DNA from: Clostridium sp.
GTDB lineage: Bacteria; Bacillota; Clostridia; Lachnospirales; Lachnospiraceae
Reading direction: 5' to 3'
Length of the DNA stretch: 64,000 nucleotides
Assembly: GCA_023664605.1 (NCBI GenBank)
Contig: JAMPFF010000007.1
Location: forward strand, 27,968-91,967
The notes under the pieces: generated by a model
Seen by the model: only the letters and a program-made list of their open reading frames with translations
Databases searched by the model: none
What the model was told of the DNA's origin: nothing
Shown here: positions 1-64,000 of the stretch, in pieces
Layout of the letters: each line of letters begins with the position of its first letter
How positions within the stretch are numbered: the stretch's first letter is position 1
Program-made: the position numbers and the translations under genes

Positions 1-1321
1 CATACGCGCTCATCAAATCGATAGAGTAAAAATCTTCCGGCATATTATTTTCTATGCTTTTTTGTACCTGCATCATACTCTCATAAGCATTCTGTATCGC
101 TTCTTTATGCCTGATATTGGTAATATATATTTCGTCATGAGAGGATAACTCCCCATGAAAAAACATAGTTTTAATTGTCTGCGTAAAAGTATCGATACCC
201 TCGTTTTCTTTTGTAGAGGTCTTTATCATCTTAATATGAGAAAAACTTTTATCAATATCAGAAAGCATATCATTCAACTTTTCTTCTGTCACATCCATAT
301 CCAAATCGGATTTATTTAAAAGAATAATTGTTTTCTTATCTTTTATGATATTCATAATAGAAATATCGTTTTCATCCAATGGCACGGAAGCGTCCACGAC
401 ATAAACAACCAAATCTGCTTCTTTTACTACTTTTTTTGCTCTTTCCACACCTATTTTTTCTACAACGTCATTCGTATTTCTGATTCCTGCCGTATCTACG
501 ATATTTAAAGTAATACCGGAAAAGGAGATGGTTTCTTCCAAAATATCTCTTGTCGTTCCCGCTATCTCCGTTACGATTGCTTTATCTTCTCCGACTAATC
601 TGTTTAATAAAGAAGATTTTCCGGCGTTCGGTTTTCCCACAATCACCGTATTGATGCCCTCTTTTAACATCCTGCCGTCATCCGCACAGTCCAATAATTT
701 TTTTAACCGGTTTGTTATCTCTTCACTTTTCTTATATAATTTTTCCGGATAACCATCCAAACTGATATGTTCCGGGTCGTCCAGAGCCGATTCAATAAAA
801 GCAATTTCATAAATAATCTTTTCCCGTAAATCTTTTACCATTTCCGAAACAGAACCTTTTAACTGCCTCATGGAACTTTTTAAGGCAAATTCATTTTTAG
901 AATGAATAATATCCATAACCGCTTCCGCTTTGGATAAATCGATTCTGCCATTTAAAAAAGCTCTCTTTGTAAACTCGCCCGGCTGCGCTATTCTTGCCCC
1001 GGCGCATAAAACAACGTCCATTATTTTTTTCATCATCAAAACGCCGCCATGACAATTAATTTCAACCGTATCTTCCATTGTATAACTATTGGGCGCTTTC
1101 ATAATAGAAACCATCACTTCATCAATAACAGTTCCATTTTCTTCTATAATAAATCCATAATGAATGGTATGCGTTTTATAAGAAGCCAGACATTTTTCAT
1201 TTTTTTTATTTACAAAAATAGAATGCACAATAGAAATTGCTTCATCACCGCTTACACGAATAATACCAATACCGGAATCATTCATGGCGGTTGCAATCGC
1301 AGCAATCGTATCTGTTTTCAT
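1..1321 (-). CDS. mnmE: tRNA uridine-5-carboxymethylaminomethyl modification GTPase MnmE (3' end cut by window edge)
   Basis: MnmE works with MnmG to modify the wobble uridine of several tRNAs. The protein starts MKTDTIAAIATA at 1321 and is open to the left edge, giving about 440 of the usual ~458 residues. The missing end would carry the C-terminal Cys motif. A G1 loop GKPNAGKSSLLN is visible near residue 225, between the N-terminal folate-binding domain and the helical domain. It is the last gene of the leftward origin-proximal set jag-yidC-rnpA-rpmH. Its start follows GGAAAGG by about 14 nt, a long spacer that recurs in this window. The identification is secure from both sequence and gene order. 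Confidence 0.96.
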   Translation of the reverse strand, partial: MKTDTIAAIATAMNDSGIGIIRVSGDEAISIVHSIFVNKKNEKCLASYKTHTIHYGFIIEENGTVIDEVMVSIMKAPNSYTMEDTVEINCHGGVLMMKKIMDVVLCAGARIAQPGEFTKRAFLNGRIDLSKAEAVMDIIHSKNEFALKSSMRQLKGSVSEMVKDLREKIIYEIAFIESALDDPEHISLDGYPEKLYKKSEEITNRLKKLLDCADDGRMLKEGINTVIVGKPNAGKSSLLNRLVGEDKAIVTEIAGTTRDILEETISFSGITLNIVDTAGIRNTNDVVEKIGVERAKKVVKEADLVVYVVDASVPLDENDISIMNIIKDKKTIILLNKSDLDMDVTEEKLNDMLSDIDKSFSHIKMIKTSTKENEGIDTFTQTIKTMFFHGELSSHDEIYITNIRHKEAIQNAYESMMQVQKSIENNMPEDFYSIDLMSAY

Positions 1322-1373
1322 AAAAATAAACCATACCTTTCCTGTTTCTTCTTATTAAAAAATATAGCCTATA

Positions 1374-1408
1374 AAAATTGGAATGTAAACAACTTACATT
1401 CCAATTTT
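1374..1408 (-). terminator. Intrinsic terminator between jag and mnmE
   Basis: Perfect 15-bp inverted repeat (1374-1388 and 1394-1408) with a 5-nt loop. On the minus strand it is followed by a run of T. It lies 20 nt beyond the jag stop codon and suggests that mnmE is at least partly transcribed separately. Confidence 0.75.
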
Positions 1409-1427
1409 AAAGTAATTATCGTTTTTC

Positions 1428-2063
1428 TTAAGACCTTCCGTACTTTTTTAATACGACTACAACATGTCTGAATGGTTCATCCCCCTCGCTGTGAGTTGTA
1501 ACATATTTATCATTTTGCAAAGCGGAATGAATGATTCTTCTCTCGTATGGATTCATAGGTTCTAACGATACGGGTCGTTTTGTCCTCTTTACTTTATAAG
1601 AAATATTCTTAGCCAGATTTTCAAGAGTTTCTTTTCTTCTCTGTCTGTAATTTTCCGTATCTACTTTTACATGAATATAATTTTCAACATCCTTATTTAC
1701 TACTAAAGATACCAAATATTGTAAAGAATCTAAGGTCTGTCCTCTTTTACCGATTAAAACGCCCATCTCGTCGCCGCTTAAATCAATATTCATGGAATTA
1801 TTCATTTCATCATAATTAATATCAACCACAACAGTAAGATTCATCGCTTGAAAAACGCTGTTTAAGAAATCTTTTGCACTATCTTTAATGGAAGACTTTA
1901 CTCTTGCTTTAATAACAGCAGGTTTTGAACCAATTCCAAGAAAACCCGAAGAACCTTCTTCCACTACTTCATAATCTAACTTATCGCTTGTTACTACAAA
2001 TTTCTGACAAGCTTCCGTAATCGCATCATTCACTGTCTTAGCTGAAAATTCAATAAAATCCAT
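1428..2063 (-). CDS. jag: RNA-binding protein Jag/KhpB
   Basis: Protein of 211 aa with the Jag architecture: an N-terminal Jag-N domain (about 1-50, MDFIEFSAKTVNDAI), a KH domain with a GKRGQTLDSLQYL loop (about residues 100-115), and a C-terminal R3H domain (about 145-205, with NPYERRIIHSALQ). In Firmicutes the protein partners KhpA in RNA binding and affects cell elongation. It follows yidC by 30 nt in the conserved yidC-jag order and has a GGAGG site just before the ATG. A terminator-like hairpin follows. Confidence 0.95.
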   Translation of the reverse strand: MDFIEFSAKTVNDAITEACQKFVVTSDKLDYEVVEEGSSGFLGIGSKPAVIKARVKSSIKDSAKDFLNSVFQAMNLTVVVDINYDEMNNSMNIDLSGDEMGVLIGKRGQTLDSLQYLVSLVVNKDVENYIHVKVDTENYRQRRKETLENLAKNISYKVKRTKRPVSLEPMNPYERRIIHSALQNDKYVTTHSEGDEPFRHVVVVLKKYGRS

Positions 2064-2093
2064 AACGATTAACCTCCTTAAAACTATTCTTTC

Positions 2094-3428
2094 TTATTTC
2101 TTATTATTTTTTTCATTATATTGCTTTACCATATTTGCTTTTGCCGCAATACTTCCGGGCTTTGCATTCTGATTATAATATTCCGTAGATTTTCTGACCG
2201 CTTCTTCCTTTTCTTCCTGTGTAAGATGCTTTTTTGTAGAAGACGGTTTGGCAGAATTTACGTTTTTAGTGTTCATATTGGCGTAAGCGTTTAATCTGTC
2301 CGCCCTGACGCCGGCTTTTTCCAGTTTTTTCTTTGCTTTCGCTTCATTTTTCTTAATAAGCTCATCCAAATCGATTTTATCAATATGCTTATTAATCACA
2401 ATCTGCTGAATACATCTTACAACCGCACCTGCTATCCAGTAAATACCAAGACCTGCCGGCAGTGTATAACAGAAAACTGCTGACATAACAGGCATCATGA
2501 CATTCATTGTTTTCATGGACTGCATCATTGCGCTCTGCTGGTCGTTTGCATCATTATTAGTAGGCTGCTGCTGTGGCATCAATTTTGTGTTTAACCACTG
2601 TGTCACGGCAGAAAGGACAGGAATTGCCAAAGCTGCGGCCGCCATTCCCAAACTTGCCGCTGTCAAAGAACCCTGCATATTCGCTACAGCCTCTTTCATA
2701 ATAAAAGAAGGGGAATTGGCAATATTTAAACCTAAAAAGTTATTATAACGGCCTAATAATGAAAGCGTATTATCTACATCTGTCGTCAAAGACGGAAATT
2801 TATCTTTAATGCTCAACCATTCCGCACTAGACGCTTTATTTAATACGTCAATAAAAGTATTCTGCACATAAGTCGTTACGCCGCTTGTAAAAGATTCGTT
2901 TGTAAATTGCTTACTATACATTCCGGCATTGGAAAATCCCTTGATAAACTCTGCACTTCCTGCTTGTGCAATCAAATTATCCACTAACGGGAAAAAAGCG
3001 TTTTTAATCATTTTTACATAAGCAGGCATATTATAAATAACTCTATACAATGCCCACATAATGGGTAACTGAATAATAAGCTGTACACAGCTTCCGGAAG
3101 GGGAAACGCCGTATTTTGCATATACCGCCTGCGTTTCCGCATTCATTGCCATCATAGAATCATTGTCTTTTTTATTTTTATACTTATTTTGAATAGCCTG
3201 AAGTTCAGGATTCATCTTAGCAGATAATTTTGAAAACTTCTGCTGTTTAATCGTAAGAGGCATTAAAAGTAAATAAACGACAATCGTAAATAAGATAATA
3301 GCAAGTCCGACATTTGGAATTCCTATTTTATCCAACAGGGAAAATATAGCTTCCATAATATATCCCAGTAATTTTGCTATAGGCCCTATAATTCTTCCGG
3401 AATCCTGCGTTAATAAAATACCCGGCAC
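2094..3428 (-). CDS. yidC: Membrane protein insertase YidC/OxaA
   Basis: Inserts and folds inner-membrane proteins alone or with Sec. I place the start at a GTG at 3428 (V-P-G-I-L-L-T-Q), directly behind an AAAGGAGG site. The open frame continues upstream to an ATG at 3533, but that extension would overlap yidD and has no such site. The resulting 444-aa protein has a hydrophobic helix near residues 30-55, the conserved cytoplasmic loop (KMNPELQAIQNKYK), several further helices including one near QLPIMWALYRVIY, and a long basic Lys-rich C-terminal tail typical of Gram-positive YidC. No lipobox is visible at the N-terminus, unlike SpoIIIJ-type lipoproteins. Confidence 0.95.
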   Translation of the reverse strand: MPGILLTQDSGRIIGPIAKLLGYIMEAIFSLLDKIGIPNVGLAIILFTIVVYLLLMPLTIKQQKFSKLSAKMNPELQAIQNKYKNKKDNDSMMAMNAETQAVYAKYGVSPSGSCVQLIIQLPIMWALYRVIYNMPAYVKMIKNAFFPLVDNLIAQAGSAEFIKGFSNAGMYSKQFTNESFTSGVTTYVQNTFIDVLNKASSAEWLSIKDKFPSLTTDVDNTLSLLGRYNNFLGLNIANSPSFIMKEAVANMQGSLTAASLGMAAAALAIPVLSAVTQWLNTKLMPQQQPTNNDANDQQSAMMQSMKTMNVMMPVMSAVFCYTLPAGLGIYWIAGAVVRCIQQIVINKHIDKIDLDELIKKNEAKAKKKLEKAGVRADRLNAYANMNTKNVNSAKPSSTKKHLTQEEKEEAVRKSTEYYNQNAKPGSIAAKANMVKQYNEKNNKK

Positions 3429-3459
3429 TCTCACTTCCTCCTTTTTATAAAAACTCAAC

Positions 3460-3669
3460 TTATGGAACAGGGTCATAACCGCCCTTTGAAAAAGGATTAC
3501 ATCTGATAATTCTCCACAAAGCAAGAAAACCACCTTTTAATGCCCCGTATTTTTCCACCGCTTCCAGTCCATATTCGGAACAAGTCGGAAAATAAGGACA
3601 TTTAGTAGTTTTCATAGGAGAAATATATCTTCTATAGAATTTAATAAGATAAATTAACAATTTTTTCAT
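3460..3669 (-). CDS. yidD: Membrane protein insertion efficiency factor YidD
   Basis: Small protein of 69 aa with the family signature: [21 protein letters not shown] and then [12 protein letters not shown]. Three conserved cysteines are present. It lies between rnpA and yidC, the invariant position for this gene in Firmicutes, and helps YidC-dependent insertion at the inner face of the membrane. It ends 31 nt before the YidC start proposed here. Confidence 0.95.
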
Positions 3670-3693
3670 ATCAATTTCTAATTAAATCCATTC

Positions 3694-4041
3694 TTAATAA
3701 AAATAAATTTTTAATATCTGATGGATTTTTGCAAGATGTAATAATGCGCTTTCGATTTCTTCATAACCGACAAAAGCAGCGCTTTTTCTGGCAACGACTA
3801 CTATATCTAAACCACTATTAAATATATTTTCATGTAGTCTGTAACTTTCTCTTACCAATCTGGTAAATCTGTGTCTTACAACACTGTTTCCTATTTTTTT
3901 GCTTGCTGATATTCCCAGTCTGTTTATCCCTTTGTTGTTTTCCAATACATACATTACTAGATACTTATTAGCATAACTCTTACCATTTTGATAAACATGA
4001 CGGAAATCATTATTTTTTTTCAACGATTCTGAAAATTTCAT
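3694..4041 (-). CDS. rnpA: Ribonuclease P protein component
   Basis: Protein subunit of RNase P, which matures tRNA 5' ends. The basic helix GNSVVRHRFTRLVRESYR matches the conserved RNR region, although the usual RNR is RHR here. The length of about 115 aa is normal. The start is either ATG at 4041 or an in-frame TTG at 4047; an AGGA lies 5 nt before the TTG and 11 nt before the ATG. It sits directly downstream of rpmH, separated by a terminator-like hairpin that could lower its expression relative to L34. Confidence 0.95.
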   Translation of the reverse strand: MKFSESLKKNNDFRHVYQNGKSYANKYLVMYVLENNKGINRLGISASKKIGNSVVRHRFTRLVRESYRLHENIFNSGLDIVVVARKSAAFVGYEEIESALLHLAKIHQILKIYFY

Positions 4042-4071
4042 AATCAATTATATCCTGTTTTTCCGTTAGGA

Positions 4072-4096
4072 AAGAAAAGGCCACATAAATGCGGCC
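4072..4096 (-). terminator. Terminator-like hairpin between rpmH and rnpA
   Basis: On the minus strand a GGCCGCA/TGTGGCC stem (7 bp with one G-U pair, 4-nt loop TTTA, 4079-4096) is followed by TTTTCTTT. Its first base is part of the rpmH stop codon (4096-4098). It probably acts as an attenuating terminator so that abundant L34 message is made with less RnpA message. Confidence 0.65.
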
Positions 4097-4230
4097 TATG
4101 CTGATAATCTTTTTCTACCTTTTGCTCTTCTTGCAGCTAAAACCTTTCTTCCGCCCTTTGTACTCATTCTGGCTCTAAATCCATGAACTTTGGCTCTATG
4201 TCTCTTTTTCGGCTGATATGTCATTTTCAT
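4096..4230 (-). CDS. rpmH: 50S ribosomal protein L34
   Basis: Ribosomal protein of 44 aa: it begins [19 protein letters not shown] and ends GRKRLSA, a canonical basic L34. An AAAGGAGG site lies just upstream of the ATG at 4230. It is the first gene of the leftward cluster next to the origin, the usual place in Firmicutes. Confidence 0.98.
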
Positions 4231-4341
4231 TTCGATGCACCTCCTTTACAAATATGAATCTGTTAGGAAAACAACAACCTTTATTTTATATAATTTCATC
4301 CCATACGTCAAGTAAAACCCGCTATTTTAGAAGAAAAAAAG

Positions 4342-4600
4342 ATATCCACTTTACATAAATCTATCCACAATATGTGGATAAGTTGTGTATAACTTTCTTT
4401 TTCACTCTTAAATATCATTCTTGTCCACGTTAATTATTATTTTTATACTTATACACATAGTGTAATATAAATGTAAAAATATATGTAAACCTGTTTATTT
4501 TTTGTGGATAACTTATTAATTGAATTTTTAACTATTTTATATTATTATTATATATAGGGAATTTTCGATATTAATATAGTAATGTAAAAGTATGAGGTTT
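4342..4600. other. oriC: Replication origin region upstream of dnaA (incoriC): DnaA boxes and AT-rich stretch
   Basis: This gene-free stretch between rpmH and dnaA holds several matches to the DnaA box TTATNCACA: CTATCCACA at 4361-4369, TTATCCACA on the minus strand at 4373-4381, TTATACACA minus at 4384-4392, a weak TTGTCCACG at 4421-4429, TTATACACA plus at 4449-4457 and TTATCCACA minus at 4503-4511. A very AT-rich segment follows (4512-4600, with an ATTATTATTATAT tract), a candidate for unwinding. The dnaA and dnaN promoters lie among the boxes. Together with the boxes after dnaA, this resembles the bipartite Bacillus-type origin. Strand opening at this site is inferred. Confidence 0.85.
4421..4449 (+). 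promoter_or_regulatory. Putative dnaA promoter overlapping DnaA boxes
   Basis: TTGTCC (4421-4426), 17-nt spacer, TATACT (4444-4449). The -35 overlaps a weak DnaA box and the -10 abuts a strong one (4449-4457), which would allow DnaA to repress its own gene. The -35 element is weak, so the call is tentative. Confidence 0.5.
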
Positions 4601-4607
4601 TTTATTT

Positions 4608-5966
4608 ATGGATTCTATTAAGGAAAACTGGAATTTAATTAAAGAAACGCTGAGAAAAGAATATGATTTATCGGATATTTCCTATTCTACCTGGATTTCT
4701 CCTCTTAATTTTTATAAGGTAGAAGATGATATTGTGACGATACTAATTCCTTCCGACCAGTCACATGCCCTGAATTATATCTCTAATAAATACAAAAGTT
4801 ATTTTCAGGTAACAATATCGGAAATGATGAACCATACATACGATATTTCTTTTATATTGGAAAAAGATGCAAAATCGGAAACACAAAACAGTATTTCCGA
4901 ACCTAATCATACTTATAATATTAATTATGAAAATGCAAATTTGAATGCAAAGTATACATTCAATACTTTTGTAGTAGGAAGCAATAACAAATTTGCCCAT
5001 TCCGCAGCCTTAGCCGTAGCGGAATCTCCGGGGGATACTTATAATCCTCTCTATATATATGGAGGATCCGGACTTGGCAAAACACATTTAATGCACTCCA
5101 TCGGACATTTTATTTTAGAACAAAACAGCGATATTAAAGTATTATATGTCACATCAGAAAATTTTACAAACGAAGTTATCGAAGCCATTAGAAGCGGCGA
5201 TGCTAAAAAAATGAACCGATTAAGAGAAAAATACAGAACCATAGACGTTCTCTTAATAGATGATATACAATTTATAATAGGAAAAGAAAGCACGCAGGAA
5301 GAATTTTTCCATACATTTAACACACTGCATTCCTCCGGCAAACAAATTATATTATCTTCCGATAAATCTCCAAAGGAAATGGACATACTGGATGAAAGAT
5401 TCCGTTCCCGGTTTGAATGGGGATTGGTTGCTGACATACAGCCGCCGGATTATGAAACAAGAATGGCTATTTTAAAAAAGAACGCTGAAATCTACAATAA
5501 AGAAATAGACAATGAAATTTTACAATATATTGCTACCAATATTAAATCCAATATCAGGGAATTAGAGGGAGCGTTCAATAAAATTATTGCATTTTCCAAA
5601 TTAAATAATGTAGACATTAACTTGGAAAATGCGGAAGAAGCATTAAAAGACGTTATTTATCCGGATGAATTAAGAGAAGTAACTCCTTCCTTAATTATAG
5701 ATGTTGTTGCAGAATATTTTAACATCACTACTGATGACATTATGTCCAAAAAGAGAAATTCCGACCTCGTGCAGGCCAGACAGATAGTAATGTACCTATG
5801 CAGGGATTTAACCGCAACTTCTCTTTCAGCGATTGCCAAATTATTAGGAAAAAAAGACCATACAACCATTATACATGGTGTGAATAAAATTAGTGATGAA
5901 ATTGTGAATAATGAGGAAATGAATATAAAAATCGAAGCCATTAAGAAAAAATTAATGCCGTCCTGA
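4608..5966 (+). CDS. dnaA: Chromosomal replication initiator protein DnaA
   Basis: AAA+ initiator that binds DnaA boxes and opens the origin. The 452-aa protein shows domain I (1-80), a short variable domain II (about 85-115), an AAA+ domain with Walker A GGSGLGKT (152-159) and Walker B LLIDD (215-219), and a C-terminal DNA-binding domain containing the box-recognition motif DHTTIIHG near residue 420. The length is typical. The upstream region holds the DnaA-box cluster. The AT-rich codon use matches the neighbouring replication genes. Confidence 0.99.
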   Translation: MDSIKENWNLIKETLRKEYDLSDISYSTWISPLNFYKVEDDIVTILIPSDQSHALNYISNKYKSYFQVTISEMMNHTYDISFILEKDAKSETQNSISEPNHTYNINYENANLNAKYTFNTFVVGSNNKFAHSAALAVAESPGDTYNPLYIYGGSGLGKTHLMHSIGHFILEQNSDIKVLYVTSENFTNEVIEAIRSGDAKKMNRLREKYRTIDVLLIDDIQFIIGKESTQEEFFHTFNTLHSSGKQIILSSDKSPKEMDILDERFRSRFEWGLVADIQPPDYETRMAILKKNAEIYNKEIDNEILQYIATNIKSNIRELEGAFNKIIAFSKLNNVDINLENAEEALKDVIYPDELREVTPSLIIDVVAEYFNITTDDIMSKKRNSDLVQARQIVMYLCRDLTATSLSAIAKLLGKKDHTTIIHGVNKISDEIVNNEEMNIKIEAIKKKLMPS

Positions 5967-6180
5967 TTTTTGAAATGTTTATAAGTTTTACTTTATAAAT
6001 TGTTTATTCAGATTTTTTCACACCTTATACGTTTTCTTTTTTATTGAATAATAGTATAATAGATAAGGTTATGCACATTTCAACATCTATTAATACTATA
6101 GAATATGAAATAAATAATAAATATATAACATTTGTCAACCTGAGATTTTAACTCATATTCAGAAAGGAAGTTATACACAA
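5967..6180. promoter_or_regulatory. dnaA-dnaN intergenic region with two DnaA boxes
   Basis: Two perfect matches to TTATNCACA lie here: TTATGCACA at 6069-6077 and TTATACACA at 6171-6179. The second sits exactly between the dnaN ribosome binding site (AGAAAGGAAG, 6161-6170) and its ATG at 6181. A TATAAT at 6055-6060 may be the -10 of a dnaN promoter, though no good -35 precedes it. This is the second half of a bipartite origin. Confidence 0.65.
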
Positions 6181-7290
6181 ATGAAAATTGTATGTAAAAA
6201 ATCTAATCTTTTGAATGGTGTACAAATTGTTTCCAAGGCAGTTCCAAGTAAAACGACAATGTCTATTTTGGAATGTATTCTGGTAGATGTCAGAAACGGT
6301 GAAATCAAATTGGCAGCAAACGATATGGAACTCGGTATTGAAACGAGGATAGAAGGTGAAGTTATTGAAAGAGGCATGATTGCCTTAGATGCAAAAATTT
6401 TCTTAGAAATTGTAAGAAAACTTCCCGACAGTGATATTAAGATAGAAACGGATGATAGCTTAAAAACGACTATTACCTGTGAGAAAGCAAAATTTAATAT
6501 CATAGGAAAATCAGGGGAGGATTTTTCTTATCTTCCTCTTATAGAAAGAAACGATTGCGTGATTCTTTCACAGTTTACGTTAAAAGAAATTATCAGACAG
6601 ACTATTTTTTCCATTGCTGATAATGATAACAATAAACTGATGACGGGAGAATTATTTGAGATTGATGGAGATATCTTAAAGGTAGTATCTTTGGATGGAC
6701 ATAGAATTTCCATTAGAAAAATTAATTTAAAAAATAGTTATGTACCTAAGAAAATAGTCGTTCCGGGAAAAACTTTAAATGAAATCAGTAAGATTCTTTC
6801 CGGCGATACGGACAAAGATGTTAATATCTTCTTTACTGACAATCATATTTTATTTGAATTTGATAATACCATTGTATTGTCGAGATTGATTGAAGGCGAA
6901 TATTTTAAAGTTGACCAGATGCTTTCAAGTGATTATGAAACAAAAGTAAAAATTAATAAAAAAGAATTTTTGAATTGTATTGACAGAGCGACTCTTCTTG
7001 TAAAAGAGGGAGATAAGAAGCCTATTATTATCAATGTAATGGATGAAGCCATGGAACTTAAGATGAATACCATCATTGGAAGCATGGATGAAGAAATTGA
7101 CATTGAAAAAAGTGGTAAGGATTTGATGATAGGATTCAATCCTAAATTCTTAATCGACGCTTTAAGGGTAATTGATGATGAGGAAGTTGATTTATATATG
7201 GTAAATCCAAAAGCGCCATGCTTTATCAGGGATGTGGAAGAAAATTATATCTATTTGATTCTTCCTGTCAACTTTACAACTGTAAACTAA
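6181..7290 (+). CDS. dnaN: DNA polymerase III beta subunit (sliding clamp)
   Basis: Ring-forming clamp that tethers the replicative polymerase to DNA. The 369-aa protein begins MKIVCKKSNLLNGVQIVSKAV and shows the three-fold repeated clamp domain layout, with a typical C-terminus (YLILPVNF). It follows dnaA in the universal order. Its SD is separated from the ATG by a perfect DnaA box. Confidence 0.98.
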   Translation: MKIVCKKSNLLNGVQIVSKAVPSKTTMSILECILVDVRNGEIKLAANDMELGIETRIEGEVIERGMIALDAKIFLEIVRKLPDSDIKIETDDSLKTTITCEKAKFNIIGKSGEDFSYLPLIERNDCVILSQFTLKEIIRQTIFSIADNDNNKLMTGELFEIDGDILKVVSLDGHRISIRKINLKNSYVPKKIVVPGKTLNEISKILSGDTDKDVNIFFTDNHILFEFDNTIVLSRLIEGEYFKVDQMLSSDYETKVKINKKEFLNCIDRATLLVKEGDKKPIIINVMDEAMELKMNTIIGSMDEEIDIEKSGKDLMIGFNPKFLIDALRVIDDEEVDLYMVNPKAPCFIRDVEENYIYLILPVNFTTVN

Positions 7291-7317
7291 TATTTTTATG
7301 TTTAAGATTGGAAGTAT

Positions 7318-7527
7318 ATGGAAACAATAAAAATAAAAGATGACTTTATTAAACTTGGTCAAGCCATAAAACTTGCAGGCCTTGTAGAATCAGGAGTACA
7401 AGCTAAAGTAGAAATTCAGGAAGGTTATGTAAAAGTAAATGGCAAAGTGGAATACCAGCGCGGAAAAAAAATTCACGCCGGAGATGTGATTGAGTTTGAT
7501 GGGCAGCAAATTAAGGTAGAAAACTGA
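7318..7527 (+). CDS. yaaA: S4-domain RNA-binding protein YaaA
   Basis: Small S4-like protein (69 aa) of the YaaA type, found between dnaN and recF in Firmicutes and thought to act in ribosome assembly. The S4 core is clear: FIKLGQAIKLAGLVESGVQAK and VKVNGKVEYQRGKKIHAGD. Its stop codon shares one base with the recF ATG (TGATG), indicating translational coupling. Confidence 0.94.
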   Translation: METIKIKDDFIKLGQAIKLAGLVESGVQAKVEIQEGYVKVNGKVEYQRGKKIHAGDVIEFDGQQIKVEN

Positions 7528-8621
7528 TGATTATTAAGTCATTAGAATTAGCGGATTTTAGAAATTATCATTCTCTGGAAATTCATTTCAGTAACGGAAC
7601 GAATATTTTATATGGGGATAATGCGCAGGGAAAGACAAATATATTAGAAGCTATTTATTTATCTTCCACAACGAAATCCCATAGAGGAAGTAAAGACAGG
7701 GATATTATAAATTTTGATAAAGAAGAAGCCCATATCAGAACTTTGCTGGAAAAAGACAGTATCGAAAATAGAATTGATATGCATCTTAGGAAAAGTAAGG
7801 CAAAGGGCATTGCTATCAATGGACAGAAAATAAAAAAAGCGGCGCAGCTTTTGGGATTATTAAACGTTGTTTTTTTCTCGCCGGAGGATTTAAGTATTAT
7901 TAAGAACGGTCCTGCCGAAAGAAGAAGATTTGTGGATATGGAGCTTTGCCAGCTTGATAGTTTTTATTTATATAACCTGAATCATTATAATAAAATAGTG
8001 AATCAGAGAAATAAATTGTTAAAGGACATGTATTTTCGCCCGGAACTTAAGGATACTTTAAATATATGGGATTCCCAGCTTATTTCTTTTGGCAGTAAGA
8101 TTATCGAAAGAAGAGAACTTTTTGTAAAACAATTAAATGAAATTATATTTGACATACATAGAAAATTATCCGGGAATAAAGAAGATTTACTGATTCATTA
8201 TGAACCTGATACGAAGATAGAAGATTATGAGAATGCTTTAAAAAACAGTCAGGAAAAAGATATTAAATTAAAACAGACTACGGTCGGCCCTCATAGAGAT
8301 GATTTTTCTTTTATTGAAAAAAATATAGACATTCGTAAATTCGGTTCTCAAGGTCAGCAGAGAACTGCTGCTTTGTCTTTAAAATTATCAGAAATTGAGT
8401 TGGTAAAAAAAATGACGAAAGATAATCCTGTTCTTCTTTTGGATGATGTTCTATCGGAGCTTGACAGTAACAGACAAAATTATCTTTTAAATAATATAGG
8501 AGATATACAGACAATTATTACCTGTACGGGATTGGATGAATTTATTAATAACAGATTTGAAATAGACAAGGTATTTCAAATTGAAAAAGGCAGTATTGTG
8601 ACGGCAGACGTCACAGGTTAA
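7527..8621 (+). CDS. recF: DNA replication and repair protein RecF
   Basis: SMC-like ATPase that helps load RecA at gaps with RecO and RecR. The 364-aa length is normal. It has Walker A GDNAQGKTN (residues 30-38), the ABC-type signature region FGSQGQQRTAAL, and Walker B LLLDDVLSELD. It overlaps yaaA by one nucleotide and is followed within 25 nt by gyrB. Confidence 0.97.
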   Translation: MIIKSLELADFRNYHSLEIHFSNGTNILYGDNAQGKTNILEAIYLSSTTKSHRGSKDRDIINFDKEEAHIRTLLEKDSIENRIDMHLRKSKAKGIAINGQKIKKAAQLLGLLNVVFFSPEDLSIIKNGPAERRRFVDMELCQLDSFYLYNLNHYNKIVNQRNKLLKDMYFRPELKDTLNIWDSQLISFGSKIIERRELFVKQLNEIIFDIHRKLSGNKEDLLIHYEPDTKIEDYENALKNSQEKDIKLKQTTVGPHRDDFSFIEKNIDIRKFGSQGQQRTAALSLKLSEIELVKKMTKDNPVLLLDDVLSELDSNRQNYLLNNIGDIQTIITCTGLDEFINNRFEIDKVFQIEKGSIVTADVTG

Positions 8622-10559
<1,938 letters not shown>

Positions 10560-10580
10560 GTAAAATAAGGTCGGATAGAA

Positions 10581-10598
10581 ACCGGAATGATTTCCGGT
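10581..10598 (+). other. Hairpin in the gyrB-gyrA gap
   Basis: Perfect 7-bp stem ACCGGAA/TTCCGGT with a 4-nt loop, directly before the gyrA ribosome binding site (GAAAGG) and with no T-run. It is not a terminator. It may shape gyrA translation or mRNA stability. Confidence 0.4.
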
Positions 10599-10616
10599 GA
10601 AAGGAATTAGACTAAA

Positions 10617-13187
10617 ATGGATGAACGTATATTTGACAAAATTGAAGAAGTAGACCTTAAGAAAAAAATGGAAGATTCTTACATCGATTATGCAATGAGC
10701 GTTATTGCAGCACGTGCGCTTCCTGATGTAAGAGACGGTTTGAAACCGGTACAACGAAGAGTTCTGTATTCCATGATTGAATTGAATAACGGACCTGACA
10801 AACCGCACAGAAAAAGCGCGCGTATTGTCGGTGATACGATGGGTAAGTATCATCCTCACGGTGATAGTTCTATTTATGGCGCTCTCGTTAATATGGCGCA
10901 GGAATGGTCTACCCGTTATCCTTTGGTGGATGGTCATGGAAATTTCGGTTCCGTAGACGGTGACGGCGCTGCCGCAATGCGTTATACAGAGGCACGTTTG
11001 AGTAAGATTTCCATGGAACTGCTTGCGGATATCAATAAAGATACGGTCGATTTTGCACCAAACTTTGACGATACCGAAAAAGAACCTGTTGTGCTGCCGA
11101 GCCGTTATCCAAATTTGTTAGTAAACGGCACTTCCGGTATTGCAGTCGGCATGGCAACGAATATTCCGCCTCATAATTTACGTGAAGTGGTAAATGCCGT
11201 TGTTAAAATTATAGACAATCAGGTGCAGGAAAACAGAAAAACGGATATAGAAGAAGTATTGGAACTTGTAAAAGCTCCTGATTTTCCTACCGGCGGTGTT
11301 ATTCTCGGTACAAGAGGCGCGGAAGAAGCTTATCGCACCGGACGCGGTAAAGTAAGAGTGCGCGCCGTGACAAACATTGAAACAATGGAAAACGGGAAAA
11401 GCCGTATTATCGTAACGGAACTTCCCTATATGGTAAATAAGGCGAATCTGATTTTAAAAATTGCCGATATGGTAAAACTGAAAAAAATCGACGGCATAAC
11501 AGACCTTCGCGACGAGACAAACCGCGAGGGTATGAGAATCGTTATCGAGCTTAGAAAAGACGCCAATGCAAACATTATCTTAAATCAGCTTTACAAACAT
11601 ACACAGTTACAGGATTCTTTCGGTATCATTATGTTAGCGCTTGTTAATCAGGAACCGAAAGTAATGAATCTTCTGGATATGCTCGGCTATTATTTGGAGC
11701 ATCAAAAAGACGTTGTTACCAGAAGAACGAAATATGATTTAAATAAAGCGGAAGAACGAGACCATATTTTACAGGGATTGTTAATCGCCCTTAATAATAT
11801 CGATGAAGTGATTCAGATTATCAGAGGCAGCCAGACAACCCAGATTGCAAAAGAAAGGTTAATGGAACGTTTTGCTCTTACCGATGCACAGTCACAGGCA
11901 ATCGTGGACATGCGTCTGCGGGCTTTGACAGGTCTGGAAAGAGAAAAACTTGAAAACGAACATAAAGAATTATTGGCAAAAATTGCAGAATTAAAGGCAA
12001 TTTTGGCAGATGAGAAATTGTTGCTTGGCGTTATTAAAGAAGAGATGTTGATGATTGCCGAAAAATTTGGCGATGACAGAAGAAGTAAAATTGGATACGA
12101 CGTATATGATATCAATATGGAAGATTTGATTCCGAGAGATAATACAATTATCGCCATGACAAGCCTGGGCTATGTCAAGAGAATGACAGTGGATAATTTT
12201 AAGGCGCAGCACCGCGGCGGTAAAGGAATCAAAGGGATGCAGACGATTGAGGAAGATTACATAGAAGACCTTCTGATGACAACAACGCATCATTATCTGA
12301 TGTTTTTTACCAATTTCGGAAGAGTCTATCGGCTGAAAGCGTATGAAATTCCGGAGGCCGGACGGACGGCAAGAGGAACTGCAATTATTAACCTTTTGCA
12401 GTTAAATCCGGGTGAAAAAATTTCCGCTATGATACCGATTAAAGACTATGAAGAGAATAAAAATTTATTCATGGTTACCAAAAAAGGTATTGTAAAGAAA
12501 ACTTCTATTCTGGAATATAGTAACGTTAGGAAAAAAGGTCTTGCGGCTATCAATCTTCGTGAAGATGACGAACTGATTGAAGTGAAATCAACGGACGCGG
12601 ATACGGAAATTTTCCTTGTGACAAAACAGGGTATGTGTATCAGATTCAAGGAAACCGACGTCAGGGCAACCGGAAGAACATCCATGGGCGTTATTGGTAT
12701 GAATTTATCCGATGGAGATGAAGTTATTGGTATGCAGTTAGACCATCAGGGAGATTCTCTCTTGATTGTATCCGAGAACGGTCTTGGAAAACGGACTTAT
12801 CTGGATGAATTTAGCGTACAGCACCGTGGCGGTAAAGGCGTAAAATGCTATAAGATTACTGAAAAGACTGGACAGGTAGTTGCCGTAAAAGCCGTTAATG
12901 ACGACCATGAAATTATGATGATTACCACAGAAGGCGTTATTATCCAACTGCGGATGGAAGATATCTCAACACTGGGGCGTATTACATCCGGCGTCAAGAT
13001 GATGAATCTGGAAGAGGATGTCAAAGTCGCTAAGATTGCCAAGGTAAGGGAAAAAGTAAGCGACGGCAGCCAGGAATTTGAAAATATCGACGATGCAATG
13101 GAAGATATCCCGGAAGAAGAGCGATATGCTAACATTCCGGATGATGACGAAGAAGTAACGCTGCCGCAGGAGAAAGAGGAAGAATAA
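10617..13187 (+). CDS. gyrA: DNA gyrase subunit A
   Basis: Breakage-reunion subunit of gyrase. The active-site tyrosine is Tyr123 in AAMRYTEAR, the quinolone-binding region reads [10 protein letters not shown] (79-88), and the C-terminal domain has repeated GyrA-box-like motifs ([17 protein letters not shown]). The 856-aa length includes an acidic tail rich in Glu and Asp. The residue equivalent to E. coli Ser83 is Ser (84), while the one equivalent to Asp87 is Gly (88). The gene follows gyrB by 57 nt and ends at a strong terminator. Confidence 0.98.
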
Positions 13188-13217
13188 TGTGAAAAATAAA
13201 TTATTTCACAGAATAAA

Positions 13218-13248
13218 AGAGATGCTGCTGTGTGGCATCTCTTTTTTT
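13218..13248 (+). terminator. Terminator after gyrA
   Basis: Stem AGAGATGC/GCATCTCT (13218-13225 and 13235-13242) with a 9-nt loop, followed by seven T. It closes the dnaA-gyrA block. Confidence 0.9.
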
Positions 13249-13303
13249 AGAAATGGGGTTTCATGTAAAATGCTAAGATTGACGGAAAGGCATAGTAATA
13301 AAT

Positions 13304-14485
13304 ATGAATAACGGTATGTATGATAAAATCAACCGAAGTAAAACAGGGAAAAAAGATACGAAATTTGGAGTAACCGTTATGATTATACTTATCATAGCGG
13401 CTGTTATTATTGCTTCTTTCGCCTGGTCGTTCGGATTCCGTTATCGGTTTTCCCATTTTTTACAGCAATTATCAGACTGCACTTCTTATGCTTTGAAAGA
13501 AGACTCTCTTATCGTAGAATTGAATGGAAAATTATATCAACTGGCGGATGATAACACGCAAGACATTTTTAATTACATAACGCTTAACGGTTATGGCAAG
13601 GAAAGTAAAGAGACGCCTGACAAAGAGCCTATTACGCTCGATTATGGAAATGGAGCAGTATTAAAATTATGGAGCGTTCCGGCGGATGGATATACAAATA
13701 GCAGCGGGCTTTTTATACATTATGAGGACACGGATGGAAATTCTTATTCTTATATTAACTATAAGATGACCCTTGAAACGATTGTCACGAGGTATCTGCT
13801 TTATGATAATATTGAATTAACCGAAGATAAAACAGATACAGAGAAAATATTGGTAAGTGAGAATAATGTAGAAGAAAGTGAAGTAGAAAAGAAAATAGAA
13901 AATAAGACAGAAGAAAAAGGTGAGATGGATATATATGATGAAAAAATAACGATTCAGGAGATGGATTGGGATGCATACCGGGATATTATGAATGCAGAAG
14001 AATTTGAAACGCTGTCAGAATATTTACCTGTTTTGACGAATGAAAAAACATTTATATGGGATGTTGATTTTTATTTTCATGATGAAAGAGAACAGAAAGT
14101 GGTCACTATAGATGAATTTAGATATATTATTGATAATGAACTATGGCATATAGAATATAACCCAGATGAATTTTGGGTAAATTCCATTGCCATATGTGAT
14201 ATAGATGGAGATGAAACAAAAGAATTAATTTTATTATTTGAGCATCATGACGGGCATTTTCTGATTTTACATAAAGAAGATGAAGAGTTTTATGGAACAA
14301 ACAGAGTTTTTCGTGGTTTTACAGCATTACAGACAAATGGAACATATATTGCTTCCGGAGGAGCAGCTTATAATTATTATTGTAAAATGAAATTCATAGA
14401 TGGTAAATTTGAAGAAGATTTATTAGGACATACAGATTTGGAAGATAATGATGTAATTTATTATGATGCAATCAGAAAGGAATAA
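13304..14485 (+). CDS. Membrane-anchored protein of unknown function with a DxDGD motif
   Basis: I do not recognise the family. The 393-aa protein has one membrane segment (about residues 22-44) with a basic N-terminus, so the rest is probably outside the cell. An outer domain (about 50-165) is followed by a Glu/Lys-rich linker (about 165-215) and a C-terminal domain carrying DIDGDETKEL (299-308), a motif resembling the calcium-binding loops of FG-GAP/VCBS repeats. Start at ATG 13304, 13 nt after GGAAAGG. It is followed after 8 nt by the metallophosphoesterase gene. A surface protein is likely; the function is unknown. Confidence 0.75.
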   Translation: MNNGMYDKINRSKTGKKDTKFGVTVMIILIIAAVIIASFAWSFGFRYRFSHFLQQLSDCTSYALKEDSLIVELNGKLYQLADDNTQDIFNYITLNGYGKESKETPDKEPITLDYGNGAVLKLWSVPADGYTNSSGLFIHYEDTDGNSYSYINYKMTLETIVTRYLLYDNIELTEDKTDTEKILVSENNVEESEVEKKIENKTEEKGEMDIYDEKITIQEMDWDAYRDIMNAEEFETLSEYLPVLTNEKTFIWDVDFYFHDEREQKVVTIDEFRYIIDNELWHIEYNPDEFWVNSIAICDIDGDETKELILLFEHHDGHFLILHKEDEEFYGTNRVFRGFTALQTNGTYIASGGAAYNYYCKMKFIDGKFEEDLLGHTDLEDNDVIYYDAIRKE

Positions 14486-14493
14486 AAACTATT

Positions 14494-15351
14494 ATGAAAC
14501 TGGCGGTTATTGGAGATATTCACAGTAATTATATAGCCTTGGAAACCTGTATTAACCATGCGTTGGACAAAGATGTAGAAGAATTTCTTTTTCTCGGCGA
14601 TTATATCAGCGACTGCCCCTATCCGCAGAAAACAATGCAGATTATTTATGAAATGCAGAAAAAATACATATGTTATTTTATCCGTGGAAACAGGGAAGAT
14701 TATATGCTAAACCATAGAAAAAATCCGGGAGAAAAATGGACATATTCTTCGGCAAGCGGCAATCTTTTGTATACTTATGAAAATCTTACCGAAAAGGATT
14801 TTGATTTTTTTAGCAGGCTGGATATCAAAGGAATTTATCAAAAAGACGGGTATCCTGCTTTCCGGTATTGTCACGGTTCTCTTACATCTTCTTCGGAACC
14901 GCTTCGGCTGGATAATGAAAATCTGGAATCCATTATGAAAAATCTGGATGTGGATTTATTAGTGAGCGGACATGCGCATATACAAGAAAGCATAACCTGC
15001 GGAGGAAAGAAGCTTATCCGCCCCGGCTCTGTCGGGATTCCCTGGTATCATGGCGGAAAAACACAGTATATGATTCTGCACGGAACAAGCGGGGGCTGGG
15101 AGGAGGAATTTTTCCAGTTAGAATATGATGTAGATATGATAAAAAAGGATTTTGAAACGTCCGGTTTAGATAAAAAAGCGCCTTACTGGGCGAAATTAAA
15201 TAAATACACGCTTGATACAGGAAAAGATTATACGACTCCCTGTTTAAAACTTGCTTTTAAGTTGTGCGAAGAAGCCGAAGGCAGCGTAAAGTGGCCGGAT
15301 ATTCCGGAAAAATACTGGAAAGAGGCGGCAGCGGCATTTGGTGTAATGTAA
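14494..15351 (+). CDS. Metallophosphoesterase family protein
   Basis: Calcineurin-like phosphoesterase of the YfcE/MJ0936 type, 285 aa. The di-metal motifs are in order: GDIHSN (D8, H10), LGDYISD, RGNREDYM (in place of GNHD), and SGHAHIQ. The substrate cannot be read from the sequence; relatives hydrolyse phosphodiesters, phosphoproteins or dinucleotides. It is 14 nt upstream of an ABC-class ATPase gene and likely co-transcribed with it, RBS AAAGGAAT. Confidence 0.85.
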   Translation: MKLAVIGDIHSNYIALETCINHALDKDVEEFLFLGDYISDCPYPQKTMQIIYEMQKKYICYFIRGNREDYMLNHRKNPGEKWTYSSASGNLLYTYENLTEKDFDFFSRLDIKGIYQKDGYPAFRYCHGSLTSSSEPLRLDNENLESIMKNLDVDLLVSGHAHIQESITCGGKKLIRPGSVGIPWYHGGKTQYMILHGTSGGWEEEFFQLEYDVDMIKKDFETSGLDKKAPYWAKLNKYTLDTGKDYTTPCLKLAFKLCEEAEGSVKWPDIPEKYWKEAAAAFGVM

Positions 15352-15365
15352 GAATGGAGGATATT

Positions 15366-17093
15366 ATGAAATCATCAGAAGAATTAAGGAACAATTTGCG
15401 GGCAATTAACCATAAAAGTTATCCTGCTTATAAATCGCTGGCGGGAAGTTATTCGTTTGGGAAGTATATATTAAATATCGAACATGTGCAGGGAGACCCT
15501 TTTGCCGCGCCGTCCAGACTCAGCGTAAAAGTCAGCCATAAGACGGCGGGGTTTCCGGCGGCGTATTATGAGACAAAATGGAATAAAACGGCGTTGGAGG
15601 ATTATTTGATACGTCGTTTTCATAAACAGGCGGATAAATTCTGTTTTCAGGCAAAAGGTTCGGGAAAGAGCGGTATCATTACCGTGAGCAGATGCGGTCA
15701 GGAAGTTTTGGAAAGAACGTCATGCGAAGTGGCGGCGGAAGAGATTACCGTGCGGTTTGAAGTGGGATTTCCGGCAAACGGACGCACTATCAACGCGCCG
15801 GAACTGGAAAAAATTTTATTCGATTTTATTCCCGTCTGTGTGGAACAAAGCCTGTATTATGTGAAAACGCCGAAAGAAGAACTGGAAAAGACAATTTATC
15901 TGGCTGAAGATCAGCATTTTATCAGGGAAGAGATGAAAAAACAGGATATTGTCGCTTTTATAGCGGACGGTTCTATCCTGCCGAGGGAAAGCGGCGTATC
16001 GGATAAACCGTTGAAAGACGGCGTTCCTTTCCAAACGCCAGAAGAGATGGCGGTTACTTTGAAATTACCCCATAAAGGGGAGTTAAAAGGCATGGGCATT
16101 AAAAAAGGCATTACCCTAATCGTGGGCGGCGGCTATCATGGAAAGTCTACGCTTTTAAAGGCATTGGAAAGAGGCGTTTATAATCATATCGCCGGAGACG
16201 GAAGAGAATATGTGATAACGGATGAAACTGCGTTAAAGCTTCGCGCGGAGGACGGCAGGAAGATTACGAATACGGATATTTCTCTTTTTATCAACCATCT
16301 TCCAAACGGGAAAGATACGCATAAATTCTGTACCTTGGACGCCAGCGGAAGCACTTCGCAGGCGGCTAATATTATCGAGGGAATAGAAGCGGGCGCAGAG
16401 CTTTTTCTGATAGACGAGGATACTTCGGCGACAAATTTCATGGTGCGGGATGAGTTGATGCAGCGGATCGTGGCAAGAGAGAAAGAGCCGATTACGCCTT
16501 TTTTGGAGCGTGCAAAGGACTTATATGAAAAAGCCGGTATTTCTACGATTTTAGTAGTCGGAAGCTGCGGTTCTTATTTCTATATAGCGGATAAGATTAT
16601 CCAGATGGATTCCTATCAGGCATTGGACATTACAGAAGAAACGAAAAAAATTCTGGAAAATGATTCGGCTGCCACTTTGACAAATCCTAAATTTTCGGCG
16701 CCGGATTTTCATCTGCCATCGGATAAAAGGAAAATTGATTTATCCGGTACTATGCAGAAGCGGAAAAATTACCGGGGAAACGGTTATGTGGAAGAACGCC
16801 TGAAAATCAAAAGGATGGGAAAGACGGCATTTTCGATTGGAAAAGAAAATTTGGATTTGCGCTATGTGGAGCAGATTGTGGATGAGGAGCAGACCCAGAC
16901 GCTCGCCTATCTTTTGCGTTATGCGAAAGAGCATTATGCGGAAAGTGAAAGCGACGTCAAAAGCATTGTCAAGGCATTAGAAAATATATTAAGGACAAAA
17001 GGGCTGACGGGTATCTGCGATAAAGGAAATGTTCCGTCGGGTCTTGCCATGCCGAGGGTACAGGAGATTTTCGCGTGTTTTAACAGATATTAA
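15366..17093 (+). CDS. ABC-class ATPase (predicted, PF09818-like)
   Basis: Soluble P-loop ATPase of 575 aa matching the 'predicted ATPase of the ABC class' family. Walker A is GGGYHGKSTLL, Walker B is LFLIDEDTSATNF, and there are no membrane segments or transporter partners. The start at ATG 15366 is set by a GGAGG five bases upstream; the frame continues further upstream only by overlapping the previous gene. The family's role is unsettled. The adjacent metallophosphoesterase may be a functional partner. Confidence 0.82.
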   Translation: MKSSEELRNNLRAINHKSYPAYKSLAGSYSFGKYILNIEHVQGDPFAAPSRLSVKVSHKTAGFPAAYYETKWNKTALEDYLIRRFHKQADKFCFQAKGSGKSGIITVSRCGQEVLERTSCEVAAEEITVRFEVGFPANGRTINAPELEKILFDFIPVCVEQSLYYVKTPKEELEKTIYLAEDQHFIREEMKKQDIVAFIADGSILPRESGVSDKPLKDGVPFQTPEEMAVTLKLPHKGELKGMGIKKGITLIVGGGYHGKSTLLKALERGVYNHIAGDGREYVITDETALKLRAEDGRKITNTDISLFINHLPNGKDTHKFCTLDASGSTSQAANIIEGIEAGAELFLIDEDTSATNFMVRDELMQRIVAREKEPITPFLERAKDLYEKAGISTILVVGSCGSYFYIADKIIQMDSYQALDITEETKKILENDSAATLTNPKFSAPDFHLPSDKRKIDLSGTMQKRKNYRGNGYVEERLKIKRMGKTAFSIGKENLDLRYVEQIVDEEQTQTLAYLLRYAKEHYAESESDVKSIVKALENILRTKGLTGICDKGNVPSGLAMPRVQEIFACFNRY

Positions 17094-17103
17094 AAATCAC
17101 TAA

Positions 17104-17145
17104 AATGTCCGATTTACCAGAAAATTTTGTGGTAAACCGGACATT
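17104..17145. terminator. Long inverted repeat between convergent genes
   Basis: AATGTCCG, one mismatch, TTTACCA (17104-17119) pairs with TGGTAAA, mismatch, CGGACATT (17130-17145), giving 15 paired bases around a 10-nt loop. It lies between the ends of the ABC-class ATPase and the XRE regulator. No T-run follows, so termination is plausible but not proven. Confidence 0.5.
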
Positions 17146-17159
17146 AGAATTGTGTACAT

Positions 17160-18098
17160 CTATTTTTTATGAACAGACTCCACAATAATAGAAGCAATTC
17201 CACAGCCGATTCCAAATACCGGAAATACGACAACGGAGGGCATACCCCATTTATTCCAAACAAATCCCAGTATTAAATAGATGATGACTGCAAGCAGCAT
17301 AAGGCATCCGTTGATACGTCCTTTGAGTTGATTTTTCTTATAATAATCAGATTCTGTATCATGTGATAAATTATATTCCTCTATGTTATATTTCGATTTC
17401 TGCATTCCTGCATAGACAAAAACAGTTACCGCAATAGCAATCAATAAAAAAAAGAAAGCGCCGGAAATAATTTCGTAATCATAGGAAGCGGGCATATTTT
17501 GTTGGATAACGGAAGAAACGGCGTCTGTGCCCATTGTTCCTATCGATATTAAAACGCCGATTAGGATAAGAACAAGGCCGGATGTTATCATAACCGTAAA
17601 TTTTTTATTGAACTTGTCAATTTCACTTTCATGGTAGAAATTTTCTATGTAGAGATTCTTTTTTTCAAAATCCGAATGCCATATTCCCGCAACGATAAAA
17701 ACCGCCACGGAAATAATAATAAAAATGAAAAATATAATACCTGAAATTTCTTCCATAATCTCGCTTCCGGCATTTATTCCCATTAGCAGAGATGCAACGG
17801 ATAAACCGAATAAAATGAAGAAAACGCCTGCGGATATCATTTTGCTGAATGTATTCATATGATTGTCATATTCGGCTTTGTCCTCTACATAGAGCGCGCT
17901 GATATCTTTTTGCAGTAAATCGTCCATACTGCAATGGAACATCTGGCATAGCTGTATTAACTTATCCATCTCCGGATAAGTGGCGTCAGATTCCCATTTT
18001 GACACGGACTGTCTGGAGACCTCCAGCCTTTCCGCCAGTTGTTCCTGTGTAATATTTTCCTTTTTCCTAAGAAATTGTAAATTTTCGCCTAAACTCAT
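17160..18098 (-). CDS. XRE-family regulator with six membrane segments
   Basis: Protein of 312 aa. An N-terminal Cro/C1-type helix-turn-helix (about 5-60, ENITQEQLAERLEVSRQSVSKWE) is followed by six hydrophobic segments arranged as three pairs, so this is a membrane-bound transcription regulator. Start at ATG 18098 (MSLGENLQF) behind AAAGGAG; an upstream in-frame ATG at 18128 lacks a site. The ligand and targets are unknown. The next gene on the same strand is the flavin reductase-rubredoxin, about 120 nt upstream. Confidence 0.85.
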   Translation of the reverse strand: MSLGENLQFLRKKENITQEQLAERLEVSRQSVSKWESDATYPEMDKLIQLCQMFHCSMDDLLQKDISALYVEDKAEYDNHMNTFSKMISAGVFFILFGLSVASLLMGINAGSEIMEEISGIIFFIFIIISVAVFIVAGIWHSDFEKKNLYIENFYHESEIDKFNKKFTVMITSGLVLILIGVLISIGTMGTDAVSSVIQQNMPASYDYEIISGAFFFLLIAIAVTVFVYAGMQKSKYNIEEYNLSHDTESDYYKKNQLKGRINGCLMLLAVIIYLILGFVWNKWGMPSVVVFPVFGIGCGIASIIVESVHKK

Positions 18099-18220
18099 TT
18101 TTTGTACTCCTTTCTTTTTATGTGCCATGCACTTGTTAGGCTTACTTTACAAAATCAGGCATGTAAACGCTACAAACTTCATGTTGCTTTTTGGTTTTTT
18201 GATGGTGATTTCAGGTTGCA

Positions 18221-18832
18221 TTATACTATTTTTTCAAAATCATCAACTCCATGCTTACACCAAGGACAGATAAAATCAGGGGGAAGTTCTTCTCCCTCAT
18301 AGACATAACCGCATACGGTACATCTCCAGCCCTTTTTGGTAGGAGCGGCTTCCGCATTCGGCTTCGGCTTTACAAATTCATGATAATAAGAGTAGGTCAT
18401 CGACTTTTCATCGGAAAGAACCTCTGCGTCTGTTACTTCCGCAAGAAACATCATGTGTGTATCTAAATCGTAAGAATTTAATACCTTGCAGTCAAAATAA
18501 GCGTTCGTATGTTCAGTCAGATACGGAAGTTCCTGTTTGGTGAGTGCGAAAGGAACGCCGACAAATTTATCCGCATCTCTGCCGCTCCGGAATCCGAAGT
18601 TTTGAAAAAGAGAAAACGGTGCGGATTCCGAAAGGACGGAGATAGAGACCATCCCTGATTTCCGTACCAGTTCGGAAGTAAGATTCTGCTTATTAATCGA
18701 AAGAATAATACGTTTCGGATTGTCCGCCACTTGTGTGACGGTATTAATAATACATCCGTTCATTTTTTGTTCCGCTTTAGTAGCGGCAACGAAAAGACCA
18801 TAAGATAATTTGAAAAATGCTTGTGTGTTCAT
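18221..18832 (-). CDS. Flavin reductase-rubredoxin fusion (high-molecular-weight rubredoxin type)
   Basis: Protein of 203 aa. Residues 1-150 form a flavin-reductase-like FMN-binding domain (TVTQVADNPKRIILSINKQN). The C-terminal 40 residues are a rubredoxin with C-x2-C-GYVY and C-P-x-C-K motifs binding one iron. Such proteins in anaerobic Clostridia pass electrons to flavodiiron proteins for oxygen or NO reduction. GGGAGG precedes the ATG. No flavodiiron gene is adjacent. Confidence in the domains is high; the partner is inferred. Confidence 0.9.
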   Translation of the reverse strand: MNTQAFFKLSYGLFVAATKAEQKMNGCIINTVTQVADNPKRIILSINKQNLTSELVRKSGMVSISVLSESAPFSLFQNFGFRSGRDADKFVGVPFALTKQELPYLTEHTNAYFDCKVLNSYDLDTHMMFLAEVTDAEVLSDEKSMTYSYYHEFVKPKPNAEAAPTKKGWRCTVCGYVYEGEELPPDFICPWCKHGVDDFEKIV

Positions 18833-18911
18833 GATAATGCCTCCCCATATTTTTATTTTTTTAATTAGTATGTTAATGGTATTTGATTTTTATTCTTTTC
18901 TTTTTAAGTTT

Positions 18912-19973
18912 CTATGTGACTTTCCATTTTCCGTTCTTCTTTCCGTTTTCTCTTTTTAGATATCCTTTTTTCTGTAGTTCTACCGTTCTGGTTTTTATTG
19001 TTCTTTCCGATTTTCCTATTTTTAACGCTAATTCTTTTTGAGTGATTGAAGGATTATTTTTTATTTCATTTAGAATAGCTATTTCTTCAAAAGTGCAATT
19101 TTTGCACTTTGAATCAATATCAATTGCACTTTGATTTACATTTTTATAGTCAACATGTAGATATCTGTTTTTCAATTTATGATGTTTATTCATTAAAAGA
19201 TTTTCAAAAAAGTATTCCAGATATATTGTTGTCTCATGGATATTGTTTTCCCAATTATTATAATTTGCACGAACAAGTGCATTTCTAAAATACCATGAAT
19301 TATTTGAAAAGGTATCATTGCTTATATGAAAGCCAAATGTTTTCAGATACTTGATAATAAAAACGGCAGTAGACCTTGTGTTTCCTTCACAAAACGGGTG
19401 AATCTGCCATATTCCGGATGTAAACACAGCGATATGTTTAACAACTTCTTCTATTGTCAAATCTTTGTATGAATATTTTTTTTCCTGTTCAAAATCATAA
19501 TCTAAAGTATCTTTGATACTATCAAAAGAAGCATACACGACAGTATTTCCTTTTAGTACCCACTCTTTTTTTGTTATGTTGTATGTTCTAAAAAGCCCTG
19601 CATGGTCAAATACTCCCGCAAACAATTTTTTATGGATATTTTTTAATTCGGCGGGCGAAAATTGAAATGTTTTTTCACCTAGAATTTTTGCAATCCTAAC
19701 GGAAACAATATCGGCTTCTTTTGTATTTGTTTCTATTTTATTTCTGTTTGAACGTTCTTCGTAATAATTTTGTATCCGCTTGTCTGCATCTGAAATACTT
19801 ATTTTACCCTCAATATGGGCTTTTGCCGTATCTAAAAGGTAGTCAGATGTTTTCAATCCATCTACGTCCTGTAATCCAATCGCCGCTTTCCATGCGTTTG
19901 TTTTTTCAATTTTATCAGGTTCACCTTGACAAATATATGCTTCTAAATCCGTTTGCCAATTATTATTTTTCAT
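18912..19973 (-). CDS. Fic-family AMP-transferase-like protein with C-terminal winged helix
   Basis: Protein of 353 aa. The Fic core has the catalytic loop IHPFCEGNTRS, a common variant of HPFxxGNGR, so AMP or another nucleotide transfer to a protein is expected. An N-terminal segment (about 25-75, LQDVDGLK and AHIEGKISISDADKRIQ) resembles a fused VbhA-type antitoxin, with the inhibitory S/TxxxEG degenerate. The last 75 residues look like a winged HTH (QKELALKIGKSERTIKTR). RBS TAGGAG. It is transcribed alone, divergent from the MATE gene. Confidence 0.88.
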   Translation of the reverse strand: MKNNNWQTDLEAYICQGEPDKIEKTNAWKAAIGLQDVDGLKTSDYLLDTAKAHIEGKISISDADKRIQNYYEERSNRNKIETNTKEADIVSVRIAKILGEKTFQFSPAELKNIHKKLFAGVFDHAGLFRTYNITKKEWVLKGNTVVYASFDSIKDTLDYDFEQEKKYSYKDLTIEEVVKHIAVFTSGIWQIHPFCEGNTRSTAVFIIKYLKTFGFHISNDTFSNNSWYFRNALVRANYNNWENNIHETTIYLEYFFENLLMNKHHKLKNRYLHVDYKNVNQSAIDIDSKCKNCTFEEIAILNEIKNNPSITQKELALKIGKSERTIKTRTVELQKKGYLKRENGKKNGKWKVT

Positions 19974-20153
19974 ATATAACGAACTCCTATTTATCTATAT
20001 ATTTTTAAGTATATCATATCGTTACTGGCAAAGTCACTATTCAAAAATATATATGACAATTTTATAATCCACTCACAAATATTTCCATGCCTTTGCTTGT
20101 TTTCTTTTTTTGCAAGGTTTATAATTTTTATTGACAGAAAGGGCATGATGAAT

Positions 20154-21512
20154 ATGAATTTTACAAGCGCAGAGGAAAAAAGAACCTATATGCTGGAAAC
20201 GCCGGTCAGGAAACTGGTATGTACATTGGCGGGACCTACCATTTTAAGTATGCTGATTACTTCTTTTTATAATATGGTAGATACTTTTTTCGTGGGAAAA
20301 TTAAATACACAGGCGACAGCGGCGGTTGGCGTGGTCTTTTCTTTGATGGCGATTATTCAGGCAGTCGGTTTCTTTTTCGGGCATGGTTCCGGGAATTACA
20401 TATCGAGAAAACTGGGAGCGAAAGAAACGCAGGAAGCGGAAAAGATGGCGTCGGTCGGATTTTTTTCCGCGTTTATTGCGGGTGTTGTTTTGATGGCGGT
20501 CTGTTTGATTTTTGTAAAACCGCTTGCTTATGCCTTAGGTTCTACGGAGACGATACTGCCGTATACGGTTACATATCTGTGGATAATCTTACTTGGCGCG
20601 CCCGCCATGACTTCTTCTTTAGTGTTGAATAACCAGATGCGTTTTCAGGGAAGCGCATTTTATGCAATGATTGGCATTGTTTCCGGTGCGGTGCTGAATA
20701 TGGTTCTTGACCCGCTTTTGATTCTCGTTTGTAATTTAGGAATCGCCGGGGCGGCAATGGCGACAACTATCAGCCAGTATGTCAGCTTTATTCTTCTGGT
20801 TATCATGGTAAGAAGAGGCGGCAACCTGCAGATACGTTTCAGCAATTTTAAGCCGAGCGTTCATTTTTATAAAGAGATGATAAGAGGCGGAACGCCGTCT
20901 TTGTGCAGACAGGGGCTTGCGAGTCTGGCGACTATCTGCTTAAACCATACGGCGGGTATGTACGGGGACGCCGCAATCGCGGGTATGTCCATCGTGTCGA
21001 GAATCGCCATGTTTGCGAACTCCGCCCTGATTGGATTCGGACAGGGATTCCAACCGGTCTGCGGTTTTAATTACGGCGCCGGAAAATATAAAAGGGTATT
21101 GGAGGCATTCTGGTTCTGCGTAAAATATGCCTTTCTATTTCTTATCGCGGTGGGCATTGCGGGCTTTATCTTTGCGCCGGAACTGGTGGCGTTATTCCGC
21201 AAGGGGGATGCGGATGTAATTGTCATTGGAACGGCGGCGCTGCGTTATCAGGTCATAGCCTTTCCGTTAAATGCTTGGATTGTCATGTGTAATATGATGT
21301 TACAGTCTATCGGTAAAGGACTAAAAGCGTCTATTGTAGCGTCGGCGAGGCAGGGGCTTTGCTTTTTGCCTTTAATACTGATACTGCCGCGGTTTTTAGG
21401 ACTAACGGGCGTTGAAATCTGTCAGGCGGTTTCCGATGTGTTGACGCTTTTCATATCTGTGCCGATTGGACTTAGTGTGATTCATGAAATGAAGAAAGAA
21501 GTAAACGAATAG
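20154..21512 (+). CDS. MATE-family efflux transporter
   Basis: Multidrug and toxin extrusion transporter of 452 aa with about 12 hydrophobic helices. The pattern LAGPTILSMLITSFYNMVD near the start and the internal repeat with GFGQGFQPVCGFNYGA are typical of the DinF/NorM-like clostridial group. ATG 20154 (MNFTSAEEKRTYML) is preferred over two ATGs at 20145 and 20148 because of the distance to GAAAGG. A strong terminator follows. Confidence 0.93.
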   Translation: MNFTSAEEKRTYMLETPVRKLVCTLAGPTILSMLITSFYNMVDTFFVGKLNTQATAAVGVVFSLMAIIQAVGFFFGHGSGNYISRKLGAKETQEAEKMASVGFFSAFIAGVVLMAVCLIFVKPLAYALGSTETILPYTVTYLWIILLGAPAMTSSLVLNNQMRFQGSAFYAMIGIVSGAVLNMVLDPLLILVCNLGIAGAAMATTISQYVSFILLVIMVRRGGNLQIRFSNFKPSVHFYKEMIRGGTPSLCRQGLASLATICLNHTAGMYGDAAIAGMSIVSRIAMFANSALIGFGQGFQPVCGFNYGAGKYKRVLEAFWFCVKYAFLFLIAVGIAGFIFAPELVALFRKGDADVIVIGTAALRYQVIAFPLNAWIVMCNMMLQSIGKGLKASIVASARQGLCFLPLILILPRFLGLTGVEICQAVSDVLTLFISVPIGLSVIHEMKKEVNE

Positions 21513-21516
21513 GGAA

Positions 21517-21545
21517 AGCGCAGGGTCATAGCCCTGCGCTTTTTG
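21517..21545 (+). terminator. Terminator after the MATE gene
   Basis: Stem AGCGCAGGG/CCCTGCGCT (21517-21525 and 21532-21540) followed by four T. Confidence 0.88.
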
Positions 21546-21581
21546 AGGCAAAGTAAGCGGAAAAATTAAAATTTCTAAGAT

Positions 21582-21923
21582 TTATGCGAGTGTATTTATC
21601 TTTAGAATTGGTACGGAAGTGGTGCAGCAGTTGGAAATACCCAGTAAAAAAATGCTAACCGCGTAGAAGAGACCGCTTTTTTTGAATGGAACCCCTAACT
21701 TTTTCATAGATAAGAAGAAATAGCAAAGGGTTCCGACGACGAAAAAAGGGTAAGTGATGCCGGAAGCGTTTTTATATAGGCAGAATGTGTAAAAAAGTGC
21801 GTAAAGCATGGCAGCGGGAGCGAAGAAAGAGAGTTGGCTTTTCATTTGCTCTGTCATCGGCGTTTCTTCTTTTAATTGCTTTTCCTCCGGTTGGAAATAA
21901 TTGTCTACAAGTTGTTCGTTCAT
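21582..21923 (-). CDS. Short membrane protein, probably the truncated N-terminus of a DUF4153/DUF4173-like protein
   Basis: Protein of 113 aa starting at ATG 21923 (MNEQLVDNYF) behind AAAGGAG. After a charged N-terminus there are about three hydrophobic segments, with LYALFYTFCLYKNASGITYP and FLLGISNCCTTS. This resembles the beginning of a multi-spanning family of around 500 aa that usually sits next to DUF2975 and small HTH genes, exactly the neighbours seen here. The frame then stops, only about 35 nt from the MATE terminator. It is either a remnant or a short variant. The family assignment is from memory and moderate. Confidence 0.6.
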   Translation of the reverse strand: MNEQLVDNYFQPEEKQLKEETPMTEQMKSQLSFFAPAAMLYALFYTFCLYKNASGITYPFFVVGTLCYFFLSMKKLGVPFKKSGLFYAVSIFLLGISNCCTTSVPILKINTLA

Positions 21924-21957
21924 GTGATAATCTCCTTTCATGATGGTTTGTAATATA

Positions 21958-22194
21958 TTATTTCGTGGAGGAATCTTCGTCGGATTCCTCGTCTTTTGTA
22001 TATTGAATAATGTCTCCCGGCTGGCAGTCCAAGGCTTTGCAGATTGCCTCCAGCGTAGAGAAACGGATTGCTTTTGCTTTATTGTTTTTCAGGATGGAAA
22101 GGTTGGCAAGTGTGATATCGACTTCATTCGCAAGTTCCGTCAGGCTCATTTTGCGCACCGCCATCATAACATCCAGATTGATAATAATCGCCAT
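21958..22194 (-). CDS. Small XRE/Cro-type HTH regulator (YozG-like)
   Basis: Compact regulator of 78 aa that is almost only a helix-turn-helix: KMSLTELANEVDITLANLSI, then TLEAICKALDCQPGDIIQY. AAAAGGAG precedes its ATG. Such proteins are regularly encoded after a DUF2975 membrane protein, as here (19 nt), and probably regulate the operon. The acidic C-terminus is short. Confidence 0.88.
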   Translation of the reverse strand: MAIIINLDVMMAVRKMSLTELANEVDITLANLSILKNNKAKAIRFSTLEAICKALDCQPGDIIQYTKDEESDEDSSTK

Positions 22195-22212
22195 CGTTTT
22201 TGCTCCTTTTCT

Positions 22213-22659
22213 CTATATTGTTAAGTCGTTTTCCAGTTTGTAGGTGACCGCCCTGTCAAATACCTGCGCAAGCACTTTGCTGAACAGTCCGGCAATTACA
22301 AACACCAGAATCAGGATAAAAACGGCGGGCGTTATATAGATGAAGAGCCGGCATGCCATAATCACGGAGATGAAAAAGCTGTAGACGCTCATTTTTTCAA
22401 GGCTTGTTACGTTCTCCCTGATAAAGCAGTCGTCGTTTATGACGGAGCAAAACATTTTGCGCAGTTCGCCAATAATGAGAACGGCGAAGATGCCTGCGAG
22501 GAAAAAGACGACCAACAGGGAATAATAATTATTTCTGAAATAGGAATTGTATTTTCCATAAAAACGGATGCTAAACGGCAGGGTGACGATAACAAGCATA
22601 CCTGAATAGTACATAAAGTCCAGCATATATTTTGTGAACAGGGTAATTTTATCTTTCAT
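22213..22659 (-). CDS. DUF2975 family membrane protein
   Basis: Membrane protein of 148 aa with four hydrophobic segments, C-terminal motif FSKVLAQVFDRAVTYKLENDLTI, and a companion HTH gene downstream, all typical of DUF2975. Start at ATG 22659 (MKDKITLFTKYML) with AAGGAGG; the frame extends 30 codons upstream without a site. The function is unknown; sensing partner of the HTH protein is an inference. Confidence 0.82.
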   Translation of the reverse strand: MKDKITLFTKYMLDFMYYSGMLVIVTLPFSIRFYGKYNSYFRNNYYSLLVVFFLAGIFAVLIIGELRKMFCSVINDDCFIRENVTSLEKMSVYSFFISVIMACRLFIYITPAVFILILVFVIAGLFSKVLAQVFDRAVTYKLENDLTI

Positions 22660-22875
22660 AAAAGCCTCCTTATCATGCTTTTTTCTTATCCTTTTCCATA
22701 ATATAGCATAGTGGATTTCGATTGTCAACAAATATTTATTGAAAAACAATAAAACTTTATTATTTTACAATAATGAAAATAAATATATTATGTCTATAAG
22801 GATAAATGGCAGAGCGGGAACGGTATATTTATGATAAAATAAACAGAAAACGTTGGTTAAGAAAGGCGGGATAAA

Positions 22876-23280
22876 ATGGAGCAGGATATGTGCAGACAAA
22901 TCATGGATATGCTGGACAATAACGAATATGTGCGGCTGCTCGGCATTAAGATTGAAGAATTGTCATTGGGTCATTGTAAAGGGAAAATGGAAGTTTCCGA
23001 GCGGATTAAAAATCCATATGGCGCGCTGCATGGCGGCAGTTTGTATTCTTTCGCCGATATCATTGCAGGCGCCGCGGCGTGTACTTATGGGAGTCAGGTA
23101 GTAACCGTATCGGGCAGTATGAATTTTCTGCTTCCGGCAGCAGGAATCGAGTATGTATACTGTCAGGCGGACGTTGTCAGACAGGGTAAAAATCTGGCGG
23201 TATATGATGTGAAAATGACGGACGAGAGCGGAAAAATTCTGGAAAATGCAAGTTTTACTTTTTTTGTGATAAAAAATTAA
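22876..23280 (+). CDS. PaaI-type hotdog thioesterase
   Basis: Acyl-CoA thioesterase-like protein of 134 aa. The hotdog-fold signature NPYGALHGGSLYSFAD (about 47-62) contains the HGG and acidic residue used in the PaaI group. The second half (VSGSMNFLLPA, ADVVRQGKNLAVYDVKM) completes the fold. The substrate is unknown; phenylacetyl-CoA or related aryl/acyl-CoA is typical. Single gene, RBS AAAGGCGGG. Confidence 0.87.
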   Translation: MEQDMCRQIMDMLDNNEYVRLLGIKIEELSLGHCKGKMEVSERIKNPYGALHGGSLYSFADIIAGAAACTYGSQVVTVSGSMNFLLPAAGIEYVYCQADVVRQGKNLAVYDVKMTDESGKILENASFTFFVIKN

Positions 23281-23373
23281 GGATACAAAATAAAAAGTTT
23301 GTACAAATCGCAGATTAGGTATTATAATAAGAATAGATATCAAAATTAAGTAAAATAGCAGGGGGGAAAGAGT

Positions 23374-24834
23374 ATGACTGAAGAACAATATAAAAGAGTA
23401 AATAGTGCGATGTTTCCGGTTGTTATGATTATAATTGGATATATTGCGTTATCTATGCTGTTATGGGCGTTTTCTAATGGGGCATCGTGGAATACATGGG
23501 CGCAGCTTATTTCTTCCGTAATCGCAATGGTTATTATTACCGCGGTTTATCTTACAAACAGGACAAAAAAGATATGCGGAACGGTTATGATGGTATGCGC
23601 CGCTTGTGTTTATGCAATAGTCAGTTTGATCGGCACTACGGTAAATACATGGTCGTATGCGCTGCCGATTATATTTGCGTCAATTGCATATTTGAATCTT
23701 AGACTCGTTATCTGCGGGAATGCCGTAACTTTATTGATAATCATAATCCGGTTTGCCAAGTGTATTGTGACTGGTGAACAGAATGTCATGGAGAATTTGG
23801 TAATTGCAGTAATAGTAATGGTACTTACAGCATTTGCTTCTATCCGTGTCGTATCGCTCCGCCTTCGTTTTAATGAAGAGAATATGGAAGATATCAGGCA
23901 GGCGGCGGCAAAACAGGAGGAGAGTAATAAAAAGATGACTCTCGTTGCGGAAAATATCTCACAGCATTTTGAGGGCGCAATGGAGATGTTGAAGAACCTG
24001 AAAGAAAGCATTGATACCAGTAATTTCGCTATGGGCAATATAGTGGAAAGCACGGAAAGCACCGCGGAGGCGATTCAGAATCAGGCGGCGATGTGCGCGG
24101 ACATTCAGGAGAGCATGGATAAGGCGGAAGAGGGAACGAAACGGATGATGGAAGTTTCCCAGAGTACGGAAGCCATGGTAAATGAGGGTTCTAATGTAGT
24201 AAAAGAATTAAAAGAGCAGGCAACGAACGTAGAAGAAGCAAGCAATGTTACCGTACAGGTGATTGAGAGATTGACGGCGAAGGTAGGGGAAGTGCAGAAT
24301 TTCGTAGGCGATATTTTAAGCATTTCCAATCAGACAAACCTGCTTGCGTTGAATGCTTCGATTGAAGCGGCGCGCGCCGGAGAGGCGGGCAAAGGCTTTG
24401 CAGTAGTTGCGGAGGAAATCAGGCAGTTATCCGAGCAGACAAAAGTAGCTTCCAATAATATTACAAGCATTATCGGAGAACTGAACGAAGATACGAAGCA
24501 GGCGAACGAAAGCATCGGCAATTCGGTGGCTTCCGTGACAAAACAGAATGAATTGATTGAAAATACAAGAGAGAAATTTGAAAAAGTGGATGAAGAGGTT
24601 TCGGAGCTGGTAGAAAATATTGAAAGTACGGAGGAGATTATAGCGGGTATTCTGGCGTCCACCAGTACGATATCCGATAATATTTCACAGCTTTCCGCAA
24701 CCAGCGAGGAAGTTGCGGCTTCTTCCACGGAGAGTTTGAGCGCGTTCGAGACAACGGTAAAAGATATGGAAAAGACAAAAGAGATTTTGGAAAATATCTT
24801 TATGTTGGCACAGGATTTAAAGCAGTCTATTTAA
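23374..24834 (+). CDS. Methyl-accepting chemotaxis protein without an extracellular sensor domain
   Basis: Protein of 486 aa. The first 160 residues contain about five or six closely packed hydrophobic helices instead of the usual two helices around a large outer domain. The rest is a coiled-coil signalling domain with the conserved hairpin tip [21 protein letters not shown]. It should bind CheA/CheW and signal to flagella, perhaps sensing membrane state or a small molecule within the membrane. Single gene followed by a long terminator. No other chemotaxis gene is nearby. Confidence 0.92.
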
Positions 24835-24869
24835 AGGCAATATAAAATTTTGGAAATATAAAAGATAAT

Positions 24870-24917
24870 AACCGGTCAGGTCGAAAATGGGAAAACCGTT
24901 TTACGATTTGGCCGGTT
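24870..24917 (+). terminator. Long terminator hairpin after the chemoreceptor gene, with a 16-bp palindrome beyond
   Basis: AACCGGTCAGGTCG (24870-24883) pairs fully (with G-U pairs) with the segment ending CCGGTT at 24917, and the stem continues with AAAATGG/CCGTTTT, 21 paired bases around a GAAAA loop with one bulged A. A perfect palindrome TTTTTACATGTAAAAA follows at 24932-24947. The palindrome lies about 95 nt before the sigma-factor gene and could be an operator or second terminator. Confidence 0.75.
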
Positions 24918-25041
24918 TTATATATAAAACCTTTTTACATGTAAAAATTTTTTGTATGATATATTTTTTAATTTCAACTTTTTTGGCAAAAGAAACGTTA
25001 TTTATATGTAAGACGTTTTACGAAAAGAAAAGAGGACGCAG

Positions 25042-25563
25042 GTGACAGACAAGGAACTTATTCGGAAAGTTCATAATGGAAACAGAGAAGCCCTTAGCAT
25101 GATTATCAGCAAGTATTATGACGAGATATACCGGTTTTGTTTTTATCTGACGGGATATGAGACGGATTCTTATGACATTACGCAGGAGGTATTTTTGAAG
25201 TTCATAAGATATGCAGATTCCTATCAGTATAAAAACTTAAAAGGCTATCTGCTTATTATTGCGCGCAATTTATGCTTTGATTTTTTCCGGCATAAAAAAG
25301 AAAATGTCCGAATGGAAGAAATCGTGGAGGCGGGCAGGGACGACGCGGGGATGAAAAATATAGAGGACGGGCTGATGATTAAACAGGCGCTTTTAAAAAT
25401 CCCTGTCGAGCAAAGGGAGGTAATTGTGCTTAAAATCTATGAAGAACTGAAATTCATGGAAATCGCGGGAATGCTCGGATGCAATATATCGACAGTAAAA
25501 TCACGTTATCATTTGGGATTGAAAAAGTTAAGAAAAATAATGGAGGAAGAAAGTGAGAAATAG
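25042..25563 (+). CDS. ECF-type RNA polymerase sigma factor
   Basis: Sigma-70 family protein of 173 aa with only regions 2 and 4: IYRFCFYLTGYETDSYDITQ (region 2) and PVEQREVIVLKIYEELKFME with IAGMLGCNISTVKSRYH (region 4). It starts at a GTG (25042) and overlaps the next gene by 11 nt. The operon continues with a membrane protein and an ABC exporter, so it probably directs its own operon in response to an envelope or antimicrobial stress. No zinc-finger anti-sigma gene is present. Confidence 0.92.
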   Translation: MTDKELIRKVHNGNREALSMIISKYYDEIYRFCFYLTGYETDSYDITQEVFLKFIRYADSYQYKNLKGYLLIIARNLCFDFFRHKKENVRMEEIVEAGRDDAGMKNIEDGLMIKQALLKIPVEQREVIVLKIYEELKFMEIAGMLGCNISTVKSRYHLGLKKLRKIMEEESEK

Positions 25564-26320
25564 AAAAATAGAGAAAAAACTCCGCGCGGAAAAACCGGAT
25601 ATCAGGATTGATGAAGAAAAAAAGGCAAAGACGATGCTTGTGCTGCAAGGCTGTATTTCGCAAAAGCAGATAGGCGTTTTGCAAAACAGGCGGCAGATTT
25701 TATGGGGACAGATACGTTATATGGATAAGTCCGTATTTGCCGTGCATACGCTTTTTTGCATCGCGATAGCGGCGGCGGGCGTATTCATGAATTATAAAGA
25801 AGCGCCGAAGGAGGACGTTATTGCCTTTTCCATGATATTAGCGGGCATTCTGGGCGTTATTTCTATCGTACAGACAGGGCGCATTTTTTCATCAGGGATT
25901 GCGGAACTGAGTGAAAGCTGTTATTTCAACGTCAAACAGATAGTGGCGTTTCATATGGTGTTATCCGGCATTATCAATCTTACATTTTTGTTGTTTGGCA
26001 TTTTCTTCGTAGGAACTCAGTGGAAAGTAAATCTAATACAAATTGGGCTTTATATACTGGTGCCGTTTGTGATAACGCAGTGCTGCTGCCTGCGGGCGCT
26101 TTTAACGGAAGCGGGGCGCAAAAACCCCTATGTGCTTATTATGGTCGGCGTTTTTGCGGTTATTTTCTATTTAGTGATAGCTTTGATACCGGAACTGTAC
26201 AGAGCCACCGCGCTTACCGTATGGTGCGCCGCCTTTGTCGTCGGGGTGTTGTTATTGGGCATACAGATAAAAACGCTATTCAGAGGAATTGAAAGAGGGG
26301 ATATGATATGCACGAATTAG
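25553..26320 (+). CDS. Six-helix membrane protein, candidate anti-sigma factor
   Basis: Protein of 255 aa, family not recognised. A basic N-terminal cytoplasmic segment (about 1-60, KKLRAEKPDIRIDEEKKAK) is followed by six hydrophobic segments. It starts at GTG 25553 inside the end of the sigma gene, so translation is coupled, and its end overlaps the ABC ATPase start by 13 nt. Position and topology suggest that it holds the sigma factor at the membrane, but it has no HxxxCxxC zinc motif. It could equally be a subunit of the ABC system. Confidence 0.7.
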   Translation: MRNRKIEKKLRAEKPDIRIDEEKKAKTMLVLQGCISQKQIGVLQNRRQILWGQIRYMDKSVFAVHTLFCIAIAAAGVFMNYKEAPKEDVIAFSMILAGILGVISIVQTGRIFSSGIAELSESCYFNVKQIVAFHMVLSGIINLTFLLFGIFFVGTQWKVNLIQIGLYILVPFVITQCCCLRALLTEAGRKNPYVLIMVGVFAVIFYLVIALIPELYRATALTVWCAAFVVGVLLLGIQIKTLFRGIERGDMICTN

Positions 26321-27174
26321 AGTTTGTAAACATTGGAAAATCATTTAAGGAAAAAGCGGCGGTGCAGGATATAAACGTCCGTTTAGAGTATGGCATATAC
26401 GGGCTGTTAGGGGAAAACGGCGCGGGAAAGACAACGCTTATGCGGATGATATGCGGCATTTTAGAACCTACGCAGGGAAATATTATGTGCGACGGCATGA
26501 GAATACAGGAAATGGGGGGGGCATATAGGAGCCTGTTAGGATATCTGCCGCAGGATTTCGGTTATTATGAAGATTTCAGCGCACATCGTTTTTTGCATTA
26601 TATGGCGGCGTTAAAAGCGATTCCTGAAGAGTATGCGAAGAATAAGGTTGATGAACTGCTGCAGACGGTGGATTTATATGCGGTAAAAGATAAGAAGTTA
26701 AAAACCTATTCCGGCGGCATGATTCGCAGAGTCGGCATTGCACAGGCGCTTTTGAACAATCCGGAGATTTTGATATTAGACGAGCCGACCTCCGGTTTGG
26801 ATCCAAAAGAGAGAGTGCGGTTCCGTAACATTATCAGTTCTCTTGGGAAAAACAGGATTATCATTTTATCGACGCATATCGTTTCGGATGTGGAGTATAT
26901 CGCCGACCGTATTATGATTATGAAAGACGGGAAGATGATAAAAACGGGAACGGAAGAGGAATTGGCAAAAGAGGTAAAAGACTGCGTATGGAAATGTCTT
27001 GTACCGGAAAAAGAAGCGATGGAATTAAACAAACAGTATATTGTAAGCAATCTGAAAAATCAGGGGGATAAGGTGGAACTGCGTATCGTGTCAAGACAGA
27101 AACCCGTTGCGGACGCCGAGCCGTTAGAGGTGACGCTGGAAGATATTTACCTGTATTGTATCCAGAACGGATAA
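26308..27174 (+). CDS. ABC transporter ATP-binding protein
   Basis: ATPase of 288 aa of the ABC-2/antimicrobial-export type. Walker A GENGAGKTT (about 35-43), signature YSGGMIRR, Walker B ILILDEPTSGLDP, and the switch His in STHIVSDVE. The C-terminal 60 residues form a short regulatory extension. RBS GAGGGG before ATG 26308. It serves the two permeases encoded just downstream. Confidence 0.94.
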   Translation: MHELEFVNIGKSFKEKAAVQDINVRLEYGIYGLLGENGAGKTTLMRMICGILEPTQGNIMCDGMRIQEMGGAYRSLLGYLPQDFGYYEDFSAHRFLHYMAALKAIPEEYAKNKVDELLQTVDLYAVKDKKLKTYSGGMIRRVGIAQALLNNPEILILDEPTSGLDPKERVRFRNIISSLGKNRIIILSTHIVSDVEYIADRIMIMKDGKMIKTGTEEELAKEVKDCVWKCLVPEKEAMELNKQYIVSNLKNQGDKVELRIVSRQKPVADAEPLEVTLEDIYLYCIQNG

Positions 27175-27240
27175 AAAATGCTGCAGGATGACAAAAAGAA
27201 ACGGATAAAAATGCTGCGGGATGACAGAAAGGAACGGATA
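27167..27240 (+). repeat. Imperfect 33/34-bp tandem duplication
   Basis: Two near-identical units (27167-27200 and 27201-27233), each beginning ACGGATAAAAA and containing ATGCTGC-GGATGACA, followed by a third partial ACGGATA (27234-27240). The repeat covers the end of the ATPase gene and the leader of the first permease, and supplies the permease ribosome binding site (GAAAGGA). Confidence 0.8.
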
Positions 27241-27245
27241 TTACT

Positions 27246-28388
27246 ATGCGGTTATATAAAATGGAATTATATAAACTCTGCCATAGAAAACTTTTCAAGG
27301 TTGGCGCCGGATGTACAGCCGCGCTGCTTATTCTTTTTTTCTGGATGAGGGTATCACAGGAAAGCAGTTATGTGGACGGCGTCAGTTATCAGGGTTATCA
27401 GGCGGTGCAGATGGATAAAAAAATCATGGAGGAATTTAAGGGCGTTATTACGGATGAAAAAGTAGGAAAAATCGTGGAAAAGTATGGTTTTCCCAAAGAA
27501 GTGAAAGAGAATTACCCGTATTATCAGGACAGTAACTTTTTAAACGAATGGGTGGAACAATATTTATCCGATGGTTATTATCGTGGCTGGGATAATTATA
27601 AAATCGCGTCTTTTGCTTATCCGCTTGCCGATACGGAGGCGGGAGAAGCCGCTAAAACGGCAGGAAAGGATATCGTGCTGGCATACAATAACGGATGGAG
27701 CGCCTTTTGCGATATTTTAACATTCGGGCTGATAGTAGGGAGCGTTTTGATTTTATTTGGCGTTTCCATTGTTTTTGCAAACGAAGGGCAGACGAAAATG
27801 CTGCCGCTTATATTTACGACTAAAGATGGGAAAGAAAAAGATATCTATGTCAAAATCGCCGCGGCATTTACGGTAGCCGTCGGTGTGTGGCTCGGGGTTG
27901 TTCTTTTGGATTACCTGCTATGTAATAGCGTCTACGGGTTTGACGGCAGAGAATGTATGGTGGGTATGATGGGGCTGTCGCAGTCTATCAGTTCTTACTA
28001 TCCATTATCCATGTTGTCCGCAGATGTGTATACGGCGGTTGTGCTGTTTCGTTCCCTGCTTGGCATTTTACTGTTATGCTCTGTCACAATATATCTTTCG
28101 GCGCATTTTCCAAGCTGCTTTCATGCAGTGGTAAGCGCAGCGCTTAGCTGGATGGCGCCTGTTTTGGTTTTTATGTTTACGGTAATTTTTGATATAGGCG
28201 GCGGCATGATAGTCAGGCTGATTCGTTCTGTTATTGTGTGCTTCATATATGCGTCGCCGATATATTTAGTCAGATTTGATTCGATTATCGACTGTTACGG
28301 AAGCTGGAGGCTGTTAGCGTGTATATCGGCAGCAGGAATCGTCCAGTGTATGGTAAGCGCATACAGAAAATATAAAAAATTGGTATAG
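27246..28388 (+). CDS. ABC transporter permease, copy 1
   Basis: Protein of 380 aa. It begins MRLYKMELYKLCHRK and then has a hydrophobic segment (about 17-35), a large outer loop to about residue 155 (FKGVITDEKV, KYGFPKEV), and five further hydrophobic segments with FANEGQTKMLPLIFTTKDGK between them. This is the ABC-2 permease layout with an extracellular domain. It is a clear paralogue of the next gene, so the exporter is probably a heterodimer. The substrate is unknown. Confidence 0.85.
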   Translation: MRLYKMELYKLCHRKLFKVGAGCTAALLILFFWMRVSQESSYVDGVSYQGYQAVQMDKKIMEEFKGVITDEKVGKIVEKYGFPKEVKENYPYYQDSNFLNEWVEQYLSDGYYRGWDNYKIASFAYPLADTEAGEAAKTAGKDIVLAYNNGWSAFCDILTFGLIVGSVLILFGVSIVFANEGQTKMLPLIFTTKDGKEKDIYVKIAAAFTVAVGVWLGVVLLDYLLCNSVYGFDGRECMVGMMGLSQSISSYYPLSMLSADVYTAVVLFRSLLGILLLCSVTIYLSAHFPSCFHAVVSAALSWMAPVLVFMFTVIFDIGGGMIVRLIRSVIVCFIYASPIYLVRFDSIIDCYGSWRLLACISAAGIVQCMVSAYRKYKKLV

Positions 28389-28459
28389 CAGATAAAAAAT
28401 AAGTTTGACAGCTTATTTTGCAAGGGGAAAGAAAGTTATACGAAAGGCGAGATTGTGAA

Positions 28460-29560
28460 ATGAAATTATACAAAATGGAACTATATAAAATCTGTCATAA
28501 GAAAATTTTTATTGTGGGAATATGTTGTGTTATCGCGATTGTGCTTCTTAGGTTCTGGATTGAAGTTTGGGACGAGGAAGCGACGGTTGACGGGGTGCGG
28601 TATACGGGGTACCGCGCCGTGCAGGTCAACAGGGAAATTACGGAAGAATTTAAGGGTGTCGTTACGGATGAGAAAGTAGAGCGGATTGCAGAAAAATACG
28701 GCTTCCCCTCGAAAGTGGAACATGGCTGGAACTATTTCAGGGACGCGAATTTTTTAAATAAGTTTGTGATGGATTATTTATCGGACGGCTACATGACCGA
28801 CGAGTATAACTACCATGTGGCGACGAAAGTTTATCCGATTGCCGATTCGGAGTTACAAGAGGTCATAGATTATACCGGAAAAGAAATTATACTGGAATAT
28901 CATCATGGCTGGAATGCGTTTTTGGAAGTATTATCCTTTGGCATGACGACGGGAAGCATTCTGATTCTATGCTGTCTTTCAGGGGTTTTTGCCAACGAGG
29001 GGCAGACGAAGATGAGTGCGTTATTATTTACAACCAAAGAGGGGAAAGAAAAAGATGTCCATGCCAAAGTGGCGGCGGCGTTTACGGTAACGCTTGGCGT
29101 CTGGCTTACCGTATTTTTGCTGGATATACTGTTATGCGGCAGCGTCTATGGTTTTGACGGACTGCACTGTTATAACGGGCAGGTTGTCTGGTTTCTGTCT
29201 CCGGCAGATATGTGTTTGATACCGATGGGGCGTTATCTTATGATAGCGGTATGGCTTAGCTTTTTTGGCATGGTTTCTTTATGCTTTATTACAATGCGTA
29301 TTTCGGCAGGACAGAGAAGCGTTTTTCATGTGGTGGTTATTTCCGCGGTCTGCTACGGCGCGCCTGTTTTGGCGGCAATGTTTATAAATATGTATGGAAT
29401 TGCCAGAGCGCTGTATGCTGCGCCTGTTTTTATGACGATTTATCGTATCATCGAGGATATTTACGACGTCTGGTTGATGCTGGCAGGAATTTCCGTGGCG
29501 GTTTCTGTGCTGTGTGGAGTTACGGCATATCGAAAGTATAGAGTGCAGCAGGTTATTTAA
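28460..29560 (+). CDS. ABC transporter permease, copy 2
   Basis: Protein of 366 aa starting MKLYKMELYKICHKK at 28460; upstream in-frame codons from 28418 lack a site. It shares long blocks with copy 1 (EEFKGVVTDEKV, EKYGFP, LSDGY, FANEGQTKM, FTTKEGKEKD, SVYGFDG), by eye around half identical. It arose by tandem duplication and has diverged most in the membrane segments. It ends only 4 bp from the convergent CotH gene. Confidence 0.85.
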   Translation: MKLYKMELYKICHKKIFIVGICCVIAIVLLRFWIEVWDEEATVDGVRYTGYRAVQVNREITEEFKGVVTDEKVERIAEKYGFPSKVEHGWNYFRDANFLNKFVMDYLSDGYMTDEYNYHVATKVYPIADSELQEVIDYTGKEIILEYHHGWNAFLEVLSFGMTTGSILILCCLSGVFANEGQTKMSALLFTTKEGKEKDVHAKVAAAFTVTLGVWLTVFLLDILLCGSVYGFDGLHCYNGQVVWFLSPADMCLIPMGRYLMIAVWLSFFGMVSLCFITMRISAGQRSVFHVVVISAVCYGAPVLAAMFINMYGIARALYAAPVFMTIYRIIEDIYDVWLMLAGISVAVSVLCGVTAYRKYRVQQVI

Positions 29561-29564
29561 CATT

Positions 29565-31340
29565 TTAATTTGGATGTTTTAGTTCGGCGTAAAATGTCAT
29601 ATCAGTATACACAGGAGACCCAATATCCGGAGAGAAGCCATCTTCCGTGCGCCAGCATATAAAATGTGCATATTCGGAGTCTACCGACGGAAGGGCGGGC
29701 AGCGGTTCCCCGTCGAAAACGTATAACGTATCATAAATTGTATCTTCCACCATAAGCGTAATCTTATGTACCGGAATCTGTTCAATCCATGCCTTGTCAA
29801 GAAAGGCCTTGCGCTGCATGATATAGTCGGATAGAAAGGCAATTTCCTCTTCACGGCTTCTTGTTACTTCATTTTCTGTATATTGGCTCTGCCAGCGGAG
29901 CCTGTCCATCGCGGCGGAAGCGTTCGTCATTTCGGCAAGCCGTGGAAGAGTTTCTTTTGCCAGCGTTTCTAAATAACCGCTTATTTCATTCTGATAACAG
30001 GCGGTTATTTCCTTATAAAAATCTGATTTGTCATATAACGCGCAGAACCAGACGGAAGAGTCGATATGAGAGGCAAGTTTGGTAAGCCTGTTTGGAGAGG
30101 TGGATAGATAGCCCAGATAGGCGGGCGAGTTTCCCCAGGTAACGTCGTAATCCCAGACGGGTCCGGCGTAAAGTTTATCAGATACCGCGTCGATATCTTT
30201 GTAGAAATAGGAGCTGGCTACGCCGCCGTCGTAGTTGGCGCATATCTCTTCGAGCAGATATTTACGCGCAAAGGAATCGACGTCTATTAAATCCGTATAA
30301 TATTTTCCGCTCCGGGAGTCTATACCGTCAGGGGATAGGATGGCGTTTTCCACGCTCTGGACAAAGTCGTTAATATAAATGACCTGATTTTCGGAGGCAT
30401 ATTCCGGAGAGCGGAGGATAAAGCATTCTTCCGCCTGTGTAATAAAATAGCTTCCGTTTGTTTCAACTTCTTTTATAAATCTGGCGTCAAAGTCGCGTTC
30501 TATCAGATAGCCGCCCGTAATGTCCTCCGGTTCCGCAGGAATCTGTTTCGACTTGGTCTTTTCTGTCCAGACGGTATCGTAAAGGCTTAGGTTGACGTCG
30601 TTGTTCATCATTTCCATTTCTTTTTCCAGATTGGTGATGTCAAGACGCGACTTTGCCACTTCCACTTTTTCCGTCACATAATAATTGCCCGCATATTCGC
30701 CGTTTAAATACAGGTCTACAAAAACGCCCTCTTTCGACTGCGGCAGTCCAAGATGGTCTGCAAGGTCTCTGGAAAGCGCGTTGCGAAGCAGGGAGGAGTC
30801 GGCGGCATTGGCGGTAAAAATCCATTTTTTAGAAGATTGCATACCCAAAAAAGGCGCAGATTCCCGCAGTTTTATCTGGTAGGATTTTTTGTCGAATTCC
30901 GTATAGGAAGTATTTCCCCGGCCTTTTATATAATCAAGCGGGAATGTGGCAGTATGGCCGTCAGCGTCCAGTACGGATATTTTTCCAGGTTCCCTTATGT
31001 CTTTATCGCTGTTTATCTGCTCTGATGTGCCGGATTCGGTTTCGATAAAGACTGCAGGGATGTTTTCGGAATACATCTGAATGATGGAAGAAGAGTCAAC
31101 TATGGCAGGAATCTTCGGCTTAATTCCGGCGTCCTTGCAGGCGGAGGGAAGAAAGGCATAGAGATTTTCTTTCTGCTGCCATAAAGCAACTTTATGACCG
31201 GATATGTTAATATAAACCGTGTCCGAGTCGAATCCTGTCGGCGTATCATATGCCTCTTTGGCATCTGAAAGCGTTTGAAAGCCCAGGATAAAAAGCAGCA
31301 GGAAACATATTAAGATACCAATAATTGTTTTTGTTTTCAT
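29565..31340 (-). CDS. CotH kinase family protein
   Basis: Protein of 591 aa with an N-terminal membrane anchor or signal (ILICFLLLFILGF), an extracytoplasmic region of about 130 residues, then the CotH domain with IKGRGNTSYTEFDKKSYQIK, YYVTEKVEV, and the acidic active-site region GPVWDYDVTWGN. CotH proteins phosphorylate spore-coat or surface proteins. A C-terminal segment of about 60 residues looks like a small beta domain. Its ATG shares one base with the exonuclease stop codon, so it is translationally coupled at the end of the MBOAT operon. Confidence 0.88.
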   Translation of the reverse strand: MKTKTIIGILICFLLLFILGFQTLSDAKEAYDTPTGFDSDTVYINISGHKVALWQQKENLYAFLPSACKDAGIKPKIPAIVDSSSIIQMYSENIPAVFIETESGTSEQINSDKDIREPGKISVLDADGHTATFPLDYIKGRGNTSYTEFDKKSYQIKLRESAPFLGMQSSKKWIFTANAADSSLLRNALSRDLADHLGLPQSKEGVFVDLYLNGEYAGNYYVTEKVEVAKSRLDITNLEKEMEMMNNDVNLSLYDTVWTEKTKSKQIPAEPEDITGGYLIERDFDARFIKEVETNGSYFITQAEECFILRSPEYASENQVIYINDFVQSVENAILSPDGIDSRSGKYYTDLIDVDSFARKYLLEEICANYDGGVASSYFYKDIDAVSDKLYAGPVWDYDVTWGNSPAYLGYLSTSPNRLTKLASHIDSSVWFCALYDKSDFYKEITACYQNEISGYLETLAKETLPRLAEMTNASAAMDRLRWQSQYTENEVTRSREEEIAFLSDYIMQRKAFLDKAWIEQIPVHKITLMVEDTIYDTLYVFDGEPLPALPSVDSEYAHFICWRTEDGFSPDIGSPVYTDMTFYAELKHPN

Positions 31341-32104
31341 CAGCCTATAACACCTTTTGTAAGCAGCCCGACCGGACAGTGGTCGGAACCCATGATATCT
31401 TTATAGATAAGCGCGTCCTGTAAATTGTCTTTTAAGCATTCGGATGCAACAAAATAGTCGATACGCCATCCCACATTTTTTTCTCTGGCATGGAACTGGT
31501 AAGACCACCAGGAATAGGCGTTTTCCAAATCAGGGTAAAAATAACGGAATGTATCAACAAATCCCGATTGAGTAATGGTTGTAAATTTAGCGCGTTCTTC
31601 ATCCGTAAAACCGGCGTTTTTCCGATTAGTTTTCGGATTTTTCAAGTCTATTTCCTGATGCGCCACGTTTAAGTCGCCGCAGAAAATAACAGGTTTTTTC
31701 TGTTCCAATGTTTTGAGATAGGCAAGAAAATCCTCTTCCCATTTCATACGGTATTCTAATCTGGTGAGTTCGCGCTGGGAATTTGGAGTATAGACGGTCA
31801 CCATATAAAATCCCGGAAATTCCAAGGTAATAACGCGCCCCTCATGGTCGTGTTCTTCGACGCCGATACCGTAAGTAAAGTTAATCGGTTCTTCTTTCGT
31901 AAAAATGGCGGTGCCGGAATAGCCTTTTTTCTCGGCATAGTTCCAGTACTGGTGATAGCCCGGCAGTTCCAGTTGAATCTGCCCCTCCTGTAATTTGGTC
32001 TCCTGCAGGCAGAAAATGTCGGCGTCCTGTGCTTCAAAAAATTCCATAAATCCTTTGCCCATGCAGGCTCTTAATCCGTTGACATTCCATGAAATCAGTT
32101 TCAT
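31340..32104 (-). CDS. xth: Exodeoxyribonuclease III
   Basis: Apurinic/apyrimidinic endonuclease and 3'-exonuclease of 254 aa, full length. Motifs: [28 protein letters not shown], and GSDHCPV. The protein acts in base-excision repair in the cytoplasm. It overlaps by one base both the upstream SGNH-like gene (TAATG) and the downstream cotH gene (TGATG), an unusual place for a repair enzyme, inside a cell-surface operon. Confidence 0.96.
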
Positions 32105-33132
32105 TATGGTAATAGTATCCTTTCCGAGAGTTCATACATATTCTGTAGTCTGGACTGATAGTTTTCTTTTGTCAGCCTACCCTCTTTTGCTATCATTTTA
32201 TCACACACAAGCCGGTTAATATCTTTGGAAAAATGAATCATATCCATGTAATTATCCAGATTGGTGATGACTTCCTCTTCATCCTGATAATAGTAAATTT
32301 CCACATTGTCATATTCTAACAGCGCGGCGATTGCCTGCTCTTCGTTATACAGGTGCGCGTCTCTTTCTCCGCCGCGGTACGCGTTATCCCACCAGAGCTT
32401 GGAATAGGGCGAGAAGAAAAATTTAAAAGTCGTTTCGGGATGCGCCTGTACCTGTTCTTCCAATAGTGCGATATTGGCGTCAAGTTCTGCCTGATGGCAG
32501 TTTTTTTCACGCATCGGGGTTATGGTGGAGCGTCTGTTATACATACCCAGCGCCAAATCCGCGCCGAAGTATTTCCACTGCGCCCAGTTATAGGAGTTAC
32601 CTTCATCATAATCGCTTTTCATGGAAAAAGCCAGCATATATGGTATTTTTTTCATAATAACGTCTTTGTTGAGGACGTAGGAATAGTCGTTTAAATAATT
32701 TGTATCGTATAAATACATCGGGCATCCCGTGGATTCGTATGTCGTTTCCGCGCTGGCGGTCAGGGAATCCGGGTCGATGTTAAAAAAGACGTATTTCAAA
32801 TCCTGATTCTGATAGGCGATATCCAGCAAGTAACATAAATCCGCGATTGCGCCGTATGAGCGGATTGCCTTGATGGCGGTGCAGTCAAAACCCTCGTCGA
32901 ACCAGTGATTGTTATAGTTTTCACAAACGGACGAGCCGACAATCAGACTGTCGTAATCGAAGGTGCGGAGCGTTCCGACGCATTGGTACTCCTTGTCCGA
33001 AAGAACGCTTTTTAACCCCGGCAGCGGTTTATGGTATTGGTAAAAAGGGTCGAATAAAACCACGACCGCGATAAGGATAAACAGTATGACGATTGTTCTT
33101 ACAAAAAATGATTTGATAAATTTTTGTTCCAT
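32104..33132 (-). CDS. SGNH-hydrolase-like membrane protein, partner of MBOAT
   Basis: Protein of 342 aa with an N-terminal membrane anchor (about 10-28) and an outer domain. [12 protein letters not shown] (GSS at 66-68) resembles the Ser block of SGNH/AlgX/DltD-type proteins, and DMIHFS near the end resembles the Asp-His block. Such proteins take an acyl group delivered by an MBOAT membrane enzyme and place it on a surface polymer. The MBOAT gene is directly upstream (45 nt). The polymer is unknown. Confidence 0.78.
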
Positions 33133-33177
33133 ATAAATGACCGTTCTTTCTATAATAAAAAATTTAAAATTGAATTG

Positions 33178-34701
33178 TTAAAAATTAAAATATAAAAATG
33201 TGCTGACCTGTGAAAGCGAAATAATACACCATACAAAGAGGATGGAAACCGCCCAGCACTTTTTGGAGGAAAGTTTTCCACCCTCCGCAATCTGTAACGC
33301 GTTTTTTCTAAACATCAAATAAAACGACAGCCCCAGATAAAAGAATAAAAGCGCCAGGTAAGCGTATCCGACAAGACCCGGCGCAAGGATGCCGAGCGCC
33401 TCCTGTATCACATAAAATTCCGGTATGTCCAATGTGGACGCTACTTCAAACATTTTCCCCGTATAATTTAACGCGCCCAGATTGCGGAACATCTGCACCG
33501 CGCCAATCATGCTCTCGCTGCGGAAGAAAAAGAGCGACAAATTAAAAAATATAAAAGTGCAGAGCCAGCCGAGCCACGCGGGGATGTGGAATTTTGCCGG
33601 ACGCTTTTCTTCTCGCCCCTTAATTCCGACGACGCCGAGGTTATCCCAGACAACGAGCAGCCCCTGCATCGTACCCCAGGCGATATAAGTCCATGCCGCT
33701 CCGTGCCAGAGTCCGCTTAAGAAAAAGATAATGATAGTATTGATAATCGTCCGCGCTTTGCCCTTTCGGCTGCCGCCGAGCGGGATATAGACGTAGGTAA
33801 TAAAAAAGCGCGATAAGGTCATATGCCATCTTTGCCATAATTCTTTGACGCAGCAGGCGCGGTACGGGGAATTAAAATTGACGGGCAAAATAATGTTAAA
33901 CATTCTGCCAAGCCCCATCGCCATATCGGAGTAGCCGCTGAAATCAAAGTAAATCTCAAACGTATAGGATAAAATAACAAGGATAGTCGAGGGCGTATCC
34001 AGACTGAACGTCTGCGCAAAGCCGTAATTCACGGCGAGGGCGAACACATCGGCAAGCAGCACTTTTTTGGAAAGTCCGAGGACAAATAAGATAATGCCCT
34101 GTGAGAAATTCTGCGCGTTGAATTTCCGGTTGGCGGTATCTTCAAACTGGGGAATCATTTCTTTATATAAAACAATCGGACCCGCGACCAACTGCGGGAA
34201 AAATGTGACGAAAGTAAGGTAGTTGATAAAGGAGTAATGCTCTGCCCGACCCAGCGCGCGGTCTATGATAAACGATAACTGCTGGAACGTAAAAAAGCTG
34301 ATGCCGAGCGGCAGCAGGATATGTTTGAGCGTAAAGTCCGTATGGAGCGCGTAGTTTAGATTTTCGACGAAGAAGTCATAGTATTTAAAATAAAAAAGCA
34401 GTCCAAGATTAAAAATGACGCCAAATAATAAACCCGCGCGGTTGATAAATTTTATCTTTGCCGGGACTGCGGCGTATTTTTTATCCGCAAGAGTAAGTAA
34501 AAAACTTAGCAGATAATTTACGGCAATGCTGACAAGGATAATGGCAAGATAATAGAAATTAAAATAGCCGTAAAACCATAAAGACATACCGGCAAGGAAA
34601 ACCTTTGCCAGTTCGTATCGTTTGCAGTAATTCAGCCCGTACCAGCCCAGTAAGGTAAGCGGCAGGAATATAAAAATAAATAAAAAAGAATTAAATAACA
34701 T
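33178..34701 (-). CDS. MBOAT-family membrane O-acyltransferase (AlgI/DltB-like)
   Basis: Protein of 507 aa with about 10-12 hydrophobic segments. The central PYRACCVKELWQRWHMTLS block and the conserved active-site His in SGLWHG (near residue 330) are typical. It moves acyl groups across the membrane for O-acylation of surface polysaccharide or teichoic acid. Start at ATG 34701 (MLFNSFLFIFIFLPL) with ACGGAG. It heads the four-gene minus-strand operon MBOAT, SGNH-like, xth, cotH. Confidence 0.93.
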   Translation of the reverse strand: MLFNSFLFIFIFLPLTLLGWYGLNYCKRYELAKVFLAGMSLWFYGYFNFYYLAIILVSIAVNYLLSFLLTLADKKYAAVPAKIKFINRAGLLFGVIFNLGLLFYFKYYDFFVENLNYALHTDFTLKHILLPLGISFFTFQQLSFIIDRALGRAEHYSFINYLTFVTFFPQLVAGPIVLYKEMIPQFEDTANRKFNAQNFSQGIILFVLGLSKKVLLADVFALAVNYGFAQTFSLDTPSTILVILSYTFEIYFDFSGYSDMAMGLGRMFNIILPVNFNSPYRACCVKELWQRWHMTLSRFFITYVYIPLGGSRKGKARTIINTIIIFFLSGLWHGAAWTYIAWGTMQGLLVVWDNLGVVGIKGREEKRPAKFHIPAWLGWLCTFIFFNLSLFFFRSESMIGAVQMFRNLGALNYTGKMFEVASTLDIPEFYVIQEALGILAPGLVGYAYLALLFFYLGLSFYLMFRKNALQIAEGGKLSSKKCWAVSILFVWCIISLSQVSTFLYFNF

Positions 34702-34730
34702 AATAGCTCCGTTTTTGTTTGACTTGGTTA

Positions 34731-34759
34731 AGTATACCAAATTCGGAAAGGGGTTACAA
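34731..34759 (-). promoter_or_regulatory. Putative promoter of the MBOAT operon
   Basis: On the minus strand TTGTAA (34759-34754), 17-nt spacer, TATACT (34736-34731), 30 nt before the MBOAT start codon. Confidence 0.55.
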
Positions 34760-34827
34760 TAAATATGGATTGAAAATTCATAGATTTTTCAATCGCAGGT
34801 TAGAAGAAAGGAAAAGGAATCGATTTT

Positions 34828-35442
34828 ATGGTAAAAAAAATAACGGTTATAGTATTGACAGGCTGTTTTATCTTATGTATGCTGACGGGCTGCGGAAAAA
34901 ATACGCCGACGGACGAGCTGGTGGAGGACGGACACAAAAATGTTCTGCAGAGCGACGGCGCGGACGTAGCAGCGATGGTGTCGGAGAGAAAGCCTCCGGC
35001 ATTGTCCAAACTGCGGGAAAGCGTAAAAGAAGAATTAGGAGATAATTACTGGCCGGAAATTGCTCTTTCCAAAGAGGAATTGGAGGAAAAGACCGGAATT
35101 ACACAGGATATGTATGTGGAATTTCTGGCGGAGGAGCCGAGTTTAAAATCCAATATTGACACGATGATTATTGTACGCGCCAAAGAGGATTATGTCGGTG
35201 CGATTGAAGAGGCGTTAGAAGAATACCGTACCCGTTTGATTGAAGAAAATAAGCAGTATCCGCAAAATTATAATAAGGCGTCGGCTTCCCGGATGGAAAC
35301 AATCGAAAATTATATCTGCTTCGTGCAGTTGGGGGCGGATACGACGATTGTAGCAGATAAAGGAGGGAAGGAAATTCTTGCCTATTGCCAGGAAGAAAAT
35401 GAAAGGGCGCTTCATGTTCTTGAGAAGGCTATTTTACGATAA
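34828..35442 (+). CDS. DUF4358-type lipoprotein
   Basis: Protein of 204 aa with a lipoprotein signal peptide: basic start, hydrophobic core and lipobox LTGC with Cys22. The mature region contains KTGITQDMYVEFLAEEPSL and a late QYPQNYNKASASRMETIENY, the pattern of the DUF4358 family. It is anchored outside the membrane; the function is unknown. It is divergent from the MBOAT operon and such lipoproteins often accompany MBOAT clusters in this group of bacteria, which is only suggestive. Confidence 0.8.
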   Translation: MVKKITVIVLTGCFILCMLTGCGKNTPTDELVEDGHKNVLQSDGADVAAMVSERKPPALSKLRESVKEELGDNYWPEIALSKEELEEKTGITQDMYVEFLAEEPSLKSNIDTMIIVRAKEDYVGAIEEALEEYRTRLIEENKQYPQNYNKASASRMETIENYICFVQLGADTTIVADKGGKEILAYCQEENERALHVLEKAILR

Positions 35443-35524
35443 CTGATATCTTGCGATAGAAAAATCCATAGGGATATGATAGAATGAAAACAATGACCAA
35501 TATCCGGAAAAGAGGAAAATACAA

Positions 35525-37171
35525 ATGAACGTAATCATTCCCATGACAGGATACGGTTCCCGGTTTGTGGCGGCGGGGTATCAGGAACTAAAGCCCTTTA
35601 TCCGGGTTCTGGACAGGCCGGTTATCGAATGGATTGTAACGAGAATGTATTCTGATGACGTTAATTTTATCTTTGTCTGCCGTGACGAGCATCTGCAAAA
35701 AGATGCGTCCATGCGAGACAGGCTTACGGCGCTTGCGCCGAAAACAAAGATTGCCGCAATAAAAGACTGGGTCAAAAAAGGTCCGGTCTATGACGTGCTT
35801 CGCGCTTATGGGATGTTATGTGAGGCAGGAGAGATAGATACAAAAGAACCCTGCATTATCAATTATTGTGATTTTTACATGGTATGGGATTACCGGGCGT
35901 TTGCCGATGAGGCGGCGGCAAGGAACTGTGACGGTGCGGTTCCCTGTTATACGGGATTTCATCCGCATCTGCTGCCTGAAAAGAATTATTACGCGTCCTG
36001 TCTGACGGACGCAGAAGATAATTTGATAGAAATTCGGGAGAAATATTCGTTTGAAAAAGATAAGACGAAGGCAAAACATTCTCCGGGAACTTATTATTTT
36101 AAAAGCGGCGAAGTCATGGAAAAATATTGCCGGATATTGACGGAGCATGAAGAATGCGCCATTAACGGGGAATTTTATGCGAGCCTGCCCTATCAGTTTA
36201 TGGTAAAGGACGGCCTGAAAGTATGGATACCCACAGACATCGATTATTTCTGCCAGTGGGGTACACCGGAGGATTTGTGTGAATTTGTGTACTGGACGGA
36301 TTTAATCCGTAATGACAGCCGGGAAAAGAGCAAACATACGAATGTATCTTTGAAAACTTCTGACGGAAAAGTGTTGATTCCGATGGCCGGCGCAGGACAA
36401 CGTTTTACCGACGCGGGATATAAAGTACATAAACCGGCCATTATGACAGCGGATAGGAAATGTGGAAAAGACGCGCCGATGGTGGTGTGCGCGACGAAAG
36501 ATTTACCGGATGTGGACGCAACTGGCGAAAATCTGATTTATGTGGACAGAACATTTCATAAAAGCGATGGTGTGGAGGATGCCATCCGCGCCTACTATCC
36601 GGAAGCGAAGTTTATTACGATAGACCATTTGACGCAGGGACAGGCATGTACCTGTATGCTTGCCGAAGAGTACCTGAATCCGGAAGAGCCGCTATTGATT
36701 GCAGGCTGTGATAACGGCATGGATATTGATGAGAAAAAGTATGAAGCGCTAAAAAAAGAATGTGACTGTATTGTTTTTACGTACCGCCACAACGAGTCGG
36801 TACTGGCTAATCCGAATGCATACGGCTGGATGATTACGGACGGCCAAGGGAATATTACGGGTACATCCATTAAAAAGGCGATTTCCGATACGCCGATGGA
36901 AGATCCGGCGGTGGTTGCAACTTTCTGGTTTAAAAAGGCGAAAATATTCATAGAAGCAACGAAAAAAATGATTGCGGAAAACGACCGTATCAATCAGGAA
37001 TTTTACGTGGACCAGGCTATAAAGCATGTACTGGAACTGGGGTACAGTGCGAAAATTTTTGATATTGACAGATATGTGGGCTGGGGAACGCCTGACGATT
37101 ATGAGGCATATCAGAAAACATATCAATACTTTAAAGGATTTATCCAGCATGAAGAAAATAAGAATGCCTGA
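35525..37171 (+). CDS. Two-domain nucleotidyltransferase
   Basis: Protein of 548 aa made of two sugar-phosphate-nucleotidyltransferase domains. Domain 1 begins MNVIIPMTGYGSRF with KPF at about 24-26, and has NYCDFYMVWD as metal-binding region. Domain 2 begins near residue 282 with VLIPMAGAGQRF and HKPAIM, and has AGCDNGMDID. Both keep the GxGxRF and Lys-Pro signature, so both may be active. It probably makes an NDP-activated sugar or polyol for the downstream glycosyltransferases. It overlaps the next gene by 23 nt. The activated compound cannot be named. Confidence 0.85.
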   Translation: MNVIIPMTGYGSRFVAAGYQELKPFIRVLDRPVIEWIVTRMYSDDVNFIFVCRDEHLQKDASMRDRLTALAPKTKIAAIKDWVKKGPVYDVLRAYGMLCEAGEIDTKEPCIINYCDFYMVWDYRAFADEAAARNCDGAVPCYTGFHPHLLPEKNYYASCLTDAEDNLIEIREKYSFEKDKTKAKHSPGTYYFKSGEVMEKYCRILTEHEECAINGEFYASLPYQFMVKDGLKVWIPTDIDYFCQWGTPEDLCEFVYWTDLIRNDSREKSKHTNVSLKTSDGKVLIPMAGAGQRFTDAGYKVHKPAIMTADRKCGKDAPMVVCATKDLPDVDATGENLIYVDRTFHKSDGVEDAIRAYYPEAKFITIDHLTQGQACTCMLAEEYLNPEEPLLIAGCDNGMDIDEKKYEALKKECDCIVFTYRHNESVLANPNAYGWMITDGQGNITGTSIKKAISDTPMEDPAVVATFWFKKAKIFIEATKKMIAENDRINQEFYVDQAIKHVLELGYSAKIFDIDRYVGWGTPDDYEAYQKTYQYFKGFIQHEENKNA

Positions 37172-39248
37172 CATTGAGAAAAACTATGAAGGATACCTTA
37201 AGACTGCCATTATCCTGACAGTCTTATTCAAGTTACTGCTGATGGGGCTTTTTTCATCCGATTATCAGGACTTGATGTTCATCCCGTTTGTAAAGCGTTT
37301 TTTAATGGGAGAGGGGAATCCCTATCAATATTATTATGATAATCAATTATTGTCCTCGTTTCCTTATCCGCCTGTGATGCTTTTGATTGAGTGTATCGGG
37401 GGCGTTTTTGTGACATATCTGCAAAATTTACCGATTTTTTTGCAAAATTTGCTTTTTAAACTGCCGATTTTAGGGATGGATTTGCTGGGGTTGTTCTATT
37501 TAATGAAGATTTCCCAGTCAAAAAGAAAATATATTCTGGCGTTGTATTTTTTATCCCCTGTTATTTTATATGCGTCCTATATGCACGGGCAGCTTGACAT
37601 TATCCCTACGGTTTTTTTGCTCGGCGCGATTTATTATCTGACGCAGAGCGGTATAACGGGGAGCGAATGGAAGTATGGCATTTTTCTGACGCTTGCGCTT
37701 GCATCAAAGTTTCATATCGTGGCGGCGCTTCCCCTGTTTTTTCTGTATATTTATAAAAAGAAGGGTCCTAAATCTGCGGTTATTATGACAGGGCTTCCGA
37801 TACTGGCAACGGTGGTGATTGTGCTGCCGTTTTGGGGCAGCGGTTTTGCCAATATGGTTTTATTTAATAAAGAGCAAAGTGCGATTGATAATGTTTATAT
37901 AGACTATGGAAGCGCAAGGCTGTTGTTGTCGGTACTGCTTTTATTGTTTATTTATTATCAGGCGTTTCGTATCAACCAGATGAACAGGGATTTATTAATC
38001 AGTATGACGGGTCTTTTGTTTTCCGTCTTTTTGGCCTTTGTTCCGGCGATGCCCGCATGGTATATATGGGTCGTGCCGTTTTTTATGCTGTACCTTGCGA
38101 GACAGCGGGAAAGCAGAGGGAAAATGGTATTGATTTTCGGTATTTTTTATCTTTTGTACCTGCTTTATTATATCTGTTTCCATGCGACGCAGTTTGTGGA
38201 TTTATATTTTTTGGGCAGTGATTTGTCCTGTCTGAAAATACAGGACGCGGATATGAAAAACATCGTGTTTACGCTTATGGTCGGCGTGTTTTTGGTGCTT
38301 GTCTTTTCCATGTACCAGTACGGGGTGAACAGCAATTCCTACTATAAAAGAAGAAGCCGTCCTTTTATTATCGGCATCGCGGGCGACAGCGGTTCCGGAA
38401 AGAGCAGGCTGCTTTTGATGTTGGACGAGCTGTTAGACGAAAATCATATTCTGAATATTGAGGGAGACGGCGACCACAAATGGGAGCGGGGCAGTGAAAA
38501 CTGGAAAGATATGACGCATTTAAATCCCCGTGCCAATTATCTGTACAGGCAGGCGGAGGATTTGCGTATTCTGCGGGATGGCAATGCGGTGAAAAGAGTG
38601 GAGTACGACCATGATACCGGTATTTTTACAAACCGGAAGAGAGTGACTCCAAAGCCTTATATTGTGCTGTGCGGACTGCATTCCCTATATCTTCCGCAGA
38701 TGCGGCAGGTGCTGGATATGAAGATATTTCTCGATACAGATGAAGATATACGGCGTTATTGGAAAATATATCGGGATGTAAGTCATAGAGGGCATCAAAA
38801 AGAGGAAATCATAAAGCAGATAGAAGAGCGCAGGGAGGATGCAAAAAAATATATTTATCCACAGAAGCAGTATGCCGATTTGGTTATCCGATATTTTGAT
38901 AAAGGACTTGCGCTTGCTGAAAATAAAGATAACAAAGCCTATGAACTTCAGATAGGCGTGGAATTTATAATGGATGTCAGCATTAACGCAGAACCGCTTC
39001 TTGCGTTATTACAGGAACGGGGCGTGGAAGCGAAGCTTGTCTATGATGATTTGCTGCATCAGAGAATTGTGATAGAAAGCGAGAGTCTGCATGTCACGAA
39101 AGAAGTGTGGGAAGAAGCGGCATTGCAGGCAATTCCCCAGATAGAGGATTTGGCGGGCAGCAGGATTGCTTGGGAAGACGGCTTGAACGGAGTAGTGCAG
39201 TTGATGGTTATGTTGGTAATCGGAGAAATTATGAAAGTGAGTACTTAG
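37149..39248 (+). CDS. Membrane glycosyltransferase (GT-C) fused to a uridine-kinase-like domain
   Basis: Protein of about 699 aa. Residues 1-400 form about ten hydrophobic segments with a short acidic outer-loop motif SDYQD after the first, like polyprenyl-phosphate-dependent GT-C enzymes. Residues 405-640 form a soluble P-loop domain beginning with Walker A GIAGDSGSGKS (409-419), with phosphoribulokinase/uridine-kinase-like blocks (NIEGDGDHKWERG, KIFLDTDEDIRRYWKIYRD). A short C-terminal domain follows. Start at ATG 37149 after AAAGGA; 37164 is an alternative. This fusion is unusual. The phosphorylated substrate may be a sugar or polyol feeding the upstream nucleotidyltransferase. Confidence 0.8.
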   Translation: MKKIRMPDIEKNYEGYLKTAIILTVLFKLLLMGLFSSDYQDLMFIPFVKRFLMGEGNPYQYYYDNQLLSSFPYPPVMLLIECIGGVFVTYLQNLPIFLQNLLFKLPILGMDLLGLFYLMKISQSKRKYILALYFLSPVILYASYMHGQLDIIPTVFLLGAIYYLTQSGITGSEWKYGIFLTLALASKFHIVAALPLFFLYIYKKKGPKSAVIMTGLPILATVVIVLPFWGSGFANMVLFNKEQSAIDNVYIDYGSARLLLSVLLLLFIYYQAFRINQMNRDLLISMTGLLFSVFLAFVPAMPAWYIWVVPFFMLYLARQRESRGKMVLIFGIFYLLYLLYYICFHATQFVDLYFLGSDLSCLKIQDADMKNIVFTLMVGVFLVLVFSMYQYGVNSNSYYKRRSRPFIIGIAGDSGSGKSRLLLMLDELLDENHILNIEGDGDHKWERGSENWKDMTHLNPRANYLYRQAEDLRILRDGNAVKRVEYDHDTGIFTNRKRVTPKPYIVLCGLHSLYLPQMRQVLDMKIFLDTDEDIRRYWKIYRDVSHRGHQKEEIIKQIEERREDAKKYIYPQKQYADLVIRYFDKGLALAENKDNKAYELQIGVEFIMDVSINAEPLLALLQERGVEAKLVYDDLLHQRIVIESESLHVTKEVWEEAALQAIPQIEDLAGSRIAWEDGLNGVVQLMVMLVIGEIMKVST

Positions 39249-39294
39249 ATGGAAAAATAATCTTGATAGCTTATTTTTTCCATCGGCAATTTGA

Positions 39295-39375
39295 GTCAGA
39301 GCCTCAAATATGCCTTGAGCGCAGCCGAGAATCTAAAATTCTCGGCGCGATGTCATCGCAGTAAACTGCTCTGAC
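39295..39375 (+). repeat. Multi-armed inverted-repeat element upstream of the HAD gene
   Basis: An outer perfect 8-bp stem GTCAGAGC (39295-39302) / GCTCTGAC (39368-39375) encloses several hairpins in series: CTCAA/TTGAG (39303-39319), GCCGAGAAT/ATTCTCGGC (39324-39346), GCGATG/CATCGC (39347-39359) and GCAGT/ACTGC (39358-39369, partly competing). It ends 4 nt before the GGAGG of the HAD gene. It may be an RNA regulatory structure or a small mobile palindromic element. Confidence 0.6.
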
Positions 39376-39388
39376 ATGGAGGATTAAT

Positions 39389-40147
39389 ATGATGAAAGCG
39401 GTCATATTTGACTTGGATGGTACGTTATATGATTATGACGGACTGGATAAAAGAGCCGGACAGAATGTGGAAGCGTTTACCTGTAAAATGCTGGGTATCG
39501 GTGCGGATAAATTCAAAGAGGCGTATCTTTTTAGCAGAAAGGAAACCAAACGGCAGTTATCGGACTTTGGAGCGGGACACAACAGATTGTTGTATTTTCA
39601 GAAAATGCTGGAATATCTGGACGTTTCGCCGATGCCCTTATCTTTACGGATATATGATGAATACTGGAATACTTTTTTGCAGAATATGACGCTTTTTCCA
39701 GGGGCAAAAGAGGTTATCGGCTATTTAAGGCAAAAGCGGATACCGATTATGATATGCACGGATTTGACGGCGCATATCCAGCATCGTAAAATAGAAGCGT
39801 TAGGAATCGCCGCGGATATTAAATATCTCGTAAGCAGCGAGGAGGCAGGCAGGGAAAAACCCGCAAAAGAGGTTTTTGATTTATGTTTGGAAAAATTAAA
39901 ACTGCCGCCGGAATATATATGGTATGTGGGAGATAATTTTGAAAAAGATATCAAAGGCGCCGCGCAGGCGGGGATGCAGCCCGTCTGGTTCCATAAGACG
40001 GCGGAATTGCCCGGCGCTGCTGTCGAGGGGAAGTTTTGGGATGAGTATACCAACCGGGAGATTTCTTATAGAGTAGTTTCTGATTATACACAGCTGTTAT
40101 CCGTGATGAAAGATATAAGGAGTAAGAATATTGTGCCTTGCGTATAG
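39389..40147 (+). CDS. HAD-superfamily phosphatase (subfamily IA)
   Basis: Soluble phosphatase of 252 aa. HAD motif I DLDGTLYDYD (nucleophile Asp8), motif II ICTDLT, motif III Lys in EKPAKEVF, and motif IV GDNFEKD are all present, with a helical cap between motifs I and II. GGAGG six bases before ATG 39389. In this locus it may dephosphorylate a sugar or polyol phosphate intermediate, which is inference from the neighbours. Confidence 0.9.
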   Translation: MMKAVIFDLDGTLYDYDGLDKRAGQNVEAFTCKMLGIGADKFKEAYLFSRKETKRQLSDFGAGHNRLLYFQKMLEYLDVSPMPLSLRIYDEYWNTFLQNMTLFPGAKEVIGYLRQKRIPIMICTDLTAHIQHRKIEALGIAADIKYLVSSEEAGREKPAKEVFDLCLEKLKLPPEYIWYVGDNFEKDIKGAAQAGMQPVWFHKTAELPGAAVEGKFWDEYTNREISYRVVSDYTQLLSVMKDIRSKNIVPCV

Positions 40148-40199
40148 CGAATTGCTTTCGCATTCAAATGTCGCAGGCTGAGAGAAAGGCATGGTTATT

Positions 40200-40907
40200 A
40201 TGATAAAATTATCGGTTGTGGTACCCTGTTATAATGAAGAGGAAAATATTCCGCTTATTCTGGAACAGTTTGAGAAAGTGATGAAGAAAAAAGAAAACGA
40301 GATAGAAGTGATTCTTGTCAATAACGGTTCTACGGATAATACCGCCGCCGTGCTGGATAAGCTTTTACCCCGCTATCCTTTTGCAAAGACGACGCTCGTG
40401 CCGGTCAATCAGGGATATGGGTATGGCATTTTACAGGGATTAAAGGAATGTCAGGGAGAATATATCGGCTGGACGCACGCGGATATGCAGACCGACCCGA
40501 AAGATATTCTAAAGGCGCTTCATATCATAGAAAGAGTCGGCGAGCCGGTTTTTGTGAAAGGAAACCGGAAAGGGCGTCCGCTTTTTGATATTTTTTTCAC
40601 AATGGGAATGAGTGTGTTTGAGACCTGTTATCTGCGTAAGCCCTTATATGATATCAATGCGCAGCCGAATTTGTTTCCAAGGACGTTTTATGAAACGTGG
40701 GAAAACCCGCCGCATGATTTTTCTCTGGATTTATACGCCTTGTATATGGCGCAGGTAAAAGGGTTAAAAGTGATTCGTTTTCCGGTGCTGTTTCCGGAGA
40801 GAATCCACGGGGAGTCGAAGTGGAATACCGGCTTAAAAGCAAAGTGGAAGTTTATTAAAAGGACTATGGAGTTTAGCGTGAAGTTAAAAAAGGGCGGACT
40901 GCGGTAG
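40200..40907 (+). CDS. Glycosyltransferase family 2 (dolichyl-phosphate-mannose-synthase-like)
   Basis: Protein of 235 aa with a GT-A fold: LSVVVPCYNEEENI, VNNGSTDNT, the DxD-like region HADMQTDP, and the catalytic-side motif ERIHGESKWN. It lacks C-terminal membrane helices. Relatives transfer a sugar from an NDP-sugar to polyprenyl phosphate, making the donor used by GT-C enzymes; two GT-C proteins flank it. ATG 40200 is chosen over 40191, which lies one base after AAAGG. Confidence 0.92.
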   Translation: MIKLSVVVPCYNEEENIPLILEQFEKVMKKKENEIEVILVNNGSTDNTAAVLDKLLPRYPFAKTTLVPVNQGYGYGILQGLKECQGEYIGWTHADMQTDPKDILKALHIIERVGEPVFVKGNRKGRPLFDIFFTMGMSVFETCYLRKPLYDINAQPNLFPRTFYETWENPPHDFSLDLYALYMAQVKGLKVIRFPVLFPERIHGESKWNTGLKAKWKFIKRTMEFSVKLKKGGLR

Positions 40908-40972
40908 GACTGTCAGATAAAACAGCCGCAGGCTGAATAAAGAAAGTACAGATTGAGAGAGAGGAAATGGAT

Positions 40973-41563
40973 ATGGAATATATAGCGCATCGGGTCAATA
41001 CGATAAAAGAACTTCGCGAGCTGCCGGCGGAATATGGAGTGGAACTGGATTTGCGGGATGATTTAAACGGCAGGATTTATATTTCCCACAATCCGTTCGA
41101 GCCGGGGGAGGACTTTGAAGAATATTGCAAAGAGTACCACCACGGCACGATAATTCTGAATGTAAAAAGTGAGCGGATTGAGCATAAAATTTTGGAATAT
41201 ATGGAAAAGTACCATATTGAAAAATACTTTTTTCTGGACTCTTCTTTTCCAATGATAAAGTTGCTGACAGATATGGGCGTAAAAGATATCGCGCTCCGTT
41301 TCAGCGAGTTGGAGGGACTTGACACTATCCGAAATATGGCGGGAAAAGCGGATTGGGTCTGGGTGGACTGCTTTACGAAGATACCGTTAGAACAGGAAAG
41401 CTACCGGGAATTAAAGGCTCTCGGTTATAAATTGTGCTTTGTTTCGCCGGAGTTGGAGGGACAGGAGGAAAAGCTGCCCGCCTATAAAAAGTATCTGGAA
41501 GAGCAGGGCTTTATATTCGACGCCGTTTGTACGAAGAGCTACCATATCAAAGACTGGAGGTAA
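40973..41563 (+). CDS. Glycerophosphodiester phosphodiesterase-like protein
   Basis: Protein of 196 aa (198 if it starts at ATG 40967). IAHRVNT near the start, GVELDLRDD and ISHNPFEP correspond to the His, Glu/Asp and His positions of the GDPD/PLC-like TIM-barrel family, but the domain is shorter than standard GDPD (about 250 aa) and no signal peptide is present. It may hydrolyse or transfer a phosphodiester group in the pathway of this locus. GAGAGAGG precedes the start. Confidence 0.68.
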   Translation: MEYIAHRVNTIKELRELPAEYGVELDLRDDLNGRIYISHNPFEPGEDFEEYCKEYHHGTIILNVKSERIEHKILEYMEKYHIEKYFFLDSSFPMIKLLTDMGVKDIALRFSELEGLDTIRNMAGKADWVWVDCFTKIPLEQESYRELKALGYKLCFVSPELEGQEEKLPAYKKYLEEQGFIFDAVCTKSYHIKDWR

Positions 41564-41572
41564 AGGCTGCTG

Positions 41573-43183
41573 ATGAATGGTGAGACAAAGAAAAAAATCG
41601 GCATGGCGGCGGCAGTGCTTGCGACATTGATTGCCGGTATTCTTGTTTTTTATAAACACTGGCAGTTTGAACTGCCGGGTTATCCGAATGTGGACGAGCT
41701 GTTGTCGTTAGATTGCATTCATGCACTGTTAAATCAACATATTTATGCGGGAGATATTTACATACTGGATTTTTTCCGCTATCCGCATCTGACATTTTAT
41801 TATGCGCTGCTGGGGTTCCGTATCATGAGCAGGATATTAAGCGGATGGGATACGGATAGCCTGATACGGTTCGTTATCTGCGGAACCGCCCTGCTTTCCA
41901 ACGTGTGCGTATATTTTACGCTCCGTAAAATAACGGGCAGCAGGAAATGGGCGTATATCGGGTTTGCGCTTTCGGTTTTTTCTTTGTATAGTTTTTCCTA
42001 TTTGTATTATACCGGGCCGGATACGATGATGTATGCGGTGGCAAATGTCATCATACTGCTTGGCACGCTGATTTATAAAGAGGAGAATGAAGAGAGAAGC
42101 GTTTATTTGTGGTATCCGCTTCTGGCAATTTGTATCGGGCTTGCGACAGCGGCGAAATATCATGGTATTTTATTCGGTCTGTTCTGGCTGGTTTTGCATA
42201 TCGCGAAAAAATACTGGAAATCGTACCGGAACAACTATCTTTTCTTTTTGAACTGCATTGTGCTTGTTCTGGTATTCTGTGTCTGCAATTATTCCATGTT
42301 TTTTAACTTTCCCCGCTTTGTCAGCGATAATCTGTACAATTTACAGCACTACGCATGGGGACATCCGGGCATCGAACATAACCTGCCGCTTTTAGGGCAT
42401 CTGGAGGCGTATGGGCTTACAAGCTACGGTATTGCCGGAGGGCTGCTGTTACTGCTCGGGATAGCCGTGATGATTTGCCGTAAGAAGTGGAAACAGCTTG
42501 CCATCTATTTGATTATGCCGGTATTTGTGATTCTTTTTTTATCCAGATATCATATTATGTTAGGGAGGAATCTTTCGCTGGTGATTCCGTTTACTTATCT
42601 TTTCTGGGTATACGGGCTGACGGCGTTAGAGGACGGCATTAGAAAGGTCATAGAGAAAAAAGGACTGGCGAAAAGGTTATCGGCAAAAGCCGCATGGATT
42701 ATTCCGGTGGTCGTGGCGATTATGGTGTTGATAAATATTTTTGCCGCGGTAAACACATATCGCTATGAGCTGACATATACACAGATAATACCATGGATAG
42801 AGGAAAATATCCCGGAGGGCGCAACGTTCTATGTGACATCCTATGCGCCCATTCTGGATACGGAAAAATATCATATCATAGATATCGGGGAAGAATTTGC
42901 CAAACTGCCGAACACTTTGGCGGAAGATGAATATTATATAGAGGTGGAGTACGCAACGAAATATTTCAGCCAGCAAAAAGACTATCTGATAATGCAGGGT
43001 GGCGATATGTATCCCGAATTAAAAGCCGCTTATGAGAATAAATTGAGCGGTTATACGCCGCTGCAGTCCAGCAGGGGCATTACCTACGGAAAAGAATGGA
43101 AATTCCGGGTCGGATATTTTGATATATTCCGCTATTCCCCGAAAGAATATGGGGTAGGGCCGACGATATCAGTATATCATTAG
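41573..43183 (+). CDS. GT-C-type membrane glycosyltransferase (PMT/GT39-like)
   Basis: Protein of 536 aa with about eleven hydrophobic segments. The first outer loop carries YPNVDELLSLD, matching the acidic catalytic motif of polyprenyl-phosphate-sugar-dependent transferases, and HLTFYYALL follows. The C-terminal 120 residues after the last helix (about 395) form an outer soluble domain. It follows the GDPD-like gene by 9 nt and ends the locus before a bidirectional terminator. Confidence 0.88.
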   Translation: MNGETKKKIGMAAAVLATLIAGILVFYKHWQFELPGYPNVDELLSLDCIHALLNQHIYAGDIYILDFFRYPHLTFYYALLGFRIMSRILSGWDTDSLIRFVICGTALLSNVCVYFTLRKITGSRKWAYIGFALSVFSLYSFSYLYYTGPDTMMYAVANVIILLGTLIYKEENEERSVYLWYPLLAICIGLATAAKYHGILFGLFWLVLHIAKKYWKSYRNNYLFFLNCIVLVLVFCVCNYSMFFNFPRFVSDNLYNLQHYAWGHPGIEHNLPLLGHLEAYGLTSYGIAGGLLLLLGIAVMICRKKWKQLAIYLIMPVFVILFLSRYHIMLGRNLSLVIPFTYLFWVYGLTALEDGIRKVIEKKGLAKRLSAKAAWIIPVVVAIMVLINIFAAVNTYRYELTYTQIIPWIEENIPEGATFYVTSYAPILDTEKYHIIDIGEEFAKLPNTLAEDEYYIEVEYATKYFSQQKDYLIMQGGDMYPELKAAYENKLSGYTPLQSSRGITYGKEWKFRVGYFDIFRYSPKEYGVGPTISVYH

Positions 43184-43343
43184 AATTTATTTAGTATTTT
43201 TAGAAATCCTTTATAAATATGTCATAGTTTGGACATAAATAAATGATATGATAGATTTATCATTTAGATAATCAAATAGCGAATGAAGCTGTGGGGTTGT
43301 TTCTTAAATGTATTCGGTTCTAACAGCTTCGACAAAAAACAAT

Positions 43344-43375
43344 GCCGCTTTCCGAGGAATGGGAAGCGGCTTTTT
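43344..43375. terminator. Bidirectional terminator
   Basis: GCCGCTTTCC (43344-43353) pairs with GGGAAGCGGC (43361-43370), 10 bp around a 7-nt loop, with TTTTT on the plus strand and, on the minus strand, ATTGTTTTTTG. It lies between convergent genes. Confidence 0.88.
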
Positions 43376-43379
43376 AATA

Positions 43380-44054
43380 TTACACCAAAAACTCTTTCAA
43401 CAGGGATTCCAGCTCTTTCGCCTCCGTATGGGAAAGAACCGGATTTTCCTGTTTACCCGGCTTGTCCGCAGATGCGGCGCCGGGCTCTTTTTTTGCGTCT
43501 GTTTCCATATCCTCTACCAGCTTTAAGTCGAGCGTGGTCTGCTCCATGCGGCTTGCGAGATGGTTTTCCAGATAATCTATCAGATTTGTGCGTAGCATCT
43601 TGGTCTTTCCGGCGACGTCCACCAGAGAGGAAATTGCAAAATAGCAGTATAATCCCAAAAAACTGATGATATAATAAGGAATAATATAAATAACGGATTC
43701 GTCCAGCATGATGCCTTTGCAGGCGCCGATGCCGGAAATAAGGACGGATAACAGGACAAGCTGTCCGGAAAGGTGTTTTAGCGTATTGAGCGAGATGCCG
43801 TGTACTTTTATTTTATTCAGATACTTGTCCACAAAAACGGGAATATTGGAAATACCCTCATGAAGCTTACAACAGCTTGAAAACTTTAATTTTAGCTGCT
43901 GTAAGGATTTATTGGAAGTGGAAGCCATATTTTCGGTTTCCCGGATAAGTTTATGGCATAGCACACCCATGCTGATTTGGCATATGATACTTAAGGATAA
44001 TAAAATCAGAGTAGGAATCATAAATTCCGGATGTTGAAATAAAATCTGCAGCAT
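43380..44054 (-). CDS. Membrane protein of unknown function
   Basis: Protein of 224 aa, family not recognised. One hydrophobic segment at residues 12-33, a cytoplasmic-like helical region with KLHEGISNIPVFVDKYL, then two hydrophobic segments (about 95-140) and a charged C-terminal tail of 75 residues. RBS AAAGGAAG before ATG 44054. It stands alone between two other transcription units. The following 230 nt to the TSCPD gene show nothing else I can identify. Confidence 0.7.
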   Translation of the reverse strand: MLQILFQHPEFMIPTLILLSLSIICQISMGVLCHKLIRETENMASTSNKSLQQLKLKFSSCCKLHEGISNIPVFVDKYLNKIKVHGISLNTLKHLSGQLVLLSVLISGIGACKGIMLDESVIYIIPYYIISFLGLYCYFAISSLVDVAGKTKMLRTNLIDYLENHLASRMEQTTLDLKLVEDMETDAKKEPGAASADKPGKQENPVLSHTEAKELESLLKEFLV

Positions 44055-44285
44055 ACAAACACTTCCTTTGAAAATTCTTTTTTACAAGTTCTATTATAAG
44101 CAGGCCGGAAAAGAATCTCAATCGCCCGAAGCATGTAAGGCATCAACAAATTTCTTCTTTTTTATAGGTAAATTGTGACAGGGGATGTAAGATTCGGGGG
44201 ATTTTAGTCGCTTAGGACTGGAAACTGTGACGGATTTGTGGTATAGTGAGAACAATGATTTGTAATAATCCGGGAGGTAGAAGTT

Positions 44286-44534
44286 ATGATATATAAACCG
44301 CAGGGAGTATGTTCCAATGCCATTGATATTGAAGTAAAGGACGGCGTTATCAAATATGTTGAATTTACGGGCGGCTGCAACGGTAATTTGCAGGGGATTT
44401 CCAGTTTGGTAACAGATATGAAAATAGAGGACGCCATCCGCAAACTGAAAGGGATAAAATGCGGATTTAAAAACACATCCTGCCCCGACCAGCTTGCATG
44501 TGCATTGGAGAAAATTGCAGAAGGCGCAAATTGA
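44286..44534 (+). CDS. TSCPD-domain protein (TIGR03905 family)
   Basis: Small protein of 82 aa with the eponymous motif NTSCPDQLACALEK near the C-terminus and GGCNGNLQGISSLV in the middle. The same domain occurs at the C-terminus of vitamin-B12-dependent ribonucleotide reductases, but the free-standing form has no established role. Its cysteines (in GVCSN, GGCNG, IKCGF, TSCPD, LACAL) suggest metal binding. RBS GGGAGG. Confidence 0.88.
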   Translation: MIYKPQGVCSNAIDIEVKDGVIKYVEFTGGCNGNLQGISSLVTDMKIEDAIRKLKGIKCGFKNTSCPDQLACALEKIAEGAN

Positions 44535-44572
44535 TTCCGATATAATCTATTTGTTTAGGAGGCTTCTCTTGC

Positions 44573-45655
44573 ATGGATAAGAAAATTGTATTAACCGGCG
44601 GCGGTACTGCCGGACATGTAACGCCCAATATTGCTTTGATTCCCAAGTTAAAAGAGTTGGGCTATGAAATTTCCTATATGGGTTCCTATGATGGAATAGA
44701 AAAAAAATTAATTGAGGATTTCGATATCCCCTATTATGGAATTGCAACAGGGAAATTCCGCAGATATTTTGACCCGAAAAACTTTTCCGACCCGTTCCGC
44801 GTATTAAAGGGAATGTCGGAGGCAAAAAAGTATTTAAGAGAAATTAAACCGGACGTCGTTTTTTCCAAAGGCGGATTTGTCAGCGTACCGGTTGTGCGGG
44901 CCGCAGCTTCTTTGAAGATTCCCTGTATTGTGCATGAATCGGACATGACACCGGGGTTAGCCAATAAACTTTGTATTCCGGTTGCGAAAAAAGTATGCTG
45001 CAATTTTCCGGAAACGTTTAAACTACTGCCTGCCGAGAAAGCAATTTTAACGGGTTCACCGATTCGGGAAGAGTTATTAAAGGGAAATAAGGAGGCGGCT
45101 TATCGGTTATGCGGCTTTGATGCGTCAAGACCCGTCGTCATGGTAATCGGCGGAAGCCTTGGCTCGGCAGCAATCAATCAGGCGGTCAGAGACGCCCTGC
45201 CGCAGCTTTTGGAAGACTTTCAGGTTGTCCACATATGTGGAAAAGAAAAGGTGGATAATCTGCTTTTGACAACAAAAGGATATAAACAGTTTGAATATAT
45301 AAAATCGGAATTAAAGGATATTTTTGCCATGGCGGATGTTGTTATTTCCAGAGCCGGGGCAAACGCCATCAATGAGCTGCTTGCATTGAAAAAGCCGAAT
45401 CTTCTGATTCCGTTACCGTCCGCGAGCAGCCGCGGCGACCAGATTCTCAATGCCAAATCTTTTGAGGCGCAGGGATTCAGTATCGTAGTGGATGAGGATG
45501 ATTTGACAACAAAGCTTTTAGTAGAGAAAGTGCAGGAGCTTTACTTTACGAGGCTTACCTATATAGACGCTATGGGCAAAAGCTCACAAAGAGATGCAAT
45601 CGCCACGATTACAGCGGTCATCGAAGAGGTGGCGGCAGGAGGAAAAGACAAATAA
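44573..45655 (+). CDS. murG: UDP-N-acetylglucosamine--undecaprenyl-PP-MurNAc-pentapeptide transferase MurG
   Basis: GT28 enzyme of 360 aa that adds GlcNAc to lipid I on the inner membrane face. GGGTAGHVTPNIAL loop near the start, FSKGGFVSVPVV, HESDMTPGLANK, GGSLGSAAINQAV and SRAGANAINELL are all present. It is outside the usual mur/dcw cluster, which is common in Clostridia; a second copy elsewhere is possible. AGGAGG precedes the ATG. Confidence 0.93.
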   Translation: MDKKIVLTGGGTAGHVTPNIALIPKLKELGYEISYMGSYDGIEKKLIEDFDIPYYGIATGKFRRYFDPKNFSDPFRVLKGMSEAKKYLREIKPDVVFSKGGFVSVPVVRAAASLKIPCIVHESDMTPGLANKLCIPVAKKVCCNFPETFKLLPAEKAILTGSPIREELLKGNKEAAYRLCGFDASRPVVMVIGGSLGSAAINQAVRDALPQLLEDFQVVHICGKEKVDNLLLTTKGYKQFEYIKSELKDIFAMADVVISRAGANAINELLALKKPNLLIPLPSASSRGDQILNAKSFEAQGFSIVVDEDDLTTKLLVEKVQELYFTRLTYIDAMGKSSQRDAIATITAVIEEVAAGGKDK

Positions 45656-45689
45656 CTTTAAAGCCTTATGAGGAAGCGGGGATAACCAG

Positions 45690-46001
45690 ATGACAAAAGA
45701 AGAATATGCTTTAATAGAAGAACAGATGAAAAAAAGAGCGGCAAAAGGTTATTTCGTAAGAGATTTGGAAAAAGACCGCGTATACTGTCCGAAAGGGGAA
45801 ATTCTGCGCAGAAAAGCCGTAAAGAAAAGCGGCGAGGTGCGCTATGCAAACAAGATGGCGTGCAAACAGTGTGAAGTCAGAGAGAAGTGTACAAGGTCGC
45901 CGTGGAAAGAAGTGGATTTTCCGGACGGAGTAAAAGAAGCAAGGAATTTAAACTGGCTGAAAGCAAAAGAGGGCGCCGCAAAGACGAAAAAGAAAGCATA
46001 A
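45690..46001 (+). CDS. Small Cys-rich protein resembling the middle domain of IS1182-type transposases
   Basis: Protein of 103 aa. The core (about 20-75) has VYCPKGEIL, then Gly and Tyr residues, then CKQCEVREKCTRS. This spacing matches the Cys-rich segment found inside IS1182-family DDE transposases. No DDE catalytic regions, inverted repeats or other transposase pieces flank it, and it has its own RBS and intact frame, so it may be a domesticated fragment with a metal-binding or nucleic-acid-binding role. The assignment is by recollection of the motif. Confidence 0.65.
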   Translation: MTKEEYALIEEQMKKRAAKGYFVRDLEKDRVYCPKGEILRRKAVKKSGEVRYANKMACKQCEVREKCTRSPWKEVDFPDGVKEARNLNWLKAKEGAAKTKKKA

Positions 46002-46013
46002 CAAGGTACATGA

Positions 46014-46036
46014 GGGAGAATGCAAAGCATTCTCCC
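46014..46036. terminator. Short-loop palindrome between convergent genes
   Basis: GGGAGAATGC (46014-46023) and GCATTCTCCC (46027-46036) form a perfect 10-bp stem with loop AAA, followed by TGTTTTTATT. It probably terminates the upstream plus-strand gene. The arm GGAGAATGC is the same as in a hairpin after pgi at 59124-59144. Confidence 0.65.
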
Positions 46037-46045
46037 AATGTGTTT

Positions 46046-48688
46046 TTATTCATTTTCCCGCAGTCTTTCCACGATGCTTTGTCGTTTAATTTTCCGCCAG
46101 GCAAAAAGCGGCGTAAGGGCGGCTACGATTAAAAGCAGCGGCAGCATAATAAAAAACGGAAGTATCTGAAACTGATAGCTGAAAGCGGAAATAACGTCGT
46201 TTAAAGCGCTTAGGATAAACCGGGATAAAACGCTTCCCAAAACGAAACTGATAATAATGGCAACGGCGACATAGCTGACGCCCTCATAAATCAATACTTT
46301 CTGCAGCTGCGCCTGCGTCATGCCGATACTCTGCAGCATGGCAAACTCCTGTTTTCTGGAAATGATTTCCGTTACCATCGCATTGATAAAATTCAAAATA
46401 GCGATTAAGCCAACCACTGCCGCAAGCGTCGTGCCGACAGCCGCAATAACCATCGTCATATTCTCAAAGGATTCCCGCAGCGTATCCATAGAGATATACC
46501 CCATCATGGCGTGGGCGTCGGAATAAGATTCTATCGCCTGTGCGAACGCTGCCTGTTTATCATCCTCTATCTGATAAGATACGGAGAAACAATGGCATCT
46601 ATCGGAGTTATCAAACGTCAATTCCGACAATGGCAGGATAACGTCGCAGTGATTGGGATAATAGAAAGGCAGATTCATGCTGCTTGGACGTCCAACAATA
46701 GCCATAACTTCATATTCTTTTGTGAGAAGATTTTCATAACGGACGTCAATGGGGTCTCCCGCTTCGTCCGTAATGGCATAAGATTCGGAATCATCCGTAA
46801 AAAAATCTATGCTTACTTTATCCCCCGGATGGTAAACATGCTCATCCGCCGGAATAAAATCATCGCTGCCTAACATTTGTGTCAGCAGGACATAATCGCC
46901 GCTTAAAAATTTATCTATGTCCAGACTGCCCTCCAGTACGGTCAACTGGGAGAGAAGTTCTTCGCTATAGCCGTAAAAGTTGTGTCCCAGCTGTTCTTCA
47001 CCCCGCAGCATTCTATCCAGTGTGTGGCTTGTGTATGAGTCACGCCAAAGCCTGCCCTCCGCGTCCAGTTTCCGGAATTGTTCCATCGCTTTTTCATTCA
47101 TGTTTAGAAAACAAGTATAGCGGAACCACATTTCCGTCCGGCTTTCAATGCCCTCCTGACTGTCCGCTAACGCAAGATATTCAGGCTCGATATCATATTC
47201 GTTTGTTTTTGCATCGGCGGTAAAATTCACATTGCCAAGCTGGAAGTCTCCTGCAATCCGTCCCTCTAAATAAGACTCTATTTGGAAACTTTGCACACCT
47301 GTCACAACAATGGCAAGCAAAATAATACTGAAAGAAATTGCGCTTATTACGACTATGGTAGTGCGCCTGCTTCGTCCAAGGTTAGATAACGCCATGGAAA
47401 CTGCGCTGAACCGGCTGCTTTTTTTCTTCTTTTTGGAAGCGCCTTTTTTCATATTACTGACTTCCGTATACTTCACAGCTTCGATGGGGGAAACGCTTCC
47501 GGCGATTTTCCCCGGTTTCCGGCAGCTTAAAAAAACAGTCAGACCGCAGAAGAGTACGCTGAATATCGGAATCCAGACGTTAAAATGCAAAGACGCGGAA
47601 GCGCCTGAAAAATCTCCGATACTTGATACAAGCGGCAGAGCAAATTTCCCGATACAAAAGCCGATAAGAATACCGACAGGAATGCCGATAATTGACAAAA
47701 CGGCGGCTTGGCGCAGTAACAGTCTGCGAATCTGTTTTTTCGTCGTGCCGATAGTCTTTAATAAGCCATAAAACCTGATATCGTTGATAACGGAAATCTG
47801 AAAAATATTATAAATAATCAGATACCCCGTTATCAAAATAATTATAACCGCGCCAAGAAGAACCATAACGCTGAGCATATCAATCGATTCCACGCGGTTT
47901 CCCATATATGCCCAGTTGACGCCGTAACGCAGTTCGGTATCCGGGTCGTATCCGGCGTTTTGGATGACTGTCCGGATTTTATCTTCCAGATTGGAAGCGT
48001 TATCAAAAAAGATATTGACGGCATATAACCCTGCATTGGCGTCGTCCGGATGCTCTTCTCCCCAGGCAAGAAAATCATCGTCAGTCAAAGAACCTTTTAA
48101 TTTCGTCCAGTAACTTTCCGACAGGCACAGTTCACTGGCATGGGAAACATAGTCGCCCTGATACCATCCGCTTACGATAAATTCCTCTTCTATTGTTTCT
48201 CCCATAAAAGTAAAAGTAATGGGGACTTTCTCACTCAGCGCATGGGGAAGATGCAGTTCATCGAAAATAAAAGTATCTACGACAATTTCGTTTTCCGCGG
48301 CGGGAAGCCGTCCTTCTTCCAATGTAATAAACATAGTATCCAGTGTTTTTTCATCGGGAACATAGCGAAGCTCTGCCTGCCGTTTTAAAATATTATCCGC
48401 CATGCCTATATAAATGTTATAAGAACTTGACTTTACCATCGGGTCGGCGATAACTTTCTCATACTGCTCTTTCGTAGCCGCTTTTAATCCTGCGTGCATT
48501 TTTGTGCCGACTTCGCGCATCGTGCTTTCCTGCGTCATCTGAATAATGCCGCTTGTTAAAGAAAAGACGGCGGTAAAAAGGATTCCCGTCAGCATAATCG
48601 CCACAATGGCAAAAATATTTCTCATACGGTTATTCTGCAGACTGCGGCGGGAAAGTTTACGGATAGAGGCGCCGTTATTATTTATCAT
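46046..48688 (-). CDS. FtsX/MacB-type ABC transporter permease
   Basis: Permease of 880 aa with two FtsX-type modules: a first helix near residue 25, a large outer domain, three helices with GLLKTIGTTKKQIRRLLLRQ, and a repeat of the same layout in the second half ending with the sister motif FAMLQSIGMTQAQLQKVLIY. The start at ATG 48688 (MINNNG) has AAAGGAGG; it overlaps the ATPase gene by 11 nt. It likely works by mechanotransmission in export of antimicrobial peptides or lipids. Confidence 0.92.
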   Translation of the reverse strand: MINNNGASIRKLSRRSLQNNRMRNIFAIVAIMLTGILFTAVFSLTSGIIQMTQESTMREVGTKMHAGLKAATKEQYEKVIADPMVKSSSYNIYIGMADNILKRQAELRYVPDEKTLDTMFITLEEGRLPAAENEIVVDTFIFDELHLPHALSEKVPITFTFMGETIEEEFIVSGWYQGDYVSHASELCLSESYWTKLKGSLTDDDFLAWGEEHPDDANAGLYAVNIFFDNASNLEDKIRTVIQNAGYDPDTELRYGVNWAYMGNRVESIDMLSVMVLLGAVIIILITGYLIIYNIFQISVINDIRFYGLLKTIGTTKKQIRRLLLRQAAVLSIIGIPVGILIGFCIGKFALPLVSSIGDFSGASASLHFNVWIPIFSVLFCGLTVFLSCRKPGKIAGSVSPIEAVKYTEVSNMKKGASKKKKKSSRFSAVSMALSNLGRSRRTTIVVISAISFSIILLAIVVTGVQSFQIESYLEGRIAGDFQLGNVNFTADAKTNEYDIEPEYLALADSQEGIESRTEMWFRYTCFLNMNEKAMEQFRKLDAEGRLWRDSYTSHTLDRMLRGEEQLGHNFYGYSEELLSQLTVLEGSLDIDKFLSGDYVLLTQMLGSDDFIPADEHVYHPGDKVSIDFFTDDSESYAITDEAGDPIDVRYENLLTKEYEVMAIVGRPSSMNLPFYYPNHCDVILPLSELTFDNSDRCHCFSVSYQIEDDKQAAFAQAIESYSDAHAMMGYISMDTLRESFENMTMVIAAVGTTLAAVVGLIAILNFINAMVTEIISRKQEFAMLQSIGMTQAQLQKVLIYEGVSYVAVAIIISFVLGSVLSRFILSALNDVISAFSYQFQILPFFIMLPLLLIVAALTPLFAWRKIKRQSIVERLRENE

Positions 48689-49376
48689 GTAAAACGCCTC
48701 CTTTCCTGCGTTCATCCACAATCCTGCCGTCCTCAATATGGATAACCCTGTCGCAGAGCTGCGATAACGCTTCGTTATGGGTAATCATAACAATCGTTTG
48801 ATGGAACTGCTCCCCGGTCAGTTTTAAAAGCCCAAGCACTTCCTGCGTTGTTTTACTGTCCAAATTTCCGGTCGGTTCGTCGGCAAGAATAATCGCGGGT
48901 TTGGTAATCAGCGCGCGGGCAATGGCGACCCGCTGCTGCTGTCCGCCGGAAAGCTGTCCGGGAAGATTGTCCAATTTACTCTGTAACCCAAGCGTGCGGA
49001 TAATGTCCTCGGCAAAGGCGTGGTCTACCGTTCTGCCGTCCAGTTCCAAAGGCAGAACGATATTTTCATAGACGCTCAATATTGGTACCAGATTATAACT
49101 TTGGAACACAAAGCCAATCTGCCGCCTCCTGAAAATGGTTAAATCGTTTTCATTTAATTTAAAAATTTCTTTGCCCGCTACGGTTACCGAGCCGCTTGTC
49201 GCATAGTCGAGACCGCCCAACATATGAAGAAGCGTAGACTTGCCGGAGCCGGAAGTGCCGACAACGGCGGCAAATTCGCCCTCTTCTATACACAGATTGA
49301 CGCCGTCCAATGCTTTCACCTGCGTGTCGCCGGTTCCGTAGTATTTTTTAAGTTCCTTTGTTTCTAATACGTTCAT
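48678..49376 (-). CDS. MacB-type ABC transporter ATP-binding protein
   Basis: ATPase of 232 aa with Walker [12 protein letters not shown], signature [15 protein letters not shown], and Walker [14 protein letters not shown], the classic LolD/MacB group. It pairs with the overlapping FtsX-type permease. A VanRS-like two-component system is encoded 1.5 kb away, on the far side of the ClC gene, and could control it. RBS CGGAGG. Confidence 0.95.
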
Positions 49377-49652
49377 GAGAAACCTCCGTTCTAAATTCTG
49401 TCTAATCTGTATCGCATATTTTCACGGATATGCAGATTGCCCGCGTACCTGAGTACGTTGTCTTGCATTTTTATTTTACCAGATACTTCTTACAACGTTC
49501 TGACAGAACATAGCGAAAGATATGACAGTTTTGTAAGAAAATCGTCCGTTGTCTATTGTAAAGAGAGGAAGAAAATGCTAAATTTGATATAGAAATAAGT
49601 TACGCGCTATTTGATTTATTATAACAAAAGAGAAAGGTATTTGATTGACATT
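49377..49652. promoter_or_regulatory. Divergent control region between the ABC exporter and the ClC gene
   Basis: This 276-nt gap holds a near-perfect palindrome GTTCTG-A-CAGAAC (49497-49509), flanked by TTACAA and, about 40 nt further on, TTGTAA, plus a small hairpin CGTAC/GTACG (49444-49457). The palindrome is a candidate operator for a response regulator. No clear promoter pair was found. Confidence 0.4.
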
Positions 49653-50912
49653 ATGGGGGAAAGATTCAAAGAAAAACTGTCACAGGCGCTACAAAGAAAC
49701 GCCGCTTCCATGAAATGGGTTATTTTAGCCGCTGCCTCCGGGGTCGTTATCGGGGCAATCGGTACGCTTTTTCATCGATGTTTATCCTGGGTTACTAATA
49801 CGCGCGCGCAGTATCCGTACGTTCTCTGGCTGTTGCCGTTTGGCGGGCTTTTAATCGTAGGAGCCTATCGTCTGCTCCATGATGAAAACGACGCGGGAAC
49901 GAACCTTGTTATTTCTTCGATTCATTCGGGGGATAAACTGCCCGCCCGGCAGGCGCCGCTTATTTTCTTTTCGACGCTGATTACGCATTTATGCGGCGGT
50001 TCGGCGGGGCGCGAAGGCGCGGCGCTGCAGATTGGCGGCAGTATCGGCAATAAAATCGGGGAACTTCTCAAACTGGACGAAAAAGACAGGCATATTATGA
50101 CGATGTGCGGTATGAGCGCGGCTTTTTCCGCATTATTCGGAACGCCGATGGCGGCGGCGATTTTTTCGCTGGAAGTAGTGAGCGTCGGCGTTATGTATTA
50201 TTCCGCGTTAGTGCCTTGTGTTATCGCCGCTTTAGTGGCGCGCGGCGTCGCCGTTTATTTTAAAACGCCGGATGAGGTTTTTATCTTAGAGTCGCTTCCG
50301 GCTTTTGGCGTCAGTTCGGCGGTAAAAGTGGCGGTTCTTGCCGTATTGTGCGCATTCGTCAGCATTTTGTTCTGTGTTTTGCTGCATCAGGCGGCGCATC
50401 TTTACCAGAAGTTTTTAAAAAATCCGTATATCAGGATTTTTGCGGGTGGCTGTATTGTGATTGTTTTGACATTGTTAGTGGGAGACCAGAGATATAACGG
50501 TTCCGGTATGAACCTGATTGAGGGCTGTATGGAAGGCAGCGTGAGACCGGAAATGTTTTTAATGAAAATATTGTTTACGGCGGTAACGTTAGGCGCCGGT
50601 TATAAAGGCGGCGAAATCGTACCATCTTTTTGTATCGGCGGCACATTTGGCTGTCTGTTCGGCACGTTGATTGACTTTTCGCCCGCGCTTTGTACGGCGG
50701 TCGGCATGGGGGCAGTATTCTGCGGCGTGACAAACTGCCCGTTGACGTCGCTTCTCATTTGCTTTGAGCTGTTCGGCTATGAGGGAATGCCGTATTTTCT
50801 GCTGACGGTAGCGTTCAGTTATATGTTTTCCGGTTATTATGGTCTGTATCACAGCCAGAAAATCATGTATTCCAAATATAAGACATTGTTTATTAACAGG
50901 AAAGCAGAGTAG
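49653..50912 (+). CDS. ClC-family chloride channel or transporter
   Basis: Membrane protein of about 419 aa. The filter and gating motif GGSAGREGAALQIGG contains the gating Glu, followed by GMSAAFSALFGTPMAAAIF and later GAGYKGGEIVPSFCIGG. No CBS domains are present. I set the start at ATG 49653 (MGERFKEK), 15 nt after AGAAAGG; TTG at 49641 or 49611 is possible. The gene ends 3 nt from the convergent histidine kinase gene without a terminator. Confidence 0.92.
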   Translation: MGERFKEKLSQALQRNAASMKWVILAAASGVVIGAIGTLFHRCLSWVTNTRAQYPYVLWLLPFGGLLIVGAYRLLHDENDAGTNLVISSIHSGDKLPARQAPLIFFSTLITHLCGGSAGREGAALQIGGSIGNKIGELLKLDEKDRHIMTMCGMSAAFSALFGTPMAAAIFSLEVVSVGVMYYSALVPCVIAALVARGVAVYFKTPDEVFILESLPAFGVSSAVKVAVLAVLCAFVSILFCVLLHQAAHLYQKFLKNPYIRIFAGGCIVIVLTLLVGDQRYNGSGMNLIEGCMEGSVRPEMFLMKILFTAVTLGAGYKGGEIVPSFCIGGTFGCLFGTLIDFSPALCTAVGMGAVFCGVTNCPLTSLLICFELFGYEGMPYFLLTVAFSYMFSGYYGLYHSQKIMYSKYKTLFINRKAE

Positions 50913-50915
50913 CGT

Positions 50916-51845
50916 TTAAGGAGCGGCATTTAGCAGAAACAGCGAAAAACTGCTTCCCTGACCGATTTTAGAGGCTACAGTGATGTAGCCTTTTTCGCAT
51001 TGTAAAATAAGCTGCGCTAAATATAGCCCGAGACCGTTTCCATCCTGCTGTTCCACGTTTTTTCCACGATAAAAGCGTTTAAAGATATTGTTATATTCAT
51101 TTTCAGGAATGCCGACGCCCTCATCGGAAATAGTAATCCTTGTGTAAATATCCAGTCGGGTAATCGTTATTTTAATGCGGCTGTTTTCCGGCGAATATTT
51201 TATGGCGTTTTCCAAGATATTTGACATTGCCTCCGCTGTCCATTTCGGGTTGTGGTAGAGAGAAAAATCCGGAAATTCTTCTACCGACAGACGAATGCTT
51301 TTGGCAGCCGCCTGTGCATAGACGGCTTCAAGCGCGCGGGCAATCGTTTCCTTGACGCCGGTATATTCGGCGTTAAATTGAATGACGCCGTTTTCTAAGC
51401 GGGAAGCTTTTAAAAGGTCTTTCATTAACCAACTCATTTTATCCGCCTGGCTTTTGGTATGCTCTAAAAATTCCCTGCGTTCTTCCTTTGCCAGGGCGTC
51501 ATTTTGGAGAATCTCCATATTCATTACGATATTCGCCAGAGGCGTTTTTAACTGGTGGGAAAGGTCGGAAATTAACTCCGTGACCTGGTCTTTTTCTTTA
51601 ACCGCCTGATTTTCCCGAAAGCGGGCGCTGCTTAAAATACGGCGAAGCTGGCTTGCGACGCGGGATTCCCTTGTTTCATAATATTCCTGTTCGTATGCGC
51701 TTTCCGGGTCGTTTTTTTGAAAACTTTCCAGTATGCTGTCCAGTTTTTTCCATTCCCGTAAAAAATAGAGTGTGCCTGTGATAAGAACGGCAAGACATAG
51801 AAAAAGCGTCAGAGCAAGCAGGATAATAACGCTGTCTTTTGTCAT
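50916..51845 (-). CDS. Sensor histidine kinase
   Basis: Kinase of 309 aa with one N-terminal membrane segment (about 6-29), a short linker without a sensory domain, a DHp helix with SDLSHQLKTPL (His97), and an ATPase domain with NAIKYSP, DEGVGIPE and GNGLGLYLAQ. Start at ATG 51845 behind GGGAGG, overlapping the regulator gene by 4 nt (ATGA). The small input region resembles intramembrane-sensing kinases tied to ABC exporters. Confidence 0.94.
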   Translation of the reverse strand: MTKDSVIILLALTLFLCLAVLITGTLYFLREWKKLDSILESFQKNDPESAYEQEYYETRESRVASQLRRILSSARFRENQAVKEKDQVTELISDLSHQLKTPLANIVMNMEILQNDALAKEERREFLEHTKSQADKMSWLMKDLLKASRLENGVIQFNAEYTGVKETIARALEAVYAQAAAKSIRLSVEEFPDFSLYHNPKWTAEAMSNILENAIKYSPENSRIKITITRLDIYTRITISDEGVGIPENEYNNIFKRFYRGKNVEQQDGNGLGLYLAQLILQCEKGYITVASKIGQGSSFSLFLLNAAP

Positions 51846-52522
51846 GGATTTTCCTCCCATAAATAGCCGATGCCCTGAATGGTACGGATATAGTTTCCGC
51901 CCAGCTTTTTGCGCAGACGGCTGATATTGACGGAAAGCGTGTTTTCTTCCACGAAATTGCCGTCTGCATCCCATATATGCTGTAAAATCTGTTCTTTGAG
52001 AAGCACTTTATTTTTATTTTCCAGAAAATATTGAAGCAGCCTAAACTCTGTTATGCTTAAAACAATTTCCGTATCTTCGTTAAAAGCGCGGAATGAGGCT
52101 GTGTCTACGGCTATTTTCCCGGACGTCAGCATATGCGGCGTTTCCTTGTCGGAAAGTCTGCGCTGCATGATGTTTTGTAATCTGATTTTTAAAACGGAGA
52201 TGGAAAAGGGTTTCGTCATATAGTCGTCCGCGCCGCTTGAAAGCCCCATGATTTCATCGACTTCCATATCCCGTGCGGTCAGCATTAATAACGGAGTCTT
52301 TGATTTTTCTCCAGCCGCTTTGCGTATAGTTTTGCAAAAGTCCATGCCGTCTCCGTCCGGCAGGTTCAAATCGAGTATAACGGCGTCGGGAGCTTCTTTT
52401 TCAAAAAGGGTTAAGCCCTCTTTCAGCGTCCGCGCACACAGCGGTTGATAGCCGTCTTGTTCCAGCGCAAAGGAAATGCCGCGGTTTAGTCCGGCGTCAT
52501 CTTCGATAATTAAGATTTTCAT
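51842..52522 (-). CDS. OmpR-family response regulator
   Basis: Regulator of 226 aa: receiver domain with acidic pocket EDD (8-10), phosphoacceptor Asp51 in ILDLNLPDGDG, Lys in TKPF, and a C-terminal winged helix with SRLRKKLGGNYIRTIQGIGY. Start at ATG 52522 (MKILIIEDD) with AAAGGACG. It is only 19 nt downstream of the Abi gene on the same strand, so the two may be co-transcribed. The nearby MacB-type exporter is a likely target. Confidence 0.95.
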   Translation of the reverse strand: MKILIIEDDAGLNRGISFALEQDGYQPLCARTLKEGLTLFEKEAPDAVILDLNLPDGDGMDFCKTIRKAAGEKSKTPLLMLTARDMEVDEIMGLSSGADDYMTKPFSISVLKIRLQNIMQRRLSDKETPHMLTSGKIAVDTASFRAFNEDTEIVLSITEFRLLQYFLENKNKVLLKEQILQHIWDADGNFVEENTLSVNISRLRKKLGGNYIRTIQGIGYLWEENP

Positions 52523-52541
52523 GGGAGCGTCCTTTCGGGGG

Positions 52542-53510
52542 TTAGAGTTTGCCGTTGTTGTCATTTTTATTTTTAATTTCCATCCAGTTTTCAGGGAAAC
52601 CCATGTATTTGTATAATTGATTTCTCTGGATTCTTTTGGTATCGTCAAGTAATTTTTGTATTAGGTCATTTAATTCTGATACAAAAGAATCAAAATCGTT
52701 TTCGTTTAATAAATATTTTAAGACAATCACTACAGCGAATAAATCGTTTTTGCCCTTTTTATATTGTTCATTTACCTTTGGGATTCCCAGAGCGGCATGA
52801 ATATAGGTATTGTCTATGGTTCCTTTTCGGTATTTGTAATCGAATAACCTTTCGTTGTGGGCGCATACGTTTCTTACACGGGCTAATAAATCCAGCATTT
52901 GCACCAGCATACTTTCATGTACATAGTCAAATTCTTTGCTGACATTGGACTGGATGCTTTGTGGCAAAAAGCTGTACATTTTTGATACGGTACCTAAAGT
53001 CAGCGCTTTCATCATAACCCATAAGGGAATATTGCCGTGTTTCTTTTTCTGATGTATGATATAGGGGTAATTTTTAGGGTCGGTTGTAATTTTTGTAAGT
53101 CTTGTAATCAGTTCATATATATCATCCTGATTTTGGGAATTATAATTATATTTGGTCGCATTAAGATAGTGCTGCTGGTTTTCGCCATAGACTGCACAGA
53201 AAGAATAGGAGATTAGCGATTTAACGTGCTTTTCAATTTTTAATATGTATTGTAAAAAAAGCGCCCTTAAAGAGTCGTCAAAGATATATAGTGTATAGAT
53301 ATCCTGAATGGATACATGTACTTTGTAATTGCCATCCTTTCCTTTAAAAGGACCTTTATATCCCGATATTAAGGCAAAATAGCTGTGTTCTTTCAGTAAT
53401 TTAATTGCATAATCCCTGTTATTTATTTCCAGTTTCTTTTCTTTGCTTAGTTTTTCAATTAACTGGTCGTAAGTCATAAAAGGCTTGTCCTGTTTTAATT
53501 CATTTTCCAT
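52542..53510 (-). CDS. Abi_2/AbiF-like abortive-infection protein with HEPN motif
   Basis: Protein of 322 aa of the AbiD/AbiF family (PF07751). Visible hallmarks are NNRDYAIKLLKEHSYFALISGYK (30-52), the middle helix IPLWVMMKALTLGTVSKMY (161-179) and the HEPN nuclease motif RNVCAH (R213-H218), so it should be an RNase toxin acting in phage defence by growth arrest. RBS GGAG six bases before ATG. A compact RNA gene with its own promoter and terminator lies directly upstream on the same strand, a probable RNA partner. It was inserted just ahead of a two-component system. Confidence 0.92.
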   Translation of the reverse strand: MENELKQDKPFMTYDQLIEKLSKEKKLEINNRDYAIKLLKEHSYFALISGYKGPFKGKDGNYKVHVSIQDIYTLYIFDDSLRALFLQYILKIEKHVKSLISYSFCAVYGENQQHYLNATKYNYNSQNQDDIYELITRLTKITTDPKNYPYIIHQKKKHGNIPLWVMMKALTLGTVSKMYSFLPQSIQSNVSKEFDYVHESMLVQMLDLLARVRNVCAHNERLFDYKYRKGTIDNTYIHAALGIPKVNEQYKKGKNDLFAVVIVLKYLLNENDFDSFVSELNDLIQKLLDDTKRIQRNQLYKYMGFPENWMEIKNKNDNNGKL

Positions 53511-53542
53511 AACAATTCTCCATTCTTATCTGAGTAGCATAC

Positions 53543-53607
53543 AAAAAGGCTCCCGCAGGAGCCCTTTTTTGGTCGCAGGCCTCACAGGTATCTGCAACAC
53601 GATCACT
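53543..53607 (-). ncRNA. Candidate structured small RNA upstream of the Abi gene
   Basis: Predicted transcript of about 65 nt from near 53607 down to 53543. It contains a 7-bp stem GTTGCAG (53598-53592) / CTGCGAC (53578-53572) with one U-G pair, enclosing a small CCT-GTG-AGG hairpin, then an A-rich linker and a strong terminator GGCTCC-TGCG-GGAGCC plus TTTTT. The 3' end lies 33 nt before the abi ATG. AbiF-type HEPN proteins have been reported with adjacent structured RNAs; this fits that arrangement. Not tested here. Confidence 0.75.
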
Positions 53608-53613
53608 GATAAT

Positions 53614-53642
53614 ATTATACATAACAGGCGTAATCATGTCAA
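53614..53642 (-). promoter_or_regulatory. Consensus promoter of the Abi-associated RNA
   Basis: TTGACA (53642-53637), 17-nt spacer, TATAAT (53619-53614): a perfect match to the sigma-A consensus, rare in the window. Transcription would start near an A at 53607. The abi gene itself would be read only by passing the RNA terminator. Confidence 0.85.
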
Positions 53643-53735
53643 CATATATTTTTCCTGCTATTGCGTAATTTTAATCAGCTTTTTATTTATATGCGTTATC
53701 GTTTGTAAGTATACAAAAATTCTTCAGAAAAGTCA

Positions 53736-53771
53736 TTGACAACTGATATGTACTGTTATATACTGTTTATT
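53736..53771 (+). promoter_or_regulatory. Promoter and tandem-repeat operator of the GntR-ABC operon
   Basis: TTGACA (53736-53741), 17-nt spacer, TATACT (53759-53764). Overlapping spacer and -10 are three 10-bp direct repeats each beginning ACTG (53742, 53752, 53762: ACTGATATGT, ACTGTTATAT, ACTGTTTATT). Their placement suggests repression by the GntR protein encoded 44 nt downstream. Confidence 0.75.
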
Positions 53772-53814
53772 GCGAGGAACAAATTCGCATATTAAGAAAG
53801 GCATATAGGTAATA

Positions 53815-54186
53815 ATGAAAATCATAATAAGCAATTCATCGATGGAGCCAATTTATGAACAAATCATAGGACAGATTAAGGCTATGATTATGGATGGGAG
53901 ACTGCAGGAGGAAACTATGCTGCCTTCGGTCAGGTCTTTATCCAAAGATTTAAAAATCAGCGCACTGACGGTAAAGAAAGCCTACGACTGCCTCGAAGAG
54001 GACGGATTTATCGTTACGGTGCATGGAAAGGGAAGCTTTGTTGCGCAGGGGAACCAGAACTTATTGCAGGAGGAAAAGCGCAGGGAAGTAGAAAACAAAC
54101 TGGAGTCTGCCGTGCAGGAGGGAAGAAGGTGCGGCATGAAAGATGAGGAAATCAGGGAATTATTTGATTTAATCATTAATGAGTAG
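53815..54186 (+). CDS. GntR-family regulator (YtrA subfamily)
   Basis: Regulator of 123 aa: an N-terminal winged helix (PIYEQIIGQIKAMIMDGRLQ, then LPSVRSLSKDLKISALTVKK) and a short helical tail instead of a ligand-binding domain, as in YtrA. Such repressors control ABC exporters encoded directly downstream and respond to cell-wall-active compounds. ATG 53815 follows AGAAAGG by 13 nt. First gene of a three-gene operon with its own promoter. Confidence 0.93.
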   Translation: MKIIISNSSMEPIYEQIIGQIKAMIMDGRLQEETMLPSVRSLSKDLKISALTVKKAYDCLEEDGFIVTVHGKGSFVAQGNQNLLQEEKRREVENKLESAVQEGRRCGMKDEEIRELFDLIINE

Positions 54187-54225
54187 TGTGAAAAAGGCAT
54201 GATTTTAGAAGGAGTGAATCGACAT

Positions 54226-55077
54226 ATGCTGCTGAAAATGGAAAATGTACAAAAAAGTTACGGAGATTTTAAGCTGAATTGTTCGATGCAGGTGGACGAG
54301 GGATATATAACAGGTGTTATCGGAGCGAACGGAGCCGGAAAAAGTACGACGTTTAAGGCGATTCTTGGATTGATTCAGACAGACGGCGGAACGGTAGAAA
54401 TACTGGGAAAAGATGGGAAAAACCTAACGGGAGCGGACAGACAGCAGATAGGAACGGTTTTGTCGGAAAGCACTTTTAACGGCGTGTTGACAATCAAGGA
54501 CGCAGCTGTGGTTATGAAAGCAATGTATGCAAACTTTCATAAGGAAGATTTTTTTCAGAAGTGCGAAAAGTACGGACTGCCTTTACAAAAGCCGATAAAA
54601 GAGTTTTCCACCGGTATGCAGGCAAAATTCAAACTTTTGCTGGCAATGAGTTACGATGCGAAACTTTTAATACTGGACGAACCGACCGCCGGACTCGACG
54701 CGGTTGTCAGAAGCGAACTGTTGGACGAAATGCGGGAGTATATGAGCGCGGGCGACAGGGCGATTTTAGTCAGTTCCCATATTTCATCCGATTTGGAGGG
54801 ACTGTGCGACGATTTGTATTTTTTACAGGACGGCAAAGTATTATTTCATGAGGATATGGATGTGATTTTATCCGATTACGCCGTTTTGAAAGTGAATGAG
54901 GAACAGTATCGGGCACTGGATAAAAGCCATATCAGCTATCGGAAAAAAGAGGCGTTCGGCTATGAACTTTTAACAAAGCAAAAACAGTTTTATCGGGATA
55001 ATTATCCGGACATTGTCATGGAGAAAGGGAACATTGACGACGTGATGTTAATCGTGACGAAAGGGGAAAAGATATGA
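54226..55077 (+). CDS. ABC transporter ATP-binding protein (YtrB/BcrA-like)
   Basis: ATPase of 283 aa. Walker A GANGAGKST, a degenerate signature FSTGMQAKF in place of LSGGQ, Walker B LLILDEPTAGLD, and SSHISSDLE. Start at ATG 54226 (MLLKMENVQKSYGDF) preceded by GAAGGAG; in-frame GTG 54214 and ATG 54199 are alternatives. Overlaps the permease gene by 4 nt (ATGA). Probably exports a drug or an envelope intermediate under GntR control. Confidence 0.93.
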   Translation: MLLKMENVQKSYGDFKLNCSMQVDEGYITGVIGANGAGKSTTFKAILGLIQTDGGTVEILGKDGKNLTGADRQQIGTVLSESTFNGVLTIKDAAVVMKAMYANFHKEDFFQKCEKYGLPLQKPIKEFSTGMQAKFKLLLAMSYDAKLLILDEPTAGLDAVVRSELLDEMREYMSAGDRAILVSSHISSDLEGLCDDLYFLQDGKVLFHEDMDVILSDYAVLKVNEEQYRALDKSHISYRKKEAFGYELLTKQKQFYRDNYPDIVMEKGNIDDVMLIVTKGEKI

Positions 55078-55745
55078 AAGGGTTGTTTCTTAAGGACTTG
55101 AAATTAATATGGTATAATAAAAAATTATTTCTTGCGATATTATTAGTGATGGTGATAGCCTCCCGTAATTACGATAACTATAGTTTCTTAATCGCGTATG
55201 GCACAATGATATTTATTTTGTTAGTGTTAAATACAATATCATTGGACGAATATTATAAAAGCACTTCTTTCTGGATGACGACGCCCATTAAAAGAGTGTC
55301 TTATGTGACGGAGAAATATATATTGATGTTTGCATTCAGTTTTTTAGGCACTGTGTTGATGAGTCTTGCCTGTGTGTTGATGCATCCGGAGAGCGCTGTA
55401 CAGAGTATAATAGAAGCGTTTCTTATCTATTTGGTTATGGCGGTAGTGCAGCTTATCATGCTGCCGATTCAACTCAAATTCAGCGGAGAAAACGGTGAAA
55501 AGGCAAGAATGATATTCATAGGGCTGATAGCGGTTGTAACGGTTCTTTCGGCGTCGCTTGTAAAAAGTTTCCCCCGCATTTTCAGTATGGACGGCGTCGT
55601 GGGCGAATTAATCAGGAATATAGTTACCGGTTTTCTTTCCCTGCAAAAGGGCGTTATGGCGTTACTTATCTGTCTGGTATTTGCGGCGGGCGCGGCGGTA
55701 TCGTACTGCGTGAGCAGGAGAGTTATGCTGGCGAGAGAATTTTAA
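55074..55745 (+). CDS. ABC-2 type transporter permease
   Basis: Permease of 223 aa with six hydrophobic segments. The start MKGLFLKDLKLIWYNKK, the block TISLDEYYKSTSFWMTTPIK and RVSYVTEKY are typical of the ABC2_membrane_5 group found with YtrA-type regulators. Translationally coupled to the ATPase. The operon has no obvious terminator of its own within the next 60 nt. Confidence 0.9.
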   Translation: MKGLFLKDLKLIWYNKKLFLAILLVMVIASRNYDNYSFLIAYGTMIFILLVLNTISLDEYYKSTSFWMTTPIKRVSYVTEKYILMFAFSFLGTVLMSLACVLMHPESAVQSIIEAFLIYLVMAVVQLIMLPIQLKFSGENGEKARMIFIGLIAVVTVLSASLVKSFPRIFSMDGVVGELIRNIVTGFLSLQKGVMALLICLVFAAGAAVSYCVSRRVMLAREF

Positions 55746-55788
55746 GGATATTAGTTTATTGTTGGTTTAATAGGAAAATAATTGTATG

Positions 55789-55965
55789 TTGACATTCCTA
55801 AATGAATATACTAAAATATACACAAGTTGACAGTAGAATCAATTATAATATTGATAAGTTGACGTGTATAAAAGAACATGGAACAGAAATGTTCTTAAGT
55901 ATTTTAAGAAGGATAAACTGATGGTGTTTCTAGTGTGTACTAGAAAATGTCTGTCAGTTTTTTCC
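55789..55965 (+). ncRNA. Possible small RNA between the ABC permease and SIR2 genes
   Basis: TTGACA (55789-55794), 17-nt spacer, TAAAAT (55812-55817) could start a transcript near 55824. It would contain a hairpin AAGAACAT/ATGTTCTT (55872-55896) and end with a two-part hairpin, AAACTGA/TCAGTTT outside and TTTCTAGT/ACTAGAAA inside (55915-55960), followed by TTTTTTCCTTTT. GTTGAC also recurs at 55788, 55826 and 55858. No open frame of note. The final hairpin could simply be the terminator of the ABC operon. Confidence 0.45.
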
Positions 55966-55967
55966 TT

Positions 55968-57566
55968 TTATTTATTATTATCAGAATAATATAATGATAA
56001 ATCTATATACATAACACAGCGTTTAAAATGTGTGGATTTCATAGCTGCGTTTCTATCAAGATGAAATAAATTTTGACATACTTCCCGTATTTGTGTAAGG
56101 GAAAAAGAGTCTATACTTTTTAATAATAGACCGGCTTTTTTATTAATATCATCAACTTTTTTCATTTCATCCAGTAAGGCATCATAATCAGATATTGAGG
56201 GCAGGGTTTTAATTTGTTTTTGAATATTGGAAGGAATTAGTTTTTCCTTTGTATTATGTAATGTGGCATAGTTTTCCAGTTTTTCATTTGCGCTGATTGG
56301 AACAGAAGCATTTTTCATATATTTATGAACCGGAAGTAAACGGGTAGATGAAATGGATTTAAAACGGGAAAGGCACATTTCATCTGCGTCAAAGTGTTTA
56401 TTGTCAAAAAGAATATCTTCAAAAATCATGTCATCGGATAATAATCCGTATCCAAATTTATTTAAAATATTTTCTTTATACCCAATGGCAATAGCAAGAG
56501 GTTTATTTTTAAAATTTATGTCATCTAAAGCATCAATACCCAAAATGAGGGCTTCAGCATCATTTTGGCTGATACTTTGGTCCACGATTGTTTTAACAAA
56601 CATTTTGGTTTCGCGTATTCTCACAGGGGAGATACCTGGTGTAATTCTATTTAGGATATCGTATACAAGAGAGAAATTATCTGTTTGAATTTCTGTAATA
56701 GGAATTTCTAATCCTTTCTTTGTTGTTATAGTACGTCTGATTTCTATTAAATTTTTTTCGTGTTTTTTATAACTAATAAATACAAAATGTTCTTCAATAT
56801 TTTTTAGTTCTTTATAAGTAAGGCATGATAAAAAATCAGTTATGATTTTTTGAATATTTTCATCGGTAAAGGAATAGCCAAGGAAAACGATAGGAGATTC
56901 TGCAAATAGGGTCAGCATTTTAGCAATAATTAGTTTTCTCGTATCAGCAAAGTGTTCATAATCATTTTCAGTTATAATAATTGAATTTGCGTCTGTAGCG
57001 CTGCCATGTATTTTATAAATTTCTGCAATATTATAGCTGTCAGCGGAAAAAAGTTCATTTTGGTGAACAAAAACTTTAAAATCATTAGCAAAGACTTCTG
57101 TTTCAAGGAATAAGTCAAAATTAGTGGTTATAACAGCAGAAATTTTATTTTTCAATGCCTTTAATTTAATTAATTCGTCTGCAGTTTTTGCTGATTTATA
57201 CAAAGCCATATCTTTAAAGTATTGTGCAAGAAACATCTTATAAGGGGAAATGCCGCGTTTTACCCATGCAGGATTTTTAACCCGTCCGAGTTTTATTTTT
57301 CTGTCAAAAAATGCTGCGTTGAATTCATCTTCAATAATAGAGGCTATTTTGGTATTAATTTCAAATTGTGAGAGATTTTGTCTGGTGAACTGGTCTTTAT
57401 ATTTTTGCAGTTGATAAGCATCATTTCCGGTTTTATGATAGGATAAATCGAGTAGTTCTTCCCAATCAGGATATTTGTATAAATATCTTTTAGAAATCCC
57501 TGAACCGATAAATAATACCGGCATGCGTCTTTTTTCTACAATTTTTTCTAAGACAGAAATATACAT
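55968..57566 (-). CDS. SIR2-like NADase defence protein
   Basis: Protein of 532 aa. SIR2 motifs in order: FIGSGIS (19-25), TTNFD (147-151), IHGSA (186-190), FLGYSFTDENI (228-238). The C-terminal 250 residues are helical with no recognised domain. SIR2 domains of this kind deplete NAD+ during phage infection. Start at ATG 57566 (MYISVLEKIVEKRRM) with AGGAGG. It stands alone, so it is either a single-gene system or acts with the neighbouring possible RNA. Lower GC than pgi suggests acquisition. Confidence 0.88.
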   Translation of the reverse strand: MYISVLEKIVEKRRMPVLFIGSGISKRYLYKYPDWEELLDLSYHKTGNDAYQLQKYKDQFTRQNLSQFEINTKIASIIEDEFNAAFFDRKIKLGRVKNPAWVKRGISPYKMFLAQYFKDMALYKSAKTADELIKLKALKNKISAVITTNFDLFLETEVFANDFKVFVHQNELFSADSYNIAEIYKIHGSATDANSIIITENDYEHFADTRKLIIAKMLTLFAESPIVFLGYSFTDENIQKIITDFLSCLTYKELKNIEEHFVFISYKKHEKNLIEIRRTITTKKGLEIPITEIQTDNFSLVYDILNRITPGISPVRIRETKMFVKTIVDQSISQNDAEALILGIDALDDINFKNKPLAIAIGYKENILNKFGYGLLSDDMIFEDILFDNKHFDADEMCLSRFKSISSTRLLPVHKYMKNASVPISANEKLENYATLHNTKEKLIPSNIQKQIKTLPSISDYDALLDEMKKVDDINKKAGLLLKSIDSFSLTQIREVCQNLFHLDRNAAMKSTHFKRCVMYIDLSLYYSDNNK

Positions 57567-57630
57567 AATGCCTCCTATTGATAAAATAATTGAGTAGTTT
57601 CGCAAAACAGATAATGAATAGATGATACAG

Positions 57631-57659
57631 AGTATAACATGCGTATAATAAAAATGCAA
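57631..57659 (-). promoter_or_regulatory. Putative promoter of the SIR2 gene
   Basis: On the minus strand TTGCAT (57659-57654), 17-nt spacer, TATACT (57636-57631). The -35 is weak. Confidence 0.5.
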
Positions 57660-57679
57660 TTATTTTGGAGAATTTTAGA

Positions 57680-57708
57680 TTGAAAAAGCGGATAAGCAAT
57701 GCTACACT
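57680..57708 (+). promoter_or_regulatory. Putative pgi promoter
   Basis: TTGAAA (57680-57685), 17-nt spacer, TACACT (57703-57708), 43 nt before the pgi start codon. Confidence 0.55.
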
Positions 57709-57750
57709 AAAATTAAAAAAAGCGTGACGCTATGAGAAGGAGAGTAAACG

Positions 57751-59097
57751 ATGGGAAAAATTAAATTTGATTATTCCAAAGCGGCTTCTTTTATTTCCGA
57801 AGAAGAAGTAAAATCCATGAAGCATCTGGCTTTGGATGCAAAAGAAGTTCTTGTGAGCAAGACAGGCGCGGGCAACGATTTTCTTGGCTGGATTGATCTG
57901 CCGGTGAATTATGACAAGGAGGAGTTTGCGAGAATCAAAAAAGCGGCGCAAAAGATTCAGGGCGATTCCGAAGTCCTTTTGGTAATTGGTATCGGCGGTT
58001 CCTATCTGGGCGCAAGAGCGGCGATTGAATTTTTGAGACACAGTTTCTACAACGTAGTGGATAAATCCATCAGAAAGACACCGGAGATTTATTTTGTAGG
58101 AAATTCTATCAGCTCTACTTATATTAAACACCTGATTGACGTTATCGGCGACAGGGATTTTTCTATTAATATGATTTCCAAATCAGGTACGACGACGGAG
58201 CCTGCTATCGCGTTCCGTGTATTTAAAGAAATGGCGGAGAAGAAATACGGCAAAGAGGGCGCGGCGAAAAGAATCTATGCGACAACGGATAAGGCTAGAG
58301 GCTCTTTGAAGAATCTTGCAACAGAAGAAGGCTACGAGTCTTTTGTAGTGCCGGATGACGTCGGCGGACGTTTTTCCGTACTTACCGCAGTCGGCTTGCT
58401 GCCTATCGCAGTTTCAGGAGCGGATATCGATAAACTGATGGAGGGCGCGGCGGAAGGCAGAAAGATGGCGCTGGAAGCTCCTTTCGAGGAAAATGACGCG
58501 GTACAGTATGCGGCTCTGCGCAATATTTTACTCCGCAAAGGAAAAAATGTTGAAATTCTTGCCAATTATGAACCGGCGGCGCACTACGTTTCCGAGTGGT
58601 GGAAACAGTTGTACGGCGAGTCTGAAGGAAAAGACCAGAAAGGCATTTTCCCGGCAAGCGTTGATTTGACTACGGATTTGCATTCCATGGGTCAGTTCAT
58701 TCAGGACGGCGCAAGGATTATGTTTGAAACGGTTTTAAACATCGAGACGAGCAGAGAGGAAATTTTAATCGGCGAAGAGCCTGTCGATTTGGACGGTCTT
58801 AACTACCTTGCCGGTAAAAACGTGGACTTTGTCAATAAGAGCGCGATGAATGGAACTATCTTAGCGCATACGGACGGACAGGTTCCGAACTTTGTAGTTA
58901 ATATCCCGGAAGTAAACGAGTTCTATCTGGGCGAATTGTTCTACTTCTTTGAGTTTGCCTGCGGCGTCAGCGGATATCTGTTAGGCGTCAATCCGTTTAA
59001 CCAGCCGGGCGTTGAAAGCTATAAGAAAAATATGTTTGCACTTCTTGGTAAACCGGGCTATGAGGCGCAGAGAGAAGAACTTTTGAAGAGATTATAA
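57751..59097 (+). CDS. pgi: Glucose-6-phosphate isomerase
   Basis: Glycolytic enzyme interconverting glucose-6-P and fructose-6-P. The 448-aa length is that of the shorter Firmicute type. Visible are [10 protein letters not shown] (sugar-phosphate binding), [14 protein letters not shown], and the C-terminal [12 protein letters not shown] with its conserved Lys. AAGGAGAG precedes the ATG. Followed by tandem hairpins and a terminator. Confidence 0.98.
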
Positions 59098-59099
59098 AA

Positions 59100-59187
59100 A
59101 ATCGTCGCTTGTAGCGACGATTCGGAGAATGCTGCGCATTCTCCTTAAGGACTATAAGAAGGCGGTATCGACAGATATCGCCTTTTT
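59100..59187 (+). terminator. Tandem hairpins and terminator after pgi
   Basis: Three stems in series: AATCGTCGCT/AGCGACGATT with loop TGT (59100-59122), GGAGAATGC/GCATTCTCC with loop TGC (59124-59144), and a terminator AAGGCGGTATC/GATATCGCCTT with loop GACA and TTTTT (59159-59187). The first two are perfect with three-base loops. Confidence 0.8.
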
Positions 59188-59241
59188 GTATGTCTTTTTT
59201 GAGGTATGGATAAATTTTTTAAAAAAAATAATAAAAATATA

Positions 59242-59298
59242 TTGACAAAGAAGTTAGGCGGTGCTAACTTAATGATAGGAAGTTAGCGTGGGCTAACT
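59242..59298 (+). promoter_or_regulatory. feo promoter with two DtxR-like operators
   Basis: TTGACA at 59242-59247 starts a promoter whose spacer contains AGTTAG-N6-CTAACT (59252-59269). A second identical-type site AGTTAG-N6-CTAACT lies at 59281-59298, 29 bp further on. The TTAG...CTAA half-sites resemble DtxR/IdeR/MntR-family operators, so repression by iron-loaded regulator is expected. The -10 (possibly TAACTT at 59265) is weak. Confidence 0.75.
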
Positions 59299-59365
59299 AA
59301 CAGAGCGAACAACTGTGGGCAGTTATCACGATACCACGACAGGGATGGATAAAGGAGATGAGCAT

Positions 59366-59578
59366 ATGCCGTTAGTATTTGCAAAAGAGGGAGAAGCTAA
59401 TTTTATCAGGAAAGTAACAGGAAAAGAAGAGACGAGACTGTTTTTGGAGAAACTCGGATTTGTAGCGGGCGCAGCCGTTACCGTGGTATCTTCCATAGGA
59501 GGAAACCTGATTGTAAATGTAAAAGATTCCCGCGTCGCCATTGATAAGAATATGGCGAAAGGGATTTTTATAGCATAA
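59366..59578 (+). CDS. feoA: Ferrous iron transport protein A, first copy
   Basis: Small SH3-like protein of 70 aa: MPLVFAKEGEANFIRKVTGK, then FLEKLGFVAGAAVTVVSS, RVAIDKNMAKGIFI. Start at ATG 59366 behind AAAGGAG; an upstream in-frame ATG at 59315 has no site. FeoA supports FeoB in iron(II) uptake at the inner membrane face. Two different FeoA proteins in tandem are usual in Clostridia. Confidence 0.9.
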   Translation: MPLVFAKEGEANFIRKVTGKEETRLFLEKLGFVAGAAVTVVSSIGGNLIVNVKDSRVAIDKNMAKGIFIA

Positions 59579-59600
59579 GAATAACGAGGAGGAGGGCAAT

Positions 59601-59825
59601 ATGAAAACATTACGAAACGCAAAACCGGGCGAGACCGTTCAGGTAGCCAGAATCAATGGCGAGGGAGCGTTAAAGCGTCGTATCATGGATATGGGCGTAA
59701 CCAAGGGCGTTGAAATTTATGTAAGAAAAGTTGCGCCGCTTGGAGACCCTGTCGAAGTTACGGTAAGAGGGTATGAATTGTCTGTTCGTAAGGCGGACGC
59801 CGAATTAATAGAAGTGAAAGATTGA
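59601..59825 (+). CDS. feoA: Ferrous iron transport protein A, second copy
   Basis: Protein of 74 aa with the FeoA pattern: LKRRIMDMGVTKGVEIYVRK and GDPVEVTVRGYELSVRKADA. It resembles canonical FeoA more than the first copy. GAGGAGG precedes the ATG. It is separated from feoB by 114 nt filled with hairpins. Confidence 0.94.
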   Translation: MKTLRNAKPGETVQVARINGEGALKRRIMDMGVTKGVEIYVRKVAPLGDPVEVTVRGYELSVRKADAELIEVKD

Positions 59826-59908
59826 AAATCAGAGATTTTCAAAGACGAATTTGTTCGTCTTGCGAGTATTGCATCTTATGGCTGCAAACATCGCAGGATG
59901 TGAAAAGA
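59822..59908 (+). repeat. Array of short hairpins between feoA and feoB
   Basis: In series: TTGAAAATC/GATTTTCAA with loop AGA (59822-59842), AGACGAA/TTCGTCT with loop TTTG (59843-59860), a nested stem GCGA and TTGCA with TGCAA and TCGC, and ACATC/GATGT around GCAG. No T-run follows. They may stabilise or attenuate the message ahead of feoB. Confidence 0.55.
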
Positions 59909-59939
59909 ACATAAATAATAACAGGGAGGAGTTAATCAT

Positions 59940-62078
59940 ATGTCTATTACAATCGCATTAGCAGGAAACCCGAACTGCGGTAAAACGACATTATTTAACG
60001 CACTGACGGGCGCAAATCAGTTCGTTGGAAACTGGCCCGGCGTTACAGTAGAGAAAAAAGAGGGAAAATTAAAAAATAACAAAGAAGTTGCCGTTATGGA
60101 CTTACCGGGAATTTATTCTTTATCCCCGTATACTTTGGAAGAAGTGGTAGCAAGAAATTACCTGTTGACGGAAAGACCCGACGTTATTTTAAATCTTGTT
60201 GACGGTACAAACTTAGAGCGTAACCTTTATCTTTCCACACAATTATTGGAACTTGGCATTCCGGTTGTGATGGCGGTCAATATGATGGATATTGTAGCCA
60301 AGAACGGAGATAAGATACATACCGATAAATTGGCTAAAAAATTAGGCTGCGAAGTAGTGGAAATTTCCGCTCTTAAAGGAACGGGAATCCAGGAAGCGGC
60401 TAATAAAGCAATCGCAGCGGCAAAAGGAAAAGCGAAAGCGGTACACTCTTTTGCGGAAGAAGTGGAATCCGTTATTAAGTCGGTTGCCGATAATAAGTTA
60501 GGAGCAAATGTTCCGGAAGAGCAGAAGAGATTTTTCGCGATTAAGCTTCTGGAAAAAGACGATAAGATTGCAGAGCAGTTAAAGTCCGTACCGGATGTGT
60601 CCGACGAAATTAAGACGTTGGAAACAAAATACGACGACGATACGGAAAGTATCATTACTAATGAAAGATACGTTTATATATCCTCTATTATCGACGAGTG
60701 CTGTACCAAGAATAAAAAGGGACAGATGACAACTTCCGATAAAATTGACAGGATTGTAACAAACCGTATTCTGGCATTGCCGATTTTTGCGGTGGTTATG
60801 ATTATTGTATACTATGTGTCGGTTACAACCGTCGGTACGATTGTAACGGATTGGACGAATGACGTATTGTTTGGAGATATTATTCCTCCGGCAATCGAAA
60901 GCCTGCTGACCAGCATCGGCTGTGCGGACTGGCTGATGGGATTGATTCTGGATGGTATTGTCGCAGGTGTGGGCGCGGTGCTTGGCTTCGTTCCGCAGAT
61001 GCTGGTACTGTTCTTGTTCCTTGCTTTTCTGGAAGGCTGCGGATATATGGCGAGAATTGCTTTTATCATGGACCGTATTTTCCGTAAATTCGGTTTATCC
61101 GGTAAATCCTTTATCCCGATTATGATAGGAACCGGATGCGGCGTTCCCGGCGTTATGGCTTCCCGTACGATTGAGAGTGAACGTGACCGCAGAATGACGA
61201 TTATGACGACAACATTTATTCCGTGCGGTGCGAAACTGCCGATTATCGCATTAATCGCGGGCGCGCTTTTCGACGGCGCATGGTGGGTTGCTCCGAGCGC
61301 ATATTTTGTAGGTATTGCGGCAATTATCTGTTCCGGTATTATTTTAAAGAAAACAAAGATATTTGCAGGCGACCCGGCTCCGTTCGTTATGGAACTTCCG
61401 GCATACCATCTGCCGACCGTAGGCAGTGTGCTTAGAAGTATGTGGGAGCGCGGATGGTCTTTCATCAAAAAAGCAGGTACGATTATTCTGTTATCAACGA
61501 TTGTTCTCTGGTTCTTAATGAGCTTCGGATGGGTAGACGGCTCGTTCGGTATGCTGGAAGCAGAAGAACTTGACAGCAGTATTCTGGCAAGAATTGGCAG
61601 CATAGTTGCTCCGTTGTTTGCACCTCTTGGATGGGGCGACTGGAAGATGGCTGTTGCAGCGGTAACAGGACTTATTGCAAAAGAAAATGTTGTCGGCACA
61701 TTTGGTATGCTCTTTGGATTCGCGGAAGTTGCAGAGGACGGTGCGGAAATCTGGGGCGAACTTGCGGGCAGTATGACGGCAATCGCAGCATATTCATTCT
61801 TAGTATTTAACCTTTTATGCGCGCCTTGCTTTGCTGCAATGGGGGCAATTAAACGAGAAATGAATAATACAAAGTGGTTCTGGATTGCTATCGGATATCA
61901 GTGCGGTTTAGCTTATCTCGTATCGTTATGCGTATACCAGATTGGCAATATCTTCGCAACAGGCACATTTGGAATCGGAGCGGCAGTAGCGATTATCATT
62001 GTAATCGGATTTTTATATCTGCTGTTCAGACCATACACCGAGAGCAAGACGTTGAAATTAAGCGTCAATACCAAATAG
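59940..62078 (+). CDS. feoB: Ferrous iron transport protein B
   Basis: Main iron(II) transporter, 712 aa. The N-terminal G domain has GNPNCGKTTLF (9-19), the DLPGIYSL switch and NMMD. A helical spacer (about 170-275) is followed by Gate/core membrane domains with GCGVPG and PCGAKLP. GGGAGG precedes the ATG. It belongs to the iron-regulated cluster feoA-feoA-feoB plus a Cys-rich helper. Confidence 0.97.
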   Translation: MSITIALAGNPNCGKTTLFNALTGANQFVGNWPGVTVEKKEGKLKNNKEVAVMDLPGIYSLSPYTLEEVVARNYLLTERPDVILNLVDGTNLERNLYLSTQLLELGIPVVMAVNMMDIVAKNGDKIHTDKLAKKLGCEVVEISALKGTGIQEAANKAIAAAKGKAKAVHSFAEEVESVIKSVADNKLGANVPEEQKRFFAIKLLEKDDKIAEQLKSVPDVSDEIKTLETKYDDDTESIITNERYVYISSIIDECCTKNKKGQMTTSDKIDRIVTNRILALPIFAVVMIIVYYVSVTTVGTIVTDWTNDVLFGDIIPPAIESLLTSIGCADWLMGLILDGIVAGVGAVLGFVPQMLVLFLFLAFLEGCGYMARIAFIMDRIFRKFGLSGKSFIPIMIGTGCGVPGVMASRTIESERDRRMTIMTTTFIPCGAKLPIIALIAGALFDGAWWVAPSAYFVGIAAIICSGIILKKTKIFAGDPAPFVMELPAYHLPTVGSVLRSMWERGWSFIKKAGTIILLSTIVLWFLMSFGWVDGSFGMLEAEELDSSILARIGSIVAPLFAPLGWGDWKMAVAAVTGLIAKENVVGTFGMLFGFAEVAEDGAEIWGELAGSMTAIAAYSFLVFNLLCAPCFAAMGAIKREMNNTKWFWIAIGYQCGLAYLVSLCVYQIGNIFATGTFGIGAAVAIIIVIGFLYLLFRPYTESKTLKLSVNTK

Positions 62079-62119
62079 GTTATTAAAATGAGTTCATTGT
62101 GAAAGGTCAGGTTATCAAT

Positions 62120-62263
62120 ATGAGCGTAGGTACATTAGTTACGTTAGCGATAGTGGCGGCAGCCGTAGGGCTGGCGGTCAGAAGTATGGTACGCGATAAG
62201 AAAAATGGGAAATCCCTGCAATGCGGCGGCGATTGCAGCCATTGCGGAGGGCATTGCCATTGA
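62120..62263 (+). CDS. FeoB-associated Cys-rich membrane protein
   Basis: Short protein of 47 aa: a start MSVGTLVTLAIVAAAVGLAV forming one membrane helix, a basic stretch, and a C-terminal tail CGGDCSHCGGHCH with four Cys and two His suited to metal binding. This matches the FeoB-associated family PF12669, found downstream of feoB. ATG 62120 follows GAAAGG by 13 nt. It ends before a strong terminator. Confidence 0.9.
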   Translation: MSVGTLVTLAIVAAAVGLAVRSMVRDKKNGKSLQCGGDCSHCGGHCH

Positions 62264-62297
62264 CCTAATAGATTGTAAAGCATAGGGTATATGAAAT

Positions 62298-62336
62298 CAG
62301 GCGGCATATTGTTGGGATATGCCGCCTGGTTTTTTT
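62298..62336 (+). terminator. Terminator of the feo cluster
   Basis: Perfect 12-bp stem CAGGCGGCATAT/ATATGCCGCCTG (62298-62309 and 62317-62328) with a 7-nt loop, followed by GTTTTTTT. Confidence 0.93.
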
Positions 62337-62373
62337 GCAGATATTTCAGCAGTATTTTTTCGTGGTCGGAAAA

Positions 62374-62919
62374 TTACGCAATCTGCTCTATACGGCACTT
62401 CTGGCATAAAGGATATTCCGTAATAAAAGGTTCAATTCGTTTTTTCATTTCAGCAAAAGAACTGCCATAAAAATATAAAGCAGTATATGTGCTGCTTTCC
62501 CAATAGCTATACATTCTGCCGATTCCTTCCATTGCCTGTCCCATTTGCTCAATCACATAATTGATATCACAGGTTTGGTATACTTCATCCGGTAAATCCA
62601 CACCATTAGAATAATAAGCTAATCCCTCTAATGTACCCACTTCAATTTCCATTTGAGGTTCTGCGCACTGCAAACGGGAACCTTTTGGAATGCCCATTCT
62701 GTTAAGTAAATCTGCCAGCCATTTTACGCTATCTGATGTATCAGATGTTAATTGAATTTCTATATCGCAAGACATAATTTCTCCGTCCGGATTTTGAAGA
62801 GTACCGCCTCCGGTTACTTCCCCAAGCTGTTCTTTTTCAAGTATTTCCTGCAAAGCATCTTCCAACTCAAACCTGTGCATAGGTTGGAATCGTGCATTTA
62901 AGTTTAATGTTAAATTCAT
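62374..62919 (-). CDS. Protein of unknown function
   Basis: Soluble protein of 181 aa starting at ATG 62919 (MNLTLNLNARFQP) behind AAGGAG; the frame extends 16 codons upstream over the end of the previous gene. No family recognised. Blocks that may help a search are GEVTGGGTLQNPDGEIMSCD, NRMGIPKGSRL and the C-terminal CQKCRIEQIA. No signal peptide or membrane segment. It may be co-transcribed with the acetyltransferase gene 40 nt upstream. Confidence 0.75.
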   Translation of the reverse strand: MNLTLNLNARFQPMHRFELEDALQEILEKEQLGEVTGGGTLQNPDGEIMSCDIEIQLTSDTSDSVKWLADLLNRMGIPKGSRLQCAEPQMEIEVGTLEGLAYYSNGVDLPDEVYQTCDINYVIEQMGQAMEGIGRMYSYWESSTYTALYFYGSSFAEMKKRIEPFITEYPLCQKCRIEQIA

Positions 62920-62959
62920 ATTGATATTGTTCTCCTTATCATAATATTTTTTAACTTTA

Positions 62960-63481
62960 TCACTCAATCTCTAACTCAAATATACCGCCGTCAAAATATA
63001 TGTTGTTTCCGTCCTTATCTTGATAAAATGATACCTTTTCTGTCGCTATCTGCTTAAAGCCCAGCGAATTTAGTAATTTCACAGACGGTATATTTTTTAG
63101 TGCGGTTCCTGCCCTAAGCCTCTTGATGCCCTTATCCGAAAACCATTTGATAAGCGCAAGATAACTTTCTTTTGCATATCCTTTCCCGTGATAATCCGAA
63201 TGGAAGCAATAGCCGCATTCATAGCCATTGCCAATATCATGAAAATCGATATAACCTATCACTTTATCTTCAAAACATACAGCAAAAAATAAATGTTTTT
63301 CTTCCTTATTGGCATTTGCCCATTTATTTACCTGCAATTTGATTTCATCTGCATCAGATTTATGAGGAACATCATATTTTGCATACTCTGACACGCGGAA
63401 ATCATCCCATATCCTTTTTATGCTTATCCAATCATCAGCGACTATTTTTCTGATAAGTAATCTTTTTGTTTTTATTTCCAT
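62960..63481 (-). CDS. GNAT-family N-acetyltransferase (RimJ/RimL-like)
   Basis: Protein of about 173 aa: TKRLLIRKIVADDW at the start, acetyl-CoA loop YHGKGYAKESYLALIKW, and the late block LLNSLGFKQIATEKVSFYQD. The substrate is not predictable; relatives acetylate N-termini of proteins or small amines. Start at ATG 63481; ATG 63493 is also in frame. Confidence 0.88.
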   Translation of the reverse strand: MEIKTKRLLIRKIVADDWISIKRIWDDFRVSEYAKYDVPHKSDADEIKLQVNKWANANKEEKHLFFAVCFEDKVIGYIDFHDIGNGYECGYCFHSDYHGKGYAKESYLALIKWFSDKGIKRLRAGTALKNIPSVKLLNSLGFKQIATEKVSFYQDKDGNNIYFDGGIFELEIE

Positions 63482-63644
63482 GATAATTTCCATTCCGGAG
63501 CATTTGTGTCTGTCATCAGGGCATATTTTTGGTTTCCTTATTTTTAAAATAGGAATGCTCCAGTGTCCGCTATTTTCAAGTGTTCAAACAGGCTCATCGG
63601 TTGTGATTTGCCTTTTGGGAAAGAATACCACCTATTTCGCTGCC

Positions 63645-64000
63645 CTATTTGCCTGTATCTGATTTCAGCATTTCTATTTCATTGAGAAGTTCTTTGATAG
63701 TTTTATCCTTTTCGGTAAGTTTTGCGTCCTTTTCAGCAATAATTTGTTTACTTTCGGAAAGCGCTTTTTTATCTTCCTCAATAATTTTTTTATTTTCTTC
63801 GATAATCTTTTTATTTTCCTCGATAATCTTCTTATTCTCCGCAACTTCCCTCTCATACGCCCGTATATCCAAATAATACTCTTCGCGGTCACGGCAGCGC
63901 TTAAGAATCTGTTCCTCGGCGCTTAACTGAAAAATGGTTTTGGACGCTTCGTTAATGTAGGGGTCTTTCGCTGCTAACATCTTGATCTCCTCCCATGTGG
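63645..64000 (-). CDS. C-terminal part of an Rpn/PD-(D/E)XK-type nuclease or transposase-like protein (5' end beyond window)
   Basis: The frame is open to the right edge (…WEEIKMLAAKDPYINEASK), so the visible 118 residues are the C-terminal end of a longer protein. The segment LSAEEQILKRCRDREEYYLDI is typical of the tail of Rpn-family (recombination-promoting nuclease) proteins common in Lachnospiraceae. It is followed by heptad repeats KKIIEEN, three in tandem, forming a coiled coil. The ATG at 63980 is therefore internal. The nuclease domain itself is outside the window. Confidence 0.7.
   Translation of the reverse strand, partial: TWEEIKMLAAKDPYINEASKTIFQLSAEEQILKRCRDREEYYLDIRAYEREVAENKKIIEENKKIIEENKKIIEEDKKALSESKQIIAEKDAKLTEKDKTIKELLNEIEMLKSDTGK

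Follow-up and report, generated by a model that had tools for sequence, protein, structure and literature searches.

A short structured RNA and the abi gene that follows it on the minus strand of a Clostridium sp. contig probably form a module of the AbiF or type III toxin-antitoxin kind, in which the RNA neutralises a HEPN ribonuclease. RNAs of the same class also occur without the gene, some of them in the tRNA arrays of phages. In the window, i.e. the whole stretch of 64,000 nucleotides that was analysed (contig JAMPFF010000007.1, positions 27,968 to 91,967), the parts of the module are the following:

53614 to 53642, minus strand: sigma-70-type promoter of the RNA gene, TTGACA-N17-TATAAT, consensus match 12/12.
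53571 to 53608, minus strand: class A RNA core, CAGTGATCGTGTTGCAGATACCTGTGAGGCCTGCGACC, 38 nt, assigned by sequence, fold and covariance model.
53543 to 53570, minus strand: GC-rich intrinsic terminator between RNA and abi, GGGCTCCTGCGGGAGCC hairpin plus T-run, its place conserved in alignment A1.
53517 to 53521, minus strand: putative ribosome binding site GGAGA ahead of the abi ATG, read from the sequence.
52542 to 53510, minus strand: abi gene encoding a 322-aa HEPN protein of the Abi_2 or AbiD-AbiF family, the toxin candidate (Pfam, PADLOC, PHROG, 8vz6).
52857 to 52874, minus strand: HEPN RNase motif R213-N-V-C-A-H218 (RNVCAH), which fits the pattern R(N/H/D)xxxH and in which R, N, C, A and H are invariant in alignment A3.

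The protein had been predicted to be an AbiF-type HEPN protein, and the profile searches support this. It matches Pfam Abi_2 (PF07751) at 3.6e-46 and 158.2 bits, against a gathering score of 25.6, PADLOC AbiD at 1.7e-64 (216 bits) and PHROG 2158, "abortive infection resistance protein", at 9e-73. The sole convincing solved relative by sequence is the "Abi family protein" chain of 8vz6 (phmmer E 3e-7, residues 2-225). The motif RN.CAH is present in every aligned class A protein. Among the matches listed, the identity to homologues from C. difficile phages is 27-28%. A protein scan of viral_contigs and genome_contigs, which reaches close relatives only, gave no match.

By sequence, the locus has the layout of a type III system, with the RNA gene 5' of the toxin, an intrinsic terminator between them and one promoter. 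The promoter given in the original prediction proved correct to the base, and direct reading confirmed the terminator followed after 33 nt by the abi ATG (53510) and the Abi_2 frame with its RNVCAH motif. The 7-bp stem that had been proposed to enclose a mini-hairpin is also there. The core is composed of the unpaired leader (C)AGTGATCGT, helix 1 (GTTGCAG/CTGCGAC), a 5' bulge ATA and the mini-hairpin CCTGTGAGG. The gap between the −10 element and the core is 5 nt; the transcript is predicted to start near 53607 and to end at the terminator, with a length of about 65 nt. The hairpin at 53548-53563 was reported by the terminator scan solely as a plus-strand site. Type III antitoxins usually consist of tandem repeats; in contrast, the window RNA is a single copy, since the covariance model R1, which gives the window core 60.6 bits (E 2e-15; its training set includes this sequence), found no second credible match across the window.

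The RNA together with its terminator folds with a z value of −3.71 against shuffled sequences. The 37-nt core by itself folds modestly (z −1.63; 15 of 200 shuffles fold equally well), and promoters matching at least 9/12 positions are about equally common in the region (8) and in shuffles (6.4). Both points would suit an ordinary abortive-infection gene preceded by an unrelated terminator hairpin, the RNA being incidental, and the case for an RNA gene made by the window sequence alone is moderate. It is the comparison with relatives, not window statistics, that lifts the RNA gene above chance. The covariation counts contradict the incidental reading, the promoter position is conserved and the partnership extends through the clade, so that this explanation is extremely improbable.

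Among 145 relatives searched, a homologue of the protein was found in 45 genomes at E<=0.001. We inspected 26 class A loci, at 40-67% identity to the query; in three of them (L007, L015 and L044) the gene is broken or cut. The RNA stands upstream in every one of the 26, with an AGTGAT-like leader, the helix, the small loop and a terminator-like hairpin. The model R1, built from 16 distinct cores, gave 87 matches (66 distinct), and across the 66 distinct sequences the pairing of helix 1 holds in 99.6% of cells. Double changes occur at six of its seven pairs in the R1-fitted alignment, and the covariation score is 0.533 compared with 0.259 (sd 0.013) for shuffles and at most 0.182 for slid versions; the model itself guided this alignment, and the shuffle controls are inflated by relatedness among the sequences. 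In the MAFFT alignment A2 of 16 sequences, the score is 0.385 against 0.207 (sd 0.024), with slid versions at 0.158 or less, and the pairs with double changes number three, no more than in many shuffles. Helix 1 is in this way kept with covariation in relatives. The mini-hairpin is weaker, being paired in 83.8% of cells with little covariation.

The promoter is conserved as well. A match of at least 9/12 ending 3-12 nt before the core was found in 42 of the 45 relatives with an intact Abi_2, and in 41 of those 42 the −10 element ends 5-6 nt before the core; an equally good promoter score is reached by 2.8% of random windows. The claim of a self-contained structured RNA gene with its own promoter and terminator is supported by this conserved layout. 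An RCATATAAT-like element, possibly a second promoter or a part of the cassette, was noted in relatives at 57-104 nt ahead of the core; counted at 70-140 nt ahead of it, the element is present in 16 of the 55 loci with intact or partial Abi_2, compared with 32 of 2490 random 79-nt windows.

The RNA had been suggested to act as an antitoxin or a guide-like partner. The guide variant, in which the RNA would lead Abi_2 to target RNAs in the manner of Cas13, draws on the view that AbiF proteins are ancestors of Cas13 (PMC12165695, PMC12737573). A Cas13-type guide has a variable spacer and usually an array; what was found is an unvarying element some 38 nt long, present once in the window. No array was seen, 86 of the 87 R1 matches are the full-length element with no variable stretch, and leader, loop and stem are fixed or covarying. 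Among the 29 distinct RNAs with an intact Abi_2, the leader (0.73) and loop (0.75) are more alike than the stem strands (0.66 and 0.60), which is the pattern of a protein ligand; the comparison shows that the conserved letters of the RNA lie in leader and loop. The guide reading was dropped because the RNA lacks a variable part, and we regard it as very unlikely. The antitoxin part of the suggestion is likely, judged by the likeness of the module to RCd22-AbiFCd (PMC12373285).

Next to the relatives, we examined an even, order-level sample of 392 genomes, with a protein cut-off of E<=6.8e-53 that was chosen after the list had been viewed. Of its 32 proteins, 29 have the RNA upstream and one (G310) downstream, and two (G327 and G139) have another hairpin. 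The pairing had been expected to show in the 150 nt upstream of the homologues, and the exceptions to it come down to this one moved RNA and these two loci. In G310 (L151:2142-2179), the RNA stands 3' of abi and has a promoter and a terminator of its own, a score of 25 bits and an altered loop; in its toxin, C replaces R following the HEPN motif (RNVCAHNEC). In the class-wide sample, R1 matches at E<=0.001 were found in 13 of 391 genomes. In the genome G439, class A toxin genes number four, and each adjoins its own RNA; an internal stop interrupts one of the four.

A different hairpin, class B, lies upstream of another Abi_2 clade:

L023, L024, L025, L026, L028, L045, L046, L154 and L157, upstream of Abi_2: class B-type hairpin, CTCCGGTGTCCTTCGGGCCCGGGG or like it.

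Six loci were scanned with Rfam. Five gave no match on this hairpin at E<=1; in L026, the one match was sub-gathering and lay nearby on the opposite strand. In a protein tree of 64 rows, the five RNA labels need 6 changes compared with 20.2 when shuffled; the labels predate the discovery of the G310 RNA, and the G310 row was entered as unknown. Class A forms one group apart from that row, class B forms one group with modest support (71/91), and the RF03085-type rows, several of them labelled by eye, group together with one unlabelled row. As far as the tree can tell, the RNA class follows the protein clade. A second, differently built partner RNA that tracks its own protein clade makes the evolution and specificity of the RNA-protein contact testable.

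The RNA was then followed in places lacking the toxin. We used 83 R1 places, 36 from the relatives (E<=1.1e-5) and 47 from the order sample (E<=1e-4; all of its 48 except G383:C38), and sought Abi_2 within 1.5 kb downstream of the RNA by tblastn with 20 class A proteins at E<=1e-3. An intact Abi_2 was found at 45 places, a partial one at 10 and none at 28, some of the last being weak and perhaps chance matches (G013 is apparently inside a coding sequence); in the order subset the numbers are 26, 5 and 16 of 47. Several places without Abi_2 keep the first abi codons, and one has merely 57 nt of downstream sequence. Among the 38-mer cores (shorter or longer ones were left out), all seven helix pairs are kept in 34/34 with intact, 8/8 with partial and 24/26 with no Abi_2, and promoters of at least 9/12 precede 42/45, 10/10 and 14/28 places, respectively. 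In three genomes (L101:2094-2131, L102:2052-2089 and L104:2081-2118), the RNA and a terminator lie 17-25 nt past a transporter-like gene, presumably of the MATE type by our reading; at these loci no promoter match and no Abi_2 were found, and 36 of the 38 positions are invariant across the three. Conversely, no intact class A toxin lacking both the RNA and another hairpin was seen among the inspected loci. That the RNA outlives the toxin, and that an intact toxin was never seen without an RNA, fits the expectation for an antitoxin, an asymmetry which depends on the reach of the searches to divergent partners.

In terms of sequence, these comparisons show a conserved, paired and promoter-preceded RNA unit which is partnered with this protein clade, varies in its place relative to the gene and occurs without it. 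The RNA could instead act only in cis, as a leader or attenuator whose conditional termination controls abi transcription, and have no action on the protein. It does lie in the 5' region ahead of a terminator at nearly all loci, and RCd22 is reported to lower abiF expression in cis too (PMC12373285). Against this stand the G310 unit downstream of abi with its own signals, the persistence of helix-intact RNAs where Abi_2 is lacking and the lone copies in phage tRNA arrays (see below), and a leader function without any other is unlikely. The change of place in one locus and the existence of lone copies lead us to infer that the RNA would act in trans, as a separate molecule and not solely as the leader of the gene. 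The RNA might also activate or mature the RNase instead of inhibiting it, in which case the lone phage copies could be triggers sensed by the system. This is quite unlikely, as the RNAs are kept beside dead toxins and in phages, and the relatives for which tests are reported are inhibited by their RNAs (PMC12373285; PbAbiF via PMC12737573).

A module of this kind has already been published. According to PMC12373285, AbiFCd-RCd22 of the Clostridioides difficile phage phi027 was shown by experiments to consist of a toxin that loses its toxicity upon R202/H207 mutation and an RNA that neutralises it in trans via direct binding. That system resembles ours in its Abi_2 HEPN toxin with RNxCAH, its SigA promoter, RNA and terminator and the read-through into abiF. 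The differences are that RCd22 contains two abiF motifs of the RF03085 type, whereas the window RNA has one copy that RF03085 does not recognise, and that AbiFCd-RCd22 sits in a prophage lysis module, whereas the window system is a cassette between chromosomal genes. In PbAbiF-AbiFr (PDB 8vz6; Zilberzwige-Tal et al., Cell 2025), the RNA partner is reported to block the HEPN RNase (PMC12737573, PMC12804078, PMC12373285); the protein is homologous but distant in sequence. Covariance models of diverse AbiF RNAs were made in the PbAbiF study (PMC12804078) and may already include class A. ToxIN, a type III toxin-antitoxin system, shares with our module the combination of RNA antitoxin and RNase toxin and, if the lone phage copies are such, the existence of phage-borne antitoxin mimics, the pseudo-ToxI of phage PhiTE serving for escape (PMC3475682). 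It differs in its toxin family and repeat RNA (PMC12373285), and the lone class A RNAs sit in phage tRNA arrays.

From these parallels, we propose that the strong promoter would give a short RNA, mostly ended at the terminator, and occasional read-through would give the abi mRNA; this arrangement of promoter and terminator is why we expect the RNA to be in excess, as in the original prediction. The RNA, folded into the 7-bp helix with its 5' bulge and small loop, would bind an Abi_2 dimer and block the HEPN site R213/H218, as suggested by PbAbiF-AbiFr and AbiFCd-RCd22. When the balance is tipped, e.g. by phage infection, free Abi_2 would cut RNA and growth would stop.

The class A RNA is, by its sequence and build, an RNA class of its own, separate from the abiF RNA of Rfam. 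RF03085 gave no match on the window at gathering, none at E<=10 on 53400-53820 and none at E<=10, with stricter filters, on the source genome; the window RNA stays below the 37-bit membership threshold. In the reverse direction, R1 matched none of the loci holding RF03085 hits, and of 34 loci scanned solely L151 was matched. A permissive Rfam search around the RNA gave candidates that were all far below gathering and were rejected, the best being the terminator-driven Atu_C8 (23.4 bits vs 50). Both RNAs are short hairpins adjoining Abi_2 genes, with a 6-7-bp outer stem that encloses a small inner hairpin and bulges asymmetrically, and both are found alone in phages, but they differ in the strand that bears the long bulge: in RF03085 it is the 3' strand, past the inner hairpin, and in class A the 5' strand. 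In our own reading of the alignments, the small inner hairpin bears YU..GA letters in both, and a distant common origin is possible because of this shared feature.

Pattern scans of IMG/VR for the class A RNA yielded 18 loci. Abi_2 follows the RNA in 6 of them and is lacking in 10; the other 2, L160 and L170, fold differently and were rejected as false positives. Pfam Abi_2 was absent from all 10 lone-RNA viral records, which may be fragments, and present in 4 of the 6 records with Abi_2 that served as controls. A tRNA array holds five of the ten lone RNAs, on contigs of 11.7 to 170 kb, and phage genes are present in the two of these contigs whose neighbours were scanned:

L165:2472-2540, L168:5226-5294, L169:4092-4160, L171:5598-5666 and L159:202-270, in records without Abi_2: class A RNA and one further hairpin, in the slot between tRNA-Met and tRNA-Arg.

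These five represent two sequences, one with the helix GTTGTGG/CTACAAC and the other with GTTATGG/CCATAAC; a compensatory pair and a single change set the two apart. Between tRNA-Ala and tRNA-Asp, the same arrays have another non-tRNA slot, 72-81 nt long (L165:2946-3017 and L171:5104-5184), in which no class A letters were found and the letters differ between the two phage types. An identical lone RNA with the helix rewritten to GATATAG/CTATATC occurs in two genomes of one genus (L131:7627-7664 and L130:2608-2645); the G153 copy is inside a prophage that has genes for integrase, terminase and portal, and a class A abi is present in the congener G099. A match to Pfam RdRP (PF05183) is encoded as well in the L131 prophage, close to its integrase, terminase and portal genes. 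The 13-nt loop of the tRNA-array and prophage RNAs recurs letter for letter next to an intact Abi_2, and between RNAs of the same loop the stems agree at 5-10 of 14 positions. The lone viral RNAs L163 and L093 are one loop letter off their nearest relatives, with stems agreeing at 14 and 10 of 14 positions, and in L092 loop and stem are both close to the nearest.

Our tentative reading, to which we give slightly less weight than to its opposite, is that class A is an AbiF-partner family outside Rfam and that free-standing AbiF antitoxin RNAs of phages, some of them set into tRNA arrays like a further tRNA, are decoys that disarm the host AbiF, the loop that would contact the protein being kept and the stem rewritten. 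Since this decoy reading covers both class A and RF03085, lone phage hits of "abiF RNA" would often be anti-defence elements. The pseudo-ToxI of PhiTE acting against ToxIN is a precedent for it (PMC3475682). Among the literature matches listed, no proposal of a decoy role for AbiF RNAs was noticed in titles and abstract openings, which is no proof of novelty. If the phage copies are decoys, the same 38 nucleotides would be a counter-defence marker in large phages, and part of the purpose of phage tRNA arrays would get a concrete test. The lone phage copies are to be taken as computational leads.

The RF03085 core pattern was found at 89 viral loci, of which 80 were examined for Abi_2 within 1.8 kb downstream, with positive controls that matched. 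One locus has Abi_2, 67 have none and 12 are too short to tell. In an outer-stem test (at least 5/6 pairs in a fixed register), 58 of the 80 loci pass and 22 fail; the 58 comprise 1 with Abi_2, 51 with none and 6 too short. Abi_2 was not found in 31 of 32 whole records, the exception being the locus with Abi_2 (L213, L217 and L226 fail the stem test). Ten of the 58 loci lie within 200 nt of a same-strand tRNA compared with 1.63 expected, three of the ten being near copies, and most lone RF03085 copies are outside tRNA arrays. In the isolated Aeromonas phage PT2, an RF03085 match of 44.4 bits lies between structural genes and away from tRNAs, and no Abi_2 was found in the 41-kb record. Cyanophage S-CREM1 is reported to have an RF03085-type RNA, with no mechanism given (PMC9964418). 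RF03085 letters found by blastn among the tRNAs of the Bacillus Nitunavirus phages Grass and SBSphiJ5 (30/36 nt at 90%) were not counted because the Rfam model gives no call at E<=0.5. Among the matches listed, plasmid and phage blastn searches with the RNA region hit only short stretches, on the terminator or by chance, and those with the phage tRNA-RNA region gave tRNA-part or low-score matches.

The bacterial unit itself appears to have been inserted as a whole:

52546 to 53713, no strand: inserted cassette of promoter, RNA, terminator and abi, with no counterpart at the same site in G034.

The flanks in G034 are 91-93% identical to window positions 51001-52545 and 53714-55000, and about 54 nt stand between them instead of the 1.17-kb RNA-abi unit, a difference indicating that the cassette moves. 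From the end of abi it is 19 nt to the ATG that we assign to a two-component response-regulator gene (window 52520-52544, minus strand). The native upstream stretch of this regulator is present in G034 and missing from the window, and for this reason the RNA promoter may now serve the regulator, kinase and ABC operon too. A further gene with a possible role in defence lies some 2.5 kb upstream of abi (window 55968-57659, minus strand); it encodes a SIR2_2 domain protein that matches PDC-S25, a candidate defence family of PADLOC, at 3e-111.
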